The notes under the pieces: model-generated
Database searches by the model: none
Told to the model about the DNA's origin: nothing
The model's input: only the letters and a program-made list of their open reading frames with translations
Position numbers and translations under genes: made by a program
Shown: positions 1 to 64,000 of the stretch, piece after piece
How the letters are laid out: each line of letters begins with the position of its first letter
Position numbering within the stretch: position 1 is the first letter of the stretch
DNA from: Pseudomonadota bacterium
Lineage (GTDB): Bacteria > Desulfobacterota > Desulfovibrionia > Desulfovibrionales > Desulfomicrobiaceae
Assembly: GCA_018902545.1 (NCBI GenBank)
Contig: JAHIQM010000007.1
Coordinates: forward strand, 1 to 64,000
Reading direction: 5' to 3'
Length of the DNA stretch: 64,000 bases

Positions 1-70
1 CCACCGGACTACGGTCAGCTTCACGCAGAATGCCGACCATCTGCTCTTCGGAAAATCGTCCCTTTTTCAT
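1..70 (-). CDS. IS3-family transposase OrfA, N-terminal fragment (cut by window edge)
   Basis: Translation from the ATG at 70 gives 23 residues beginning MKKGRFSEEQMVGILREAD. This is the characteristic N-terminus of IS3-family (IS407/IS911-like) OrfA proteins, which carry a helix-turn-helix DNA-binding domain and are normally joined to OrfB by programmed frameshifting. It is too short for the usual ORF size limits but easily recognised. The rest lies to the left of the window. Confidence 0.75.
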   Translation of the reverse strand, partial: MKKGRFSEEQMVGILREADRSPV

Positions 71-140
71 CAGTTCCCTCGTGGTTGAGGGAGAAACCTA
101 TCTCAAGTTTCGACTGGTCTGAAAAGAGCCGAGCAGGTCA
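1..140 (-). mobile_element. IS3-family insertion sequence, left end (element continues outside the window)
   Basis: The minus strand starts with TGACCTGC at 140-133. This is a plausible outer end, because IS3-family terminal repeats begin with TG. About 70 bases later comes the start of an OrfA-like protein. Only the 5' end of the element is in the window, so its second end and target duplication cannot be seen. It lies about 120 bp beyond the stop codon of the P-type ATPase and does not interrupt it. Confidence 0.65.
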
Positions 141-261
141 GCCTATGCTGGTGCTGTCAAAGCCGAGATGGCTAGGCAGGTTCTTGAGAAATGGCTTTGT
201 TTCCGTCATGGGAAATTCACTTTGCGTTGCATATGAAGAGCCGCAATATGTGGTTGCTTGA

Positions 262-3000
262 TCATGGAACTGCCTTCTTCTTTGCCGCAGCGGTCTGCCG
301 CACCACTTTCACCATTTCCAGGGCCAGCAGGGGAATGAAGCCCAGGCCGAGAATGATGAGCGTATCACTCAGCGACAGGTATGACGACTTCAGGAAACGG
401 CCAAAAGTCTCGTTATGCTGACTCCATATCTGCAAGCCAAAGGATATGGCGACCACGATGATCAGAGGGCGGTTCGAGAAAAAAGGAATGCGCCAGATCG
501 GTTTCGTCTCGCTGCGGGCACCGAAGGAGCGCAACAACTCGGCGAAGACCAGCACGGCGAAAGCGGCTGAACGGGCGCTTTCCGTGGTTCCAGTCTGCAA
601 TCCGTGGTAATACACCGCAAGGGCGACGCCCGCCGTCAGGAATCCTGTAAAAAACATGGAACGCAAGAACTTGACATCCGTGATGCGCTCCGAACGGGAC
701 CGCGGATTACGCGCCATCACATCCGAGTCGATGCGGTCGGTGGCCAGGCACAGCGCGGGCAGGCCATCCGTGACAAGATTGATCCACAGCAGGTGAATGG
801 GCAGGAGCGGCGCCGGGAGGCCCATGATCACACCTGCCAGCATGAGCAAGAGCTCCGCGCTGTTGCCTGCCAGCAAGTACTGGAGCGTCTTGCGGATGTT
901 GTCGTAGATGCCCCGGCCCTCTTCCACGGCGGCGACGATCGTGGCAAAATTGTCATCGGTGATGATCATGTCCGCCGCCTGCTTGGTGACCTCCGTTCCC
1001 GTCTTGCCCATGGCGATGCCGATGTCCGCGCCTTTGATGGCCGGGGCATCGTTCACCCCGTCTCCGGTCATGGCCACAATGTCGCCGTTGGCTTTCAAGG
1101 CGTGAACAATGCGCAGCTTGTGCGCGGCCGAGACGCGGGCATAGACGCAAGCCTGCACAGCCCGCTGCCGAAGTTCATCGTCGCTCATGGCGTCCAGTTC
1201 GACACCGGAGACTGCAATGTGGTCGCCCGAGGCGAGGCCCAGTTCCTGCGCGATTGCCGATGCGGTGTGCGGATGGTCGCCGGTGATCATCACCACCCGG
1301 ATGCCGGCGGCGTGGCATTTGGCCACGGCGTCCTTGGCCTCTTCACGCGGCGGATCGTACATTCCGGTCAAGCCGACGAACACGAGCTCGCGCTCCACGG
1401 TGTCCGCACCAAGGTTTGCTGACGAGACGCTGTCCAGGTCGCGGTAAGCCGAACCGAGCACACGCAAGGCCTGACTGGCCATGGCGTCATTTTGGGCCTC
1501 GATGCCCTGCCTGTCCTCATCCGTCATGGGCCGCACCCCGGCACTGGTGTAGATCTGCGTGCAAAGCGCAAGAAGCATGTCCGGAGCCCCGTTAATCAGG
1601 GCGCGCAGCCTCCCGTCCGGCATCCTGCGGATCACCGTGCTGCGTTTGCGGTCGGAGTCGAATGGAATCTCGTGCTCTTTCGGGAGCTCCCGCTCGATAC
1701 GATCCCGGTCGCCGCCGGCCTTGGCACCGGCCGAAAGCATCGCGCCTTCGGTGGGATCGCCAACGGTTTTCCACGCACCTTCCTCCTGAACGAGATGCGA
1801 ATTATTGCTGCCGAGGAGAACCGTCGCAAACTCGAGCAGCGGAGCCTTGTGCTGCTCATCCGGCGTGCGGCCTTCGATGAGCACCTCGCCGTCCGGCCCG
1901 TAGTCGTCACCGGTGACTTCATAGTTCTGGCCGGAAACATACAGCGCGCGCACGGTCATTTCTCCGGCCGTGAGGGTGCCGGTCTTGTCCGTGCAGATGA
2001 CCGTCGTCGAGCCCAGCGTCTCGACCGCGGGCAGCTTGCGCACCAGCGCGTTACGGCGGGACATGCGCAGCACGCCGAGCGCCAGCGCAACGGTGACCAC
2101 GGTCGGCAAACCTTCCGGCACGGCGGCCACGGCAAGGCTGACCGAGGTCATGATCAATTCATAGATATCCGTCCCGCGCAGCATCCCGAGCCCGAAAAGC
2201 AGCGCGACGATGCCAAGGGCCGCCCAGACCAGGATGTGGCCGACCGAATTAAGTTTCTTCTGCAGCGGTGTCCTTTCTTCGTCGGATTCCTGTTCAAGCA
2301 GCCCCGCGATGCGGCCCAGTTCGGTCCGCATCGCGGTGGCCACGATGACGGCCTGGCCGGTACCGGCCGCGACACTGGTCCCCATGAAGAGCATGTTTGT
2401 GCGATCGCCCAGGGGGACCTCGTGCTGTGCCAGCGCCTCGGGCTGTTTCATCACCCCGACCGATTCGCCGGTCAGCGCGGATTCAATGCACTTGAGCGAC
2501 GCCGCTTCCAAAAGCCGTGCATCGGCCGCGACCAGATCGCCCGCTTCCAGCGCGAGGATGTCCCCGGTCACGATTTCCGAGGCCAGGATCGACATGATGG
2601 CCCCATCTCGCCGCACCTTGGCATGCGGCGCGGTCATCTTTTTGAGGGCCGCGATGGACTTCTCCGCGTTGAACTCCTGATAGAAGCCGATGACGGCGTT
2701 CAAGACAACGATGGCGAAAATGGCGATGGCGTCCACAACTTCGCCCATCACGCCGGAAAGCACGCCGGCAGCGATGAGAATCCAGATGATGAAGTTTTTG
2801 AATTGATCGAGAAAAATCTGCAAGGTACTTATGGGTTTGCCTTCTTTCAACTCGTTCGGGCCGTTGGCCGCGAGCCGCGTCGCCGCCTCCGCCGCCGAAA
2901 GGCCGGTCGCTGCGGAATTTAAGTCCGCCAGCACCTCCTCGGAGGACAGGCTGTGCCAGGCTTTCTGCGGATGCTGTTCACCGACTTTTTGAGGGGTCAT
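262..3000 (-). CDS. Calcium-type (P2A) cation-transporting P-type ATPase
   Basis: A 912-residue integral membrane pump that uses ATP to move cations, probably Ca2+, out of the cytoplasm. It has an N-terminal cation-ATPase domain, TGES in the actuator domain, the phosphorylation motif CTDKTGTLT, and the hinge motif [10 protein letters not shown]. Membrane helix 4 has PEGLP, helix 5 NSAE and helix 6 NLVTDGLPA, the ion-site signatures of the SERCA/PMR1 group. The open frame runs on to 3390, but ATG 3000 is preceded by AAGGAG at good spacing and matches the family's usual start. It begins 34 bp after the type III PKS gene, so the two are probably cotranscribed. The metal has not been shown. Confidence 0.92.
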
Positions 3001-3034
3001 CCCATAACTCCTTGGAATTTTGATCTCATGGCTC

Positions 3035-4120
3035 TCAGCAAACCTTTGAAGAGGCGCCAGTAAATTCGATGAGCCCCGCAAAGGCGGAGAAACCGACGCC
3101 AAACGCGAGGAGCATGCCCTTCTGGCCGGGCTTTGGAAGACCACTGTCGAGAAGTTGCCGCAGCACAAACAGAACCGTAGGCGACGACATGTTGCCGTAG
3201 TTTTGGAACACGTCGTAGGAAAAACGCAGATCCTCGCGGGAAAGCTCCAGCTCCTTGGAGACTTGGTCCAGCACCACCGTGCCGCCCGGATGCACCGCCC
3301 ACCAGTCGATGTCACTGGCCGAGAGGCCGTGCCAGGCCAGAAGCCGGGATGCCACCTCCTTGCCGGTGCGCGCCCCGATGATCGGCACACGCATGCTCAG
3401 GTGATTCCGCAAAAGGCCTCCTTCGGTCCGGTAACACAGCTCCGCGCGGTGTTTGGGAAACAGCCCGGTGGCAAAGTCCACCATGCGCGCCAGACCGCCC
3501 GGACGGTCATCAGGCAGGAGGTCGAGCACCGCTGCGGCGGCGCCGTCACCGAAGATGCAATTGCTCACCACCTGTTCCGGATCATGGCTGGGGAACATGG
3601 TGGCCGTGCAGACCTCCACCGCTATGCTCAGGACCGGGCCCTCCACGCTGCGCACCAGCATGCCCGCGGCGGATTCAAGATTCGGCAGGGCCGCGCCGCA
3701 CCCCATGCCCATCAGGTCCTGGAAACGGATGGAAGTCCGGAGCCCCAGATCCTGCGCGATATATGAGGACAGACCCGGGCAGAGGTAGCCGGTGCAGGTG
3801 TTGACGATCAGACCCGCGATCTCGCCGGGTTCGATGCCAGCCTCCGCAAGGGCGCGGTCCGCGGCAGCGACGGCCGTGGAGCGCCCGTAGGTGAGGAAGC
3901 GGCCCAGGAGTTTGTCGGGATTGGTTTCAAGAGCGTCCTCCGTGGTCTCCATTCCCAGATAGCGGCCCTTGATTTTCCCATCCAGAAGGATGCGGCGGTA
4001 CAGATCCTGTTCAGTCTGTTTTAAGGGATAGCGCGTGCTAAAAAACTCATAGGCCTCCTCTTGTGTCGCATAAAGGGGCGGCGTGGCCGTGCCCAGGCCC
4101 CTGAGGATGACGCTGTTCAT
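3035..4120 (-). CDS. Type III polyketide synthase (chalcone/stilbene synthase family)
   Basis: A 361-residue homodimeric-type ketosynthase that would extend an acyl-CoA starter with malonyl-CoA and cyclise the product. The catalytic triad is visible: Cys141 in GMGCGAALPN, His277 in WAVHPGG and Asn310 in NYGNMSSPT. Length and C-terminal GFGxGF-like segment (AFGVGFSAFAG) fit the family. Its ATG overlaps the stop of the methyltransferase gene by 4 bp, indicating translational coupling. Known bacterial relatives make alkylresorcinols, alkylpyrones or tetrahydroxynaphthalene. The starter and cyclisation type cannot be read from sequence alone. Confidence 0.92.
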   Translation of the reverse strand: MNSVILRGLGTATPPLYATQEEAYEFFSTRYPLKQTEQDLYRRILLDGKIKGRYLGMETTEDALETNPDKLLGRFLTYGRSTAVAAADRALAEAGIEPGEIAGLIVNTCTGYLCPGLSSYIAQDLGLRTSIRFQDLMGMGCGAALPNLESAAGMLVRSVEGPVLSIAVEVCTATMFPSHDPEQVVSNCIFGDGAAAAVLDLLPDDRPGGLARMVDFATGLFPKHRAELCYRTEGGLLRNHLSMRVPIIGARTGKEVASRLLAWHGLSASDIDWWAVHPGGTVVLDQVSKELELSREDLRFSYDVFQNYGNMSSPTVLFVLRQLLDSGLPKPGQKGMLLAFGVGFSAFAGLIEFTGASSKVC

Positions 4121-4869
4121 ACGTGTTCTCCCTGATTGTATCGAATGATGGCGGCAACCCGAAACCAGCGGGCCGGAGCCACCGAAACCGTGACCCCGTC
4201 GAGTTGCTGCAATAAAGCCCTGAGTTCAGGGATCTTGAAACCGCGTCGAATGGAAAGCAGGGCGTCATGACGGACTCCGGCCGACATGCCGGTCCCCGTC
4301 AGCAACAGCCGCGCCCCGAAGTCCGCCAGCCGGGAACGCCGCAGGTCGTTGATCAGCACGCTGCCGCGCACGAAACCTCGCAGCCGCCGCAGCAGCGCGA
4401 GGATGTGCTCATCGCTGAAATGATGAACGCACATGGAGGCCACGGCGCAATCATACGGTCCTGCAGGGTGATGGCTGAAGACGTCTTCCTGCAGCAACCG
4501 CACCGCCGGGTCGCCTGCTTTTGCGAGCTGTCCGCGTGCAATATCCGTCGCATGATCAGCCATTTCCAAGCACGTGAAATGCATGGGAATGCCGTTCAGC
4601 CGCGCCCACCGGCTCACCGCGAGCGGGATGTCACAGCTGCCCGAGCCGATGTCGAGCACCCGTAGTGGGGCCACGTCATGATGCCCCGCCGTTTCGGCGT
4701 GCAGGAAACGCCGCACGACCCGAATGCCGCCGAAGCAGCCATTGACCAGCTCCATGAATCGGTAGCTTGCGGCTGCCAGTTCAGGGTCACAGTCCGGCCG
4801 ATCCAGAAATTCTTGCGCCGTTGCGCGGGAATCAAACACCCCAGAGCCCTCCCGTTGCCATGGCATCAT
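4117..4869 (-). CDS. SAM-dependent class I methyltransferase
   Basis: A 250-residue Rossmann-fold methyltransferase. Motif I is VLDIGSGSCDIPL (near residues 74-86), followed by an acidic residue in TCLEMAD and motif IV-like DCAVASMCVHHF. In its operon, between a U32 protein and a type III PKS, it most likely methylates the polyketide product on carbon or oxygen, as methyltransferases do next to alkylresorcinol or quinone synthases. Its start overlaps the upstream gene by 38 bp and its stop overlaps the PKS start by 4 bp. ATG 4866 is an equally possible start. Confidence 0.85.
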   Translation of the reverse strand: MMPWQREGSGVFDSRATAQEFLDRPDCDPELAAASYRFMELVNGCFGGIRVVRRFLHAETAGHHDVAPLRVLDIGSGSCDIPLAVSRWARLNGIPMHFTCLEMADHATDIARGQLAKAGDPAVRLLQEDVFSHHPAGPYDCAVASMCVHHFSDEHILALLRRLRGFVRGSVLINDLRRSRLADFGARLLLTGTGMSAGVRHDALLSIRRGFKIPELRALLQQLDGVTVSVAPARWFRVAAIIRYNQGEHV

Positions 4870-6070
4870 CCATCTCTTCGTATTTTTTTAGCACTTCGGC
4901 CCGGTAGCCGGGCGAAATCGAAACGGCCTGCGCGGCAATCCCCTCGCAATAGCCACACGTCCGGCAGTCCAGGGAGGCGCAGTCCCGAGCGCGAAAACCG
5001 TCCAGAAACGTATCCGGAATTTGCGATGCGTCTATACGGATCGGGCTCTGGGCCAGCGGCGAGAGCCAGCCTTGCAGCCGCGCCAGATCGGTCAGGGGTT
5101 TGAGCCGCAGCGGGCTGACCTGCCTCGGTTTCCAGAAATTCCGCAGCATCCAGCGAGACTCCTTGCGGACCGGTTCCTTGAAACCATACGAGAGCAGCAG
5201 CTCGGCCAGATTCCCTTCGAAGCGCCGCTCGCTGTAGGCTTTGACGCGCCGCAGCAGCTGCGCCGATGGAATCCCGCGTTCCAGAAGTTTGAATGTCGTA
5301 TATCCCATTGCTTCATAAACGGCGAGATCTTCCGGCCTAATCCAGGCCGATTTGATAAATTGCGACGGGTCCGAAAGACGCGTGCGCGAGCAGCGCATCA
5401 GGCAATAATCGATGAATAGCGTGCCGGTGTCGTCTGAGGCGTGGGCGAAACCGTTCTGATGATAGCTTTGCAACGGGCAGTTCAGGAGGCAACTGTGGTT
5501 CGCGATCAGTTCCAGTTCGCAACCGACCGCCTCCCGGATGGCCGCAAGACGCGGGAAATTCCGGTTAATCGAAAAGCTCTCCAGAACAATGGCGTCCGCC
5601 CCCAGATCCTCCCAGAAACGGGCGCGCCGGGGCGTATCCACCTGGGCATAAATCCCGACCCGCACCCGGAACTCGGGAAAACGGCGTTTGACCAATTCCA
5701 GCAAAAACGGGGTGGATACGGTCACCCTGCGCACACCCAGATCAGCCAGAGTGGTCAAGAGGGCTGTGACCCGTTTCTGCCAGGGGCGGGTCCATTCACT
5801 GTTGCCAAAACAGGCGCCGTTCAGAAGATAATTGAAGGCAATGCCCTGCTCACCGAGCAGGCTGACATAATGCCGCAAATTTGCTTCGGAGAGCGGCGTA
5901 GCCAGATAGCGGGGGCGTCCGCCACTGATACCGTCGCCAGGTAGCTTGCCGTACACTTCATCAACCGGGTACGCCTTGAGCGCCGGAACCAGTTCCGGAT
6001 CGTAATTCGCCGCCAGTGAAAATTTCGTTGCGGAGGGGGCGCGGCTGGAACCGGTCGGCTCGGTCGGCAT
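4832..6070 (-). CDS. U32-family (UbiU/UbiV-like) iron-sulfur protein with extra C-terminal cysteine cluster
   Basis: A 412-residue protein of the U32 'peptidase' family. Several members are not peptidases: UbiU/UbiV and RlhA carry [4Fe-4S] clusters or act in oxygen-independent hydroxylation. Cysteines lie at 87 (NGACFGN), 194 and 198 (HSCLLNCPL), and 223 and 227 (DYCLMRC), a layout suited to a cluster. A second group, C364-x4-C369-x2-C372-x2-C375, sits near the C-terminus. ATG 6070 is chosen over TTG 6079 because AAGGAGG lies 10 bp upstream of it. It is the first gene of the methyltransferase/type III PKS operon, suggesting modification of an aromatic polyketide. Confidence 0.8.
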   Translation of the reverse strand: MPTEPTGSSRAPSATKFSLAANYDPELVPALKAYPVDEVYGKLPGDGISGGRPRYLATPLSEANLRHYVSLLGEQGIAFNYLLNGACFGNSEWTRPWQKRVTALLTTLADLGVRRVTVSTPFLLELVKRRFPEFRVRVGIYAQVDTPRRARFWEDLGADAIVLESFSINRNFPRLAAIREAVGCELELIANHSCLLNCPLQSYHQNGFAHASDDTGTLFIDYCLMRCSRTRLSDPSQFIKSAWIRPEDLAVYEAMGYTTFKLLERGIPSAQLLRRVKAYSERRFEGNLAELLLSYGFKEPVRKESRWMLRNFWKPRQVSPLRLKPLTDLARLQGWLSPLAQSPIRIDASQIPDTFLDGFRARDCASLDCRTCGYCEGIAAQAVSISPGYRAEVLKKYEEMDDAMATGGLWGV

Positions 6071-6109
6071 TCGGATCAAGCCTCCTTTTTGAGTTTCATA
6101 GATTTTGTC

Positions 6110-6337
6110 TCACTTCTTCCAATTTTGGTTTTTGCCAGACAGATCAATCCATCCCTCGATGAATCTGGACAGCTCTTCCCCGTGTTTCTCACGCATCTGA
6201 TATTCCAGATGCCTTGGGCGTAGCTGAAAGATGAAACCATAAAGAGAAAAGCTGTGAGAAAATTCCAAATATATTACACCTTCTTTTCGCTTTACCGTAA
6301 CGAGAAGAGCAACAAGCGTTCCAAGCAGCCCTAACAT
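6110..6337 (-). CDS. Small hypothetical protein with N-terminal hydrophobic segment
   Basis: A possible 75-residue protein starting MLGLLGTLVALLVTV, a likely membrane helix, followed by a charged tail. It is not a recognised family. It lies 39 bp upstream of the U32 gene on the same strand in AT-richer DNA than its neighbours. No strong ribosome-binding site or homology supports it. It could be a leader peptide or chance ORF. Confidence 0.3.
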   Translation of the reverse strand: MLGLLGTLVALLVTVKRKEGVIYLEFSHSFSLYGFIFQLRPRHLEYQMREKHGEELSRFIEGWIDLSGKNQNWKK

Positions 6338-6551
6338 ATTTACTTTCTAATTTACTGAATTCATAATCAGATATAATCTTAAAAGCTGTTTGGAAATAAA
6401 TCCGTCACCAAAAACCGTCATATTTGCCGGTGGCGTCATTAATGCCCATCGGTGGCGTTATGAGGCAAGCCCCTTGTCTCTTGCTTGCCTGCGTGAACAA
6501 AAGTCAAAGGCAGACTTGACCCCTTTTGCGGCGTGCGCGATCCATGCGCAC

Positions 6552-7787
6552 TCACGTGTTTTTAAAACCGTGGTCCATCGCAGCAAACGTCCTCCGTAAC
6601 AGCGCCGTGCTCTTGGTGCTGACACCGGCCGCATGGGCCCACTCGGTCCACTTGCTGGCAGCCTCCCGGACCTGATCACACAGCTCCGACATATCCTTGT
6701 CCGTAAGCCCGATCTTGCGCCCCAGGGCAAAAACCTCCTCCCGTCCCGGATTTCTGCCTTCGCCCAGCACGGTCATGGAGTGCTCGCCGCCCGGCCCGGG
6801 GGCATAGGTCAAATCATAGGCAGGAGCCAGTCGCCACGCGCCCTCGTCATCCATCAGGAACGAGGCGTTCTTGACGTGGTCGTCGCGGTTGTGAGTCAGG
6901 ACATTAAAGACCATGCGCCTGAATCCCTGCAACAGATCCTGATGATTTCGGGTCAGGATGCGGATGACCTTGAAAAAATCCTCATAGTCACAGGATGGGA
7001 TGCGGAAATTGGAATGGATCAGATTGCCGAGGGTGTGCACATGCAGACGGCGGCCGCCAGCGCGGTCAAAACGTTTCACGCCGAAGAACAGTTCATCTGC
7101 GGCTCGGAAGAGCCGGGATTCGGTCATGGTGATGCCTGCCGCTTCGGCCATGCGCGCATAGGCGTATTCGACGGGGCCGGCATCCGGAAAATCGTTCTGC
7201 CCGGAAAACTTGATCATCCAGTGCTCAAAACCTGCGGGAATCTCACCCTCTCCCGAAACAAGGCTGTCGCCGCGCACCCCGACCAGCACCTTGGGCCGAG
7301 CGCCGCCCGGACTGCCCCCTGCGCGCTGCAGAAGCGGCAGCACCGTTTCGACGGTGCCTGACAGGAGCTGACGGGATTCGTGCGCCAGTTGACGCAGATC
7401 GAAAATCCGCTCCGCGCCCTCATCCCTGTTCATGGCCGGTTCGTATACCAGTGCGCCCATGGTATCGGAACCCAAATACGCCAGCCTGTCCAGAATGCTG
7501 ACCTGCTGGAGATCAAGCCCGGCCCGTCGGAAAACGCGGTCCATGAGCAAGAGGCCCCATCCATCGGGAAGGGAGTCATCGAAAAGGCCAAAAATCGGTC
7601 CGAAAGCGCGGTCCGTATGTTCGCACAGCCCTGGCTCCGGCGGCAGCTTGAACGGCGAAAGCCACAGAGGATTGCGCAGAAACTGCTGATCGTACTCGAA
7701 AAAAATGCTCCCGCCCGTGTCCGCGAGTCGCCCGACCATGACGCGGCGCTTTGCATCGTGCTGCAAGAGAACGCTGAGTTTCTTCAT
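6552..7787 (-). CDS. hipA: HipA-family serine/threonine kinase (toxin of a HipBA-type pair)
   Basis: A 411-residue HipA-like kinase. The N-terminal HipA domain includes FGLFDDSLPDGWGLLLMDR. The kinase core has WMIKFSG, followed by a catalytic loop NVLTHNRDDHVKNASFL and the metal-binding segment LAPAYDLTYAPG. In characterised systems HipA phosphorylates an aminoacyl-tRNA synthetase to trigger growth arrest. This divergent member could act on another target. ATG 7787 is chosen because it overlaps the hipB stop by 4 bp. The frame stays open further upstream, but that part overlaps hipB. Confidence 0.88.
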   Translation of the reverse strand: MKKLSVLLQHDAKRRVMVGRLADTGGSIFFEYDQQFLRNPLWLSPFKLPPEPGLCEHTDRAFGPIFGLFDDSLPDGWGLLLMDRVFRRAGLDLQQVSILDRLAYLGSDTMGALVYEPAMNRDEGAERIFDLRQLAHESRQLLSGTVETVLPLLQRAGGSPGGARPKVLVGVRGDSLVSGEGEIPAGFEHWMIKFSGQNDFPDAGPVEYAYARMAEAAGITMTESRLFRAADELFFGVKRFDRAGGRRLHVHTLGNLIHSNFRIPSCDYEDFFKVIRILTRNHQDLLQGFRRMVFNVLTHNRDDHVKNASFLMDDEGAWRLAPAYDLTYAPGPGGEHSMTVLGEGRNPGREEVFALGRKIGLTDKDMSELCDQVREAASKWTEWAHAAGVSTKSTALLRRTFAAMDHGFKNT

Positions 7788-8086
7788 AGGCTGCCCCGCT
7801 TTGGCCTGCGCTCCTGCCTGCGTTCCAAATCTTCCATGGACGCGGCCGGAGGGGGAATGAAGAGCCCAGCCACGTCGTCGAGCCGGCCGAGGCAAAAGGC
7901 AAGCTTCAGCAAGCTGTCCAGGGAAATCTGACCGGTCTGCTCAAAACGCTTCAGCGAAGCCTCGCTCACGCCGGAACGCAGTGCCAGGGTGGAACGCTTC
8001 CATTTGCGGGACAGGCGAACCTCTTTGAGCCGCTGCGCCAGAAGTCGGGAGACGTCTTCGGGTGTATAGAGAGAAAATGGGTGCAT
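7784..8086 (-). CDS. hipB: HipB-like HTH antitoxin/autorepressor
   Basis: A 100-residue Xre-type helix-turn-helix protein. The HTH spans roughly residues 18-70 (KRSTLALRSGVSEASLKRFE is the core). HipB proteins neutralise HipA and repress their own operon. The stop overlaps hipA's start, the usual antitoxin-first order. Two inverted AT-rich repeats directly upstream (8090-8102 and 8131-8144) are candidate operators. Confidence 0.85.
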   Translation of the reverse strand: MHPFSLYTPEDVSRLLAQRLKEVRLSRKWKRSTLALRSGVSEASLKRFEQTGQISLDSLLKLAFCLGRLDDVAGLFIPPPAASMEDLERRQERRPKRGSL

Positions 8087-8089
8087 AAT

Positions 8090-8144
8090 GATAAAATATG
8101 CCCTCTAAAAAGATATTACAGTCCTTAATAGGCTATATTTTATC
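8090..8144. promoter_or_regulatory. Inverted repeats upstream of hipBA, candidate HipB operators
   Basis: GATAAAATAT followed by GCC (8090-8102) and GGC-T-ATATTTTATC (8131-8144) are inverted copies of one another with about 28 bp between arms. They start 4 bp upstream of the hipB start codon. HipB proteins typically bind several inverted repeats in their own promoter, so autorepression is the likely role. This is inferred from position and symmetry. Confidence 0.55.
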
Positions 8145-8207
8145 TCTTGTCGAGCAGAGCAGGAAAAGACTCAGACCAGGCTATGAGCAGTTCGCACGCA
8201 CGCCGAC

Positions 8208-8891
8208 CTAAAGCCGGATCTCCCCGTCCGCCAGTTCCTGTAGCTTCTCCGGATTAAGCAGGCTGATTTCCTTGCCCTGGACTTCGATGAGGCCCTCCTG
8301 GCTGAGCTTGCCGAGCACGCGCGAGAGGGTTTCCTGGGAGGTGCCGAGGATGTTGGAGAGCACGCCTTTGGTCACGCTGAGCTTGACCCGCGCGGAGACG
8401 GGCTTGAGGGATTGCTGGTGCAGCAGATATGCGGCCAGGCGCTGCGGAATCTCTTTCAAGGACAGGTTTTCGATCAGGATCGTGAACTCGCGCAGCCGCC
8501 GCGACAGCACGGCCAGCATGTTCATGGCCAGGGACGGGCTCTCGCGGTACAGTTCGATAAGTTTTTGGCGGGGAAAGAAATAAAGGGTCGATTTGCTGAG
8601 GGCCTGGGCATTGGCCGGATAGTTCAGTCCGGCAAAGACCGGAACTTCGCCCAAAGGATCCCCTGGCCCCAGGATGTGCAGAATCTGCTCCCGGCCATCA
8701 AAAGACATCTTGAAGACCTTTACCTGGCCGGAAACCACGACGTAAAATCCGAGCCCCTCCTTGCCCTCGCTAAAGAGCAGATCTCCCTTGTCATATTCAC
8801 GGGGTTCGCTGATGCGCGCCAGCTGCGCGAGTTCCTCCGGACCCAGCCCCTTGAAAAGGGTACTTTGGCCCATGGCGGTCGTAAAATCCAT
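8208..8891 (-). CDS. Crp/Fnr-family transcriptional regulator
   Basis: A 227-residue regulator with an N-terminal cyclic-nucleotide-binding-like beta-barrel (GDLLFSEGKEGLGFYVVVSG; GDPLGEVPVFAG), a long dimer helix, and a C-terminal winged helix whose recognition region is NILGTSQETLSRVLGKL. There is no N-terminal cysteine cluster, so it is not an oxygen-sensing FNR. The ligand could be heme, a nucleotide or a small molecule; HcpR/Dnr-like regulators of sulfate reducers have this shape. It lies 11 bp downstream of a methyltransferase gene, probably in one transcript. Confidence 0.9.
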   Translation of the reverse strand: MDFTTAMGQSTLFKGLGPEELAQLARISEPREYDKGDLLFSEGKEGLGFYVVVSGQVKVFKMSFDGREQILHILGPGDPLGEVPVFAGLNYPANAQALSKSTLYFFPRQKLIELYRESPSLAMNMLAVLSRRLREFTILIENLSLKEIPQRLAAYLLHQQSLKPVSARVKLSVTKGVLSNILGTSQETLSRVLGKLSQEGLIEVQGKEISLLNPEKLQELADGEIRL

Positions 8892-8902
8892 GCAATGTAT
8901 CC

Positions 8903-9607
8903 TTAGCGTTTGAACACAAAAATGTTGGCTGAAAACACTTCCGGGTCGAACCCGCTGCCGGAATAATCGGACACGTGCTCGACCAGATGAAACCCGCGCT
9001 CTTCATGTCCGGCCACCATCTGCTCCGATGACAGCGGATAGAGGCGCACGTGGTCGTCGAAAACGCGCTGGCCCTCTATGTCCAGACCCGTGTGAAAAGT
9101 CAATCCTTCCGGGGTGATGTCCTCGTAGGCGCGGTGAAAGACAGCCCCATCCATGACCTTGGTCGGAAAAATGAACGCGGGCAGGCCCAGCACATAGTCC
9201 CAGTTCATAACCTGCACGATCCAGACCCCGCCGGGCAGAAGCCGCGCGGCCACGTCCTCGACGCACCCCCAGAAACGATCCCGGGGCAGATGGGCCGCAG
9301 TGTTGCCGATGGAATAGATCATGTTCCAGGGACCGCCAATGGTTGCAAATTCCGTCATGTCCAGCACATGAAACTCGGTCTCCGGCCCACGGGCCCGGGC
9401 CTGGGAAATCATGGAGGAATCGAGGTCCACGCCAACTGCTTGCACGCCATCGCGGGTAAACGCCGCGCAATAGTCACCCGTGCCGCAGCCCAGATCCAGA
9501 ACCGGCCCGCCCAGTTCTCCCAGATGATGGTTTAAATAGGCATAGACCCCTGGACTGAAAGGAAAAATCCGATCGTACCAGACTGCGAACTTGGAATACA
9601 TGGACAT
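8903..9607 (-). CDS. SAM-dependent methyltransferase
   Basis: A 234-residue class I methyltransferase. Motif I is VLDLGCGTGDYCAAF, followed by VGVDLDSSMI, the acidic SAM-ribose site. The substrate is unknown; the protein resembles small-molecule methyltransferases (methyltransferase domain 25/11). ATG 9607 has AAGGAGG upstream and is preferred over a longer open frame reaching 9679. It is likely cotranscribed with the Crp/Fnr gene. Confidence 0.85.
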   Translation of the reverse strand: MSMYSKFAVWYDRIFPFSPGVYAYLNHHLGELGGPVLDLGCGTGDYCAAFTRDGVQAVGVDLDSSMISQARARGPETEFHVLDMTEFATIGGPWNMIYSIGNTAAHLPRDRFWGCVEDVAARLLPGGVWIVQVMNWDYVLGLPAFIFPTKVMDGAVFHRAYEDITPEGLTFHTGLDIEGQRVFDDHVRLYPLSSEQMVAGHEERGFHLVEHVSDYSGSGFDPEVFSANIFVFKR

Positions 9608-9744
9608 GGCGGCCTCCTTGTCGTGAACGTGAATCGAAACACCCTTAATAAGTCCGCACCGCCCGGAGGTCCAGCCCAAAACAAAGCGGCGTCACTACCG
9701 CAGCGGCCACGCCTGCCGAATGGAATCGACGCGTGCTGCAAACA

Positions 9745-9832
9745 TGTGAAAATCGTCCACGCGATGGTTGAAAATCGTCTACAAAATGGACGAAATTCAT
9801 CCACGAAATGGTTGATTTTCATCCATCATAGC
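9745..9832. repeat. Four tandem 22-bp repeats upstream of the DUF4143 ATPase gene
   Basis: Four units with exactly 22-bp period start at 9745, 9767, 9789 and 9811. The approximate consensus is GTTGAAAATCGTCCACGAA followed by ATG. The second and third units are closest to it and the fourth is the most diverged. They end about 15 bp before the ATPase start codon. A period near two helical turns places every copy on the same DNA face, as expected for a cooperative operator or iteron. Confidence 0.75.
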
Positions 9833-9846
9833 CCTATTATCCCGGC

Positions 9847-11064
9847 ATGTACACGCGCCATATTTCATCAAACATCCTTGAATCACTCACAGACACGCCG
9901 GTCATCTTCATCCGGGGCGCACGACAGACCGGGAAGACCACCCTGGTTCGAGATCTCATGCCGGAGCATATGTCGTCCGAGTATGTCACCCTGGACAATA
10001 CCGTCGCTCTCTCGGCAGCCCAGGGCGATCCGTCCGGGTTCATCGCCGGAGTCCGCAAGCCGGTGGTTATCGACGAAATCCAGAAAGCGACGGCGCTCCT
10101 GCCCGCCATCAAGGAGCACGTGGACCGGGACCGCACGCCAGGCCGCTTCATCCTGACCGGCTCCGCCGACATCATGTCCGGCCTGCGCGTTTCCGACTCC
10201 CTGGCAGGACGCATGAAACTCTTCGATCTGTGGCCCCTGTCCCGGGCGGAAATCACGGGCTCACGGACCAATCTCGTAGACATTCTGTTCGGCCCGGAGC
10301 TGGCCTGGCCCGCACCGACTGACGATGACGTCATGAACGCCGTGCTCACGGGCGGGTATCCCGAAGCGCTGGCCAGAAGCAGCGATAAGCGAAGGCAAGC
10401 CTGGTTTTCCGCGTACGTGACCACCATCGTTGAAAGAGACGTGCGCGACCTCTCAAGCATCCAGGACCTGACCTCCATGCCCCGCCTGCTTCAGCTCCTG
10501 GCCTCGCGCACCGGCCAACTGCTGTCCTACGCCGACATTTCGCGCGGACTGACCATCCCCCAGACGACGCTCAAGCGCTACATGGCCATCCTGGAGGCCA
10601 CGTTCCTCATCCGTGAACTGCCGGCCTGGGCCGTGAATATCGGCAAAAGGGTCACCAAGGCCTCAAAGCTCATGTTGACGGACACCGGCCTGGCCGCGCA
10701 CCTGTCCGGGATGAACCACGATCGTCTCACGCAAGACCGGCAGACTTTTGGGCACCTGCTTGAAAACTACGTGGTCTGCGAGATGGCCAAACACGCGACA
10801 TGGTCCCAAAACCGGGTCGCGTTGAGCCATTTCAGGTCCCACACGGGCCAGGAGGTCGACCTCATCCTCGAAGACCATGCCGGCAACATCGTCGGAGTGG
10901 AGATCAAGGCCTCCGCCTCGCCCACGACTTCCGACTTCAAAGGCCTGCGGCTCCTGGCCCAGGCCTGCCCCGAAAAATTTCTGCGGGGCATCGTCCTGCA
11001 CCTCGGTCTCGGGGCCGTTCCCTTCGCAGAAAACATGCATGCCCTGCCCATCGCGAGCATGTAA
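9847..11064 (+). CDS. AAA-family ATPase with DUF4143 C-terminal domain
   Basis: A 405-residue P-loop ATPase. Walker A is GARQTGKTT (residues 24-32), Walker B is KPVVIDEIQ, and a sensor-like segment reads FILTGSAD. The C-terminal half includes a winged-helix region (LSYADISRGLTIPQTTLKRY) and a DUF4143 nuclease-like segment (HFRSHTGQEVDLILED; VGVEIKAS). The HTGQEVDLIL..EIKAS pattern resembles a PD-(D/E)XK core. This widespread family is poorly characterised and often occurs as a mobile single gene. The four-unit repeat just upstream may be its operator. Confidence 0.88.
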   Translation: MYTRHISSNILESLTDTPVIFIRGARQTGKTTLVRDLMPEHMSSEYVTLDNTVALSAAQGDPSGFIAGVRKPVVIDEIQKATALLPAIKEHVDRDRTPGRFILTGSADIMSGLRVSDSLAGRMKLFDLWPLSRAEITGSRTNLVDILFGPELAWPAPTDDDVMNAVLTGGYPEALARSSDKRRQAWFSAYVTTIVERDVRDLSSIQDLTSMPRLLQLLASRTGQLLSYADISRGLTIPQTTLKRYMAILEATFLIRELPAWAVNIGKRVTKASKLMLTDTGLAAHLSGMNHDRLTQDRQTFGHLLENYVVCEMAKHATWSQNRVALSHFRSHTGQEVDLILEDHAGNIVGVEIKASASPTTSDFKGLRLLAQACPEKFLRGIVLHLGLGAVPFAENMHALPIASM

Positions 11065-11109
11065 GAAGGCGTTTCGTTTCACCCATACAAAAAAGATAAA
11101 AGGATTCAA

Positions 11110-12732
11110 ATGAATACGACACAGCACCTCCTCATTAAAAACATCCTTCAAGCCCCCATCCAGGACCATCCGGATCAGGAGATCGTCTATGCAGGCACCC
11201 TGCGCTTCACCTACGCGCAGTTCCGGGAGCGCGTGGCCCGGCTGGCCGCCATGCTGCTGGATCAGGGGGTCAAGCCCGGCGACACCGTGGCCGTCATGGA
11301 CTACGACAGCCACCGCTATCTGGAATGCTACTTTGCAATCCCCATGATCGGCGCGGTCCTGCACACCATCAACATCCGCCTCTCGCCCGAGCAGATGGTC
11401 TACACCATCGGGCACGCCGAAGACGATGTCATCCTCGTCAATTCCGACTTCCTGCCGCTCCTGGAACAGATCAAGGGCCGACTCGACACCGTGGAAAAAT
11501 TCATCCTGCTCTCGGACACCGGCGATACGCCCACGACCACCCTGCCCCTGGCCGGAGAATACGAAACGCTGCTGGCCGCGAGCACGCCCGTGCAGGATTT
11601 CCCGGACTTCGACGAGAATACCCGGGCCACGACCTTCTACACCACCGGCACCACGGGTCTGCCCAAGGGCGTCTTCTTCAGCCACCGCCAGCTCGTGCTG
11701 CACACCCTGGCCGGGGTGGCTGCGCTGGGTTCGAACGCAACCCAGGGCCGCTTTCACCGTGAAGACGTATACATGCCCATCACCCCCATGTTTCATGTCC
11801 ACGCCTGGGGCATTCCGTACATGGCTACCTTGCTCGGGGTGAAGCAGGTCTATCCGGGCAAGTACATACCGGAAGTGCTGGCGCGGCTCATCGCCACGGA
11901 AAAAGTCACCTTCAGCCACTGCGTGCCGACCATCCTGCACATGCTCCTGTCGGACCCCAAATGCGCCCCTTTCGTCCTTAGCGCCTGGAAGGTGGTCATC
12001 GGCGGGGCGGCCATGCCCAAGGCCATCTGCGCGGCGGCCCTGCACCGGGGCATCGACGTCTTCGCCGGCTACGGCATGTCCGAGACCTGCCCCATCCTGA
12101 GCCTGGCGTACCTGAGCGACGCCGAACTGCAGCTTGACCGCGAGACGCAGATCGCCCTGCGCACGCGCACGGGCAAGGCCCTGCCCATGGTCCGCCTGCG
12201 CCTGATCGATGACCTGGGACAGGAAGTTCCAAACGATGACAAGACCCCCGGAGCCCTGCAGGTCCGCGCGCCCTGGCTCACAGCCTCCTACCTCAAAGAC
12301 GAGAGCAATTCCAAAAAGCTGTGGACCGATGGCTGGCTGAACACCGGCGACGTGGCCTGCCGCAACGAGGCGGGAAGCCTGCGCATCACGGACCGCACCA
12401 AGGACGTGATCAAGGTCGGAGGGGAATGGATCAGCTCGCTGGAACTCGAAGACATCATCCTGCAGCATCCGGACGTGGCCGAGGCCGCAGTCATCGGCAA
12501 GCCGGACCTGCGCTGGGGCGAAACCCCGCTGGCACTGGTGGTGCCCAAAAAGGGCGCGACGCCGCTGGAAAGGGAGATCGTCCAGCACGTGAAGAGCTTC
12601 GTGGACAAAGGGGTGCTGCCCAAGGAGGCCATCCTGCTCAAGGCCCGCCTGGTCGAAGCCATCGCCAAGACCAGCGTCGGCAAGATAAGCAAGGTGACCA
12701 TGCGCGAGATGTATCTCAAAGACGAAGATTGA
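11110..12732 (+). CDS. Fatty-acyl-CoA synthetase (AMP-dependent, medium/long chain)
   Basis: A 540-residue adenylate-forming ligase activating a fatty acid with ATP and CoA. Diagnostic motifs are the P-loop TTFYTTGTTGLPKGVF, YGMSETCP, the hinge TGDVACRNEAGSLRITDRTK, GGEWISS, and the C-terminal lysine in KTSVGKISK. It is most like AlkK-type medium-chain ligases. It starts 45 bp after the DUF4143 gene with AAAAGG upstream and ends at a strong terminator, so it may be transcribed with or separately from that gene. Confidence 0.92.
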   Translation: MNTTQHLLIKNILQAPIQDHPDQEIVYAGTLRFTYAQFRERVARLAAMLLDQGVKPGDTVAVMDYDSHRYLECYFAIPMIGAVLHTINIRLSPEQMVYTIGHAEDDVILVNSDFLPLLEQIKGRLDTVEKFILLSDTGDTPTTTLPLAGEYETLLAASTPVQDFPDFDENTRATTFYTTGTTGLPKGVFFSHRQLVLHTLAGVAALGSNATQGRFHREDVYMPITPMFHVHAWGIPYMATLLGVKQVYPGKYIPEVLARLIATEKVTFSHCVPTILHMLLSDPKCAPFVLSAWKVVIGGAAMPKAICAAALHRGIDVFAGYGMSETCPILSLAYLSDAELQLDRETQIALRTRTGKALPMVRLRLIDDLGQEVPNDDKTPGALQVRAPWLTASYLKDESNSKKLWTDGWLNTGDVACRNEAGSLRITDRTKDVIKVGGEWISSLELEDIILQHPDVAEAAVIGKPDLRWGETPLALVVPKKGATPLEREIVQHVKSFVDKGVLPKEAILLKARLVEAIAKTSVGKISKVTMREMYLKDED

Positions 12733-13034
12733 TGCTGCGCCAAGCCTGTCCGATTCAACCCGGGCAGGCTTTTTTTACGCCTGATGTTCAGAGCGCCGAG
12801 CCCCACCCATAGCCAACACCATGGCCGTATCCGACGGCTACGCCTTCAAACCACCCTCCTTTTTCGCACATCCGCGCACGACATCACCCCTGAGGCGGCT
12901 CGTGGTATTGGGACTGCCCCCCGTACCTCTTTTTGCGCACCGTACGCCACGCCGCCAACGATGCGAGGCGGTGGCATTTTTTCCTTTATTCATGGCCGGG
13001 ACAGGCTTATGGTCTGCCAAACTGAGGAGAAATC
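12733..13034. other. Intergenic stretch, no convincing gene
   Basis: About 300 bases. After the first terminator there is a second hairpin on the plus strand: GCCAC..CGCC (12946-12956) pairs with GGCGGTGGC (12967-12975), with a 2-nt bulge, followed by six T. It lies about 50 bp before the next gene and could terminate a leader transcript or act as an attenuator. The open frames here look like non-coding noise. Confidence 0.5.
12743..12777 (+). terminator. Rho-independent terminator after the acyl-CoA synthetase gene
   Basis: AGCCTGTCC (12743-12751) pairs with GGGCAGGCT (12762-12770), with one wobble, and is followed by a run of seven T. It lies 10 bp past the stop codon. Confidence 0.85.
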
Positions 13035-14318
13035 ATGTCGCACCATTCGCATCGCTCGGGCTATTCCGAACTTACCGACCGGCTGAACCGTTGCCCGCAG
13101 GGGGCTCCCCCCTCCGAATCCCTGCACAAAATTCTGAAAATCCTCTTTTCCGAGCGCGAAGCCGAGCTCATCGCCATCTTGCCCATCAAGCCGTTCTCGG
13201 TCGAAAAGGCGGCCGAAATCTGGAAGATGGACCCGGGCAAGGCCAGGAACATCCTGGAGGACCTGGCCGGACGGGCCATGCTCGTGGATATCGAAGGCGA
13301 GGACGGGCAGACGACCTACGTGCTGCCTCCGCCCATGGCCGGATTCTTCGAGTTCTCGATGATGCGCACGCGGGGCGACGTCGACCAGAAAGCCCTGGGC
13401 GAGCTCTTCTACCAGTACCTGAACGTGGAGGAAGATTTCATCAAGGCGCTCTTTATCGGCGGCGAGACCCTGCCCGGGCGCGTCTTCGTGCAGGAGCCCA
13501 TGCTCTCAAGCGAGAACGCGTTGCACGTGCTCGACTTTGAACGGGCCAGCGAGGTCATCCGCTCGGCAAGCCACAGGGCCATCAGCACCTGCTACTGCCG
13601 CCACAAGATGGAGCATGTGGGCCGCGACTGCGACGCGCCCAAAGAGATTTGCATGACATTCAACACCGCCGCCAGTTCCCTGTCCAGACACGGCCACGCC
13701 AGGCCCGTGGACACGGCGGAGTGTTTGGATCTGCTGGACCAAGCTCAGGAACACGGGCTTGTCCAGTTCGGGGAGAACGTGCGCGAGGGGGTCAACTTCA
13801 TCTGCAACTGCTGCGGCTGCTGCTGCGAGGCCATGATCGCGGCCCGCAAGTTCGGCAACCTTCACCCCGTGCACACCACAAACTTCATGCCGGTGGTGGA
13901 CGAGAGCGCCTGCAACGGCTGCGGCAAGTGCGCGGCTGCGTGTCCGGTGGAGGCCATGAGCGTAGTCTCGGCCAACGACCCGCGTGAGCCTAAACGCAAA
14001 AAAGCCCGCGTGGACGAAAACATCTGCCTTGGCTGCGCGGTGTGCGTACGCGTCTGTCCGGAAAAGTCCCTGTCCCTCAAATCCAGGGAAAAGCGCGTCA
14101 TCACGCCGCTCAACTCCGTGCACCGCACCGTGGTCATGGCCCTGGAGCGCGGCAAGCTGCAGCATCTCTTCTTCGACAACCGCGTGCTCTGGAACCACCG
14201 CGCCCTGGCCGCCGTGCTGGGTGTGATTCTGAAGCTTCCGGCCATCAAGCAGGTCATGGCCACGGATCAGGTCAAGTCGCGGTTCCTGGAATACGTGGTG
14301 CGCAAATTTCCGGTCTGA
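13035..14318 (+). CDS. Two-[4Fe-4S] ferredoxin-type protein with winged-helix-like N-terminus
   Basis: A 427-residue cytoplasmic iron-sulfur protein. Residues about 35-110 look like a winged helix (PFSVEKAAEIWKMDPGKAR). A cysteine-rich segment follows (CYCRHKMEHVGRDCD; CNCCGCCCEAM), and then two classical ferredoxin motifs, CNGCGKCAAACP and CLGCAVCVRVCP, each for one [4Fe-4S] cluster. Proteins of this build are common in sulfate reducers and other anaerobes; their electron partner is unknown. The start is supported by GAGGAG. A bidirectional terminator follows it. Confidence 0.85.
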   Translation: MSHHSHRSGYSELTDRLNRCPQGAPPSESLHKILKILFSEREAELIAILPIKPFSVEKAAEIWKMDPGKARNILEDLAGRAMLVDIEGEDGQTTYVLPPPMAGFFEFSMMRTRGDVDQKALGELFYQYLNVEEDFIKALFIGGETLPGRVFVQEPMLSSENALHVLDFERASEVIRSASHRAISTCYCRHKMEHVGRDCDAPKEICMTFNTAASSLSRHGHARPVDTAECLDLLDQAQEHGLVQFGENVREGVNFICNCCGCCCEAMIAARKFGNLHPVHTTNFMPVVDESACNGCGKCAAACPVEAMSVVSANDPREPKRKKARVDENICLGCAVCVRVCPEKSLSLKSREKRVITPLNSVHRTVVMALERGKLQHLFFDNRVLWNHRALAAVLGVILKLPAIKQVMATDQVKSRFLEYVVRKFPV

Positions 14319-14323
14319 GAATC

Positions 14324-14360
14324 AAAAACCCGCCGGAACAATAGCTCCGGCGGGTCAGTC
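14324..14360. terminator. Bidirectional terminator between the ferredoxin-type gene and pfkA
   Basis: ACCCGCCGGA (14328-14337) pairs perfectly with TCCGGCGGGT (14346-14355). Read on the minus strand it is followed by a run of five T, making it a good terminator for the converging phosphofructokinase gene. The plus-strand T-tract is weaker. Confidence 0.8.
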
Positions 14361-14381
14361 TCTTTAATCCCGAACGAAAGC

Positions 14382-15485
14382 CTACATGGCCCCGCGGCCC
14401 AGGTTCACACCCGTGGCCTCGGCCGCACGGATGAGCTGATGGTCCACGGGCACGGTGCGGCACAGTCCCGCCAGCTCCGAGAGGGGAACCAGCACGATGT
14501 TCGGGGTTTTGAGGGCCACCATGGTCCCGAACTCTCCCCGCGCCGCCGCGTCCACGGCCGCCGCGCCCAGGCGCGTGCCCAGCACCCGGTCAAAGGCCGT
14601 GGGCGAACCGCCGCGCTGGATGTGGCCAAGCACCGTCGTACGCACCTCAAGCGGAATGCGCTCGCGAATCTGGTTGGCCAGGTGAAAACCTATGCCCCCC
14701 AACTGCTCCACGCCCTGCAGCCGGTTCGTGGCCGAGCCCTGGGTGATGCGTTCTCCGCCTTCCTCCCGGGCGCCTTCGGCCACCATGATGATGCTGAACG
14801 GGCTCTTGCCGCGAATGCGATGCTGGATCTTGGTCACGACATTGTCCAGATTGTAGGGAATCTCGGGGATGAGAATGATATGCGCTCCCCCGGACAGGCC
14901 CGACTCCAGCGCGATCCAGCCAGCGTTGCGGCCCATGACTTCAAGGATCATGACCCGGTCGTGGCTGCGCCCGGTGGTGTGCAGCCGGTCCATGGCATCG
15001 CAGGCGACCTGCACGGCGGTCTGGAAACCGAAGGTATAATCCGTGCCTTCGAGGTCGTTGTCGATGGTCTTGGGGATGCCGACCACGGGCATGCCCATGA
15101 GCTCGAACTTGTGCGCCAGCTCCAGCGTGCCCTCGCCGCCGACCACGAAAAGACAGTCCAGCCCGAGCAGCCTGAAGGTGTCCATGGCCTGCTCGGACAC
15201 GTCGCTGACGGTGATCTGCCCTTCCGCGTTGAACTCGCGATATGCAAAGGGGTTGCCCTTGTTGGTGGTGCCCAGGATGGTCCCGCCCAGGGTCAGGATG
15301 TCCTTGGTGTTGCCGGTGGTCAGCTTCATGGTCCGGCCGAGGATAAGACCGTCGAATCCATTCTCAAGGCCCACGACTTCGGCCCCGTACTGGATGATGG
15401 CCGTCCGGGTCACGGCCCGGATCACGGCGTTGAGGCCAGAGCAATCGCCCCCGCCGGTCAGAATACCTACGCGTTTCAAACCCAT
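14382..15485 (-). CDS. pfkA: 6-phosphofructokinase (group III type)
   Basis: A 367-residue glycolytic enzyme phosphorylating fructose 6-phosphate. It has TGGGDCSGLN near the N-terminus, the nucleotide/metal motif VGGEGT (residues 115-120) and the catalytic loop PKTIDND (138-144). A glycine follows Glu in GGEG, the position that is Asp in pyrophosphate-dependent enzymes, which favours ATP as donor. The lysine in PKTIDND occurs in both PPi-dependent and group III ATP enzymes. The donor therefore needs assay. A bidirectional terminator lies 25 bp after the stop. Confidence 0.9.
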   Translation of the reverse strand: MGLKRVGILTGGGDCSGLNAVIRAVTRTAIIQYGAEVVGLENGFDGLILGRTMKLTTGNTKDILTLGGTILGTTNKGNPFAYREFNAEGQITVSDVSEQAMDTFRLLGLDCLFVVGGEGTLELAHKFELMGMPVVGIPKTIDNDLEGTDYTFGFQTAVQVACDAMDRLHTTGRSHDRVMILEVMGRNAGWIALESGLSGGAHIILIPEIPYNLDNVVTKIQHRIRGKSPFSIIMVAEGAREEGGERITQGSATNRLQGVEQLGGIGFHLANQIRERIPLEVRTTVLGHIQRGGSPTAFDRVLGTRLGAAAVDAAARGEFGTMVALKTPNIVLVPLSELAGLCRTVPVDHQLIRAAEATGVNLGRGAM

Positions 15486-15556
15486 GATTCCTCCCTAAGC
15501 GTACAATTTGATGATGCATATCCCCTACATCGGCGTCGCCGCTCCCGTCCATCTCC

Positions 15557-15700
15557 ATGATCGGGATCATGCGGCGGGACGTGACGAGCGCAGACGAGGA
15601 CGAAGGGCTCTTCAGCATTTCATACGCACTCGACACCACCCGACATGCCCGCAACGTTTTTTGGGATAAAGAGTTGGACAGCGAAGCACTCAAGGCATGA
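15557..15700 (+). CDS. Possible small ORF or gene remnant (47 residues)
   Basis: Reads MIGIMRRDVTSADEDEGLFS and ends in DKELDSEALKA, directly before a plus-strand-capable terminator. Its composition looks protein-like, and the in-frame opening extends upstream to 15515, but there is no ribosome-binding site or recognised family. It may be a real small protein or the tail of a decayed gene. Confidence 0.25.
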   Translation: MIGIMRRDVTSADEDEGLFSISYALDTTRHARNVFWDKELDSEALKA

Positions 15701-15722
15701 TGCGCGCAATCTGAAAAATGAA

Positions 15723-15758
15723 GGGCCTGCTAACACCACGTTTGCAGGCCCTTTTTAT
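15723..15758. terminator. Bidirectional terminator
   Basis: GGGCCTGC pairs with GCAGGCCC across a 13-nt loop and is followed by five T on the plus strand. On the minus strand the same stem is followed by TTCATTTTT, so it can also end the DUF4242 transcript arriving from the right. Confidence 0.8.
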
Positions 15759-15783
15759 CGCTCCGGGCGAAGCCCGTTCTACA

Positions 15784-16059
15784 CTACCCTTCGGACGTAG
15801 TCGGATCGATGATGGTCTTGACTTCGCTCACGCTGTTGGCCGGGAAGCCGCCCTTTGTGGCATGTTCGCGCACGGCCTCTTCGCTTGGGGCGATATACAC
15901 ACAGTAGATCTTGTCCGGGGTCACGAAGCTCTCCACCCACTGGATGGACGGCCCCATCTCCTTGAGCACGCCGCAGGAATGCTGGGAAATGCCCCTCAGG
16001 GTTTCGGCGGACATGCTGCCCGCGCCCGGGATTTCGCGTTCGATGATGTACTTCGGCAT
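15784..16059 (-). CDS. DUF4242 (SCO4226-like, nickel-binding) small protein
   Basis: A 91-residue ferredoxin-fold protein starting MPKYIIEREIPGAG, typical of DUF4242. Conserved features include SCGVLKEMGPSIQWVESFVT and KIYCVYIAP. One family member from Streptomyces binds nickel; the role here is unknown. It sits alone, with a terminator 25 bp downstream. Confidence 0.8.
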   Translation of the reverse strand: MPKYIIEREIPGAGSMSAETLRGISQHSCGVLKEMGPSIQWVESFVTPDKIYCVYIAPSEEAVREHATKGGFPANSVSEVKTIIDPTTSEG

Positions 16060-16106
16060 ACAGTCTCCTCTCGGTTAAAAGTCCATGTCGCATGGATGGC
16101 TGGATG

Positions 16107-16127
16107 AAAAAAAAGCCCCCTTCGGGC
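16107..16127 (-). terminator. Probable terminator downstream of metY
   Basis: On the minus strand a short GCCC/GGGC stem with a five-base loop is followed by eight T. It lies about 175 bp after the metY stop codon and upstream of the DUF4242 gene. The stem is short, so the call is moderate. Confidence 0.4.
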
Positions 16128-16299
16128 CATACAAAAATGCGGCCAAAAGTACGCTTTATCCAAAGAACCGGGCCAGCGCCTGCTTATCAGGCTTGCGCCC
16201 CGCGTCATGTGCAGCACAAGGGCGCGCATGCAGGCTTCGGCCTGTATCCATAACGACCAGCTTCGACCCCCAAGTCTGTATCAAAAAGAAACAACCCTC

Positions 16300-17568
16300 T
16301 CATTCCAAAGCCTGATCCAGATCCGCCAGAATGTCGTCGATGTGCTCGATCCCGACGGAAAACCGGACCAGATCCGGGGTAATGCCCGCCGCCGCCTGAT
16401 CTTCTTCCGAGAGCTGGGAGTGGGTGGTGCTGGCCGGATGGATGGCCAGGCTCTTGGCGTCGCCGACGTTGGCCAGGTGCGAGACCAGGCGCAGACGGCC
16501 GATGAAATCCCGCCCGGCCTCAAGGCCGCCCTTGACCCCGAAGACGACCATGCCGCCGAAGCCGCGCGGGAACATGGTCCGGGCCAGATCGTAGGACGGA
16601 TCGCCCGGCAGGCCCGGATAGCGCACCCATGACACCTTGGGGTGTCCGGCCAGAAATTCCGCCGCCTGCAGGGCGTTCTCGCTGTGCCGCTCCATGCGCA
16701 GGGCCAGGGTCTCAAGACCCTGCAGGAAGATCCAGCAGTTGTCGGGCGAGAGGCACGCCCCAAGGTTCCTGAGCGGCACCAGACGCATGCGCAGGATGAA
16801 GGCAAGGGGGTTCAGCTCGCCCAGATCATGGGCATAGCGCAGGCCATGGTAGGACGGGTCGGGCTCGTTGTAGAGGGCGAACTTGGGGTTGGTCCAGTCG
16901 AAGCTGCCGCCGTCAACCACGGCGCCGCCAATGGCCGTGCCGTGCCCGCCGATCCATTTGGTCAGCGAATGGATCACGATGTCCGCGCCGTACTCCAGGG
17001 GCCGAAACAGGTAGGGCGTGCAGAAGGTCGCGTCCACCACCAGAGGCAGCTTGTGCTCGTGTGCGATGGCCGACAGGGCCTCGATGTTGGCCACGTCCAG
17101 CGCCGGGTTGCCGATGACCTCGGTGAAAATGAGCCGTGTGCGCTCATTTATGGCCGCACGCACGGCATCAAGGTCATGGATGTCCACGAAGCGGGTGGTG
17201 ATCCCGGCGTCGGGCAGAATGGCGGCGAACATGGTGTGTGTGCCGCCGTAGAGGGTGCTGGACGAGACCAGCTCGTCGCCCTGACGGCAGATGTTGATGA
17301 CCGTGTAGTGGATGGCCGCCGTGCCCGAGGCCAGGGCCAGGGCCGCCTTGCCGCCTTCGAGCTGGGCCAGCCGCGTCTCCAGGGCCTCCTGGGTCGGCCC
17401 GCCCAGGCGGGTGTAAATGTTGCCCAACTGGCGCAAGGCAAAAAGGTCGGCGGCGTGGTCCGCACTCTTGAACAGGTAGGCCGAGGTGCGGTGCACCGGA
17501 ACGGCGCGGGAACCCGTGGCGTCGGGGGAATAGCCGCCGTGCAGGGCCTTGGTTTCAAATCGTTGCAT
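16300..17568 (-). CDS. metY: O-acetylhomoserine sulfhydrylase / aminocarboxypropyltransferase
   Basis: A 422-residue PLP enzyme of the Cys/Met metabolism family, making homocysteine from O-acetylhomoserine and sulfide. The PLP lysine is in HSLTKWIGGHGTAIGG (near residue 209), a hallmark of the MetY branch; VVDATFCTPYLFRPLEYGAD and RFSVGIEHIDDILADL also match. It lies downstream of metX and metW on the same strand, separated by a two-copy palindromic repeat. Direct sulfhydrylation makes sense in a sulfide-producing anaerobe. Confidence 0.92.
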   Translation of the reverse strand: MQRFETKALHGGYSPDATGSRAVPVHRTSAYLFKSADHAADLFALRQLGNIYTRLGGPTQEALETRLAQLEGGKAALALASGTAAIHYTVINICRQGDELVSSSTLYGGTHTMFAAILPDAGITTRFVDIHDLDAVRAAINERTRLIFTEVIGNPALDVANIEALSAIAHEHKLPLVVDATFCTPYLFRPLEYGADIVIHSLTKWIGGHGTAIGGAVVDGGSFDWTNPKFALYNEPDPSYHGLRYAHDLGELNPLAFILRMRLVPLRNLGACLSPDNCWIFLQGLETLALRMERHSENALQAAEFLAGHPKVSWVRYPGLPGDPSYDLARTMFPRGFGGMVVFGVKGGLEAGRDFIGRLRLVSHLANVGDAKSLAIHPASTTHSQLSEEDQAAAGITPDLVRFSVGIEHIDDILADLDQALE

Positions 17569-17640
17569 AGTTCCTCCTGTCCAGGCTTTGCCGGACTCTG
17601 ATTCGTGAGGCGATCAGCCAAAAAGCCGAGTATTTTTCCC

Positions 17641-17895
17641 GGGACCGTTCAAAAACCGTTCTGGCAAGGCGCTCTCCCGATTCTGAAGGGCGAAGTGTAG
17701 TCGTCTACATGAGTCCTTCAGAATCGGGGAGCAACGCAGTCCAGAACAGTTGCTGAAATATCTCTCCCCGGGGCCGTTCAAAAACCGTTCTGGCAAGGCG
17801 CTCTCCCGATTCTGAAGGGCGAAGTGTAGCCGTCTACATGAGTCCTTCAGAATCGGGGGAGCAACGCAGTCCAGAACGGATTTTTCAACGGTCCC
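17641..17895. repeat. Two-copy palindromic intergenic repeat (about 129-bp period)
   Basis: Copy 1 starts at 17641 and copy 2 at about 17770. Each begins GGACCGTTCAAAAACCGTTC (GGCCGTTC in copy 2), holds an internal inverted repeat CCGATTCTGAAGG / CCTTCAGAATCGG around a 24-nt centre, and has CAACGCAGTCCAGAAC near its end. Copy 2 ends in CCAGAACGGATTTTTCAACG followed by GTCCC, the near-perfect inverse of copy 1's start. The right half of copy 1 is degenerate. This is a REP/MITE-like element with no coding capacity; its right edge supplies the metW stop codon. Confidence 0.85.
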
Positions 17896-18517
17896 GTATC
17901 ATGAAAATTCCGTACGAGGCGAGCAGATTGGGCCAAAACCGAACCTCGCGCATGCTCCCGTCGCCGGACGGATTCACGGCCAGGGAACGGATAATGGAAA
18001 AAGGCACGGCCCGCGAATAGGCCCGAAAATCCTCCAGACTCAGCACCCGGATGTTGGGGGTATTGTACCACTGGTAGGGCAGCTCCGGCGTGACCGGCAC
18101 ATGTCCGGAAAAAGCCATCTGCAAACGGATCGGCAGACAGCAGAAATTGGGAAAGCTGACGATGCCCCGGCGACCGACCCGGAGCATCTGTTGCAACAGG
18201 GCTGTGGGCTCGTAAGCCTGCTGCAGGGTCTGCGAGACCACTACATAGTCGAAGGCGTTGTCGGGAAACCCCGGCAATTCCTTGTTGATATCCCCATGAA
18301 TGACCGACAGGCCCTGACTGATACAGGACACGACCTCGTCCTCGTCATGCTCGATGCCAAGGCCCTTCACTTCCTTGGTGTCGCGCAGAAAGCGCAGCAG
18401 CTTCCCATCGGCGCAGCCAAGGTCCAGCACGCGGCTGCCTGGGTCGATCCAGGAAGCCACCACGCGCAGGTCGAAACGCAGCTCGTGCCCATCCCCGTCA
18501 CAATGCTCAGCAGCCAT
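17885..18517 (-). CDS. metW: Methionine biosynthesis protein MetW
   Basis: A 210-residue SAM-methyltransferase-like protein. The motif VLDLGCADGKLLRFL is followed by GLGIEHDEDEVV, DYVVVSQTLQQ, and the MetW signature around FPNFCCLPIRLQM and PYQWYNTPNIR. MetW works with MetX, possibly as an activating partner, and the two genes are usually paired. It overlaps the metX end by 11 bp. The last codons and the TGA lie inside the right arm of the palindromic repeat, suggesting the original C-terminus was altered by repeat insertion. Confidence 0.92.
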   Translation of the reverse strand: MAAEHCDGDGHELRFDLRVVASWIDPGSRVLDLGCADGKLLRFLRDTKEVKGLGIEHDEDEVVSCISQGLSVIHGDINKELPGFPDNAFDYVVVSQTLQQAYEPTALLQQMLRVGRRGIVSFPNFCCLPIRLQMAFSGHVPVTPELPYQWYNTPNIRVLSLEDFRAYSRAVPFSIIRSLAVNPSGDGSMREVRFWPNLLASYGIFMIRDR

Positions 18518-19640
18518 GCAGCCCTCCCAGAAATCCCCGGATCACGACCTCCAGGCGCTCGTCCGGCAGCAGGAACGCGTCGTGTCCCCAAGGGGCGGTT
18601 ATCTCGCAAAAGCTCACGTCCCGGCCCAGGGTTTTAAGCACATCCACGATCTGCCGACTCTGATAGGTCGGATAAAGCCAGTCCGAGGTGAAGGACACCA
18701 GCTGAAAGCGCGCCCCTGTCCCGGCCAGGGCGCGACGGGCCGGACTGTCCGGGTTACCGAGGTCCAGGTCGAAATAATCTCCGGCCTTGGTCACGTAGAG
18801 AAAGGCGTTGGCGTCGAAGCGCTCCACGAATTTTTTGCCCTGATGATGCAGGTAGCTCTCGACCTGAAAATCACCCTCAAAATTAAAGGCAAACGAGCTT
18901 CCGCGCAGCTCGCGGCCGAACTTCACGTGCATGGACTCGTCGGAGAGATAGGTGATGTGCCCGATCATGCGTGCCACGGCCAGACCCAGGTCCGGGCGCA
19001 GGCCGTCGTAATAGTCGCCGTTCTTCCAGTTCGGGTCGCTCATGATGGACTGCCGGGCCACCTCGTTGAAGGCGATGGCCTGGGGGGAATGGCGGCTGGT
19101 CGTGGCCAGGGCCAGGACGCCGTCCATCATCTCCGGATAGGCCGCGACCCACTGCAGGGTCTGCATCCCGCCCAGGGAACCGCCGGTCACGGCCAGGAGG
19201 TGCTCGACGCCAAGGTAACGGACCAGCTCACGCTGCGCCCGGACCATGTCGGGGATGGTCACCAGCGGAAAATCAAGGCCCCAATAGCGTCCCGTGGCCG
19301 GATTGATGGAGGACGGCCCGCAGGAGCCCATGCAGCTGCCGATGACGTTGGAGCAGATCACGAAATAGCGGTCCGTGTCGATGGGCTTGCCCGGGCCCAC
19401 GTAATGCTCCCACCAGCCGGGCTTGTCGTCGCCGTCGTGGTATCCGGCCACGTGGGCGTCGCCGGTCAGGGCGTGGCAGATGAGCACGGCGTTGGACTTG
19501 TCGGCGTTCAGGGCTCCGTAGGTCTCGTAGGCCAGGGATACAGGCCCCAAGCCCACCCCGCTGTCCAGAACCATGGGATGCGGGGGATGGGCAAAGGTGA
19601 AGGACTGGGTGCGGACCGCGCCGACGCTGTGGTCTGCCAT
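18507..19640 (-). CDS. metX: Homoserine O-acetyltransferase
   Basis: A 377-residue alpha/beta-hydrolase-fold enzyme that acylates homoserine as the first committed step to methionine. The nucleophile elbow is VTGGSLGGMQTLQW, the oxyanion/substrate region is GSCMGSCGPSSINP, and the catalytic His is in WGHDAFLL near the C-terminus. ATG 19640 is preceded by GGAG. The acetyl versus succinyl preference is inferred from its pairing with MetW and MetY. The divergent glpD gene shares the 175-bp upstream region; no SAM riboswitch is apparent there. Confidence 0.93.
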   Translation of the reverse strand: MADHSVGAVRTQSFTFAHPPHPMVLDSGVGLGPVSLAYETYGALNADKSNAVLICHALTGDAHVAGYHDGDDKPGWWEHYVGPGKPIDTDRYFVICSNVIGSCMGSCGPSSINPATGRYWGLDFPLVTIPDMVRAQRELVRYLGVEHLLAVTGGSLGGMQTLQWVAAYPEMMDGVLALATTSRHSPQAIAFNEVARQSIMSDPNWKNGDYYDGLRPDLGLAVARMIGHITYLSDESMHVKFGRELRGSSFAFNFEGDFQVESYLHHQGKKFVERFDANAFLYVTKAGDYFDLDLGNPDSPARRALAGTGARFQLVSFTSDWLYPTYQSRQIVDVLKTLGRDVSFCEITAPWGHDAFLLPDERLEVVIRGFLGGLHGC

Positions 19641-19815
19641 TGCATGCTCCGTTATTTCAGACTGAATGACTCAGGATTTACGATTCCCCAACCTCAAGGT
19701 CAAGGCCGAAGGCACCGCCAAGCATCGGCCACGCGTCGCCGCCCGTCAAGCCCGTCCTGGCCCTCCCGTCCGAGCCGTGCTATGCGCCCGGACACGAACC
19801 AAACCGGAGGAAGTC

Positions 19816-21375
19816 ATGCTCAGATCAGATATCATCGACCAACTCGGTCCCGGAACAACCTGGGACATGATCATCATCGGCGGCGGAGCCACGGGCCTGG
19901 GCTGCGGCGTGGACGCGGCCAGCCGCGGATACAAGACCCTGCTGCTGGAGGAGCGCGACTTCTCCCAGGGCACGTCCAGCCGCTCCACCAAACTGGTCCA
20001 CGGCGGAGTGCGCTACCTGCAGCAGGGCAACCTGGCCCTGGTCATGGACGCCCTGCACGAGCGCGGCGTGCTGCTCAGAAACGCCCCGCATCTGGTCTAC
20101 AACCAGGCCTTTGTCGTGCCGGACTACAAATGGTGGGAGCGCCCCTTCTACGGCGTAGGGCTGAAGCTCTACGACATGCTGGCCGGAAAGCTGGGTTTTG
20201 GGCGCTCGCGCATCCTGTCGCGCGCCAAAACCCTGAACATGATCCCCAACCTCGAACCCACGGACCTGCGCGGGGGGGTCATCTATTTCGACGGCCAGTT
20301 CGACGACTCGCGCCTGGCCATCACCCTGGCCCGCACCATGAAGGATCTGGGCGGACTGCCGGTCAACCACATGGGCGTCACAGGTCTTATAAAAGACGAG
20401 GACGGACTGGTTTGCGGCGTGCGGGCCAAAGATTCCCTGACGGGCGAAAACCGCGATCTCAAGGCCAAGGTCGTGATCAACGCCACGGGCGTGTTCGTCG
20501 ACGACATCCGGCGCATGGACGACGAGCGCGCAGCGAAACTCATCGCCCCGTCCCAGGGCATCCATCTGGTCCTGGATAAGTCTTTCTCTCCCGGCGACAC
20601 GGCCATCATGGTCCCGCACACCGACGACGGCCGGGTCATCTTTCTGGTGCCCTGGCACGGACGCGTGCTGGTCGGGACCACGGACGTGCCCCTGGACACC
20701 TCCAGCCCCGAACCCCGGCCCATGGAGGAAGAGATCACCTTCCTGCTCGAACACGCTGGCCGTTACCTGACCCGCGATCCGAAGCGCAGCGACATTTTAA
20801 GCGTCTTTGCCGGTATCCGCCCGCTGATCCGGGCCGAGGGCGAAGACAAGACCTCGTCCCTGTCCCGCGACCACTACCTGACCATCTCTCAGAGCGGGCT
20901 GGTGACCATCGCCGGCGGCAAATGGACCACCTACCGCAAGATGGGCGAGGACGCCGTGACCCAGGCCGCGCGCTTCGCGGCCCTGCCTCCCCACTCCTGC
21001 AAGACCGAGAACCTGCCCCTGCACGGCTGGCTCGGCGGCGTGGACCCGCGCGACCACCTCGCGGTCTACGGCAGCGACATCGAGGAAATACGGGAGATGA
21101 TCCGCCGCGACCCGGAACTGGGCAAGCCCCTGCACTACAAACTGCCCTACCTGCGGGCCGAGGTGGTCTGGGCCGTGCGCCGCGAATGGGCACTGACCTT
21201 GTCCGACGTGCTGCGCCACCGTACCCGCGCCCTCATTCTGGACGCGGCCGTGAGCATGATTATCGCCCGCGACGTGGCCGAAATCATGGCCCGTGAACTG
21301 GACCAGGACAAAGACTGGATCGAGGAGCAGGTGGGTTCCTTCCGCGAACTGGCAAGGGACTATCTGGCGGGCTGA
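19816..21375 (+). CDS. glpD: Glycerol-3-phosphate dehydrogenase, FAD-dependent
   Basis: A 519-residue membrane-associated flavoprotein oxidising glycerol 3-phosphate to dihydroxyacetone phosphate and passing electrons to quinone. The N-terminal dinucleotide fold is IIIGGGATGLGCGVDAASRG (residues about 18-37). TSSRSTKLVHGGVRYLQQG and FLVPWHGRVLVGTTDVP are strong GlpD signatures, and the C-terminal DAO_C region follows. The frame is open from 19666, but ATG 19816 has GGAGG at ideal spacing. A GC-rich hairpin lacking a T-run (21383-21403) follows. The converging GDPD gene can supply its substrate. Confidence 0.93.
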   Translation: MLRSDIIDQLGPGTTWDMIIIGGGATGLGCGVDAASRGYKTLLLEERDFSQGTSSRSTKLVHGGVRYLQQGNLALVMDALHERGVLLRNAPHLVYNQAFVVPDYKWWERPFYGVGLKLYDMLAGKLGFGRSRILSRAKTLNMIPNLEPTDLRGGVIYFDGQFDDSRLAITLARTMKDLGGLPVNHMGVTGLIKDEDGLVCGVRAKDSLTGENRDLKAKVVINATGVFVDDIRRMDDERAAKLIAPSQGIHLVLDKSFSPGDTAIMVPHTDDGRVIFLVPWHGRVLVGTTDVPLDTSSPEPRPMEEEITFLLEHAGRYLTRDPKRSDILSVFAGIRPLIRAEGEDKTSSLSRDHYLTISQSGLVTIAGGKWTTYRKMGEDAVTQAARFAALPPHSCKTENLPLHGWLGGVDPRDHLAVYGSDIEEIREMIRRDPELGKPLHYKLPYLRAEVVWAVRREWALTLSDVLRHRTRALILDAAVSMIIARDVAEIMARELDQDKDWIEEQVGSFRELARDYLAG

Positions 21376-21424
21376 AAGCGGCGCGGCGGGCAAAGCCCGC
21401 CGCGATCCGGACAAAAGAGAGACT

Positions 21425-22084
21425 TTAGGCCTCGAACACGGCCCAAGGGAAGTCGGCGTCATCCAGCAGCGTCAGGGTCGCGCCGGGCAGATCGACAGGC
21501 GCTCCCGGAACCGCTTCGGGCCAGGCCAGGGTGACGAGCCCGCCCCTGGCCGCCGAGGTCACGCCCACGATGGAATCCTCCACGGCCATGCATTCCTGTG
21601 GCGCGAACCCGGCCCGCCGGGCGGCCTCCAGGTACGGGTCCGGCGCGGGCTTGCCATTGGCTACGTCGTTGCCGCAGACCGTGAAAACCATCAGTTCCCA
21701 CAGCCCCAGCACGCGCAGGTTGGCCTCGATGACCGGGGCCTCGCCGTTGGACACGGCAGCCTGGAGCACGCCCAGCTCATGCAGGCGCTTCACCGCGGCC
21801 ACGGGGCCGGGGCGCATCATCTCCGCACGCAGCCCTTCCATATATGCCCGGGCGCAATCGGCGCGAAAATTCTCCTCGGTCAGACCGGCGGGCAAACGCC
21901 CCTGAAGAATGGCCCACTTCTCCGGCATGGTCTTGCCCAGCAGTTCGTCGTTGGCCTCCTCGGTCAGGGTGTAGCCATGCCCTGCGCACCAGTCGCGAAT
22001 GACCTCGTAGTGCAGGCTCTCAGTGGTGATCAGCGTGCCGTCGATATCCCAGAAAACGGCCTTGGGCCGCTTCATAAGTTCCAT
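21425..22084 (-). CDS. HAD-superfamily phosphatase (beta-phosphoglucomutase/phosphoglycolate-phosphatase-like)
   Basis: A 219-residue hydrolase. The four HAD motifs are visible: FWDIDGTLITTES with the nucleophile Asp and acid/base Asp, AAVSNGEAP, the lysine in NGKPAPDPYL, and VEDSIVGV. A helical cap sits between motifs I and II. The substrate is unknown; lying next to GDPD and glpD, a glycerol-phosphate or sugar phosphate is possible. ATG 22084 has AAGGAGGG upstream and overlaps the GDPD stop by 13 bp, so the two genes are coupled. Confidence 0.87.
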   Translation of the reverse strand: MELMKRPKAVFWDIDGTLITTESLHYEVIRDWCAGHGYTLTEEANDELLGKTMPEKWAILQGRLPAGLTEENFRADCARAYMEGLRAEMMRPGPVAAVKRLHELGVLQAAVSNGEAPVIEANLRVLGLWELMVFTVCGNDVANGKPAPDPYLEAARRAGFAPQECMAVEDSIVGVTSAARGGLVTLAWPEAVPGAPVDLPGATLTLLDDADFPWAVFEA

Positions 22085-22941
22085 TTTCCCTCCTTTTTGC
22101 ATGCTTCCAGCACGGCCTTGGCCCTGGCCGGAAAATCGGTGATGATGCCGTCCGCACCCTCGCGGGCCAGCCACAGCATGTCCTCTTCACGGTTCACGGT
22201 GTAGACGTTGACCGCGAATCCGGCCTCGCGCAAGGCCGCGATGCGTCCAGGAAAAAGTCCTTTGAAAGAAGGATTCAGCGCCACGGCCCCCAGATCGCTG
22301 AGTCGTTTCACGATGTCCTGCGTGGACGCGGCCATGGCCTTTTCGTCCAGCAGCAGCGCCACGGGCACTTCCGGGCTCAGTTCACGAAAAAGTTCCAGAG
22401 ACTTCTGCCTGAATGACGAGACCAGCACCCGGCCATCCAGTTTTGCGGCGCGGATCAGGTAAACAACCGCGCCGACCAGCCCCGCGTCATCCCCGCCGAG
22501 CATGTCCTTGATCTCGACATTGACGGCCAACCCGCTCTTACGGGTCCAGGCCAGGGCCTCGGACAGAGTGGGAACAGGCTCCCCCGCGAACGCCGCGAGC
22601 GCGTCAGCCCCGATCTCTCCCGCCGCCACGGTGCCGAAAGGATCGCGCCGCGCGAACCAGCTCCCCGCGTCCAGACTGCGGATCTGGGCCAGAGTCAGCC
22701 GGTTCACCACATGATGCCTGCGCGAAGGCATTCCCGGCCGCGATGAGATATCCGTCACGCGGCGCAGCCCGTGGTCGTGGGTGACGATGACCTCGCCGTC
22801 AAGGGTGAGGTGCACGTCCAACTCCCAGCCATGCGCGCCCTGCGCCAGGGCGGCGCGGGCCGCGGACATGGTGTTCTCCGGGGCCACGCTGCGCGCCCCG
22901 CGATGGGCCCAGACCTTGGGAGAGGGGAAAGAGTGAGGCAT
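22072..22941 (-). CDS. Glycerophosphodiester phosphodiesterase (cytoplasmic)
   Basis: A 289-residue TIM-barrel enzyme releasing glycerol 3-phosphate from deacylated phospholipids. The signature WAHRGARSVAPENTMSA carries the catalytic His and Glu, followed by ELDVHLTLDGEVIVTHDHGL with the metal-binding Glu/Asp and second His. There is no signal peptide. ATG 22941 has AAAGGAG upstream. An in-frame extension to 23064 reads plausibly as protein but has no site as good. Its product is the substrate of the GlpD encoded opposite. Confidence 0.9.
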   Translation of the reverse strand: MPHSFPSPKVWAHRGARSVAPENTMSAARAALAQGAHGWELDVHLTLDGEVIVTHDHGLRRVTDISSRPGMPSRRHHVVNRLTLAQIRSLDAGSWFARRDPFGTVAAGEIGADALAAFAGEPVPTLSEALAWTRKSGLAVNVEIKDMLGGDDAGLVGAVVYLIRAAKLDGRVLVSSFRQKSLELFRELSPEVPVALLLDEKAMAASTQDIVKRLSDLGAVALNPSFKGLFPGRIAALREAGFAVNVYTVNREEDMLWLAREGADGIITDFPARAKAVLEACKKEGKWNL

Positions 22942-23096
22942 GAGAGGCTCCTTTGGCCTGTCCGTCCCCGCTCCGGGCAGCGGTTTCGTCCGAAGGCGGT
23001 ACCTGATGGCTTCGATCTCGTCCAGATTTTCAAAGATGCGGCCCACGCTTCCGGGGGCGAGCATGCCGCCGCGCTCGTTACCTCAGCGCGGCCCCG

Positions 23097-23489
23097 TCAT
23101 GGGACGATCTCCATGTCCTCCGTCCTCTCCAAAAGCTCCCTGGCCTCCACTCCGCCGCAGCTGGACTTGAAGATCTGGTTGAGCCTGAATGTCAGCACGT
23201 ATCTCCCCGGCACCTCGAAGACCATGCTTGTCTTCGGGTAGCCGGGCACAATCCGTGGAGCGGGCCCTGCCGGGCTTTCCAGGACGTCCACGTTGATGGC
23301 CACGGACTGCCCCGTCGGCACTCGGTAATCGCCCATATCGAAGGTTACGTTAAGTTGCGCGCCTACGTTTCGCGGCCCTTCGATGACGAGGCGGCCTTCT
23401 CCCGTGCCGGTGGCATTATCGCCGTCCGCAAAAGCGGGCCCGCCCATGCTTACGCACAAAAAGGTCACGAGCAGACAGAATACGCGCAT
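23097..23489 (-). CDS. Small secreted protein of unknown function
   Basis: A 130-residue protein with a clear Sec signal peptide (MRVFCLLVTFLCVSMGGPAFA), leaving about 109 residues exported. The mature part is beta-rich (RLVIEGPRNVGAQLNVTFDM; YVLTFRLNQIF) and resembles a small immunoglobulin-like or spore-coat-like fold, but no family is recognised. One cysteine remains after cleavage, in SSCGG. It is divergent from the LuxR-type regulator, with a shared 110-bp upstream region. Confidence 0.65.
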   Translation of the reverse strand: MRVFCLLVTFLCVSMGGPAFADGDNATGTGEGRLVIEGPRNVGAQLNVTFDMGDYRVPTGQSVAINVDVLESPAGPAPRIVPGYPKTSMVFEVPGRYVLTFRLNQIFKSSCGGVEARELLERTEDMEIVP

Positions 23490-23556
23490 GCGTCCCTCTT
23501 CAGGTTCGGGTTCTCAATGCCTTGCTGATACTCCTTAAAAGAAATATTACAAGTCA

Positions 23557-23574
23557 ATGGGTAGAGAATGGGTA
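23557..23574. promoter_or_regulatory. Two direct ATGGGTA heptamers at the regulator's own start region
   Basis: ATGGGTA occurs at 23557-23563 and 23568-23574, spaced exactly 11 bp. The complement TACCCAT fits the NarL-type heptamer consensus TACYYMT. The same motif recurs before the torD/dms-like operon at the other end of the regulator gene, suggesting autoregulation by its own GerE-type domain. Confidence 0.5.
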
Positions 23575-23600
23575 GAACGCAAGACCGGGAGAAAGACGCC

Positions 23601-24941
23601 ATGAAGACACTCGTCACAACCGGGTACGAGACCCTGCTTCGACTGGACGAGGCCAATCAGGACTATTTCCTTGAAAGGTGGTCCATCCGCATGGAGGACG
23701 CCGGGTATCTGCAGCATACCACGGCAAAGCGCGTGGACTGTCTGGTCGCCCTGAAGGAATTTCTGCAGCCGGTCCTGGCAGACATCGAATCCGGCCGGGT
23801 TCCTGCGGAATTCTCGGAACTGCTCCACCGCGACAGCGGGTGGGAACGGTTCCTCATCGAATCATCCCGCCGCCACCGGACGCGCGGCATCACCTTCGAC
23901 ATGTTCCTTGGCTGCTTCAAGACCTTCATCTACAGCCTCCTCGACGTCATCGAGGCCATGGACGTCGAATACGCCCGAAAGGTGGACGCGCGCAGGCTGA
24001 TCCGCCTCTACGGCGACGCCATCGAAGTGCTCTACCTGCAGGACTGGATCCGCATCTTCCCCGAATTTTCCGACGGCAGGCTCGATGACATGAACAGGCT
24101 CCTGACCCTGGAGAAATGCCGCTTCGAGAACATCCTGAACGCCACCTCGGACCTCATCCTCGTGGTGGACGGAGGCGGGCTGGTGGTGAACATCAACGCC
24201 GCGGTCAAGGCCGTGATGGACGAAAAGCAGGCACTTAAGCGGCCCGTCTGGGAAGTCCTGTCCCTGGAGGGGGGCAGCGTCGAGGAGCTGCTGAGGTACT
24301 ACCCCGTCGGCATCACCTGCGAGCTGGCCCCCTTCGGGGAAAGCTCCATCTACAAAATGCAGGTCAATCCCCTGAAGTCCGTCAGCCTGGCCAGCGACCA
24401 GTACATCTTCGTGCTGACCAACATGACCACCCAGGCCATGCAGCGCCAGACCCTGGAGGGCATTGTCGACGAGAAAACCGAGGCCTTGCGCAAGGAAAAG
24501 GCGCAACTCGAGGAAATGAACATCACTCTGCGCAACGTCCTCAAGAGCGTCGGCCGGGAACACGAGGAACACGCCAGCAATCTGGCCGCCAAGGTCAACA
24601 CCCTCGTGCTGCCCTCGCTGGAGCGCATCGAGTCCGAAAACGACCCGGCCATCCGCAAGGGTTACGTGACCGTTGTCAAAGACCAGCTGACGCGCCTTCT
24701 GCCCCGGGATTCCGGCGGGATGCCCCTGCTCCTCAAGCTCACGCAGATGGAGATGAAGGTCTGCCAGTTCATCCAGTCCGGACACTCCAACAAGGATATC
24801 GCCGACCTCTTGACCCTGTCCGTCGAAACCATCCAGACCCACCGCAAGAGCATCCGCCGCAAGCTCGGCCTGCACGGCCGCAGCGCCAACCTGTACGCCC
24901 ACCTCAACACCATGGGTTTGCAGGACCAAATGGGTAGCTGA
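23601..24941 (+). CDS. RsbRD/PAS/LuxR-type sensory transcription regulator
   Basis: A 446-residue one-component regulator. Residues about 1-150 form an RsbRD-like helical sensor (LERWSIRMEDAGYL; ELLHRDSGWERFL). A PAS domain follows (NILNATSDLILVVDGGGLVV), then a coiled coil (VDEKTEALRKEKAQLEEMN), and a GerE/LuxR HTH at the C-terminus (LTLSVETIQTHRKSIRRKLG). There is no receiver domain, so the signal enters through the sensor or PAS domain. An upstream ATG at 23568 lies inside a repeated heptamer and lacks a ribosome site; 23601 is preceded by GGGAG. It probably controls the molybdoenzyme operon that follows. Confidence 0.85.
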   Translation: MKTLVTTGYETLLRLDEANQDYFLERWSIRMEDAGYLQHTTAKRVDCLVALKEFLQPVLADIESGRVPAEFSELLHRDSGWERFLIESSRRHRTRGITFDMFLGCFKTFIYSLLDVIEAMDVEYARKVDARRLIRLYGDAIEVLYLQDWIRIFPEFSDGRLDDMNRLLTLEKCRFENILNATSDLILVVDGGGLVVNINAAVKAVMDEKQALKRPVWEVLSLEGGSVEELLRYYPVGITCELAPFGESSIYKMQVNPLKSVSLASDQYIFVLTNMTTQAMQRQTLEGIVDEKTEALRKEKAQLEEMNITLRNVLKSVGREHEEHASNLAAKVNTLVLPSLERIESENDPAIRKGYVTVVKDQLTRLLPRDSGGMPLLLKLTQMEMKVCQFIQSGHSNKDIADLLTLSVETIQTHRKSIRRKLGLHGRSANLYAHLNTMGLQDQMGS

Positions 24942-24962
24942 GACTACCCAATATATACCCTG
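24930..24962. promoter_or_regulatory. Heptamer array (ATGGGTA / TACCCAA / TACCCTG) before the molybdoenzyme operon
   Basis: TGGGTAG and CTACCCA form a perfect inverted repeat with 6 bp between, overlapping the regulator's stop codon. A third copy, TACCCTG, lies 11 bp after the second. The arrangement mirrors the pair upstream of the regulator, including the 11-bp spacing. It lies about 85 bp upstream of the torD-like start. Confidence 0.5.
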
Positions 24963-25045
24963 AATCCCGCCTGTCAGGCATGGCGTCGCTGACGTAATCG
25001 TGTTACAGATACTGAGTAATCCCCCTGTAACCAAGGTACGCCAGC

Positions 25046-25618
25046 ATGTCCGAACAGTGTATGCCTTCCATCGAGGCCCTGCGCGACTTCTTTGCCGCCA
25101 CAGACGCCGGCGATCTGGAGGATGCGGCCGTCCGCATCGCGGAGAGCGTCGGCGTCGAAATTCCGCCCCATACGGACTGGACCACAGTCGAGTACGAGTT
25201 CAACCGCCTCTTCGTCGGTCCGGCGGCCGTCCCTGCCCCGCCCTTTGCCTCGGCCTGGTCCGAGTCCGACCGCGCCCTCATGGGCCGAGCCACCAGCGAG
25301 GCCCGGCAGACTTACCATCGCCTCGGTCTGGCCGTGCCCGGGGAGGGCGTCATCCCCGATGACCATCTGGCCTACGAGCTTGAAGCCTTGCTTGTCCTGA
25401 AGTCCGTGCTTGCAACGGAGGCCGGTGCGCCCGACGCCGAGACTGCGGCCCTGCACGCATGGTTCGTCGGGGAGCATCTTGAGCGGTGGCTTCCCCCATT
25501 CATGCAGGCGGTCAGGGAGCAGGCGACCGAAGGCGGGGTCGTGGCCCTGGTCACGGAAGCCCTGGCCGCGTGGTTCGACAACGAACGCAATTCAACCGCA
25601 GCGCTGCGCCCGGCCTGA
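25046..25618 (+). CDS. TorD/DmsD-family molybdoenzyme maturation chaperone
   Basis: A 190-residue all-helical chaperone that binds the Tat signal of its partner molybdoenzyme and assists cofactor insertion before export. The family pattern YEFNRLFVGP, followed later by PDDHLAYELEALLVL (the Y/F-x-x-LFxGP and PDHxxxEL motifs), is clear. It is the first gene of the operon, 26 bp upstream of the catalytic subunit that carries a twin-arginine signal. Confidence 0.88.
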   Translation: MSEQCMPSIEALRDFFAATDAGDLEDAAVRIAESVGVEIPPHTDWTTVEYEFNRLFVGPAAVPAPPFASAWSESDRALMGRATSEARQTYHRLGLAVPGEGVIPDDHLAYELEALLVLKSVLATEAGAPDAETAALHAWFVGEHLERWLPPFMQAVREQATEGGVVALVTEALAAWFDNERNSTAALRPA

Positions 25619-25644
25619 AGCCGGCGCGGTCGAGGAGGAATGTT

Positions 25645-27897
25645 ATGTCTCACACATCGAGTAGTTTGAGCAGGCGCCAGTTCCTGAAGGGACTCTCCGT
25701 GGCCGGGGCGGCCTCGCTCCTGCCCCTGCGCCTGCTGATGCCGTACTCCGCCCAGGCGGCCACGGCATTCAGCGAAAAGGATTTCCAGATCTTCAGGAAC
25801 GCCTGTCCACGCAACTGCTACGACACCTGCTCCATCAAGACCTACGTCAAGGACGGGATCGTGCAGTTCATCGAAGGTGCACAGGAATCCACTTTCACGG
25901 CCGGGGGCCTGTGCGTCAAAGGCTACGCATACCCTCGGCGCGTCTACAGCCCGGACCGCATCAAGTACCCCATGGTCCAGGACGGCCGCCGGTCAGGCAA
26001 CTGGCGGCGCGTGTCGTGGGACGAAGCCATGGACCGCATCTCCAGAAAGATCCTCGAACTCAAGGAGCAGGACGGCAATCTGCTGGGCCTGGGACTGACC
26101 AAGTATTCCGGTAACTTCGGCATCACCAACTACGGGGTCGAGGGCATGATGTCGTCCCTGGGCTACACCACGCGCTTCGTCGGCACCCCCTGCTGGCCAG
26201 CGGGCATCGACGCCCAGAACTATGACATGGGCGACATGTGGTGCAACGACCCTGAAGACATGGTCAAATCGAGGTACGTGATCATCTGGGGCGCCAACCC
26301 GGCGTGGTGTTCGGTGCATACCATGAAGTACATCATGGAGGCCAAAAGGCGCGGCGCCAAGGTCGTGGTCATCGACCCCGTCTTCACCCAGACGGCGGCC
26401 AAGGCCGACGTCTTCTGGCAGCCAGAAGCGTCCAGCGACGGCGCCCTGGCCTTGGGCATGGCCCGGCACATCCTCGACCTGGGGATGGTGGACCAGGATT
26501 TTGTGAACGCCAACGCCCTCGGATTTGAAGAGTTTGCCGCCTATCTGCGTGAGAACGTCACCGTGGAGTGGGCCGCTGGGCTCAGCGGCATCCCGGCCGA
26601 GCAGATCCGCGAGGTGGCCGAGGAGTTTGCCACGGCGGACCCGGCGACCATCTGGATCGGCTACGGCATGCAGCGGCATACCAACGGCGGCGCCTCGGTG
26701 CGGTCCGTCGACGCCCTGGTGGCCATGACCGGCAACGTCGGCAAGGAAGGCGGCGGCGCACGCTACGGCCATCTGCGGACCTGGGGGTTCAACTACCACG
26801 CCCTCATCCAGAAGCAGCCCGAGGGCTCCGTCGGCTTCATCGGCGCGACCGGCCCCAAGGGCGAGTTCGACTTCACCAAGGGCGAGGCGGCCAGCTACTC
26901 GGACCGCACCTTCAACATCAATAAGACCGCGCAGGGCATCCTCGACGCGAAAGATCCGGCGCTCAGGATGCTGTGGGTGTCGTGCAAGAACCCCTTTGCC
27001 CAGGACTTCGACCGGCCGAAGCTGGAAAAGGCCTTCGACACCCTGGAGATGGTCGTCAGCGTGGAACAGTTCTTCACCGAGACCGTGGCCAACTCCGACA
27101 TCGTGCTGCCCGTGACCACGCTCTTCGAGGAATGGACCGTCAACGTGTCCTACTGGCACTACTGGCTCGGCATCAACGAGCAGGCCATAAAACCCATGTA
27201 CGAGACCAAATCGAACATCGAGATTGCGGCCGAACTTTCAAAGAAGATGAACGAGCTTGCCCCCGGCTCCTGCACCTTCCCCCAGGACATCGACACCAAG
27301 GACTGGCTGGAGAAGGAGTTCAACCAGGGCATTTACGACTACTTCGGCATCAAGCACTGGACGGACCTGAAAAACGGGCCCGTCAAGGCGAAACTTGCCT
27401 CCACCGCCGCCTGGCACGACATGACGTTCGGCACCCCGTCCGGAAAGTACGAGTTCCGCTCCGACCTCTGCGCCGAGCATGGGCACGAAGCCCTCCCCAA
27501 GTACAAGGAAGGCCGCAAACCCTATGACGAGTTCCGGCTGCTGACACCGCACACGCAGTTCGGCCTGCACTCGCAGTTCGTCAACCTCGACTGGATGCAC
27601 GAATACAACAAGGAGCCCTTCCTCTACATGCACCCCGACGATGCGCGCGAGAAAAACATCAGGGATCTGGACATGGTCCGCGTCTTCAACAAGGTCGGCG
27701 AGCTGCGCGTCAAGGTCAAGCTGACCCGCAACGTGGCCCCCAAAAGTCTGGTCATGTACGAGGCCTGGTTCGGTCGCGGCAACGACTTCAACGTGCAGAA
27801 CCTTGTGGATGACGAGGCTGCGGACATGGGCGCCTACAAGACCGGCGCGCCCGGTGTAGCCATTCACGGACAGTTCGCCAATGTCGAACGGGTCTAA
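25645..27897 (+). CDS. DMSO-reductase-family molybdopterin oxidoreductase, catalytic subunit
   Basis: A 750-residue exported enzyme. The Tat signal is SRRQFLKG (residues 9-16). A [4Fe-4S] site follows, C54-x3-C58-x3-C62-x27-C90, then the molybdopterin domains and a C-terminal dinucleotide-binding domain (DLDMVRVFNKVGELRVKVKL). Cys183 in GTPCWPAGIDA is a candidate molybdenum ligand. With its FeS and membrane subunits it resembles DmsABC/PsrABC-type reductases. The substrate (DMSO, thiosulfate, polysulfide, tetrathionate or other) cannot be told from sequence. ATG 25645 is preceded by GAGGAGG. Confidence 0.9.
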   Translation: MSHTSSSLSRRQFLKGLSVAGAASLLPLRLLMPYSAQAATAFSEKDFQIFRNACPRNCYDTCSIKTYVKDGIVQFIEGAQESTFTAGGLCVKGYAYPRRVYSPDRIKYPMVQDGRRSGNWRRVSWDEAMDRISRKILELKEQDGNLLGLGLTKYSGNFGITNYGVEGMMSSLGYTTRFVGTPCWPAGIDAQNYDMGDMWCNDPEDMVKSRYVIIWGANPAWCSVHTMKYIMEAKRRGAKVVVIDPVFTQTAAKADVFWQPEASSDGALALGMARHILDLGMVDQDFVNANALGFEEFAAYLRENVTVEWAAGLSGIPAEQIREVAEEFATADPATIWIGYGMQRHTNGGASVRSVDALVAMTGNVGKEGGGARYGHLRTWGFNYHALIQKQPEGSVGFIGATGPKGEFDFTKGEAASYSDRTFNINKTAQGILDAKDPALRMLWVSCKNPFAQDFDRPKLEKAFDTLEMVVSVEQFFTETVANSDIVLPVTTLFEEWTVNVSYWHYWLGINEQAIKPMYETKSNIEIAAELSKKMNELAPGSCTFPQDIDTKDWLEKEFNQGIYDYFGIKHWTDLKNGPVKAKLASTAAWHDMTFGTPSGKYEFRSDLCAEHGHEALPKYKEGRKPYDEFRLLTPHTQFGLHSQFVNLDWMHEYNKEPFLYMHPDDAREKNIRDLDMVRVFNKVGELRVKVKLTRNVAPKSLVMYEAWFGRGNDFNVQNLVDDEAADMGAYKTGAPGVAIHGQFANVERV

Positions 27898-27910
27898 AGG
27901 AGTGATTGCA

Positions 27911-28471
27911 ATGAAAAAACACTACGCATTTCTGGTCGATTCGGAGAAGTGCATCGGCTGCTTCACCTGCGCCATGGCCTGCCGGAATTACTACCATCAG
28001 GTCGAAGGCGTCATCTGGCGGCAGGTCTACCCCCTGGACGAGGCCATCTACCCGCACCGGGAGCGCGCCTTCTTTTCCCTGGCCTGCAACCACTGCGAAA
28101 ACCCGGCGTGCCTGAACGTCTGCCCCGTGGTGGCCTATACCAAGCGCGAGGAGGACGGGGTCGTGGTCCATCATCAGGAGAAGTGCATCGGGTGCGGCAA
28201 CTGCATCCGCTCATGCCCCTACGGCGCTCCGGTCTACAACCCGGTGGAAAAGCGCGCGGAAAAATGCAGCTTCTGTCACGAACGCCTTGACGCCAGCCTG
28301 TTGCCAGCCTGCGTGCAGAGCTGTCCCACGGGCGCCCTCACTCTCGTGGACCTTGCGACGCTGGAGCCCGGAAACGAAGTTCAGTTCCCGGCCGGGTTCC
28401 CCAAGGCCGAGAAAGTGAACCCCTCCACCCGTTTCATCATGCCCAAAGTGCCGACATTGGTAAGGAGGTAA
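27911..28471 (+). CDS. DmsB-like four-[4Fe-4S] electron-transfer subunit
   Basis: A 186-residue ferredoxin-type subunit. Four cysteine groups are visible: CIGCFTCAMAC, CNHCENPACLNVCP, CIGCGNCIRSCPYGAP, and CSFCHER with a later CVQSCP. They match the four clusters of DmsB/PsrB/NrfC proteins. It has no signal peptide and would be carried out with the Tat-bearing catalytic subunit. ATG 27911 is preceded by AAAGGAG. It shuttles electrons between the membrane subunit and the molybdenum centre. Confidence 0.92.
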   Translation: MKKHYAFLVDSEKCIGCFTCAMACRNYYHQVEGVIWRQVYPLDEAIYPHRERAFFSLACNHCENPACLNVCPVVAYTKREEDGVVVHHQEKCIGCGNCIRSCPYGAPVYNPVEKRAEKCSFCHERLDASLLPACVQSCPTGALTLVDLATLEPGNEVQFPAGFPKAEKVNPSTRFIMPKVPTLVRR

Positions 28472-28473
28472 CG

Positions 28474-29259
28474 ATGCAATCCATGGAATTACCACTGGTT
28501 CTGTTCACAGTGCTTTCGCAGGCGGCCGTCGGCATGGTCCTGATGAGCGCCGTGCGAGGTTTTGCCTGCCACGACGGAAGTGACGCCCGCAACGAATGGA
28601 TGCTTGTCGCCGGCCTCATGGGCCTTGGCATCGCCGCGTCCCTCTTCCATCTCGGACATCCCCTGGAAGCGTACCGCGCCCTGGCGCATCTGGAAAAGGC
28701 GTGGCTCAGCCGCGAGGTGCTGGCGGCCGGCATCTTCCTGGCCCTGGCGGCATGGGCCGCGGCCATGGGCGGCGGCAAGGGCGCCCTGCTCTGGGGGGCG
28801 ATCGTGGCCGGACTGGCGACGGTGCTGGCGTCGGGAATGACGTACGCCCCGCCCGCTTTTCCGGCGCTGAACAACGCCCTGCCCACGGTCTTCTTCCTGA
28901 TCACCGCCGTGGTCATGGGTGCGGGCTTTGCAAGCTGGTTCGCAGGTATCGGCAGCCAGCCCCTGCTGGCGCGGATCTTCACGACGGCCCTGGTGACAGG
29001 CCTGGTCGTGCGTCTGGCAGTGCCCTGCATCTGGCTCTCGGGCAGCGAGATCATGCGCCAAAGCGGCTTGGCCTGGCTCGGTTCCCCGCTTTACTGGGTC
29101 AGCATCGCCGTCATGGCGGCCTGTCTGGGGGTGCTCTGGAAGAACCGGACAATCCCGGTCTGGCTGCCCATCCTGGCCCTGCTCGGCGAACTGGCCGGAC
29201 GTGCGGCTTTCTTCGCCGAAACCGTCCACACGGCCCTGAACATCGGCAGCCCGTATTGA
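28474..29259 (+). CDS. DmsC-like membrane anchor subunit
   Basis: A 261-residue protein with about eight predicted membrane helices, beginning MELPLVLFTVLSQAAVGMVLM as in DmsC. Conserved features include SLFHLGHPLEAYRAL and AWLSREVLAAGIF. It oxidises the menaquinone pool and anchors the enzyme. It begins 2 bp after the FeS subunit stop. A perfect 10-bp GC stem without a T-run (29267-29296) follows the stop codon. Confidence 0.9.
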   Translation: MQSMELPLVLFTVLSQAAVGMVLMSAVRGFACHDGSDARNEWMLVAGLMGLGIAASLFHLGHPLEAYRALAHLEKAWLSREVLAAGIFLALAAWAAAMGGGKGALLWGAIVAGLATVLASGMTYAPPAFPALNNALPTVFFLITAVVMGAGFASWFAGIGSQPLLARIFTTALVTGLVVRLAVPCIWLSGSEIMRQSGLAWLGSPLYWVSIAVMAACLGVLWKNRTIPVWLPILALLGELAGRAAFFAETVHTALNIGSPY

Positions 29260-29370
29260 TCCACCAGGCAGGGCGGCAACGCGGGCCCGCCCTGCCTCAT
29301 GCGCAATGGGTTTGACGTGCCGTCATTGAGTTCACAGCACCCCTCAAACGGATAAATCATAGTTGAAGTG

Positions 29371-29406
29371 TAAAAAAAAAGACTTACAGGATTATTTCCT
29401 GTAAGC
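29371..29406 (-). terminator. Rho-independent terminator (minus strand)
   Basis: CTTACAGG pairs with CCTGTAAG across a 7-nt loop. On the minus strand it is followed by nine T. It would end transcription arriving from the response regulator gene at 29565 or from the tRNA-like fragment. Confidence 0.85.
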
Positions 29407-29417
29407 TTTTGTGCTTA

Positions 29418-29470
29418 TGGTCGGGGCGATTGGACTCGAACCAGCAGTTCCACGGTTCCCAACCCAGTGA
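29418..29470 (-). pseudogene. tRNA-like 3' fragment (acceptor and T-arm), possibly tRNA-Pro-derived or an attachment-site remnant
   Basis: The minus strand reads CTGGTTCGAGTCC, then CGCCCCG, a discriminator A and CCA, like the T-loop and 3' acceptor of a tRNA. Upstream is TTGGGAA, which could be a Pro (GGG) anticodon loop. The matching 5' half (CGGGGCG with D-arm) is absent on that strand, and the T-stem and anticodon stem pair poorly. It is therefore a remnant or an integration scar. Confidence 0.45.
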
Positions 29471-29564
29471 TCCTTATGTTTTTTCACTTTGATATCGGGG
29501 CGTATTCGGAAACAATCAGTCGTCTATACGGACAGCCTAAATGCTCCGCTTAAATGACAACGAC

Positions 29565-29963
29565 TTATATTTGCTGACTATTCTTTTTTCGCAAAGATAA
29601 TTTGCTTTGAATAATATTGTTTACAGAAGAAATAAGTTCATTCTGTCTTATTGGCTTTATAATATAATCCGCAGCGTGCATCTCGAAACTCATGTCAAGT
29701 GTCTCAATGGTCGGATATGCCGTCATTATGATGACCTGAGTTTCAACTTCGTTACGATCAACTTTCTTCAAGACATCAAAACCACATCCATCACTGAGAA
29801 TAATGTCTACGATTATAACATCATAAATTGTCTCTTTCATTTTTAAGAGAGAGTCCAACAAATTTTTTGACGTGCAGACATTATTTCCTTTCTCGGCAAG
29901 AAATTTACAGAATGTAAATCGAATGGATTCTTCGTCATCAATGACAAGTATGTTTGCGCTCAT
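29565..29963 (-). CDS. Single-domain response regulator
   Basis: A 132-residue receiver domain without an output domain. Acidic pocket residues are in VIDDEES, the phospho-acceptor Asp in DVIIVDIILSDG, the Thr/Ser in MTAYP, and the conserved Lys in YIIKPIRQ. It resembles the receiver of the NtrC-type protein encoded next to it and may share its kinase, acting as a phosphate sink or protein-binding switch. ATG 29963 is preferred over the longer frame. The gene is AT-rich. Confidence 0.82.
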   Translation of the reverse strand: MSANILVIDDEESIRFTFCKFLAEKGNNVCTSKNLLDSLLKMKETIYDVIIVDIILSDGCGFDVLKKVDRNEVETQVIIMTAYPTIETLDMSFEMHAADYIIKPIRQNELISSVNNIIQSKLSLRKKNSQQI

Positions 29964-30236
29964 AGATACTTCAAATAAAATTTCATAAAAATGAATTTTT
30001 AAAAAGAAAATTGTGCAAAACACAAAGTCGGGATCCACCGTCGCACCCGCACAGCCAAGAAACCACTGGAACGAATTAATACAACATCCGTGCCAACAAA
30101 AAAGAAAAACCTGAATATTTTTACTTTTCTATAATAGTTGAGATTTTCGAAGGAAAAAAGAGCGCGGGTGGGGATGTGGCAAACACAACACGTTGCATGC
30201 AACAGAATCGTTGCATTTTAAAATGTTTCAGAAACG
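29964..30236. promoter_or_regulatory. AT-rich regulatory gap with candidate sigma-54 promoter and palindromes
   Basis: On the minus strand TTGGCTGTGCGGGTGC (30058-30043) has GG and GC separated by 10 bp, the -24/-12 spacing of sigma-54 promoters, about 80 bp before the response regulator start. Between 30192 and 30235 lie three palindromes: GTTGCATGCAAC, CATTTTAAAATG and GTTTC-A-GAAAC. They sit 130-180 bp upstream of the promoter, a normal distance for enhancer sites. The function is inferred. Confidence 0.4.
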
Positions 30237-31949
30237 TTACAGTTTCATTTCCAGAGGCTCTCGGACAAGACCGTACCGCTTGATTTTGCGGTACAGGGTG
30301 ACCCGGTCTATCCCAAGCATCCGCGCAGCCTTCGCCTTGTTCCAGTCGGTATTGTTCAGGACTTCAAGAATTGGCCCCACGTCGTCATTGCGGACTTCGG
30401 AAGATGAGCGACGCACCGCTGTGAACTTCATGAAATCAGCAGGCAGATCGTCGAACGTGATGATATTCTTGTTACAAAGAACAAAGGCATACTCCATGGT
30501 ATGCTCAAGCTCACGCACGTTGCCTGGCCATGAATACATGAGAAATGCCTGGAACACATCGGAGGACACGGACTCGATGTGCTTTTTGAACTTTACGTTG
30601 AACCCTTCAAGAAAATGATCGACCAGGAGCGGGATGTCTTCAGTCCGGGCGCGCAAGGGGGGCAGTTTGATCTCCACCACCTTCAACCGGTAGTAAAGGT
30701 CCTCCCTTAAAGTTCCCTGACTGACCTGCTCCAGAAGATTCTTGTTTGTCGCCGCGATGAGCCGAACGTTGGCTTTCACGGTCACGGAACTCCCAACCCG
30801 TTCAAACTCTTGTTTTTCCAAGACACGCAGCAGTTTGAGCTGCACCCGTGGCGAGAGGTCGCCAATCTCGTCAAAAAAGATTGTTCCCCCATCGGCCTTC
30901 TGAAAACGGCCTTCGCTGTCCTTGATTGCACCCGTGAACGCCCCCTTGACGTGTCCGAAGAGTTCGCTCTCAAGCAGGCTCTCGGGCAAGGCCGAGCAGT
31001 TCACCTTGACCAGGGGCTTGTCGCAAAGGTCTCCGGCCGTATGCAGGGCCTCTGCGACCAACTCCTTGCCCGTGCCGCTTTCACCGGTGATCAGGGCCGT
31101 CGTCTGAACGCTGGCCAGCGCCTTTATCAAGGCATAGACCTTTTGCATCGGTTCGCTTTTGCCGATGATGCGCTGAAACTGCCCGGACTCCCTCAGCTTC
31201 ATTTCCAGATTGGACACATGCGTGTCATCACGCAACATCATGACCACACCGGTGGATTGGCCATAGGTGTTGAGCAGCGGATATGCCCGCGCACTGACCA
31301 CTCTGCGGCCGCCGTTTCCCGCCCGGCATTCGACGCGATCGACCTCGCGAGGCGTCCCGCTCGCAAGCGCTTCCGCGAGAATCGTCTCGAATCTCCAGTC
31401 GGTGGTTTGCGGCAGCAAACCGAGAGGCTGGCCGATGTCGGCCTGAGTGAACCCGCACATCTCCCGCGCGGCCTCGTTGAATTCGATCAGCACGGACTCT
31501 TTGTTCACGGAGAGGATGGCCTCTCTGACGCTCCTGAAAATCGCCTCAAGATTTGATCGATATCGTTCCTTCTCATCATTGGCGGCCTTATAGGACAAGG
31601 CCAGCCGGGCGGCGTTCAACAATGCCTCCTGCTTGACGGGCTTTGGGATGTAATCAAAAGCCCCCAGATGGATGGCGTCGGTCACGGTATCGATGCCGGG
31701 ATCACCGGTGATCATGATGACCGGACAGGCCAGCCCTCTGGCTTTGATCTCACGCAAAATGTCGATTCCTGTGCCGTCTTCGAGGATTATGTCCGCGAAC
31801 ACGACATCAAAGCTTTCCTCGGAAATTTTGGCCAGGGCGCCACTGCAACTTGAGACGGTCACGACAGTATGACCCGCAGCCCGCAAAAATCGCGAAAGAG
31901 TGAATCTGATCGATTCTTCGTCATCGAGTATCAGAATCCTGCCAATCAT
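30237..31949 (-). CDS. Sigma-54-dependent response regulator (receiver-PAS-AAA+-Fis)
   Basis: A 570-residue NtrC-family activator. The receiver (1-120) has Asp in DVVFADIILEDG and KPVKQ. A PAS domain follows (about 130-250). The AAA+ domain has Walker A GESGTGKE, the sigma-54-contact loop GAFTGA and Walker B GTIFFDEIGD. The Fis-type HTH at the end reads KAARMLGIDRVTLYRKIK. It overlaps the preceding histidine kinase gene by 4 bp, its probable partner. A PAS domain between receiver and ATPase is uncommon and suggests a second input. Confidence 0.92.
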   Translation of the reverse strand: MIGRILILDDEESIRFTLSRFLRAAGHTVVTVSSCSGALAKISEESFDVVFADIILEDGTGIDILREIKARGLACPVIMITGDPGIDTVTDAIHLGAFDYIPKPVKQEALLNAARLALSYKAANDEKERYRSNLEAIFRSVREAILSVNKESVLIEFNEAAREMCGFTQADIGQPLGLLPQTTDWRFETILAEALASGTPREVDRVECRAGNGGRRVVSARAYPLLNTYGQSTGVVMMLRDDTHVSNLEMKLRESGQFQRIIGKSEPMQKVYALIKALASVQTTALITGESGTGKELVAEALHTAGDLCDKPLVKVNCSALPESLLESELFGHVKGAFTGAIKDSEGRFQKADGGTIFFDEIGDLSPRVQLKLLRVLEKQEFERVGSSVTVKANVRLIAATNKNLLEQVSQGTLREDLYYRLKVVEIKLPPLRARTEDIPLLVDHFLEGFNVKFKKHIESVSSDVFQAFLMYSWPGNVRELEHTMEYAFVLCNKNIITFDDLPADFMKFTAVRRSSSEVRNDDVGPILEVLNNTDWNKAKAARMLGIDRVTLYRKIKRYGLVREPLEMKL

Positions 31950-33682
31950 TTAGATATTCCTTCATCTTTCAGGTGAACCGGCAAATCGATTATAACGCGG
32001 GCAAACTCTCCCTCTTCACTCTCAAACCGCAGATACCCGTCGTGATCATCGATGATCTTCTGTGTGATGCTGAGCCCAAGCCCAGTCCCCTTGCCAAAAG
32101 GCTTGGTGGAGAAGAACGGCTTGGTAAGGAACGAGATCTTTTCAGCCGATATCCCCCATCCCTGGTCCAGAAACGCAACCCGTACATACGGGCACCCGTC
32201 AACTATGACGGTTTCACCGGAGATCGCGAGAGATTTGTCCTTGTGCCACCCCGGATACTTTTCATTCAATGCATAGCGAGCGTTGCTGATGATGTTTATG
32301 AACGCCTGCTGGACCTGCTGCAGATTTGCAGTGACTTCGGGGAGGCTGTCAGGAAAATCAAGAACAAGCAGAATGCCGTCCTTGCGAATCTGAGCCTGAG
32401 TCAAGGCCAGGGTTTCCTCTAGAATTGTAACAACCTTCGTCCCTCTTTTTTCTTTTCGCCTTTCGTGCGCGTAAGAAAGGAGTGATTTGACGAGACTGCC
32501 GATGCGCTCCCCCTCTTTGAGGATGCGCCCCCCCAGATCACGTTCCATGCTGTCCGCGCCGCATTCGTTGACCAGTATTTGCCCGTAATTGATGATCCCG
32601 TTGACCGGGTTGTTTATTTCATGCGCAACGCTCGCAGCCAGTTCCCCTAGCGACAAGAGATGGCATGCATACTGCGCATCCGCCTGGATCGCCATTTTCC
32701 CCGTGACATCGCAGACCAGTAGAAGAACACTGAGCACCTCTCCATTTTCCTTAACAGGAAACGCACGTATATCCAAAACAGATTCGCCGTGTGTAACGAT
32801 GCAGGACTTTTTTTCTCCGGTATTAAAACAATCCGTGATTACGCTTTTTTCGTATAATACAGAATAATTACTCACAAAATCATTGCAATATTTCAAAACA
32901 CTGTCGGATATGTTCGAATTTATTCCAAAATCATTAACTATATTCGACCATAAAACCTTCATATCTGGAGAAACTACAATTACAGTTCCACTTATACCAC
33001 TCAACACTGCGTGAAACTGCTGCAATAATATTTGAAATTTATTTTCAATTTCTACAGAAAAATCTCCGTTTGAATAAAGCTTACCATTAAATTCAGAACA
33101 AGAAACACTATTTGAATTTATTAGACTATTTATATTTGTAATATCTACAAAAGTAGACATGTAAAAATCGATTTGCCCGCTATTTGAAGATTTGACACTG
33201 TCTATTTTAACCCGGAAATCCTGCATGCTCTTCCGCTTGAGCGTCAACTCGCAACTCTGCCGCTCTTCTGTTTTGAAAACCAGATCAAGATGCGCCCTGA
33301 ATTTTTCCACATCCTGCGAGGCAACACGCTGCCCGAAAGGCGAATTGATCAGCGCGTCTCTTTCCATGCCGAATTGACTGATAGCCCAAGGGTTTGCCTC
33401 CCGAACGCGCCCTTGCTCGTCCAGGCTGACAAAGCCATGGGGCGAAAAATTATAAAAATCCGAATAAATTGCCAATTTTTTTTCAAAATTGCCCAGAACC
33501 CTGCGAAGTTCTTCATTCTGCATCAACAACGCGCTCTGCTGAGATTTGAGTTCATTAAGCTTCCGACCATCATTGGAATCGTCGACACCATGAATCCGGC
33601 GGGAGAAGCACTCCTCCCTGCCCACGGTTCCCCCATTGCTCAACTCAAAGAGGTGATCTTGCTCCGCATACCGTTTTGTCAT
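31946..33682 (-). CDS. Cytoplasmic PAS histidine kinase
   Basis: A 578-residue soluble sensor kinase without membrane helices. A short coiled coil (residues about 40-70) leads into PAS 1 (YNFSPHGFVSLDEQGRVREA), a second PAS-like region (about 215-335), then HisKA with phospho-His in VAHEINNPVNGIINYG, and HATPase with N box NIISNARYAL and GKGTGLGLSI. The middle, about 32.75-33.2 kb, is clearly AT-rich compared with the kinase end, suggesting a mosaic gene. It overlaps its regulator by 4 bp. Confidence 0.9.
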   Translation of the reverse strand: MTKRYAEQDHLFELSNGGTVGREECFSRRIHGVDDSNDGRKLNELKSQQSALLMQNEELRRVLGNFEKKLAIYSDFYNFSPHGFVSLDEQGRVREANPWAISQFGMERDALINSPFGQRVASQDVEKFRAHLDLVFKTEERQSCELTLKRKSMQDFRVKIDSVKSSNSGQIDFYMSTFVDITNINSLINSNSVSCSEFNGKLYSNGDFSVEIENKFQILLQQFHAVLSGISGTVIVVSPDMKVLWSNIVNDFGINSNISDSVLKYCNDFVSNYSVLYEKSVITDCFNTGEKKSCIVTHGESVLDIRAFPVKENGEVLSVLLLVCDVTGKMAIQADAQYACHLLSLGELAASVAHEINNPVNGIINYGQILVNECGADSMERDLGGRILKEGERIGSLVKSLLSYAHERRKEKRGTKVVTILEETLALTQAQIRKDGILLVLDFPDSLPEVTANLQQVQQAFINIISNARYALNEKYPGWHKDKSLAISGETVIVDGCPYVRVAFLDQGWGISAEKISFLTKPFFSTKPFGKGTGLGLSITQKIIDDHDGYLRFESEEGEFARVIIDLPVHLKDEGISK

Positions 33683-34024
33683 GCCAACGCTCTCATTATA
33701 TTTCTTCTTTATATCAAACAGGAAAACACCAGAAATCGTAACTGTTCAGCACTACGTCGGCAAAGCAACGATCACGCCAAGACGATCTCAGGAATATTAT
33801 CTCACAACATACTGTTTATAAAGAATAAATAAAAAAAACACATGAGCTGTCTAAAAAATATTTGTAGCTGAATCCGTCACACGGACACCGCAACTGGAAT
33901 ATATGACGGATTCTGTTTAAAAAAAATGCAACACCCCCTTGAATCATCATTCCTGCAAAATATTTCAAGCAGCTCAGCCTAACTTTGAAAAAATGTTCCA
34001 GTCATTATAGAGTATTAAACAATC
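33683..34024. other. AT-rich intergenic gap with long inverted repeat
   Basis: No gene is seen. Besides the sigma-54-like site it contains a perfect 9-bp inverted repeat, GAATCCGTC (33870-33878) and GACGGATTC (33905-33913), with a 26-nt centre. The repeat lies 90-150 bp upstream of the candidate promoter and about 110 bp past the prsR stop. It could be an enhancer site or part of the end of the long exopolysaccharide transcript. Confidence 0.5.
33763..33780 (-). promoter_or_regulatory. Candidate sigma-54 promoter of the histidine kinase/NtrC operon
   Basis: The minus strand reads TTGGCGTGATCGTTGCTT, close to the consensus TTGGCACG-N4-TTGC, with GG and GC exactly 10 bp apart. It is about 80 bp upstream of the kinase start codon. 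With the NtrC-type activator in the same operon, autoregulation is plausible. Confidence 0.55.
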
Positions 34025-35395
34025 CTAGTTCTCGATCTCGTGTTTCTTCAAAAGGTCATACATGGTCGGACGGCTGATCCCGAGCGCTTCGGAAGCCTTG
34101 ACGATATTGCCCTCGTACTTGGCCAGGGCAGCCAAAACCATTTTCTTTTCAAGCATGGCTCGAGCTTCCTTCAAGGTTTTGTCCGCCAAACCGAGCCCGC
34201 TCAGGGCGCAGGCACTCTCCGCGAAACCCAACTCCTCGGACGTGAGCAGGGTCGAGTCCGCGAGCAGCACTGCACGACGCAGCTTGTTTTCGAGCTCACG
34301 TATATTGCCGGGCCAGCCGTAGGTGTTGAGACAGGCCAGGGCATCCGGTGTGAACCCGGCAAGGGTCTTGCCCTGATCGCGCGCGATGCGATCCAGAAAA
34401 TATTCGGCCAGAATGCGCACGTCATCTTCCCGCTCCCGCAGGGGAGGAAGGTGGATATTGACCACACCGATGCGGTAATACAGGTCTTCCCGGAAACGTC
34501 CCTCGGCGATGGCTGCGGCGATGTCGATGTTCGTGGCCGCGATGATCCGCACATTGACGGGGATGTCCTTTCTGCCCCCGACACGCTGAATGACCATCTC
34601 CTGCAGGAATCTGAGCAGCTTGACCTGCAGGTTGACGGGCAACTCCCCTATTTCGTCCAAAAAGAGAGTCCCGTCGCTGGCATACTCGACCTTGCCCCTG
34701 ACCATGGAGGCCGCGCCGGTGAAGGCTCCCTTTTCATGACCGAACAGCTCGGACTCGATCAGATTCTCGGGGATTGCCCCGCAGTTTATGCAGATCATGG
34801 GGCCGTGCTTGCGCAGGCTCTTGGAATGTATGGCCCTGGCCACCAGTTCCTTGCCCGTGCCGCTCTCACCGGAAATGAGGATTGGCACGTCCGAGGCCGC
34901 GACCTTGTCGATGAGGCCCAGCACCCCGCGCATGGCTGCGCACGCTCCCACAATCCCACTGTTGTCCCTGACCTCGTAGGCGGCCTCGTCCTGCTGGACC
35001 ACGGTCTCCCGCTCAATGGCATGCAAATGGAAAGCGCGGCGAATGATGACCCGCAGCTCGTCAAGGTCGATGGGCTTGCGAAAAAAATCAAAGGCCCCCA
35101 GCTTGATTGCCTGCAAGGCATTTTCGCGCTCGTCGTTGCCGGTGACGACAATAATCTTGGCTGAGGGCTCAAGCTTGAGCATCTCCACCAGCCCCCGAAA
35201 CCCCTCCTCCGAAGACTCCACATGCGGCGGCAGGCCCAGGTCCAGGGTCACTACACCGGGGAGGAGTTTGCGAAACAGAACCAACGCCTCGTCGACATTG
35301 GCGGCCAGGTGGAGCGTGTAGGATTCCGAGGTAAGACCCCACTTGAGCTGGGTCAGAACGTCCTCGTTATCGTCAACGATAAGCAAATGTTCCAA
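34025..35395 (-). CDS. prsR: PrsR-like sigma-54 response regulator (PEP-CTERM/exosortase-associated)
   Basis: A 456-residue NtrC-family activator with a receiver ([10 protein letters not shown]; Asp in [11 protein letters not shown]), an AAA+ domain ([24 protein letters not shown]) and a Fis HTH ([20 protein letters not shown]). It fits the PEP-CTERM-box response regulator family, which drives exosortase-dependent gene expression. It follows the prsK gene. The start is uncertain: TTG 35395 has GGAG at good spacing just before the receiver, while the longer frame begins at TTG 35431; no ATG is suitable. Confidence 0.85.
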
Positions 35396-35521
35396 TTTTT
35401 GACTCCACTCACTGTAAATTTTCGGCCGCAAAACATTCCATGCGGCGGCAGAAAAAAGATCTTTATTAAAAAATTAGCACATCCTGGCAACGCAAGTCCA
35501 CACTTACTAACTCAAAAATAA

Positions 35522-37576
35522 TCACAAATCCTGCCTGCCCCCAATACAAACAATAAATTCAGCCCCCTCGCTAAGCGCACTGCGTACTTCGATGCGTCCA
35601 CCGTGAGCCTCCACGATCTGCTTGCATTGATAGAGCCCGATCCCCATGCCCTTGGCCTTGGTGGACTTGAAAGGTTCGAAGAGCCCGCCCGCCATGAACT
35701 CCGCGGCAATCCCCACGCCATGATCCGTTACCATTACAAACGGTTCCGGATCCTCCCCGACCGTGACGGATATGGATTGCCCCGCCGTGGACGCCTCCAG
35801 TGCATTGAGGCAGAGGTTGAGGATGACCTTGCCCATCTCCGCGCTGTCGACCATCACCCGCACGTCCGTGCCCTGAAAATCCACGCGGTCCTGCGGTAGG
35901 GAACGGGTGGCCTCCCTGGCCAGGGACAAAAGGTCCACGGATTCGCGCTTCAGGGTCTGGCGGTCCGGCAGGCCCTTCAATTGTGAAATGAGGATATTCA
36001 TCTTCGCCACCGTGCTTCCCAGAGAGTCAACCAGGTCCTTCTGGAATTCGGGATTGCCGATATGTTTTCGCGCGTTGTCGACCATGAGCGAGAGCGTATA
36101 GACATGATTCTTCAGATCATGGAGCACAAAGGCCGAAACCTTACCCATGATCTCCATCTCCCGTGACCGGGCCAATTGGTCCAGCAGGCGCATGTTCAAG
36201 AGGGCCGAGGAGATATGCCGGGCCATGGTGTCCATCAGCTCGAAATCCTCCTCGTCGTACTCTTCCCGCGGGTTGATGGGCGGGCCCAGAAGCACGAATC
36301 CGTCCAGCACGCCTTCGCGGAAAATGGGGATGGCGAAACCGGCCCGTTCAAGCCAGGGCGAGGGATCATCCACATCCGCAGCGCGCAGCACGGTGCGCCG
36401 GGATTCAAACGCCGTCACAAGGCCTGAGCCTTCCGCGAAACCGCCTTCGTGAGGATCCGTCTCCACCAGGCTGACGGGCAGGTAGAGCTTACGGCCATGA
36501 TCGAAGAGAAAGAGCCCCGCGCCGACAATGCCGAAGGTTTCGCAGCAGGCCGACAACGCCGCCTGCTGCAGTTCGCTTTGCGTGCGGGCCGAGGCCAGAT
36601 GCTGCGTGAACTGCACCCACTGGATGCGGTAATCATATTTTTCGCCGTAAAAATTCAGCTGCAGAAACAGGCGGATCTTGCGACGCACCGTGTCCGAAAG
36701 AAAAGCTACCAGGAGCCCGAGTCCGGCCAGGAAGCTTGCCACCAGCAGCACGGCCCGGCCCAGATCGTCTCCGAAAAGACGCGCACCCTCGCCGAGCAAC
36801 CCGAGCCCGACCAGATACAGCCCGGCAGCGACCAGGACCACGGACTTGAAGGCCATCCGTTTAGAGAAGCTGATCCTGACCTCGGAGCCGCGACGCAAAT
36901 CCGAAAACCACATCATGCCCGCGCCGACCAGCAGGGCCAAAGAACGCAGGCCCGCCAGGCTCATGTCGATGGAACGATGCAGGAGGCTCTGGCTGTAATA
37001 GAGGATCAAGGCAGCCAGGATGCTCACGGCCCCCAGAAGAATGAATTTGATCTTCCAGCGACGGTGATGCACGGCCGCCGCCAGGGTGGCCTCGATGTTG
37101 AGCAGAGCCACAACGCAGCACACGGCAAAACCGATATAGAAATAAAAGCTTCCAGGAAGGAGAAAAAGAAGGCCTTCGGTCGCGAAATCCGGGGCAAAAT
37201 AGGCGCCCTGCGTAGCCAGATACCCGGCCCACGGCAGCATGAGGCAGGACAGAATGATCAGCGTGCGCTGCGTTCTTGGCAGCCTGCCCTCTTCGTAGTT
37301 ACGGGCGAAAAGAGCCGTAAACCAGATCCAGGCCGGCCCCAGGGCTCCTTCCACCAGCAGTCCGGCCATGCGCCAGGTCTGCCATGTGCCAGGGTACAGC
37401 AGCGTCAGCAGGTCGAGCGCTTCCAGTCCGGCAGTCAGCAGGAGCGCCAGGGCCAGGGCTCCCGAGGCCCGCGACCGATTGGCGCGCATAACGCCAAGCA
37501 GCATGCGCACGGTAAATCCCAGGGCCAGGGTGATGGCGCACAGCGTTGTCAGAAGAGAGACGAAGGGAGGCGTCAT
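35522..37576 (-). CDS. prsK: PrsK-like membrane histidine kinase (exosortase-associated)
   Basis: A 684-residue sensor kinase. About eight or nine N-terminal membrane helices (residues 1-290) are followed by a GAF domain (QHLASARTQSELQQAALSAC onward) and a kinase core: phospho-His in FVLHDLKNHVYTLSLM, N box LNLCLNALEAS, and G boxes DHGVGI and GMGIGLYQ. Domain order and HDLKN match PEP-CTERM system kinase PrsK. ATG 37576 has GGAG upstream; the longer frame to 37627 overlaps the preceding gene. It is paired with the PrsR-like regulator downstream. Confidence 0.9.
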   Translation of the reverse strand: MTPPFVSLLTTLCAITLALGFTVRMLLGVMRANRSRASGALALALLLTAGLEALDLLTLLYPGTWQTWRMAGLLVEGALGPAWIWFTALFARNYEEGRLPRTQRTLIILSCLMLPWAGYLATQGAYFAPDFATEGLLFLLPGSFYFYIGFAVCCVVALLNIEATLAAAVHHRRWKIKFILLGAVSILAALILYYSQSLLHRSIDMSLAGLRSLALLVGAGMMWFSDLRRGSEVRISFSKRMAFKSVVLVAAGLYLVGLGLLGEGARLFGDDLGRAVLLVASFLAGLGLLVAFLSDTVRRKIRLFLQLNFYGEKYDYRIQWVQFTQHLASARTQSELQQAALSACCETFGIVGAGLFLFDHGRKLYLPVSLVETDPHEGGFAEGSGLVTAFESRRTVLRAADVDDPSPWLERAGFAIPIFREGVLDGFVLLGPPINPREEYDEEDFELMDTMARHISSALLNMRLLDQLARSREMEIMGKVSAFVLHDLKNHVYTLSLMVDNARKHIGNPEFQKDLVDSLGSTVAKMNILISQLKGLPDRQTLKRESVDLLSLAREATRSLPQDRVDFQGTDVRVMVDSAEMGKVILNLCLNALEASTAGQSISVTVGEDPEPFVMVTDHGVGIAAEFMAGGLFEPFKSTKAKGMGIGLYQCKQIVEAHGGRIEVRSALSEGAEFIVCIGGRQDL

Positions 37577-37589
37577 CAATGTTCTCCAG

Positions 37590-39698
37590 CTACTCCAGAT
37601 TGCCCGCAAGCGTTGCCGTATTGCCAAAAGGATCCATCAATTCCAGCCGCCACGCATCACCCTTGCGCACTTCCCGTTGGGGGACGAACACGCTGGGCCT
37701 GGAGGCAAAGCGTTCGAAGATATGCTTATCCACCCCGTTGCCCTGATCTTCAATGCGGCCAAGGCGCATCTGGGCTAGGCGGGGCTCATGGGCGCTCGAT
37801 CCCAAATCCGCCATGACCAGATACCCTTTGCCGCGCTCCGTATCGCGCACCGGTTCCACACGCACATTTTTTTCCCAGGTCAGGCCGGTCAGGGGTCCCG
37901 GCTTTTGCGGCGCCAAAGGCAAGAGGTACAGGGGGTCGCCAACAAAACTGGTGATCCAGCCCATGTGCACCTGGTTGCTGAGCAGTATTTCGCCAACAGG
38001 GCGGCCTTCACGCAGGGCCGGATAGAACACCGCTTCGTCCCAAAAACTGTGGCTGTGTATGTGGGGCGTCTGGCGCGGGTCAACGCGAGCCGAACCGGCC
38101 GTGACCGTCACCCCTTGCCTCAAGAATTCGTGGAATCGCGAATCCTTCACGTTCCAGCCCTGATTCGACTGCACAAAGGCCGCTATCCCTCCGGGAAGAA
38201 ACACGGGGCCGGTGTTGAAAAAACCGCAGTCCGGGGCCAGCTTGAAAAGATCCAGCCGGACCTTGCCTTTGGGGTGTTGAAACAGATGCCGGTATCCCTT
38301 GTCCCAAAACGGCTCGGCCGGAGTCCGGGCGCCGATCTCTCCGGTGCGTTCCGGGGTTTGTAAGAGAGGCACGTCCGCAAGTACGCCCATCTGCGGGCCG
38401 GCATATCTGGATGCATAGACGGCCCTGTCCACCAGTTCCATGGCTTCAAGGGGAGTTTGCCCGTCGACGCGCATCGCGAAAAAGAGATGGCGATCCGGGC
38501 GCAGGGCTCGCCGCGCGGAGGTAAACCGGGGGGAACTCTCCCCTGCCTTGTTTCCGCCTTTGCGGTAGGCCGCTGGATGCACGAACGGATTTATTTCCAC
38601 CCCCTGCAGCGGCATGGACAATCGAGTACGGAGCAAAATGTTCGCGAATGCACCTGAGGTTGAAGACGCCGCCGGAGCAAAACGCATCGGCTGAACCTCA
38701 TTATGGTGCAGACTTTTATAATCGTAGTACATGAGCTGGAGCCGCTGGCAAAAATCGATCTTGGAACCATAATCGCGCAACTCCAGGCCGACCCCGGTGG
38801 CAATGCCGTACGGAGCCGAAACGGTTCGGGGCAGGCCATGACAAACAACAATGTACAGGACATGATCTTTCAGCAGAGTTCCGTCCGGTCTGGCATTGGA
38901 GGGATCTTCCAGGAATGCCTTGATCGGAGTCTCCACAAAATCCAGATAATTCTGATCGTCACGAATCCCGTCGAGACCCGTGGAACTCCAGGACGCCTGC
39001 TGAATGTCCTTGTACTCGGCGCGCCACTCCTGGACATCGCCCTGAACATTCGCGCACCGGGCCTTGGCCGTAAACGGCCCCGCCAAAATGAGCCCGCCCA
39101 GAGCCCTGATCTGCCAATCTCCGTCATGCCGGACCCGCACCTTGTCCGGATAAAGACTCGAACCATTCTCGACCAGCACGAAACGTGCGCGGTTTGAGCG
39201 GTCGTCAGACTCTACCTCAAGTTTGAGCGTGCCAAGATCCCACGCAACCTTGGACTTGGGCAACACCACCTCCACCATGCGGCTGTCCCGCATCTCGCAA
39301 GCGGGAACGGGGCGTTTTGAATCCTGGGACTGATACACGACCCCGCAACTGTTGTCGTGGCTGCGTTCCTCCAGGTGATCGTTCGAAAGGAGGCTTTTTG
39401 ACGACCGCGCAGCCGTCAGTCCCAGCAGATAGGGCCTCTCCCCGGTGACGGGGTCAGTATGCATCCGCGCATAATGCTCGGCGACTGCCAGGGAATCCTG
39501 CGCCGAGGAGATAAGAGGATGCCGTGCTTGTAAGTCCGCATTGTAAAGAACGAGGACCTGCGAGGGCGAGATGCCTTCCGGGGCCTTGGCAATGGCCAAA
39601 CCCCGGCAGGAAATAAGCGCGCACAGGAAAAGCAGGAGCGAGGCTGACAGGCGGCATGAAATTCCGCGTACGGCAAACCTACACGTGTCCGTGTTCAT
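37590..39698 (-). CDS. TIGR03790-like exported protein of exosortase-bearing genomes
   Basis: A 702-residue secreted protein with an N-terminal signal (residues about 1-37, LSASLLLFLCALISCRGLA). PSQVLVLYNADLQARHPLI, DSLAVAEHYARM and the C-terminal SNQVHMGWITSFVGDPLYLL follow the pattern of the TIGR03790 family, known almost only from genomes with PEP-CTERM/exosortase systems. Those proteins have a gingipain-like outline, and the HGLPRTV motif may hold a catalytic His. The function is unknown. Its position directly between epsI and prsK supports the assignment. Confidence 0.6.
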   Translation of the reverse strand: MNTDTCRFAVRGISCRLSASLLLFLCALISCRGLAIAKAPEGISPSQVLVLYNADLQARHPLISSAQDSLAVAEHYARMHTDPVTGERPYLLGLTAARSSKSLLSNDHLEERSHDNSCGVVYQSQDSKRPVPACEMRDSRMVEVVLPKSKVAWDLGTLKLEVESDDRSNRARFVLVENGSSLYPDKVRVRHDGDWQIRALGGLILAGPFTAKARCANVQGDVQEWRAEYKDIQQASWSSTGLDGIRDDQNYLDFVETPIKAFLEDPSNARPDGTLLKDHVLYIVVCHGLPRTVSAPYGIATGVGLELRDYGSKIDFCQRLQLMYYDYKSLHHNEVQPMRFAPAASSTSGAFANILLRTRLSMPLQGVEINPFVHPAAYRKGGNKAGESSPRFTSARRALRPDRHLFFAMRVDGQTPLEAMELVDRAVYASRYAGPQMGVLADVPLLQTPERTGEIGARTPAEPFWDKGYRHLFQHPKGKVRLDLFKLAPDCGFFNTGPVFLPGGIAAFVQSNQGWNVKDSRFHEFLRQGVTVTAGSARVDPRQTPHIHSHSFWDEAVFYPALREGRPVGEILLSNQVHMGWITSFVGDPLYLLPLAPQKPGPLTGLTWEKNVRVEPVRDTERGKGYLVMADLGSSAHEPRLAQMRLGRIEDQGNGVDKHIFERFASRPSVFVPQREVRKGDAWRLELMDPFGNTATLAGNLE

Positions 39699-39716
39699 AC
39701 GTACCCCCGCAAGATC

Positions 39717-40349
39717 CTAGTTTGGCAAAAAATCGCGAATGAGCGGATAGAAATCCCGCAGAAAATCTTCGATCTGTTTCTCCGCCGCTTCCAGACTGCC
39801 GCCCCCCTGCACGGAAATTCTCATGAAGCTCTGATCCCGGCGACGATGGAACATGGAGCCCGTTATCTCGGCAATCTTCAGGGAAAACTCGTTGGACATG
39901 GTCTTGCCGCGCATGGAGAACCAGTAGTAGATGACCTCCCGGTTGTTGCCCATGGCGTACACGGCCTGCGCCAGGTTGACCGCCTCCCCGCCCAGATCCA
40001 AAGTGGTGTGTCTGGAGGACATTTCCGTCCAACCGCCGCCCGGCAGGCAGTGCTTGGGCGAGTGTATCCTGCCCGCATCAGGGCCGCCGTTGAAAAAACT
40101 CAAATACATGTCGACGCTCGCTCCGTCCTCCCTGGCATAGCGCCGGGAGAGGTAATCGGTCGGCATGAGCACCTTGATGATGTTTTCGCCAAGGCTTGCC
40201 TGCCCGGTCATGCGCCAGCCCGCATGGCTGACCGGAAATTCCCCGAAGGTCCGCGCCAGGGGCACCTCAAGATCGCGGTGAAAGGCCATGTATGTTCCGG
40301 CCCCAGCCAGAAGAAGCATGATGAAAATAAAACGGAAACGAATATTCAT
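39717..40349 (-). CDS. epsI: EpsI/exosortase-associated protein
   Basis: A 210-residue exported protein with one N-terminal membrane helix (FIFIMLLLAGAGTYMAF). The EpsI core is recognisable: YLSFFNGGPDAGRIHSPKHCLPGGGWTE, then NREVIYYWFSMRGKTMSNE. EpsI is encoded beside or fused to exosortase and is needed for exopolysaccharide production in Methylobacillus-type loci. ATG 40349 overlaps the exosortase stop by 4 bp; a GTG at 40355 is the alternative. Here EpsI is a separate protein rather than the fused XrtA form. Confidence 0.9.
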   Translation of the reverse strand: MNIRFRFIFIMLLLAGAGTYMAFHRDLEVPLARTFGEFPVSHAGWRMTGQASLGENIIKVLMPTDYLSRRYAREDGASVDMYLSFFNGGPDAGRIHSPKHCLPGGGWTEMSSRHTTLDLGGEAVNLAQAVYAMGNNREVIYYWFSMRGKTMSNEFSLKIAEITGSMFHRRRDQSFMRISVQGGGSLEAAEKQIEDFLRDFYPLIRDFLPN

Positions 40350-41179
40350 GACCACCTCTTGAGTGCCGCACCCAGGGCCACGAATATGACCACAGCTGCG
40401 AAAAAGACGAAGAATCCGGCGAATTCGTGGAAAAAGCCCTCGGCTGCCGCCGCCCCGAAATGTTGGGCCAGGACCCCCGTGGCGATGACCCGCAGGCAGT
40501 TGGTAAAGACTGCAATAGGCAGCGTGGAACCGATGAGCACCACCCGGTCCCGGACCGAGGAGTGCAGCACGAAGGCATATGCCGTGCCCAGGGCCAGAAG
40601 GGACATGATGGAGCGCAGTCCGCTGCAGGCATCCGCCACTTCAAGGGTGATGTTCGGGAACATGAGAATGTTGCCTTCCTGCCAGATGACGATGCCCATG
40701 GCCTTCAAGGTCAGGACCGAGACCTTGGTCACAAAGAGCTTCAGCGGAAAGGCGGCGGCGTCATAGATAATGTAGGGGATCGGAATCATGAGCAGCAGGT
40801 AGGCCAAAGGGGCAAGCAGAATCCTGAATATCTTCCATCCCAGAATATAGAGCACCGAACCCGCGATGATGACCACCAGGGAGGCGCGCATGGTGAAGTA
40901 TTCCGTACTCAGCCAGCCGAAAAGAAGCATGACCAGCCCGAAGAGGATGAGGCCAAGGCCGGACACGGCAGGTTTGATCTCTGCCTCCATCAGATCGTCC
41001 CGGCGCATGTAGGCCAGATACCCGGCGATAAAGGGCACAAGAAAGCCGTGCGAATAATTGTCGTCGGCTGCCCACTGTCTGACCATGGGAACGACAATCG
41101 GCCAATAGATGACCCCCATGGCAACGGCCAGGAAAACAACCCAGATGATCAGATTTTTTTGATTCTTTAAGAGTTCCAT
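40346..41179 (-). CDS. Exosortase (polytopic membrane transpeptidase)
   Basis: A 277-residue protein with about eight membrane helices. Catalytic residues of the family are present: Cys185 in ADACSGLRS, Arg230 in FTNCLRVIATG and His251 in FFHEFAGFF. Exosortases cleave the C-terminal PEP-CTERM-type tail of exported proteins and are thought to link them to surface polysaccharide. The upstream gene is UDP-GlcNAc 2-epimerase and downstream is epsI. No substrate with such a tail is encoded in the window, so targets must lie elsewhere. Confidence 0.93.
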   Translation of the reverse strand: MELLKNQKNLIIWVVFLAVAMGVIYWPIVVPMVRQWAADDNYSHGFLVPFIAGYLAYMRRDDLMEAEIKPAVSGLGLILFGLVMLLFGWLSTEYFTMRASLVVIIAGSVLYILGWKIFRILLAPLAYLLLMIPIPYIIYDAAAFPLKLFVTKVSVLTLKAMGIVIWQEGNILMFPNITLEVADACSGLRSIMSLLALGTAYAFVLHSSVRDRVVLIGSTLPIAVFTNCLRVIATGVLAQHFGAAAAEGFFHEFAGFFVFFAAVVIFVALGAALKRWS

Positions 41180-41302
41180 CCAGTTCCCCTCATCAGATAT
41201 TCACGTTCTAAAGACTCGTTTCTACTCCCAAACACCGTCCAAAGCCTCACGGTGCGCGCCGTGTCCGACAAGACTGCGCACCTTGCGCACTGCCTGCACA
41301 TT

Positions 41303-42448
41303 TCACCTCTTTAACAACTCCTCAACGCACCTCACAGCAGCCTTACCGTCCCACAAATCTGGTCGCTGCGGGACTCTGCCAATCTGCAGCGCTATCAAAA
41401 ATTCGTTACGAATCCGTTCCACATTATTTCCTACCAGCACGCTGGCACCGCCGTTTTCCTTCAGAGTCACAGGTCGTTCAGTGTTCCAACGCAGGGTAAG
41501 GCATGGAGTACCAAGGACACAGCACTCCTCCTGCAGGCCGCCGCTGTCGGTCAGCATGATGGTCGCCTGCATGTTCAAGCGCAACATCTCATGGTAGCCT
41601 ATGGGGTGCAGCAGAACCACATTCGAGCAGGTCACTGCCTTGGACCATAGGCCGAAGGTTTGCAGCATCTTCCGAGTTCGTGGGTGAATGGGCCAGATTA
41701 CGGGCATCTGGACTGCGACCTCGTCAGTCAGGAAGTTAAGGATGGGCTCCAGAACCTCCTGCCGGTCCACATTGGAAGGGCGGTGCATGGTCACAACAGC
41801 GTAGCCACCCTCCAAGGCCGGACACCCGACCCTTGGCATGAGCAGGTTTTCTCGCAGAATGGCCGCCGAATCGAGGTTAGCCGCTTTGTCACGGTTGGCC
41901 TCCAGGGTATCAATCATAATGTTGCCCACGAAGCCTACCTTCTCATCGGGTACCCCCTCGCGACGAAGATTCTCGCTTGAGAGTCGATCTGGCGTAAGAA
42001 GCAGATCGCTCAAGCGGTCGGTGACCAGACGGTTGATCTCTTCGGGCATGGTTATGTCGCCACTGCGCAAGCCAGCCTCAATATGACAGACCTTGACGCA
42101 GAGCTTCTTGGCCGTAACCGAGCAGGCCAGGGTGGCGTTGACGTCCCCTACCACCACGACCCAGTCGGGATTCTCCTGCAGAAGCACCTTCTCGAAGGCA
42201 ATCATGGTTTGCCCGACCTGCTCGGCATGGGAACCGGACCCGATCTCGAGGTTGATATCCGGGTCCGGGATAGACAAACTACGGAAGAAGCCCTCGGACA
42301 TGCGCATGTCATAGTGTTGGCCGGTGTGCACAAGGATGTGCCTGACAGGCTTGTCAGGATGATTTGTATTGTGGACCTCAAGGGCCTTCACAAAGGGCGC
42401 GATTTTCATGAAATTGGGCCGCGCACCCACCACTGAAATGATTTTCAT
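41303..42448 (-). CDS. wecB: UDP-N-acetylglucosamine 2-epimerase (non-hydrolysing)
   Basis: A 381-residue GT-B-fold enzyme interconverting UDP-GlcNAc and UDP-ManNAc. Signatures include SVVGARPNFMKIAPF, HTGQHYDMRMSEGFF, EAGLRSGDITMPEEINR, and TDSGGLQEECCVLGTPCLTLR. It would provide ManNAc (or derived ManNAcA) for the exopolysaccharide repeat unit. ATG 42448 is preferred, with GGAAGA upstream. A 123-bp gap with a CACGG/CCGTG hairpin separates it from exosortase. Confidence 0.93.
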   Translation of the reverse strand: MKIISVVGARPNFMKIAPFVKALEVHNTNHPDKPVRHILVHTGQHYDMRMSEGFFRSLSIPDPDINLEIGSGSHAEQVGQTMIAFEKVLLQENPDWVVVVGDVNATLACSVTAKKLCVKVCHIEAGLRSGDITMPEEINRLVTDRLSDLLLTPDRLSSENLRREGVPDEKVGFVGNIMIDTLEANRDKAANLDSAAILRENLLMPRVGCPALEGGYAVVTMHRPSNVDRQEVLEPILNFLTDEVAVQMPVIWPIHPRTRKMLQTFGLWSKAVTCSNVVLLHPIGYHEMLRLNMQATIMLTDSGGLQEECCVLGTPCLTLRWNTERPVTLKENGGASVLVGNNVERIRNEFLIALQIGRVPQRPDLWDGKAAVRCVEELLKR

Positions 42449-42577
42449 CCGTATCTTCCATTGCACATTTTGACAAAAATTATCGAGTTGTTCTCAGGAA
42501 TTAATGCATTGATTTCGCAAAGCATGGTGACAACTGCAATCACAAATAACTTACATAATCATACGTTCACTTCAGCA

Positions 42578-43519
42578 TCAAGACTCATCCCCTCCCTGAT
42601 TCAGAGGCTTCTTCTTTGGCCAAAAGGGGATCAGACGTCGGGAGTACAGGAGAAAACGCAAACCGCCTGGCAGAAAAAGGCTGCGCAGATGGCAGGTTAG
42701 GGCCTCGCCATACTGACCAGCCTGGAGGGCCCTGTCGGACCGGCAATGCCAGTCCATGCTCATCCGCTCCCTGATGAGTGTGGCGATGTCCTGTGGCGGA
42801 TTTAATAGCAACATCCGTTCATACAGGCGCATGTGACTTTCCATGTATGCAACGGTCTTAGAAGCCGACATCGGAGTGTCATAATATCTGAATGTCGTTC
42901 TATCCAAAAAAAGTATTTTCTTTTTAGCCAATGCAATTTTGTATGCCAGCCAAGTCCATTCTATATTTAAAAAATGATCTTCAAAATAATCAATGGATAT
43001 TCGATCAGTTTTATATAATGCATTACCGCTGTTAAGCCAATTAAATTTAAAAAGATACTTTAATGGGTCATTACTGGCTTCTCTGTAATTTCTATACATT
43101 ATAATATCATATTTATTTTTATTATGATAACCGTTAGTCACTATCATGTCAGCATCAGAGACTTCATGCAACGCATTTAGCTTTATATCTGTAGCACCCT
43201 CAAGATACTCGTCATCATCGTCAAGTGTTGAAAAATAAGGTGTATCGACCAATTTCCTGGCAATAAGAACTGCGTTTGCCAGGGAGGGCAGTTGATCATA
43301 GACGTACGTTATATCGGATTGTAATTGTAGCCAGTCAACCACATTTTTATCACATGAATTTCCATTCGCAACGACAATGATCTTTACCTGATTTGATGAA
43401 GATTTCCTGATGCTATTTACAGCCCTCTTTATTAAATGAAACCTTTCTCTTTTCGCGGCTGAAGGCATCAATACTGTAACAAAGCAACAAGGATCGTCAA
43501 TTTTAGAATTATTATCCAT
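42578..43519 (-). CDS. Family 2 glycosyltransferase
   Basis: A 313-residue GT-A enzyme. The N-terminal Rossmann part (VTVLMPSAAKRERFHLIKRA; IIVVANGNS) leads to the metal-binding acidic cluster FSTLDDDDEYLEG. No membrane helices are present. It is in an AT-rich stretch (about 42.5-46.0 kb) that differs from its neighbours, a common sign of recently acquired polysaccharide genes. The sugar and acceptor are unknown. Confidence 0.85.
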   Translation of the reverse strand: MDNNSKIDDPCCFVTVLMPSAAKRERFHLIKRAVNSIRKSSSNQVKIIVVANGNSCDKNVVDWLQLQSDITYVYDQLPSLANAVLIARKLVDTPYFSTLDDDDEYLEGATDIKLNALHEVSDADMIVTNGYHNKNKYDIIMYRNYREASNDPLKYLFKFNWLNSGNALYKTDRISIDYFEDHFLNIEWTWLAYKIALAKKKILFLDRTTFRYYDTPMSASKTVAYMESHMRLYERMLLLNPPQDIATLIRERMSMDWHCRSDRALQAGQYGEALTCHLRSLFLPGGLRFLLYSRRLIPFWPKKKPLNQGGDES

Positions 43520-43718
43520 ATTTTACCTCGACTTTCGGGGTTAGCCATTAGCAGCTAACATTCTTTGTTCATTGAAAATATAATCGAAATTGCGCCTTAA
43601 ACTGCGCATTCCGTCTCGGAAAGCTTCAAGTTCAGAGAAAAAGATAAGGTTATGTATCATTTCTTTTCATAAACTTGAGCCCTGTATTATTCAGAAAGTT
43701 TTACATAAAATCAAAAAT

Positions 43719-45185
43719 CTATTTTCGTAATGTAAAAATAAATTTATTTATCAGATATGACTCTGCGCCGTCTGGCTTTTTGCACAAAAACCAAATAAAT
43801 AATACAGTTAAAACATAAGCAAAAATTCCACACACTATTTTATATATCAATAGAATTGGAAGAGGATAAACCATATATTTATCAATATTATATAGTAATA
43901 CAGCCATAGCGAGCACACCAAGAATCGGTCTGTATGCATTTCTCGCGAAATCACCGACAGCCACCACCGGAAATACAATGCGAACAAGAACGAAAGTGGA
44001 AAGCGCACCGACCACTGCAACAATCAGACGGAACCACGCTATCTCAATAGCATCACTCCCGGACGCTACGAACATCGCCAGTGCTGCGAAGGCCCCGACC
44101 TGAATGAACGAGACCATGACGTTTAGCCGCACATAACCGAGCACCAGCATTACGTATCCACTGCTCGTCGTGATGGCTTCGAAAAAACCGATCCACGCCA
44201 GAATCTGCACGAATGGAATTGCAGCCAGCCATTTGCTTCCGAGAAGAAGAGGCACTGCTTCCTGAGCGACCAGCGCCAGGCCGACCGCTGCCGGCATGAC
44301 GATCAGAGTTTGCAAACCCTGCGCGAGCAGAAATAGCCTTTTCAATTCAGGCCAATTATTCTGGTGTCTTGAAAAAGCGGGGAAAAGAACACGATTAAAA
44401 GGCGCTAGCAATTCGCTGGAGGGCATGACGGAAATGTGTGCGGCCAAAGTGTATGATCCGAGCACTGAAGAAGAAAACCAACGGCCGACAAAAAAATTCT
44501 GCAGATTTTCCTTGAGATAGTTCCCGACGTTCTTGAGCAACATCCACTGCGAAATAGAAAGAATCGGCCTCCATTCCTTAAGCGAGAGAGAAGGACGCAT
44601 CGGATGGAGCACATAGCTCAACACCGTACCGATCAGCGCTGTGGCTAGGGAACCGAATACCAGGGCCCAGTAGGAACGAAGCGTCCACGCCAGAACAACG
44701 GTAACGAGAAAGCCCAAAATTCTCCTCGTAACGAGGTAACGAAATTCAGCGTCAAACTGCATGTTCTTGTGGAAATCTACAAGGCCAATATTTTGCAATC
44801 CCGTAAGAAATGGCATGAATGCCAAGAAGTACAAAGGCTCGAGTGACCTCTCGGCATTGAAATATTCGGCAATAAAGGGGCTCGTCAAAAGCAGTATTGA
44901 TGTGACGAGAAAACCCTGCAGTACCTTGATAGTCCATGCCGTATCATAGTGGGCCTTGGTCGCGTCCTGAATCTTGATAAGGGGTACCTGGACTCCCATA
45001 TTTAAAAATACGTTGGTCAGGCCAACAGAAAGAGTGGCTATGGCCACGATGCCGAAATCTTCTGGAGTTAGAATTCGTGCAAGAATAAAGGTACTGACCA
45101 GTCCGACAAGACGGTCAACCCATCTGATGCTGACTGTAAAAAAAGTGCCCTTGATTATACTATTTCCAGTATTTTTTGCTTTCAT
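43719..45185 (-). CDS. Wzx-type polysaccharide flippase (MOP superfamily)
   Basis: A 488-residue membrane protein with about 12-14 helices, starting KGTFFTVSIRWVDRLVGLVS and continuing with FILARILTPEDFGIVAIATL, which is characteristic of WzxC/RfbX polysaccharide exporters. It would flip lipid-linked repeat units across the inner membrane for polymerisation by the Wzy-like protein encoded further upstream. It overlaps the QueC-like gene's end by 4 bp and is AT-rich. Confidence 0.9.
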   Translation of the reverse strand: MKAKNTGNSIIKGTFFTVSIRWVDRLVGLVSTFILARILTPEDFGIVAIATLSVGLTNVFLNMGVQVPLIKIQDATKAHYDTAWTIKVLQGFLVTSILLLTSPFIAEYFNAERSLEPLYFLAFMPFLTGLQNIGLVDFHKNMQFDAEFRYLVTRRILGFLVTVVLAWTLRSYWALVFGSLATALIGTVLSYVLHPMRPSLSLKEWRPILSISQWMLLKNVGNYLKENLQNFFVGRWFSSSVLGSYTLAAHISVMPSSELLAPFNRVLFPAFSRHQNNWPELKRLFLLAQGLQTLIVMPAAVGLALVAQEAVPLLLGSKWLAAIPFVQILAWIGFFEAITTSSGYVMLVLGYVRLNVMVSFIQVGAFAALAMFVASGSDAIEIAWFRLIVAVVGALSTFVLVRIVFPVVAVGDFARNAYRPILGVLAMAVLLYNIDKYMVYPLPILLIYKIVCGIFAYVLTVLFIWFLCKKPDGAESYLINKFIFTLRK

Positions 45186-45970
45186 GAAGGCCTATTTCTA
45201 ACGAACGCACGAACATTTTTTAATATGGGGTATAATGATGAATCTTTATTAATGTATTTTCTTACATCAAAAAAATTGTCGAGATAATATGCGATATTCC
45301 CATAAATGCCCAATCTGTATCCGAGCCCCTTGTGTTTTGTGGACTTGCATGGATTACAGGTCCCACACGGAAGGGAGGAAACTTTCGGTCTGTGACAAAA
45401 CCACGACAATTCAAGAATATCAGCGAAACCATTCTCCCTGGCTATGCGCAGCATATCGAGCTTGGAAACGTCCTTGACGGCGAACAGGAAATAGCGAAAC
45501 AAATCATGTTCGGGCGTACCGGCGTACTCATCGTCGACAACATGGCCGTTTTCCGTCTTCTTCAGAAAAGGTCTGACTACGGAATGACAGCCAGTCCGGG
45601 AATCGCTTTGCTCGATGACAAGTTCCAAGTCTTTAATGCCGGTCTGCTTTGCCCACATGGCCAACCACTCGTACTGCCCTCCAAGTTTGTTCCGCAGTCG
45701 GAAAATGCTATCCGTAATCTGCCGATCCTCTTTGATATCAGCTTTATCAAACAATATTGCCGGCAATAACAACTTATTGAGCTGAGGATATCGTTGTTGC
45801 AACATTTTTTTGATATTACTCATCGCTTTAAGCTCTTGAACAAGAGACCATCTGAATGGATCTACAATATAATATGGCTGGACAGAATTTTTATTAACAA
45901 TAAGAAGCTGCAGAACTCTGAACGTTGAATCCCATCCTCCTGTCCATAATACTTTATGTACATTATTCAT
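45182..45970 (-). CDS. QueC-like PP-loop ATPase in exopolysaccharide locus
   Basis: A 262-residue protein of the adenine-nucleotide alpha-hydrolase fold. The PP-loop is TGGWDS (residues 10-15). Near the C-terminus, C192-x9-C202-x2-C205-x2-C208 followed by KGLGYRL matches the zinc site of QueC (C-x8-C-x2-C-x2-C then NGL). QueC turns a carboxylate into an amide and then a nitrile in deazaguanine synthesis. No other queuosine gene is near, so it probably acts on a sugar acid or protein. It overlaps the flippase start by 4 bp. ATG 45970 has TTGGAG upstream. Confidence 0.75.
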   Translation of the reverse strand: MNNVHKVLWTGGWDSTFRVLQLLIVNKNSVQPYYIVDPFRWSLVQELKAMSNIKKMLQQRYPQLNKLLLPAILFDKADIKEDRQITDSIFRLRNKLGGQYEWLAMWAKQTGIKDLELVIEQSDSRTGCHSVVRPFLKKTENGHVVDDEYAGTPEHDLFRYFLFAVKDVSKLDMLRIARENGFADILELSWFCHRPKVSSLPCGTCNPCKSTKHKGLGYRLGIYGNIAYYLDNFFDVRKYINKDSSLYPILKNVRAFVRNRPS

Positions 45971-45984
45971 ATTAACTCCAATTA

Positions 45985-48339
45985 TTATTTTAAAGGCAAA
46001 TATGGAGCAGTCCACACACCTGTTCCAAATGATGTAACTATTATTTCCTTAAAATTCATGGGATTGAATGAGATACTTTGAATAGGCGCACCTGGGTATG
46101 AAGCATACGGTTTGAACGATCTGCCAAAATTATCACTGTAATATAACCCGTTGTGGACATCACCGACATATATCAATTTCGGGTCTTCAGGATGAACAGC
46201 AACCGACATGAGGTGATATCCGGCTTTGTCCTTTTTGACATCGCGAGGAAAAATCCGTTCCCAGGAAACACCGCCGTCGATGGTTCTGTACAAGCCACCT
46301 TGACGCCAGCGCCGCAGAGGGGATGCGGCCGTCACATAAATGATGTTCTCGTCTTTTGGATCGAAGCAGAATGCGGTCGATTGCCAGACTAAATTGTGCC
46401 CCCCGCTAATGTCCGCCCACGTTTCTCCGCCATCCGTGGATCGCCAGAGACCGCCCGGAATCTTATACGATATTTCCGCAGAGGACCCCCGCAAGCCGGT
46501 GATGAGGCAGTACACATTCCCGCTGACAGGATGCACCCTGATACGGTAGATATGGAGATTGCGCATGCCCGACGGTCGGTGCAGGTGACCGAGACCCTCC
46601 GACTTGCGCGTCCATGTCCTGCCCCCATCTTCCGACTTGTACACGCCCGCATGGTCATCGTCTGCCTCGCCGAATACTCCTGCGTAGAGCACCCTTCTGT
46701 CCGCGGGGGATTTCGGATCCAAAGCAACAGTGGTGCAAACTTGGGCCGGAAGAGCATTCTCCGCATCTCTGCGGTATGGCACCGACCAGTTAATTCCATA
46801 ATCCTCAGAAAGAACCACACCACCTTTCGTATGAATGGGCCGCTTAGGATTGATGGGTCGCAGAAAATTATCATACGGGATATCGTGCAGTTGGCTGGCA
46901 GCTGCATATAAGCGGCCGGGCACAGCAGGGTCCAACGACACATCGTAAAATGTGTTTGTCCAGGGTGAGCCCTTGGCAGACCATACCCAACTCCTTCCCC
47001 GATCGACGGAATAGGCAAAACCAATATCCGTATACGATATATATTGTCTGGTCGGATCATGAGGATCAAAGTGAAACCCCCAAGCGCTCGTTACCTCAAG
47101 ACCTATGGAGGTATTGAACTTCTCACCTCCATTCTGCATCGTATGCTCGGACATGATCTGATACCAGGTATCTCCTTGGTCATCAGACCTGTATATATCG
47201 CCTTGCGTTGTCAGAATAAGGGTATTGCTGTTCATTGGATCGACAGTAAGCCCATTTCTTGTGATGTAGTAACTCCATCGCAGTTTTGTCTGAACCCATG
47301 AGACGTCGACGTTCGCCTTTTCACTAAAAATGACTCCTGAACCCGCCATGCGAAAAACAGATTTCCACGTCTTCCCGGAATCTTCAGACTTGAATAACTC
47401 CCTGTTCTGCCGTTTGCCTGTTTGAGCGACGTACATGCAACGCGTCTGACCGGGCGGGATTACCAACACGGTCTCATCGCGATACGGCGTTCTGATGATG
47501 TTCCATTTTTTTCCGCCATCTGAAGACAAAATCAGACCGGAAGGTTCCGTCGAGAGCAAGAGGGTTTCGCCATCCGGCGCGGCAGAAGCAGCCATGGCCC
47601 TTACTTCTCCGTAATCACCCAAGGTCATGCCCTGTGCCCAGGAATTTCCCCGATCTGCACTGGATATAAGCTGGCCTGACCCTACGACGGCGTAGACGGC
47701 GCGGCCCGAGTCCGCCAGCAAGGATATGGGCCCGTCATTGACCTTCCGCCAAGTAACCGCGTGATTGTCTGTCCGCCATAGACCGTCCTCGGTCCCAACC
47801 AAGAGCACGTCAGGCGTTCCGGGCAAGGCGCACACGGCCTGAATCTTCGATTTTCCCCAGACAGTGGCGTCCAAGGCGAACCAGTTCAGACCTTTATCCG
47901 TGCTATAGCGCAGCTCATGGGTTCTGCCCCGGGGCCAGTAAATTTTCTCCCGAAAAAACGCGGGCTTCGTGGAATAGTGCATACGGTAGAGACCATTGCC
48001 GCGATGAATGAGCTCCCAGTTCCTGCCGCCATTTTCGGATCGGAACGCGGCGCCCATGTCAGTGGCAAGAAGGACGAGGCCAGGATCGAAGGGTGAAAAT
48101 GATGGGTTGTACGTCCCGCCCGCTCCTCCCAGTCCCAAGGGCGACCAGCCGGCATCGGAGCTGCGTGGAAGAGGTGGAAATTTTTCGGGCGCCGTAAATG
48201 GATCCTCTTTTTCGCCTTGCACGACAGTCCCTACAGGGACCGTTCGGTTGTCCTCCTCAGCCCAAACCAACGTTGCTGGGGCGAGACATGCTAAGCACAG
48301 CAGGATCAGGATACCGGATAAACGGAGTATGGCTGTCAT
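45985..48339 (-). CDS. Secreted Asp-box beta-propeller protein (GH74/VPS10-like)
   Basis: A 784-residue exported protein with a Sec signal (LSGILILLCLACLAPATLVWA). At least thirteen Asp-box motifs (S/T-x-D/N-x-G-x-x-W/F) are spread along its length, for example SENGGRNW, STDKGLNW, SSDGGKKW, SEDSGKTW, SEDGGRTW, STDGGETW and TIDGGVSW. That count and length suit two seven-bladed propellers as in GH74 glycosidases. In this locus it may trim, cut or bind the exopolysaccharide. Catalytic residues were not assigned. It overlaps the upstream gene by 4 bp. Confidence 0.82.
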   Translation of the reverse strand: MTAILRLSGILILLCLACLAPATLVWAEEDNRTVPVGTVVQGEKEDPFTAPEKFPPLPRSSDAGWSPLGLGGAGGTYNPSFSPFDPGLVLLATDMGAAFRSENGGRNWELIHRGNGLYRMHYSTKPAFFREKIYWPRGRTHELRYSTDKGLNWFALDATVWGKSKIQAVCALPGTPDVLLVGTEDGLWRTDNHAVTWRKVNDGPISLLADSGRAVYAVVGSGQLISSADRGNSWAQGMTLGDYGEVRAMAASAAPDGETLLLSTEPSGLILSSDGGKKWNIIRTPYRDETVLVIPPGQTRCMYVAQTGKRQNRELFKSEDSGKTWKSVFRMAGSGVIFSEKANVDVSWVQTKLRWSYYITRNGLTVDPMNSNTLILTTQGDIYRSDDQGDTWYQIMSEHTMQNGGEKFNTSIGLEVTSAWGFHFDPHDPTRQYISYTDIGFAYSVDRGRSWVWSAKGSPWTNTFYDVSLDPAVPGRLYAAASQLHDIPYDNFLRPINPKRPIHTKGGVVLSEDYGINWSVPYRRDAENALPAQVCTTVALDPKSPADRRVLYAGVFGEADDDHAGVYKSEDGGRTWTRKSEGLGHLHRPSGMRNLHIYRIRVHPVSGNVYCLITGLRGSSAEISYKIPGGLWRSTDGGETWADISGGHNLVWQSTAFCFDPKDENIIYVTAASPLRRWRQGGLYRTIDGGVSWERIFPRDVKKDKAGYHLMSVAVHPEDPKLIYVGDVHNGLYYSDNFGRSFKPYASYPGAPIQSISFNPMNFKEIIVTSFGTGVWTAPYLPLK

Positions 48340-50171
48340 GGCTGCACCGTGGGACCGTCGAAAAGTGACAGAACCATCTCTGCGGTCACGATTTTGCCGA
48401 TCACGTAATGATCGGACGCCTGCAATCTTTCCCGCTGCAACAACGCCTTCACCCTGTCCGCTGACATGTACTCGTAAATCTTCAACGTTTCGATGTTCCG
48501 GCAGAAATCCTCCAGGAGATGGTCCCTGACCCAGTATTTCCAGTCCTCCAGCGGAACCTCCGGACGTGACGGCAACCCCAGCATCCGGCCGATTTTGTCA
48601 GGTCCGTGGCGGAGCACTTTGTGAAACAAGTACGGAATTTTCCTGCCTGGTGCGTAATGCGCGGGGAGCAACCCGTGCACAGGGAGATTCCTGAAGACGT
48701 CATGGCGGCTCAACACATGCCCAAAGAGGCTGTGGCGCTTCCAGTACGGAAATTCGTCGTGAATGAACGGGGTGAGGGTCAGAGTGCTGAGATTGCTGTG
48801 ATACGACAGGAGGCGGATGTCGGAGTCCCAGTATGGAGAGGCCATGGCTACGTAGTTGTCGGCCAGGGCAAGTTCTCCGCCGAAATACTTGGTCGCGAGT
48901 TCGTAATGCGCAAACGTGAGCTGCCGGTCCGAGAGCCGTCTGGAAGACCATGACAAGGCGCTTTCCAGATGATGCGCCGAGGCTTCGAAATTCCCGAGGG
49001 CCGCGTCCCTGTTCCTGAACAGATCGAGGAATTTGCTATCCAGCGGGCGATATGCCGGATCCTTGACCATCCCGATTGCACTAACGGAAAAGGTATGCGG
49101 AGTCGCGCCCGAACTGCGGAAGAAATGGTCGGCTGAAATACCGGTAATGACCGACTGCAGGTCGCACCCGGCCAACCGTTCATACGCGAAGGTCAAGGAG
49201 GAGCGCAGGGCGTTGATCGTCCCGCCGGAATACTTGAGGGTTTTCTCGGCCAGCCCGTACAGTCCGCCCAGAACGTTCGTATCGATTTCCAGGGCATGGT
49301 GAACAAGCTCCAGCGCGGCCGCAATCTGCGCGCCCTCGTGCATGTCCGGGCAACCGGCGATGCCGTAAGTGTAGAGCTCGAGCTCGACATCCTTGGGCTT
49401 GAAGGAAATGGCCACCCTGGAGTCGAAGCCCGAGGTCACCGATGCGGCGTACCTCCCCTTGGACAGCGAATTGTAATACTTCGGAATCCGTTGGGCGAAG
49501 ACCTCGTACGTACGCTCCTTCATCTCCTGCTCCGGACATGAAGGGACATCTGCGGCATACGTCGGGGCATACCCCTCCATTACCTGCTTTCCGCCACCAC
49601 TGTTCGTCCGCAACACGCTGGCCGCCGGCATACGCAGCACGTTGCGAATCGGCGTGGTATTTCCCACAGGAAAATTGAAGAAGACGAAATCCGACAGCCA
49701 CTTCTCCTCGAACTCCCTGCGCCCGAGACACCTGAAGAAGGTCGCCAGTGTCGTCGAACAGATCAGCTGATCGCTGCCATCATGGTAGAAGAGGGGTTGC
49801 TGCGAACACCTGTCGGACACCATGCAGGTTTCGCCCGTATCCCGGAAATGAACACACAGCGCGAAGTGTGATTTGAGTTCCCGGAAAAATCCATATTTCC
49901 CGGAATCAAGGGCAGCGACGACATCGCGCCAGGGTACGGCCGCGTGATCCGCAAGGAAGCCGCAGTACCAGCCGCAGGCCCGACCATCGTCGAAAAACCT
50001 GTCCTCCCCGAGCCGACAGTTACTGACGAAGGATACGGCGGAGTACAAACGCTCTTCCGAGCACTCCCTTACGGCGAGTTTGCGAGCCATGTCGATGGAC
50101 TCCCTGGCTCCGGACAGGCGACCCTGCGCATCGACGCGGGATCCATTGGAAATGAACATGCAGCCGGGCAT
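48336..50171 (-). CDS. Asparagine-synthase-like protein lacking the N-terminal glutaminase Cys
   Basis: A 611-residue protein. Residues about 50-165 look like a degenerate class II glutamine amidotransferase domain (GWYCGFLADHAAV; MVSDRCSQQPLFYHDG), but no Cys2 follows the start Met (it begins MPGC). The synthetase half has the PP-loop SVTSGFDSRVAI (245-256). Exosortase loci often carry AsnB-like amidotransferases; here loss of the usual catalytic Cys recalls beta-lactam synthetase-like members that do not use glutamine. The substrate is unknown. The neighbouring QueC-like gene encodes a second PP-loop enzyme. Confidence 0.75.
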   Translation of the reverse strand: MPGCMFISNGSRVDAQGRLSGARESIDMARKLAVRECSEERLYSAVSFVSNCRLGEDRFFDDGRACGWYCGFLADHAAVPWRDVVAALDSGKYGFFRELKSHFALCVHFRDTGETCMVSDRCSQQPLFYHDGSDQLICSTTLATFFRCLGRREFEEKWLSDFVFFNFPVGNTTPIRNVLRMPAASVLRTNSGGGKQVMEGYAPTYAADVPSCPEQEMKERTYEVFAQRIPKYYNSLSKGRYAASVTSGFDSRVAISFKPKDVELELYTYGIAGCPDMHEGAQIAAALELVHHALEIDTNVLGGLYGLAEKTLKYSGGTINALRSSLTFAYERLAGCDLQSVITGISADHFFRSSGATPHTFSVSAIGMVKDPAYRPLDSKFLDLFRNRDAALGNFEASAHHLESALSWSSRRLSDRQLTFAHYELATKYFGGELALADNYVAMASPYWDSDIRLLSYHSNLSTLTLTPFIHDEFPYWKRHSLFGHVLSRHDVFRNLPVHGLLPAHYAPGRKIPYLFHKVLRHGPDKIGRMLGLPSRPEVPLEDWKYWVRDHLLEDFCRNIETLKIYEYMSADRVKALLQRERLQASDHYVIGKIVTAEMVLSLFDGPTVQP

Positions 50172-50208
50172 TTCAGACCTCTCTTGACGTGAATGAACTC
50201 AACCGGAA

Positions 50209-51384
50209 CTATCCGACACCACAACTCAGTTTGACCAGTTTCAGACACCTCCTCACCAGTCGGCTCGACACACTCCCCTGGTATTCACGCAGGAAATGGC
50301 AGAGGTACCTTCCGTTCGTGTACTCGACCCGCCCCTTGCGCACCACATGCGGACACCCGATCCGTTCCACCCTGACGTGGTCTCCATCCATGAGTGGAAC
50401 TCCCCGCTTGCGTTCCCGCGAAGCCAGGGTCGTGGCCAGATAGTACTGTTTGGAAATCTCCACCGACCCGGACTCGTACCCCCCTCCTGGCCAGCAGAGC
50501 AGGTTCACCTCCTTGGAGAGGCGGGATTCCAGTATCCTTTTGGACTCGCCCAGTTCCCAATGCAGTCGCCGACGATATTCGTCTTCGGTTTCGGTAGATT
50601 CGTGCAGTTGGTTGCCGAACCTGAATTCCCCGGCAAGAACATGGAGCTCGGATCGCCAACCGGGCTGGTCGAAGAATGCGTGCCCTCTGGAAGCAACATG
50701 CGCCTCTAGGTGCCTGGACAACCGCTCATCCGGGAAGAACCGCCGGACTTCCAGGGACTTTCCGTGCGCATAGACCGGGCTGCCCAGCCGCGACGGACGC
50801 GACGCCGGATCAGCGCTCAGGTACGCCCACTTCTCTTCCGGATTCTCGTTCCAATCCATCCAGACATATGGATCCCCGGGATGGCGAAAGTCGACGATCT
50901 CCGGTCCGCTGAAATACCAGGTGTGCGTCATGCCGTGAGACTGAATATCCATGACCCCTTCCTGCTCCATGACCCGCATCTCGGCCCAGGATAAAAAACC
51001 GTGGGGTGTCAGGTCTTCGATTCGAGCCCTGCCTTCCCATACGTCATCGAGATTCAGGCGCGGATCCGGCGCGGGGTCGACGAACTCGGGGTTGACGAAG
51101 ATCGTGCCCTTGAAGCCATATTTCCTGAGAATGGGGTAGGCGAAAACCCAATTATCGAGATAACCGTCATCGAAGTGAAGGAAGACACTACGCTCGGGGA
51201 GTTCGGCGCCGAACCTGACATGGGAGTAATACTCCTTGAAATCTATCGGCACGAAACCCTTGCTTCTGAGACAACGAATATGATCCTCGAAAAGCCCGTA
51301 CGGTATGGTCAAGAAATCCCAAATCCAGTCCTTCTTCGGTAACCCCACGGAATGGTACATGACGACGGGAATGTTTCGACGCAT
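50209..51384 (-). CDS. Polysaccharide deacetylase (carbohydrate esterase 4, NodB homology)
   Basis: A 391-residue enzyme. NodB motif 1 is FLHFDDGYLDN, motif 2 is IQSHGMTHTW, and the N-terminus has VMYHSVG. At 391 residues it is longer than the roughly 280-residue deacetylases usual in XrtA loci and has an extra region (about 200-290). It would remove N- or O-acetyl groups from the polysaccharide or its precursors. ATG 51384 overlaps the upstream stop; the frame also allows GTG 51387. Confidence 0.85.
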   Translation of the reverse strand: MRRNIPVVMYHSVGLPKKDWIWDFLTIPYGLFEDHIRCLRSKGFVPIDFKEYYSHVRFGAELPERSVFLHFDDGYLDNWVFAYPILRKYGFKGTIFVNPEFVDPAPDPRLNLDDVWEGRARIEDLTPHGFLSWAEMRVMEQEGVMDIQSHGMTHTWYFSGPEIVDFRHPGDPYVWMDWNENPEEKWAYLSADPASRPSRLGSPVYAHGKSLEVRRFFPDERLSRHLEAHVASRGHAFFDQPGWRSELHVLAGEFRFGNQLHESTETEDEYRRRLHWELGESKRILESRLSKEVNLLCWPGGGYESGSVEISKQYYLATTLASRERKRGVPLMDGDHVRVERIGCPHVVRKGRVEYTNGRYLCHFLREYQGSVSSRLVRRCLKLVKLSCGVG

Positions 51385-52715
51385 CACGGCCTCACGTCCG
51401 AAATGAATATGCGGTGCTTGCCGCCGACGGTCTGAGGGAACGATTCGACGTAGTTCACCCGCATCACAACCCTGGGAACAGGCAGGGCCGAAAGATTCGC
51501 GTTGATGGCCTCGATTTTTCCCCTGTCGGCCTCATCGAACGCGGTCGAGCGGATAATGTTCAGGTCGATGTTCACGAGATCCCGTTGATGGAACTGGAAA
51601 TTCTTGATGCCCCGTATGCCTGCGACCTGCCTGACCAGCAGTGTGCCGTGCAATATATGCCCGCCTTCGCAGACGAAACGGTCGTAGAGACGCCCTATAT
51701 TCATCCGCATGAGGGGAAAACCCCTCCCGCACGCACAGACAGAATTTACCGGCTGCGCATAATCTCCGATTTCATAACGCAAAAATGGCATCGCATAACT
51801 ATTTAATGGCGTGACGACGACCTTCTTCGCTTCTCCTGGCGCTTCAGGATCATCGACAAATTCGACATATGACGAATGCGTCAGGAGATGCATACCACCA
51901 TGAGCACATTCAGAGGCTATTCCAGGGCATTCTCTACTTCCATACTGGTCATATACTTTGCATTGAAACGCTTTATCCAGAATACTTCTTTGATCATCAA
52001 GCAACTGCTCGGCAGAAGTCTGGATTCCTTTCACATTATTCAAGCGCACATTTTTATTCACTATATGATGCGCAAAACCGGATATGACTGATGGATATCC
52101 GTAAATGAACGCATTTCCGGATCTCTGGATTTCAGCGATCCACGAATTAAAAATATCTTCGTTGTATTTGTATGCATTCAGAATAACGGTAGTTGCCAGA
52201 CTCTCTTTGATTTTTCCAAGCAGAGACTTTTTTTTGGAGAAATCTTTCGGATTTCCCCAGATCGAAAACACACGTTCACCTTCGCGCCATCCCGCCATCT
52301 TCAGGCTGAGCATCAGGTTCGCGCACATCTGCTCGTAGACATCCATCTCCTGGAAGAACTGCAATGGTTCACCGGTCGAGCCACCTGTGGAGTTGCCACG
52401 CAGCACGTTGACATCGAAACGTGAGGAAATCAGCGCATTCCGGTTGCGCTTGATGATGTCCTTGGTCAGGCAGGGCAGCTTCGCATAATCGGCGCGGGAC
52501 TTGATCTCGTCGGGGTGGACACCCGCCTCCCTGAACATTTCGCGATAGAACGGGACTGTCTCGAAGGCATGGCGCAGCAGCGCCCTCAGTCTGCCGAACT
52601 GGTCGGCCTCGAGTTCCTCTCGCGAACGCCACTGAAGAGCCTCGTACTCCATCAGGTACGCATACCTTCTGGAGCCCTGAACCCTCGCTGCAAATCTCTG
52701 CACAAGGCTACGCAC
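51384..52715 (-). CDS. CapK/phenylacetate-CoA-ligase-like adenylate-forming protein
   Basis: A 443-residue member of the adenylate-forming fold. A conserved core is visible: RGNSTGGSTGEPLQFFQ (P-loop), IQTSAEQLLDDQ, DQYGSRECPGIASEC (A5-like), and RYEIGDYAQP. CapK-type proteins accompany polysaccharide genes in many bacteria, with an unproven role, perhaps activating an acyl group for decoration. The start is taken as GTG 52715, which lies 6 bp after GGAG; GTG 52721 is inside that site. The middle (about 51.8-52.25 kb) is AT-richer. Confidence 0.82.
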   Translation of the reverse strand: MRSLVQRFAARVQGSRRYAYLMEYEALQWRSREELEADQFGRLRALLRHAFETVPFYREMFREAGVHPDEIKSRADYAKLPCLTKDIIKRNRNALISSRFDVNVLRGNSTGGSTGEPLQFFQEMDVYEQMCANLMLSLKMAGWREGERVFSIWGNPKDFSKKKSLLGKIKESLATTVILNAYKYNEDIFNSWIAEIQRSGNAFIYGYPSVISGFAHHIVNKNVRLNNVKGIQTSAEQLLDDQRSILDKAFQCKVYDQYGSRECPGIASECAHGGMHLLTHSSYVEFVDDPEAPGEAKKVVVTPLNSYAMPFLRYEIGDYAQPVNSVCACGRGFPLMRMNIGRLYDRFVCEGGHILHGTLLVRQVAGIRGIKNFQFHQRDLVNIDLNIIRSTAFDEADRGKIEAINANLSALPVPRVVMRVNYVESFPQTVGGKHRIFISDVRP

Positions 52716-53820
52716 GCGCACCTCCGACCGATGTAAAAAGGCGCATGTAAATGCCGATCATGGCCTGGTCGCTGAAATTACCGGCGGCCTTGCGCACGGC
52801 ACGCTCCCCCAGTCGAGAGCGACCGTCCGGGTCTCGGACGAGACCTAGTATCGCGGCAGCCAGGGCGGCAGCGTCTTCGGGCGGAACGACGATCCCGTCC
52901 ACGCCGTTGTCAATGATCTCCCTGACGCCGCCGACGTCCGTGGCCACCACCGGCCTGCCGCAAGCCATGGCTTCGACAATGGAGACGGGAAAACCCTCCC
53001 GGCGCGAAGGCAGGACAAAGATGTCCATGCCGGTGAGCAGATGCGGGATGTCGCTTCGCTTGCCCGTCATCTCCACGGCATCGTCCAGCCCCAGAGAGGA
53101 CACCAGAGACTCGATCTCCTGCCGCAATTCACCGTCGCCCACCATCAGCAGGCGAACGTCTGGCACTTCCTTTCGAACCGTGGCGAAAGCGCGCAGCAGG
53201 TTCCCGTGATCCTTGGCCTCGGTCAGCCTGGCCACTGTCCCGATCACCACGCCCTCGCTTTTCTGTCTGCGCTCATGAGCGGACTGCGCGAACCGGGACA
53301 GGTCGATCCCGTTGGGTATCACCTCGATTCGGTCAGGCCTGAGGCCGACGACGTCGATCATGAAGCCGCGCAGGTTTCGCGACACGCAGACCATCTTCCC
53401 GAACAGACGGCCATGCAGTCTGGCCATGCATCGCAGCCTCGCGTGCCGGCCAAGGGAGTGCCGGGCGTGCTCGGTGTAGACGACCGCAACACCGGCCAAC
53501 AATGCCGCGGGCATGACGTACTGAAGGAGATAGGCACCATGCACCTGCGCCACGGCAACCCTCCCCTGGCGGAAACGGCGGTATAGTTCCACCACCGTCC
53601 GCACCTTGCCCAGGCGGCGGGCATCCAACGAAAATGCACTGACGCCCCGCTCCGAAGCGACGTCGGACAACGGCCCCCCGGATCCGAACACTCCGCACAG
53701 ACTCACGGAATAACGCTCATCCTCCCGCAGCAGCGAGCAGATGTTCAGAGCCAGGCTTTCAGCGCCCCCGAACTCGAGAGCGAAAATGACCTGCATGACG
53801 TGCTTTGTGTTTAATCTCAT
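52708..53820 (-). CDS. Family 4 glycosyltransferase
   Basis: A 370-residue GT-B enzyme. MQVIFALEFGGAESLALNIC marks the acceptor domain, VVIGTVARLTEAKDH the linker, and VLPSRREGFPVSIVEAMACG the retaining nucleotide-sugar site (E-x7-E). ATG 53820 has AGAGGAA upstream and is preferred over 53835. It overlaps the CapK-like gene. Confidence 0.92.
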   Translation of the reverse strand: MRLNTKHVMQVIFALEFGGAESLALNICSLLREDERYSVSLCGVFGSGGPLSDVASERGVSAFSLDARRLGKVRTVVELYRRFRQGRVAVAQVHGAYLLQYVMPAALLAGVAVVYTEHARHSLGRHARLRCMARLHGRLFGKMVCVSRNLRGFMIDVVGLRPDRIEVIPNGIDLSRFAQSAHERRQKSEGVVIGTVARLTEAKDHGNLLRAFATVRKEVPDVRLLMVGDGELRQEIESLVSSLGLDDAVEMTGKRSDIPHLLTGMDIFVLPSRREGFPVSIVEAMACGRPVVATDVGGVREIIDNGVDGIVVPPEDAAALAAAILGLVRDPDGRSRLGERAVRKAAGNFSDQAMIGIYMRLFTSVGGARA

Positions 53821-53859
53821 GATTCCTCTGCCCATTTTGCGGATTGAGGGCCGCAGTAC

Positions 53860-54435
53860 CTAGAAAAGCCTTTTCAACAGGCGGGCCGGGTTGCCGGCGT
53901 GAACTTCGTAGTCTCCCGTCTTCTTCACGACCACGCTGCCGGCACCGATGATATTCTGCTTCCCGATGTCAGCCATGACCACGCAAGCCTGCCCGATCCA
54001 GCTGTTCTCGCCGATGGAGATCGGCTCGAAGACGCCACCCGACTGCCGCAGTATGGGAACGTCCTTCTCCAGCGCGGCGTGCTGTCTTGCCCCGCTCAGT
54101 ACATGCGTGCCGGGACTGATAGCGACGTTGTCGTGAATCCGCGCGTTGCCTATGATGCAGAACGTCGAAATGGAGACAGCCTCATGAATCTCCGCATCCG
54201 GGTGGCTGAAATAGGACCCGAAATCCATATGCAGCCTTTGGCCGCATCTCTTCAGCGTGAGGCGATAGTACGCCGCTCGCAGATACATGCCGAACCTACC
54301 GGGCAGAAGTGACAGGATCTGCCCCGTTGTAGTGAATACCCCTCTGCTTTTCGTCACGCGATACGGGACTGCGAGCGGAAAGGCGATGGCAAGAAAAACT
54401 GGTTGTATAATTTTTTTTAAGTTCTGCTTTAACAT
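53860..54435 (-). CDS. Hexapeptide-repeat acyltransferase (WcaF/CysE-like)
   Basis: A 191-residue left-handed beta-helix protein. Hexad repeats run from about residue 85 to 175 (IIGNARIHDNVAISPGTHV; ISIGENSWIGQACVVMADI; NIIGAGSVVVKKTGD). It would acetylate a sugar of the polysaccharide or its lipid-linked unit. A hydrophobic N-terminus (FLAIAFPLAVPY) suggests membrane contact. It starts 3 bp after the next acyltransferase gene's stop. Confidence 0.87.
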   Translation of the reverse strand: MLKQNLKKIIQPVFLAIAFPLAVPYRVTKSRGVFTTTGQILSLLPGRFGMYLRAAYYRLTLKRCGQRLHMDFGSYFSHPDAEIHEAVSISTFCIIGNARIHDNVAISPGTHVLSGARQHAALEKDVPILRQSGGVFEPISIGENSWIGQACVVMADIGKQNIIGAGSVVVKKTGDYEVHAGNPARLLKRLF

Positions 54436-54438
54436 CTA

Positions 54439-55266
54439 TTACTCTTTCCCGTGAACAGGGTATTTCCCAACGTCTACATCACGGTGCGCATCAAGGTAAG
54501 ATTCGTATCTTTCCGCCCCGACGATGTCCTTGAGTTCTTCCGGAACGGGGAGCTTCTTCTCCACTTTCCACGGATTGCCGCTGACCAGACAGAAAGGCGG
54601 CACGGTCCTTTTCAGATGAGTCCCCAGTTTGGCGACCACCCCGTCTCCGACAACCGTGCCAGGGTAGACCGCCGTTCCCAGAGTAAACCAGCAATAATCG
54701 CCGACGATCACCGGCCGGATGGTTTCAGACGTGGGCTGGCCTCCGCCACTTTGCATCCTGACCATCACGTCATCGATCTGATGTCCGGGATTATCTGCGA
54801 TAAAACGGGAAACGATCATGCAATACTTACCTATGGTAATTTTCCTTCCGACACGAAATTTGACCTCCGGGCCGATGTACGTGTTGTCCCCGATATGCAG
54901 TTCCGGCTTGTCCAGCACCTTCAGGCCGACAAAAGCGATATTGTCGAATATCGTCACGTTGGAGCCGATATGGACCTGCAAGTCACCGCATATTTTGGCA
55001 CTTCCGTTGCCCGCATAATGCATTCTAAAATTTTCACCGACAGAGACACACTGAGACTTGAATATTGGCTCGTAATAGACAACTCGCCAGAATTCGTGCC
55101 ACAGTGTCGTTCGCAGCGCCCACTCACGATAGAGAAAACCGTGCAGGGTCTTGTTCATGGGAAAGGATATCCCGCGAACCGCCTTGGCAAAGGTATACAA
55201 CCTCTCGTAAAATGGTGTCTCACGCCGCCGGATTTTTACGGATAATTCGCGCCAACTCAATGTCAT
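54439..55266 (-). CDS. Hexapeptide-repeat acyltransferase (larger form)
   Basis: A 275-residue acyltransferase. The hexapeptide-repeat region covers about residues 85-215 (HIGSNVTIFDNIAF; HIGDNTYIGPEVKFRVGRKI; VIVGDYCWFTLGTAVYPG; VVGDGVVAKLG) and is followed by NPWKVEKKL. Together with the smaller acyltransferase it suggests two acyl decorations on the repeat unit. Its start overlaps the preceding glycosyltransferase stop by 4 bp. Confidence 0.87.
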   Translation of the reverse strand: MTLSWRELSVKIRRRETPFYERLYTFAKAVRGISFPMNKTLHGFLYREWALRTTLWHEFWRVVYYEPIFKSQCVSVGENFRMHYAGNGSAKICGDLQVHIGSNVTIFDNIAFVGLKVLDKPELHIGDNTYIGPEVKFRVGRKITIGKYCMIVSRFIADNPGHQIDDVMVRMQSGGGQPTSETIRPVIVGDYCWFTLGTAVYPGTVVGDGVVAKLGTHLKRTVPPFCLVSGNPWKVEKKLPVPEELKDIVGAERYESYLDAHRDVDVGKYPVHGKE

Positions 55267-56423
55267 GCCTGTATCTCCTTACTTCCAGCTTGCATTCCCG
55301 TTGCAGAGCGGACCTCCAGCACCTCTTGGTACAGATCAAGAATCCTCCGGGTGCGCAGGGCGGGGTTGAACTCATCCAGAACACGCTGGCGCCCGGCTCG
55401 TCCATACGATTCGAGGAGAGCACGGCTCTCCAGCAGTGAGCACATGGCCGAAGCCAACTGATCGGAATCCCTAGGCTCAACAATCAGACCTGTAACCGCG
55501 TCCAAGACGACTTCGGGAATACCCCCCACGCGCGTTGCCACCAGCGCTTTTCCGAAAAGCATGGCCTCGAGGGCCACGTTGGGCATGCCCTCGCTCAGGG
55601 AAGGCATGACGACCAAATCCATGGCACGGTAGAACTCCGCCACATCCGTGACGTGCCCAGTAAAATGAATTGATCCAGACAGCCCGAGGGCAGCAACCTC
55701 AGCCTCGAGAGCTTGTCGATCCAGCCCGTCACCAACCAGAATTCCGATCAGCTGTGGAAAATGCGCGCGGGCCAGCGCCAGGGCCCGCAAAAAGTACGTC
55801 TGCCCTTTTTCCGGACTGAACCTTCCGACCACCCCCGCCACAAGGGCCTGCGGAGGTATGTCGAGGGAGGCCCTCGCGTTACGCCCCGAATTTCCAATCT
55901 CCACCTCAGCGGGATCAACAGCGTTGGGAATCACCCGGATCTTATCCCCGGTCACGAAAGCCAGCCTCCGACTGATAGAATCCGAAACTGCCACTACCCT
56001 CGTGGCAAAAGGTACCAGTGTCTTTTCAAGGCAGTGGTACATTCGCATTTTCGTGTTCTCGGAGGTCCAGCCATGTACGAAGGCTATCCAGGGGAGCCCC
56101 GTGCGCCAATGCAGAGCCGCGCAGAGCGCATGGCTCTTGTATCCGTGCGACTGAAGCAGGCCGCATCGCTCAGTGCGCACGATATTTAGGGCCTGGTTGA
56201 TCAGACGTGGGTCGAGGATGTACTCCTGCCTGAGGGGCACCACTCTGACTCCGGCAGCCTCGATGGCGCGCATGAATTCAGTTTTCGCGCTGTCTACTCC
56301 TGAATAGCTGATGCACAATGGGGTGGATAATTCCAGCCCTCCGTTCCTGAAAAATTGGACAAGGCCCTTTCCGGGCCCTCCCAATATCTTGGAAGCCATG
56401 GCTATGAACACCCGGGGCTTCAT
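55263..56423 (-). CDS. Family 4 glycosyltransferase
   Basis: A 386-residue GT-B enzyme. Markers are MASKILGGPGKGLVQFFR, VAGVVGRFSPEKGQTYFL, and VMPSLSEGMPNVALEAMLFG. ATG 56423 is chosen because it overlaps the previous gene's stop by 4 bp; the longer frame reaches 56492 within that gene. Confidence 0.92.
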   Translation of the reverse strand: MKPRVFIAMASKILGGPGKGLVQFFRNGGLELSTPLCISYSGVDSAKTEFMRAIEAAGVRVVPLRQEYILDPRLINQALNIVRTERCGLLQSHGYKSHALCAALHWRTGLPWIAFVHGWTSENTKMRMYHCLEKTLVPFATRVVAVSDSISRRLAFVTGDKIRVIPNAVDPAEVEIGNSGRNARASLDIPPQALVAGVVGRFSPEKGQTYFLRALALARAHFPQLIGILVGDGLDRQALEAEVAALGLSGSIHFTGHVTDVAEFYRAMDLVVMPSLSEGMPNVALEAMLFGKALVATRVGGIPEVVLDAVTGLIVEPRDSDQLASAMCSLLESRALLESYGRAGRQRVLDEFNPALRTRRILDLYQEVLEVRSATGMQAGSKEIQA

Positions 56424-57592
56424 GCCGGACACCGTTTGTGCGTCAGCAGCGCGTCGATCCAGTCCGATAACTGTTCCGCCTTCCCTTTCCACGATTCCCG
56501 ATCGATCCAGTCCGTCTGCAGCATTTTCCTGCCGTTGCGCAGGGCGTCCGCGATGGCGGCCGCAAAGGCGTCAGGGGTCTGGGCCAGGTAGAGTATTTCC
56601 CCGAATTCCATCACTCCCGGCAGCGGGGTTGCGACGACCGGGATATCCAGCGCGAGGTACTCCTTCAGCTTGAGGGGACTGATTCCCGCAGTGGTCTCAT
56701 CGACGACATAGGGAAGAATAGCCACATCGAAGGCGGCGGCATGGCGAGGGAGCTCCTCGTACGGAACCGCCGGAAGGTGCAAAAAATTGCCGAACCGACT
56801 CAATTCCCCGAGAGGGACCTGCGAATTGCCGATGAAAGCGAAGGTCCACTCCGGATGCCCTTCAACCAACCGCGACACGAGCCCCACGTTCATTCGGCCG
56901 TCGATAAGGCCGAAAAAGCCGATCACGGGCGAAGGCGTCGGTGCGGCCTGAGCATTCGTGTCGCGAAACGTCCGCGCCTGCCGGAAATGCCCGACATCGA
57001 CTCCGTGAGTCAGCAACCGTGTCTCTCCCGTTCGCGCGGGGCGCGTCTGCACAAGATATTCAGATACCGCCACGACCAGGTCGGCCTGATCGAGCAGCTT
57101 CGCCTCCATGGACCGGACGAGTTCGGGAGCGTTCATGCCCGGCCAGTTGGCGAAATCGTCCACGCAGTAATAGACCACCGCGCACTCGCCGAGCCTCCCG
57201 ACGAAGTCGGACGCGAGAGGCTGTGTTGAAAGCAGTACCGGAGAGCGCATCCCCCAGTCACGCATGGCGCCCCGGACTGCACACGCCACGCTCCAGCGGT
57301 TGAAGACCCGTACCGGGGGAACGGTGCTGAAAGGGATCATTACCGGCGAAATCACTCGCAGCCCTTGCGGCATGTTCTGCCCATTGCCGGACGCCGTCCA
57401 CGAGGTGACCTTTTCCACCGCCCTCTTCACGTCGTAAACCGTCAGGCGCGGCAGCCTCATGCCTATGGTGTTGACCCAGAGAATCCTGTTGCGGGGGAGA
57501 AAATGCTGCATGATATGCTGGCAGCTGAAGGGATGGCGGCCCCAGTCGTCGGAAAAGACGACAAAATCCCTGCCTTCTGAGATTTTTGTCAT
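56420..57592 (-). CDS. Glycosyltransferase (family 4 / GT-B fold)
   Basis: A 390-residue GT-B protein. The N-terminal part VVFSDDWGRHPFSCQHIMQH is typical of exosortase-locus glycosyltransferases with an early DDW segment. Later come VIGFFGLIDGRMNVGLV and ISPLKLKEYLALDIPVVATP. It overlaps both neighbouring genes by 4 bp, so it is tightly coupled. Confidence 0.88.
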   Translation of the reverse strand: MTKISEGRDFVVFSDDWGRHPFSCQHIMQHFLPRNRILWVNTIGMRLPRLTVYDVKRAVEKVTSWTASGNGQNMPQGLRVISPVMIPFSTVPPVRVFNRWSVACAVRGAMRDWGMRSPVLLSTQPLASDFVGRLGECAVVYYCVDDFANWPGMNAPELVRSMEAKLLDQADLVVAVSEYLVQTRPARTGETRLLTHGVDVGHFRQARTFRDTNAQAAPTPSPVIGFFGLIDGRMNVGLVSRLVEGHPEWTFAFIGNSQVPLGELSRFGNFLHLPAVPYEELPRHAAAFDVAILPYVVDETTAGISPLKLKEYLALDIPVVATPLPGVMEFGEILYLAQTPDAFAAAIADALRNGRKMLQTDWIDRESWKGKAEQLSDWIDALLTHKRCPA

Positions 57593-58962
57593 ACATGCAC
57601 CTCGCTATCTGCCCGCAGCCCTGCGCGACGTCTGAGGCCCGACACGGTTGAAGAAGCACTTTGCTCTATCTCACGGATCGTGCCGGACGATTCCTCCGCT
57701 GGCCGCATCCTGATCGATACCGCCTGCAGTGCTGTCACTAGGGCCAGGAAGTACAACAGCACCGGAGAGTATGCATGGGACAGGAAGACCGACGAGACAC
57801 AATACCCGTAAAATCCGACTTCTAGACCTGCAGCCGTGGCCCCAAGGAAAGGGGATAGATTAAATGGTCCCGTCGATTTCTGGAGCCTGCGCAGGCCGAC
57901 GATGCTCTTGGCCAGTATCAGCAGAAATACGATCAGGCCTGCAAAGCCGAGTTCCACTCCGATCTGCAGGTACGAGTTGTGGGAAACGCTCCATTTCCAG
58001 CCCCGCTCTCCCGCATGGATGAGACCTTCGGCGACATTGTACTGCCCCATGCCTGCACCAATCAGTGGGTTGTCGACCATGAGCCCCACCCCCCGCTTCC
58101 AGAGCTCGATTCGTCCGACCCCCGACTGGTAGTTGTAGTCGTTTTCATCGAGGATGGTGCCCATCCTCTCCCAGTACTCCGGCCCGGCAAAGCTCATGGC
58201 AACAACCCCGACAAATGCGGCGAGGAGAAAAATCTTCAGCTTGTGCTGCCTTTCCTTGAGCAAGATAAACGTCAAGATAGACACAATCGCGACAAAACCA
58301 CCGCGGGATGCGGTACTGATCACCACGACGATCATCAGCCCCATGAGCACGAAACAGCACCCCTTGAGAAACGTCCCTCCGGATCTCGAAAGATAGAAGG
58401 TTAAGGGGATGAAGCAGTTCATGACATATGCGAGATCATTGGCATCATAGGTACTTGAAACTTGCAGGCGTCCTCCAGCGTTGCCCAGCAGGCCCAGGAC
58501 GGCAAGCAGGAACACCGAGAGCACCCCCGCCCAGACCATGAATGCGATGTCCCGTTCATTCTTTATGACGTGCAAAAAAACGAAAAAGGCGAATACGCTC
58601 TTGACGTAGGTATTCGCGATAAAGTCCCAACTCCCTCCCGGCCAGACACTGAAAGGCACGGTGAACAGGGCCAGGCACAGGATCACGAGGACCAGCTTCG
58701 GCTGAGGCAGGATGCGCATCTTGAAGCCGAGTTCTTTGAGGTCGAGAGTCGAGACGAGCACCAGGGCGTTCAGAACCATTGCCACGAGACCCAGACGCAG
58801 GGGCACGAGAAAGGGAAACAGCTCCTGTATCCGGCCGATGAGGACAAAGACGAGCAGTCCCGCAGCCAGAAGAGGCACGCGCACCCCCGAACCCGCACGA
58901 AGGCGAATGCTCCCGCCTTCGCCCTGCTGCGCAACCTGAGAGGACATGGAGATTTTATGCAT
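57589..58962 (-). CDS. Wzy-like O-antigen polymerase/ligase
   Basis: A 457-residue polytopic membrane protein with about 11-12 helices. The Wzy_C/WaaL-type region has STASRGGFVAIVSILTF, GRIELWKRGVGLMVDNPLIG, and SHNSYLQIGVELGF, with the conserved His in HNSYL. It would polymerise repeat units in the periplasm. ATG 58962 is preferred over 58986. Its start overlaps the preceding glycosyltransferase. Confidence 0.92.
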   Translation of the reverse strand: MHKISMSSQVAQQGEGGSIRLRAGSGVRVPLLAAGLLVFVLIGRIQELFPFLVPLRLGLVAMVLNALVLVSTLDLKELGFKMRILPQPKLVLVILCLALFTVPFSVWPGGSWDFIANTYVKSVFAFFVFLHVIKNERDIAFMVWAGVLSVFLLAVLGLLGNAGGRLQVSSTYDANDLAYVMNCFIPLTFYLSRSGGTFLKGCCFVLMGLMIVVVISTASRGGFVAIVSILTFILLKERQHKLKIFLLAAFVGVVAMSFAGPEYWERMGTILDENDYNYQSGVGRIELWKRGVGLMVDNPLIGAGMGQYNVAEGLIHAGERGWKWSVSHNSYLQIGVELGFAGLIVFLLILAKSIVGLRRLQKSTGPFNLSPFLGATAAGLEVGFYGYCVSSVFLSHAYSPVLLYFLALVTALQAVSIRMRPAEESSGTIREIEQSASSTVSGLRRRAGLRADSEVHV

Positions 58963-60292
58963 CGATACGTTCCAGTATGTTCGCAAGCAGGGAGGCCTGA
59001 TTGCGTCGCTCGAAGACGCCCGCGTCGCAGACGTACTTCAGTGCTCTGTTGAGATGGTCGTCATGCAGGAGGAGCAGAGCCTTCCTGATGCCTTCGACAT
59101 CGTCCGGATCCACCGTCAGCCCGCAGCCCATGGACCCAATCAAGCTTGCCGTTGCTCCGGGCTGAGCTAGGGCCAGGATGGGCCGGCCCGCGGCCATGTA
59201 TTCGTATGTTTTGGCCGGTATCTGAAAGGGCTGGTTCGGTGCGAGCAGCAGCAGCACGCTCGACTCGCACATAATCTCAAGGGCGCGCGCATAGCACACC
59301 TTACCCGTAATGTTCACCACATCTTCAAGCCCGTTCTGCTCAATCATCGCCCTGACCGGGGAACCTGAGGCGTTCTCCGTGTCACCGACGAAGCGGACCT
59401 CGACGTCATGGGAGGACAAGTTCTTGTCCCGCATGAAGAGGGACACAGCCCGCAGGAAATTCTGCGGGTTGCGCTGCAGGTAGAATGTCCCGACGTACGC
59501 TATGGAAAACGTTTTCCCGGACTGTGCGCACGAAACGGTGGAAAAGTCTGAGGAGTCGAACCCGTTGTGCACCACGTGGACGTGCTCCGGGGCCAGAAAG
59601 GAATGCTCGCGTAGCAGGGCGGACCGGAAAAAATCGTTGGTCGTGATGACGCAGGCAGCGTGACGAAGCATGCGGACCATCAGAGCCTTTTCATAGTCCA
59701 GGAGCCGCCGGGGCTTGAAAGTCCGCCGATTTGAATCATGTTTCAGGAGCCATGGGTCCCTAAAGTCAATGGTCATTTTTGTTCCCGTCAGTCTGGAGAG
59801 CAAAAAAGCCAGAAGGATGGAACTGTTGGGTGGGGCCGAGACCACGATGAGCGATATGCGGTTACGCCAGACGAGATTGAGTCCTCGGACCAACCCCGGC
59901 ATGAGCCAGTAAAGTTTGTCATCGGGGAACCAGTTCAGGCTGACCAGCCATCGCTTCAACACATCCCCCGAGTCGCGGCCCGGATTCCCCTGCGACCCGG
60001 TATTTTCCGGAATCGTCGCCGTTGCGTTTGCCTTGCCGGCGCGGAACGCCTCGCGCACATCAATCAGGAACTGCAGCGGGGTCCGCCAGAACGGAGTTCG
60101 TTCAACGACCACCTCGCCCAAATCCTTCAGCCGCTCCCGATCAAGGGAAGGATAATACTGCTCACGCACCGTCAAGACGAAGGGCTCCCAGTCGTGTACG
60201 GGCAGATACTTGGCGAATTTCTGCGTCCGCAACGCCCCCACGGCGGCATCCGGGGGGAAATGGTACGATACGAAAAGGACTTTTCGGCTCAT
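58955..60292 (-). CDS. Family 4 glycosyltransferase
   Basis: A 445-residue GT-B enzyme. VLFVSYHFPPDAAVGALRTQ begins the acceptor domain, IAYVGTFYLQRNPQNFLRA is the linker, and LLLLAPNQPFQIPAKTYEYM with MAAGRPILAL forms the donor site. It is the first gene after a 114-bp AT-rich gap (60293-60406) and may mark a secondary promoter. Confidence 0.9.
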   Translation of the reverse strand: MSRKVLFVSYHFPPDAAVGALRTQKFAKYLPVHDWEPFVLTVREQYYPSLDRERLKDLGEVVVERTPFWRTPLQFLIDVREAFRAGKANATATIPENTGSQGNPGRDSGDVLKRWLVSLNWFPDDKLYWLMPGLVRGLNLVWRNRISLIVVSAPPNSSILLAFLLSRLTGTKMTIDFRDPWLLKHDSNRRTFKPRRLLDYEKALMVRMLRHAACVITTNDFFRSALLREHSFLAPEHVHVVHNGFDSSDFSTVSCAQSGKTFSIAYVGTFYLQRNPQNFLRAVSLFMRDKNLSSHDVEVRFVGDTENASGSPVRAMIEQNGLEDVVNITGKVCYARALEIMCESSVLLLLAPNQPFQIPAKTYEYMAAGRPILALAQPGATASLIGSMGCGLTVDPDDVEGIRKALLLLHDDHLNRALKYVCDAGVFERRNQASLLANILERIDA

Positions 60293-60406
60293 GGCAGATC
60301 AGTCCTAAACGCAAAAATACCAAATGGGGATGTGTTGTTTCCGGAAAAAAAAGTCATTGCCGCTCCATAATGCTGTACGAATTCAAAAGTGCAAAATTTT
60401 TGAAGA

Positions 60407-61294
60407 TCATATGGAATCCTGTACAGCTTGTGGCTTCTCATAGCCATGCAGCCTGAGCCTTTCACCTGCAACTCGTTCGATAGCATCTATATCAGACAGC
60501 GAAAGTACCTTCATGCTTTGTGGATTCATGTTCGTGACTTGCGAATTATATTGATGAATACTTCTTATTTTTGATATCATTTCTTCGTTGATTGGGTCTT
60601 CTTCGAGAAAATCTGTGATCGCACGCATCGTATCATAAGGTCTTTCGGCAAAATTTTCGTAATAAACAGAAATATGTCTGGATAATCCGGTCCGCTGCAT
60701 ATCGAACATTTCATCCGAAACGACCCACTGCCGAGCACACATTTCGATCGGGTATGTGTCGAATCGGGCTTTCCAACGCCGCATATTCGCATTCTTTCGG
60801 ATTCCTGCGGATACGGCGTACCCGTTGCGGATGATATGAATGAAGTAGGCCGGACTGAAATGTCTTTCCAGAAATCCCAGTCGGGTCATGTTCGAAATGG
60901 ACTTTTCCGCAAGCACAGGAGTTCCCCGATCGAACCACAGGGACCAGTGCCTCTTGGCCCGTCTGGCGCGCCAAGACTCTTCATCCGGCGGGATGGACAA
61001 CTGGTCCACGCACTCGCTCCACATTCTGGGCCAGCCCAGGTGTTCCGGCACGGGAAGTGTGTCCGTGAGCAAGGATCCCTCGTTGGGCATGCCCCCTATG
61101 CGCGGGTGGTCGCGCAGGAGGGAAGCCAGGATAGTTGTGCCGGAATCGTAGCACCCGACGACAAAAACCCATTTCTCGGGAGAAAGTTCCCGGCCGAAAT
61201 AAGACAGGCCCTTGAGCAAGTGACGGTTCATGGCCAGCGCAAGGAGGGCGTTACGCGGCAGATCTCGGGAAATCGAAAAGTGGTCCGTGAACAT
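60407..61294 (-). CDS. Sulfotransferase family protein
   Basis: A 295-residue PAPS-dependent sulfotransferase. The 5'-phosphosulfate loop is VGCYDSGTTILASLLRDHPR (residues about 35-54) and the 3'-phosphate region is YFIHIIRNGYAVSAGIR. ATG 61294 has GGAGAA upstream; the longer frame to 61492 overlaps the next gene. It would put sulfate esters on the exopolysaccharide. Its 3' part is AT-rich. Confidence 0.82.
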   Translation of the reverse strand: MFTDHFSISRDLPRNALLALAMNRHLLKGLSYFGRELSPEKWVFVVGCYDSGTTILASLLRDHPRIGGMPNEGSLLTDTLPVPEHLGWPRMWSECVDQLSIPPDEESWRARRAKRHWSLWFDRGTPVLAEKSISNMTRLGFLERHFSPAYFIHIIRNGYAVSAGIRKNANMRRWKARFDTYPIEMCARQWVVSDEMFDMQRTGLSRHISVYYENFAERPYDTMRAITDFLEEDPINEEMISKIRSIHQYNSQVTNMNPQSMKVLSLSDIDAIERVAGERLRLHGYEKPQAVQDSI

Positions 61295-61343
61295 ATGTAC
61301 TTCTCCGTTCACTCCGGCACGCCGTCCGAGTGATGGTTTATCT

Positions 61344-62465
61344 TCAATTGCGGCGCGGATCCCATGTCGCGTAGGCTTGCCCTGCGGCAAGGCGGACAAG
61401 TCCGACCAGCGCGGCCAGATGAAGCATGATAAACATCGAAAGGACCCGCAGCAGACCCGTGTCACGTCTCCAACCGGCCAGAGCGAACGCATAGAAAGAC
61501 AATTGCAGCAGCAGTGCCGCCTGGTATCCCCAACCGACGTTCCACAGTACCACGTTGGAGACGAACAGCGCGCCCATGAACGGCAGGGTCAGCCAGCGCA
61601 ACACCTTGTGGGACATGAGAGCCCAGAAATACCCCGTCCGTCCTGCAGCAAGAATTCCGCCCACCTGGGTAAGGACGATGAGCCAGGACTGCGCCATGAT
61701 GCGGGTCTGACGCCTCAACTCGCATCCTGCGCCACCGTCGAGGATCTCTGAACACCGGGCCTCCAGGTCTTGGATGGCTCGAAACCCCCTGCGCACCACC
61801 TGCATCGGATGCAGAAGGTCATTGATGTATTCGGGCGGGAGCGGTTCGTAGAGTTCCCGGCGCAGGGCGTAGATGGCACCGTCGGCCCCGACGATGGATA
61901 CGGTCGCGCTCTCCATTTCCTTGATAAAATCTTCATAGCGACGGTATGCCCCCCCAGTGTTTTCAGCGCGCCCACTGCCATCCAAGTACTGCGACCGGCC
62001 GCTCACGAGGCCGACCTCGCGCGAAGAAAAATGCGAGACAAGCCGGCGCACGGCGTCAGGCTCGAACATGGAATTGGCGTCCGTAAAAACCAAAATCTCG
62101 CCCTGAGCCTCCAAGGCTCCCCGGTTGAGGGCCAGGGTCTTTCCGCCCCGTTCTTCCTGAACCAGCAGGCGCACCCGATTCGAAGCCAATGAACGGACAA
62201 TCTCCTCTGTCTGATCCGAACATCCGTCTGAAATGACCAGCAACTCGATGCGATCAGGGTAGTCTAGTTGCAGAAAATTCTCGATCTTCAGGCGGATGAC
62301 CTGCTCTTCATTATATACGGACAAAAGCACGCTCACCGTGGGAGTGTGGTTCTTGTCGCGCTGTGCCTTTCGCCCCCACAAAGCCGCTGCCAGCCGGACA
62401 ATCACCGGATAGCCGATAAAAGCATAAAGGAGAGTGAGCAGAGAAAACCAGAACAGGAAGGTCAT
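61344..62465 (-). CDS. Membrane family 2 glycosyltransferase (processive-type fold)
   Basis: A 373-residue enzyme with an N-terminal helix (FLFWFSLLTLLYAFIGYPVI), a GT-A domain (VSVLLSVYNEEQVIRLKIE; LLVISDGCSDQTEEI; ILVFTDANS; LRRQTRIMAQSW, a Q/RxxRW-like motif), and two or three C-terminal membrane helices. It may start or build the polysaccharide at the membrane. ATG 62465 overlaps the aminotransferase stop by 4 bp. Confidence 0.88.
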   Translation of the reverse strand: MTFLFWFSLLTLLYAFIGYPVIVRLAAALWGRKAQRDKNHTPTVSVLLSVYNEEQVIRLKIENFLQLDYPDRIELLVISDGCSDQTEEIVRSLASNRVRLLVQEERGGKTLALNRGALEAQGEILVFTDANSMFEPDAVRRLVSHFSSREVGLVSGRSQYLDGSGRAENTGGAYRRYEDFIKEMESATVSIVGADGAIYALRRELYEPLPPEYINDLLHPMQVVRRGFRAIQDLEARCSEILDGGAGCELRRQTRIMAQSWLIVLTQVGGILAAGRTGYFWALMSHKVLRWLTLPFMGALFVSNVVLWNVGWGYQAALLLQLSFYAFALAGWRRDTGLLRVLSMFIMLHLAALVGLVRLAAGQAYATWDPRRN

Positions 62466-63724
62466 ACCTTGTTCTCCATGATGGTGTGCCTGGAGCAACC
62501 GGGTAACCAATCCGCTATGTTGTCCGCCTTCTTAAAAATTTCCTTCAAAACAGCTGTCATGGCCATCATATCGGCATCCTCTACAAAACTGTGTGTGGGC
62601 AGGGTCAGAAGGTTATTGGCCAGCAGGGCAGACACAGGACAACTTCCCGATCCGACGATGTGCGGCTTCAGGGTCGCGATGTCCTGCAACGCCAGCGGAT
62701 ACGATCGGACAACACCAAGTTCCGGAATTTCGGGCACGCGTCCGTGAGGCCACGCCCCTTTCTGGGGCAAGAGCGGGAGGCGCAGAAAGACCGGCTCTGC
62801 TTGCGGCAGCGGGCGAATAGCGCATACTTCATCGAGCTTATCGAGCCTGGACAGAAGAGAAGCGGCAACTTTCCTGCGACCGTCGTTCAAAGCATCAAGA
62901 CGCTGCAGGACACTCCCCGCCAAACCTGCACGCCAGTGGTCCAAACTCTCCACCCGGAAAACCGGATCAAAGATGGAGACCCCTATGTTCAAAAAAGGCA
63001 GAGACGCGGGCAGCCAGTATGCCCTGGGGCGGAGCATGGCCAGAAGCATGAGCGACTCAATTACGTGTTTGGTGTTGAATCCGACCGGCTCCGGCACCAA
63101 GGCGGTCAGACCCTCGGCTACGTCGTCTCGATCTGTGAGCACGATCCCGCCATCCACCGCCGTCATGTTCTTGCCCCGGCTGAGGCTGAAAAGCCCCACA
63201 TCGCCCATGGTCCCGGCCAATTTTCCGTTTATGCTCGCCCCCATGGCCTGAGCCGCGTCGTCGAACAGCTGCGCCCCGTGCTGCCGGCACATTTCCCTCA
63301 AGGATCGCAGATCGAGCGGATAGCCGAAGAGATGGCAGGCCACCACGCACAGCGTCCTGGAGTTCAGGGATTTTTCCAGGCTGGCCAGATCCGGAGTCAG
63401 GGTCTCGGGGTGCAGGTCGTAGAGGCTGATCTTGAGGCCCGCATTGACCACGGCCGAAGGCACGGAAAATGACGTGAAGGCCGGCAAGAGTACCTCGTCC
63501 CGTTCGGGGTTCAATGCTCGCAGGGCTTGCAAACCCGCCGACAACCCGGCGCGGCCCGAGGTCGAAAAAAAAACATGGCGCACCTTGAACCTGACCTGGA
63601 GTTTCTGCCGCAGTGTCTCCAAGGTTTCTCGTCCAACGCGCCAGCCGAGAAGCCCGGCCATTATGTCGTGGGGTACAAGGGGAGCGGCGCTGGGCGGGAG
63701 CATCCTGAATCGTTGGGGCATCAT
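62462..63724 (-). CDS. DegT/DnrJ/EryC1-family aminotransferase
   Basis: A 420-residue PLP-dependent sugar aminotransferase-like protein. The fold signature runs TSGRAGLSAGLQAL, LFDDAAQAMGA and LFSLSRGKNMTAVDGG, with PLP lysine at about 185. The SRGKN context differs slightly from the usual (T/S)xHxxK, placing it in an exosortase-associated subgroup whose role may be lipid or amino-sugar synthesis. ATG 63724 or 63721 can be used; both overlap the upstream gene's end. Confidence 0.87.
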   Translation of the reverse strand: MMPQRFRMLPPSAAPLVPHDIMAGLLGWRVGRETLETLRQKLQVRFKVRHVFFSTSGRAGLSAGLQALRALNPERDEVLLPAFTSFSVPSAVVNAGLKISLYDLHPETLTPDLASLEKSLNSRTLCVVACHLFGYPLDLRSLREMCRQHGAQLFDDAAQAMGASINGKLAGTMGDVGLFSLSRGKNMTAVDGGIVLTDRDDVAEGLTALVPEPVGFNTKHVIESLMLLAMLRPRAYWLPASLPFLNIGVSIFDPVFRVESLDHWRAGLAGSVLQRLDALNDGRRKVAASLLSRLDKLDEVCAIRPLPQAEPVFLRLPLLPQKGAWPHGRVPEIPELGVVRSYPLALQDIATLKPHIVGSGSCPVSALLANNLLTLPTHSFVEDADMMAMTAVLKEIFKKADNIADWLPGCSRHTIMENKV

Positions 63725-64000
63725 GGGATGCACCTCACGATCCCAGGTCCAAGGACGCGGGTCAGAGCCAGGGGCAGATGTTGCCAAGCGGTGATGGCCA
63801 GGGAATATTTGGGATTTTGGTTGGTCAAATCCGGCAGGCTCTGCCCGGGAGGGAGGATATAGTGCCATTGCAGGCCTTCGGGCCTCGCTCCCCACTGCTC
63901 CTTGAACTTGAAGGTCCCGGCGCCCAAGGTGGACCTGCCCAGATCAAAGCGCGCAAGGCCCAGGGAGACCCCGTGGCGAATGGCTTCCCAGTACATCAGA
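63721..64000 (-). CDS. FemAB-like GNAT protein, C-terminal part (exosortase/PEP-CTERM-associated; cut by window end)
   Basis: Only the last 93 or so codons are present. MYWEAIRHGVSLGLARFDLG followed by RSTLGAGTFKFKEQWGARP and LQWHYIL matches the C-terminus of the FemAB family associated with XrtA/PEP-CTERM systems. Its stop overlaps the aminotransferase start by 4 bp. The start lies beyond the window. Confidence 0.78.
   Translation of the reverse strand, partial: LMYWEAIRHGVSLGLARFDLGRSTLGAGTFKFKEQWGARPEGLQWHYILPPGQSLPDLTNQNPKYSLAITAWQHLPLALTRVLGPGIVRCIP

Follow-up and report, generated by a model that had tools for sequence, protein, structure and literature searches.

A QueC-like enzyme family apart from queuosine synthesis that recurs in the glycan loci of unrelated bacteria

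The QueC-like gene and its locus

The window, a stretch of 64,000 bp at the start of contig JAHIQM010000007.1 from a bacterium of the Desulfomicrobiaceae (assembly GCA_018902545.1), carries on its minus strand an ORF for a QueC-like protein of 262 amino acids, which starts with an ATG at position 45970, preceded by GGAG, and stops at 45182; an ORF check found these coordinates to be exact. The PP-loop and the C-x9-C-x2-C-x2-C zinc pattern that the original prediction had reported were both read in this ORF. The PP-loop, TGGWDST, has a Thr in the place of the first Ser of SGGxDS, and the zinc motif consists of C192, C202, C205 and C208, in the sequence C-x9-CGTCNPC; the spacing published for QueC is x8 (passages of PMC13329287). 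The following features were assigned in and around the gene.

39717..40355, minus strand: EpsI/DUF3485 protein (Pfam and NCBIfam profile matches)
40346..41179, minus strand: exosortase (Pfam Exosortase_EpsH; TIGR03109 (XrtA) 214.8 bits, cut-off 208)
41303..42466, minus strand: UDP-GlcNAc 2-epimerase of the WecB type (TIGR00236, 275 bits, over cut-off)
42578..43519, minus strand: family 2 glycosyltransferase (Pfam Glycos_transf_2; G+C 41%)
43719..45185, minus strand: Wzx-type flippase (Pfam Polysacc_synt_3, E 5e-79; ATGA overlap with the QueC-like stop codon)
45182..45970, minus strand: QueC-like PP-loop enzyme, 262 aa (ORF, motifs, Pfam, AlphaFold2 model)
45347..45397, minus strand: zinc motif C-x9-C-x2-C-x2-C, residues 192-208 (four Cys in 36/36 relatives)
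45923..45943, minus strand: PP-loop TGGWDST, residues 10-16 (by motif; T/S-G/S-G-x-D-S kept across the family)
45985..48339, minus strand: secreted Vps10/BNR-type propeller, 784 aa (Pfam Sortilin-Vps10 and BNR; signal peptide by eye)
48336..50171, minus strand: AsnB-like protein lacking the N-terminal glutaminase Cys and proposed as a partner (TIGR01536 and GATase_7 match weakly, below cut-off)
50209..51387, minus strand: polysaccharide deacetylase (Pfam Polysacc_deac_1)
51384..52721, minus strand: PaaK-like adenylate-forming enzyme (NCBIfam DVU1553/PaaK, below cut-off)
52708..53835, minus strand: GT4-type glycosyltransferase (by eye rather than by Pfam scan; recovered as a GT4 seed in the marker survey)

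The QueC-like gene had been placed by the original prediction between a flippase and a secreted propeller and away from queuosine genes, and this placement holds: no queuosine gene was found among the nine neighbours scanned with Pfam and NCBIfam models. The TGA of the QueC-like gene and the ATG of wzx share the sequence ATGA. The G+C content is 42% for the QueC-like gene, 46% for the flippase gene and 41% for the GT2 gene, with 58% for the whole window, and based on these low values the three genes look like an imported block. In relatives the AsnB-like gene directly adjoins the QueC-like gene, but in the window the 784-aa Vps10/BNR propeller (45985-48339) is inserted between the two. Adjoining EpsI is a 702-aa secreted-looking protein (37590-39698) with no Pfam match at E≤0.01, homologs of which occupy the same place in three congeners. 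Five PEP-CTERM matches over the cut-off were found in the genome, three of them on the window's contig. This contig has no UDP-sugar dehydrogenase gene, the genome's two being located on other contigs.

Superfamily membership and relation to queuosine synthesis

The window protein is an enzyme of the QueC superfamily (PF06508-like PP-loop enzymes), as indicated by its PP-loop, its Rossmann fold and its profile match. The Pfam QueC model PF06508 matches residues 84-210 with an E-value of 0.001 (19 bits, cut-off 22), and at E≤0.01 it recovers 25 of the 29 aligned family members. The QueC equivalog TIGR00364 scores 11.2 bits (cut-off 150.3) and is the only NCBIfam model matching at E≤1. A profile built from 29 relatives placed two QueCs first among the PDB chains, with E-values of 0.001-0.002, and these were the sole chains under E 0.01; phmmer with the single window protein returned no PDB chain at E≤10. 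The AlphaFold2 model (pLDDT 92.3) has as its closest solved folds, ranked by VIA Z, Cap9 (12.1), YcfA (10.3), QueC 3bl5 (10.1) and QatC (9.7), with LarE (9.0) as a further structural neighbour. The match with Cap9 (Foldseek E 1.7e-4; 164 aligned residues, rmsd 3.3) is a likeness between a predicted model and a solved fold, and as such it shows no function. The proximity of YcfA and LarE would be in keeping with a different reaction of PP-loop enzymes, for instance the transfer of sulfur to a small molecule, but this is improbable in view of the QueC-type four-Cys zinc motif in all 36 relatives and of the sequence profile, which brings only the two QueCs under E 0.01.

A tree of 51 proteins was divided by one branch, with support values of 100/100, into the 36 relatives on one side and 15 true QueCs, drawn from the same genome set, on the other. 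On sequence grounds the relatives form a clade of their own within the QueC superfamily, with its own invariant residues, W9, Y34, R40, E46, Q99, W190 and P195, as read from a 29-row alignment built without the near-duplicates L028, L029, L035, L038, L049, L058 and L061, without the partial or broken sequences L044 (broken frame), L050, L053 and L054, and without L059, L062 and L063. With canonical QueC (PF06508 cluster 1, TIGR00364) they have in common the PP-loop, the zinc motif with four Cys (36/36, in the window protein as the x9 variant), the conserved Lys (K170, a Lys in 33/36) and the fold. They differ in other motifs: SGGxDS occurs in three of the 36 relatives and in 15/15 canonical QueCs, the window protein having TGG; the CDG-binding motif YPDC, the Tyr and Asp of which are CDG-recognition residues according to passages of PMC13279940, is absent from 36/36 ([YF]xDC in 0/36 versus 14/15); and VPxRN with its essential Arg was detected by pattern in 0/36 versus 13/15, the alignment of the Arg column being uncertain; two alignments placed the column of E. 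coli R99 differently. The Tyr following the first zinc Cys, which in E. coli QueC is Y189 and, like the Tyr of YPDC, essential for preQ0 formation (passages of PMC13329287), is present in 15/15 canonical QueCs and in 0/36 relatives, where His (32, including the window protein), Phe (2) or Trp (2) takes its place.

The genome from which the window comes has matches to queD, queE and queC together on another contig (C15:261068-262711); the true queC, at C15:262097, scores 207 bits and comes directly after queE-like and PTPS (queD) matches. The genome therefore does not depend on the QueC-like gene as its only queC, and in the neighbourhoods examined the homologs do not lie mainly beside queD/queE, two outcomes that leave standing the original prediction of a role apart from queuosine. 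A QueC match above 100 bits is missing in 17 of the 36 other genomes holding a relative, many of which are drafts. Two genomes of one contig each, G015 from the same genus and G029, have no detectable queC and no QueE match at E≤1e-5, using a QueE model that does match G000, G001 and G006. Both nevertheless carry a QueC-like relative, so the QueC-like enzyme need not use CDG. Genome G015 has one PTPS gene rather than two and three of its congeners keep queC and queE, an apparent loss of preQ0 synthesis. In three Bacteroidota genomes (G152, G173 and G174) QueE-like and PTPS matches were found without a strong QueC; there, presence and absence leave a queC-substitute role possible, and the case against it is made by the motifs alone. 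These three genomes, together with the weak PF06508 match of the window protein, are what could speak for a second preQ0 synthase or queuosine enzyme. Such a role is extremely unlikely given the true queC in the own genome, the TIGR00364 score far under its cut-off, the lack of YPDC and VPxRN in 36/36, the separate clade and the relatives in G015 and G029. By any test made, the window protein is not a queuosine enzyme.

Two other branches of the superfamily act in defence, and the window protein was compared with both. Cap9 of type IV CBASS has the closest solved fold, but is a protein of approximately 185 aa that keeps YxDC, whereas the window protein is longer and lacks this motif, and no CD-NTase was present among the window neighbours scanned; membership of Cap9 was rejected. 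QatC resembles the relatives in having a divergent QueC domain without YPDC, for which a change of substrate away from CDG is suspected in passages of PMC13279940, but it is approximately 400 aa long, has the motif C(x)19CGxCxxRR and is accompanied by qatABD, none of which applies to the window protein. Membership of QatC was rejected on size, Cys motif and neighbours. An anti-phage function like that of QatC or Cap9 would draw on this precedent, on the PADLOC QatC model matching three of 29 relatives at E≤0.01, and on the patchy distribution and low G+C content of the gene. It is very unlikely, as the window protein gave no hit with any PADLOC model at E≤1, its neighbours are glycan genes, and the sizes and motifs of QatC and Cap9 are not those of the protein.

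Distribution, gene neighbourhoods and ligase partners

The QueC-like family is patchily distributed over many divergent lineages. The gene is present in 8 of the 348 genomes of the class, and nine loci were collected from viral contigs and 32 from genome contigs, the latter belonging to Bacteroidota, Gammaproteobacteria, Clostridia and Coriobacteriaceae and, among others, to a planctomycete, a mycolicibacterium and a bathyarchaeote MAG. A scan of the genome contigs with the single window protein gave no close relatives, and tblastn gave no match among 72,556 plasmids and 50,697 phage records. Two Clostridia MAGs (L033 and L043) carry tandem QueC-like copies, and two copies are also found in G164 (nearby) and G163 (on separate contigs). 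In Mycolicibacterium iranicum the reading frame of the relative (L044:9900-10744) is interrupted close to the N-terminal end, by a frameshift or a sequencing error.

Neighbourhoods were scored with local profiles for glycosyltransferases, flippase, exosortase, UDP-sugar dehydrogenase, deacetylase and sugar-linked ATP-grasp proteins, in 29 cellular and seven viral loci, one per close group, with the true-queC loci of 15 genomes (approximately 16-20 kb each) as controls; the AsnB profile of the survey matched QueC itself via the PP-loop, also in 10/15 controls, and this category was left unused. Within 10 kb, at least one glycan or exosortase marker was found for 17/29 cellular loci, 1/7 viral loci and 1/15 true-queC loci (Fisher 0.0008, cellular versus control), the count being lowered by the short contigs L024, L033, L041, L043 and L053. 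Within 5 kb the numbers were 15/29, 1/7 and 0/15 (Fisher 0.0003, cellular versus control), and an exosortase was present in 5/29 cellular loci (the window, L016, L031, L039 and L042). The neighbourhood survey that the original prediction had called for thus bears out its link with glycan and exosortase genes. A Pfam scan of 141 neighbours from 28 loci (141 of 154; the 13 left out include wrong-frame ORFs and one relative itself) recovered GT1 eight times, GT2 eight times, exosortase and ATPgrasp_ST three times each and TupA twice; no paper on the model names ATPgrasp_ST and TupA was found in the open-licence literature. These data support a QueC-superfamily enzyme outside queuosine synthesis that recurs in the glycan loci of many unrelated bacteria.

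No marker was present within 10 kb in 12 of the 29 cellular loci, some of them on short contigs, and outside the fused reading frame none was found in 6/7 viral loci. The marker-less cellular loci include those of Steroidobacter, where by eye the relatives have minCDE-like genes on one side and an ICL-like gene on the other, of Xanthomonadaceae, where by eye they are standalone, of an Oceanobacillus prophage-like region and of Coriobacteriaceae. The relatives at about position 10000 of L030, L055 and L056, which form one clade (99/96), are prophage-like and located between apparent tail and holin/lysis genes; PHROG 1550 names such prophage proteins QueC-like morons. Peptides of the Nif11 type with Cys-rich cores were noted at L052:7363-7626, L050:8573-8836, L051:9098-9298 and L051:9621-10163.

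Loci of this kind are relevant to the reading that the QueC-like enzyme works on a peptide or protein in the manner of Cap9, with an exported protein or a RiPP precursor as possible targets. The solved fold nearest to the model is that of Cap9, the prophage-type relatives are beside apparent tail genes, and in three contigs of Coriobacteriaceae a pattern search detected Nif11-like peptides with a GG leader close to the gene, of which the peptide of L052 is encoded on the same strand, ends 40 bases upstream of the gene and matches Pfam Nif11 at 2.4e-8. For the prophage members and the Coriobacteriaceae peptides, a peptide or protein is a more fitting target than a glycan. However, the L052 peptide is the only one with a Pfam Nif11 match, that of L050 matching no family and those of L051 being recognized by pattern alone; the pattern found no precursor peptides outside the three contigs, the CDG-recognition motif of Cap9 is missing, and CDG is impossible as a donor in genomes without queE. 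A peptide or protein target, an exported protein included, is a possibility but an unlikely one.

Ligase genes form a further element of the neighbourhoods. The AsnB-like partner, the fusions with ATP-grasp and glycosyltransferase domains and the family members away from glycan loci did not figure in the original prediction. An AsnB-like gene of the type at 48336-50171 is present in 6 of the 348 class genomes, all six being among the eight QueC-like holders, and in each it is adjacent to the QueC-like gene or, in the window, one gene away. Three arrangements were observed: the window has the propeller between the two genes, in G001, G006 and G015 the AsnB-like gene directly precedes the QueC-like gene on the same strand, and in G346 and G353 the two are tail to tail. 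The N-terminal nucleophile Cys is missing from the six aligned AsnB-like proteins, which, with start codons as called, begin with MPG, MPA or MSS, and the neighbour in the window scores 10.5 bits against eps_aminotran_1 (cut-off 816.9). All six holders belong to one clade of the QueC-like tree, and L019 of the same clade has no partner; the link therefore represents one or two events, and the six genomes are not independent. At the genus level the overlap is 2/2 (p 0.002); in view of the relatedness of the genomes, no weight was given to a hypergeometric value of 1.2e-11. No AsnB-like protein of this kind was found in the other QueC-like holders, and in L037 a full AsnB gene starts a few bases downstream of the QueC-like gene. 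The 39 holder genomes contain 14 ATPgrasp_ST genes, three of them within 2 kb of the QueC-like gene, compared with 0.023 expected under random placement, an expectation that ignores the clustering of glycan genes. Among the viral loci, two single frames combine a QueC-like domain with an ATP-grasp domain, at scores near or below the Pfam cut-offs (L062:9056-10678, 23.6 bits, cut-off 23.2; L057:8855-10660, RimK 17.9 bits, below the cut-off of 21), and a third combines it with a GT2 domain (L059:9980-12139, 21.6 bits, below the cut-off of 23.3).

A proposed role in amide formation on glycan building blocks

Superfamily chemistry consists of carboxylate activation with ATP followed by attack by ammonia (QueC) or by a protein amine (Cap9), as described in passages of PMC13279940. 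Since the parts for ATP and zinc are kept and the base-binding part is replaced, amide formation on another acid would be the simplest reading, and since AsnB-like genes, ATP-grasp ligases and glycan genes lie nearby, the target may be a glycan precursor bearing an acid or an aminoacyl group. The QueC-like enzyme probably adds a nitrogen group to a building block of a surface polymer. More specifically, we propose ATP-dependent activation and amide formation on a glycan building block, together with the AsnB-like partner in this organism, a reading to which we assign a probability of about 0.5. The 12/29 cellular and 6/7 viral loci lacking markers count against a glycan.

According to this proposal of amide formation on a glycan, the PP-loop would bind ATP and the zinc site would close the active site, as in QueC, with the family residues Y34, R40, E46, Q99, W190 and P195 presumably replacing those that bind CDG. 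ATP would then activate an oxygen of the glycan building block, most likely of a carboxylate, and ammonia or an amine would displace AMP to give an amide. In this organism and its kin the enzyme may act jointly with the AsnB-like synthetase that lost its glutaminase cysteine, and this step would take place before Wzx flips the lipid-linked unit. The locus may make the sugar to which an exosortase joins its proteins.

The original prediction had gone further and envisaged a uronic acid of the polysaccharide being converted to an amide and then to a nitrile. Both steps are performed by QueC, uronamides made by the AsnB-type WbpS/WbqG are known from O antigens and from the type IX linking sugar (passages of PMC7468200), the same passages point to the joint occurrence of AsnB, deacetylase and exosortase in Desulfovibrio vulgaris, and two relatives have a UDP-sugar dehydrogenase beside or near them (L048, where it is approximately 20 bp downstream of the QueC-like gene, and L057). 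Within 10 kb, however, such a gene is present in only 1/29 cellular and 1/7 viral loci, and the dehydrogenases of the window's own genome are off-contig, which weakens the uronic acid as substrate and leaves its amidation as a possibility. Nothing supports the nitrile step: the position of Y189, essential for preQ0 in E. coli, is replaced in 36/36, and no report of nitrile sugars in bacterial surface polymers was found in the open-licence literature. The full route from uronic acid to nitrile is accordingly unlikely.

Known enzymes of surface polymers offer partial parallels to amide formation by the QueC-like enzyme. The WbpG-type N-sugar amidotransferases (cluster 5 in passages of PMC13329287) are PP-loop enzymes of O-antigen loci with the kind of job that is proposed for the QueC-like enzyme, but they are 300-400 aa long and have the motif CxxC(x)6CxC, whereas the Cys motif of the window protein is a different one and no model of this type matched the protein at E≤1. 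WbpS, WbqG and PGN_1234 perform ATP-dependent amidation of sugar acids, near deacetylase, Wzx and sortase/exosortase genes (passages of PMC7468200); the QueC-like protein is outside their AsnB family, and the AsnB-like neighbour at 48336-50171 lacks the glutaminase Cys. According to passages of PMC13329287, the 2026 survey of PF06508 covers the ten largest clusters, the WbpG type being the sole glycan-linked one, and the words polysaccharide, exosortase and glycosyltransferase are absent from its main text. Searches of the open-licence literature gave no paper describing a QueC-like family from polysaccharide loci; in a capsule paper (PMC8757827), the one passage naming queC is a row of an expression table.

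With its deacetylase, AsnB-like protein and exosortase, the window resembles the arrangement that was compared with the type IX linking-sugar pathway in passages of PMC7468200, and it is a speculation that the exosortase might use such a linking sugar here. Only tentatively, and with the odds well against it, can it be suggested that the QueC-like enzyme and the glutaminase-dead AsnB-like protein, as a pair of enzymes for amide formation, build an amino-acylated or amidated linking sugar that serves as the exosortase nucleophile for the C-terminus of exported proteins. If true, such a pair would give a bacterial counterpart to the linking sugar of type IX secretion, produced by QueC chemistry. 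The exosortase link, if it holds, would be relevant to a question regarded as open, that of the molecule to which exosortases couple proteins. One more clade, linked to glycan loci and with a changed pocket for the substrate, would add the chemistry of surface polymers to a superfamily of tRNA-base and phage-defence enzymes.
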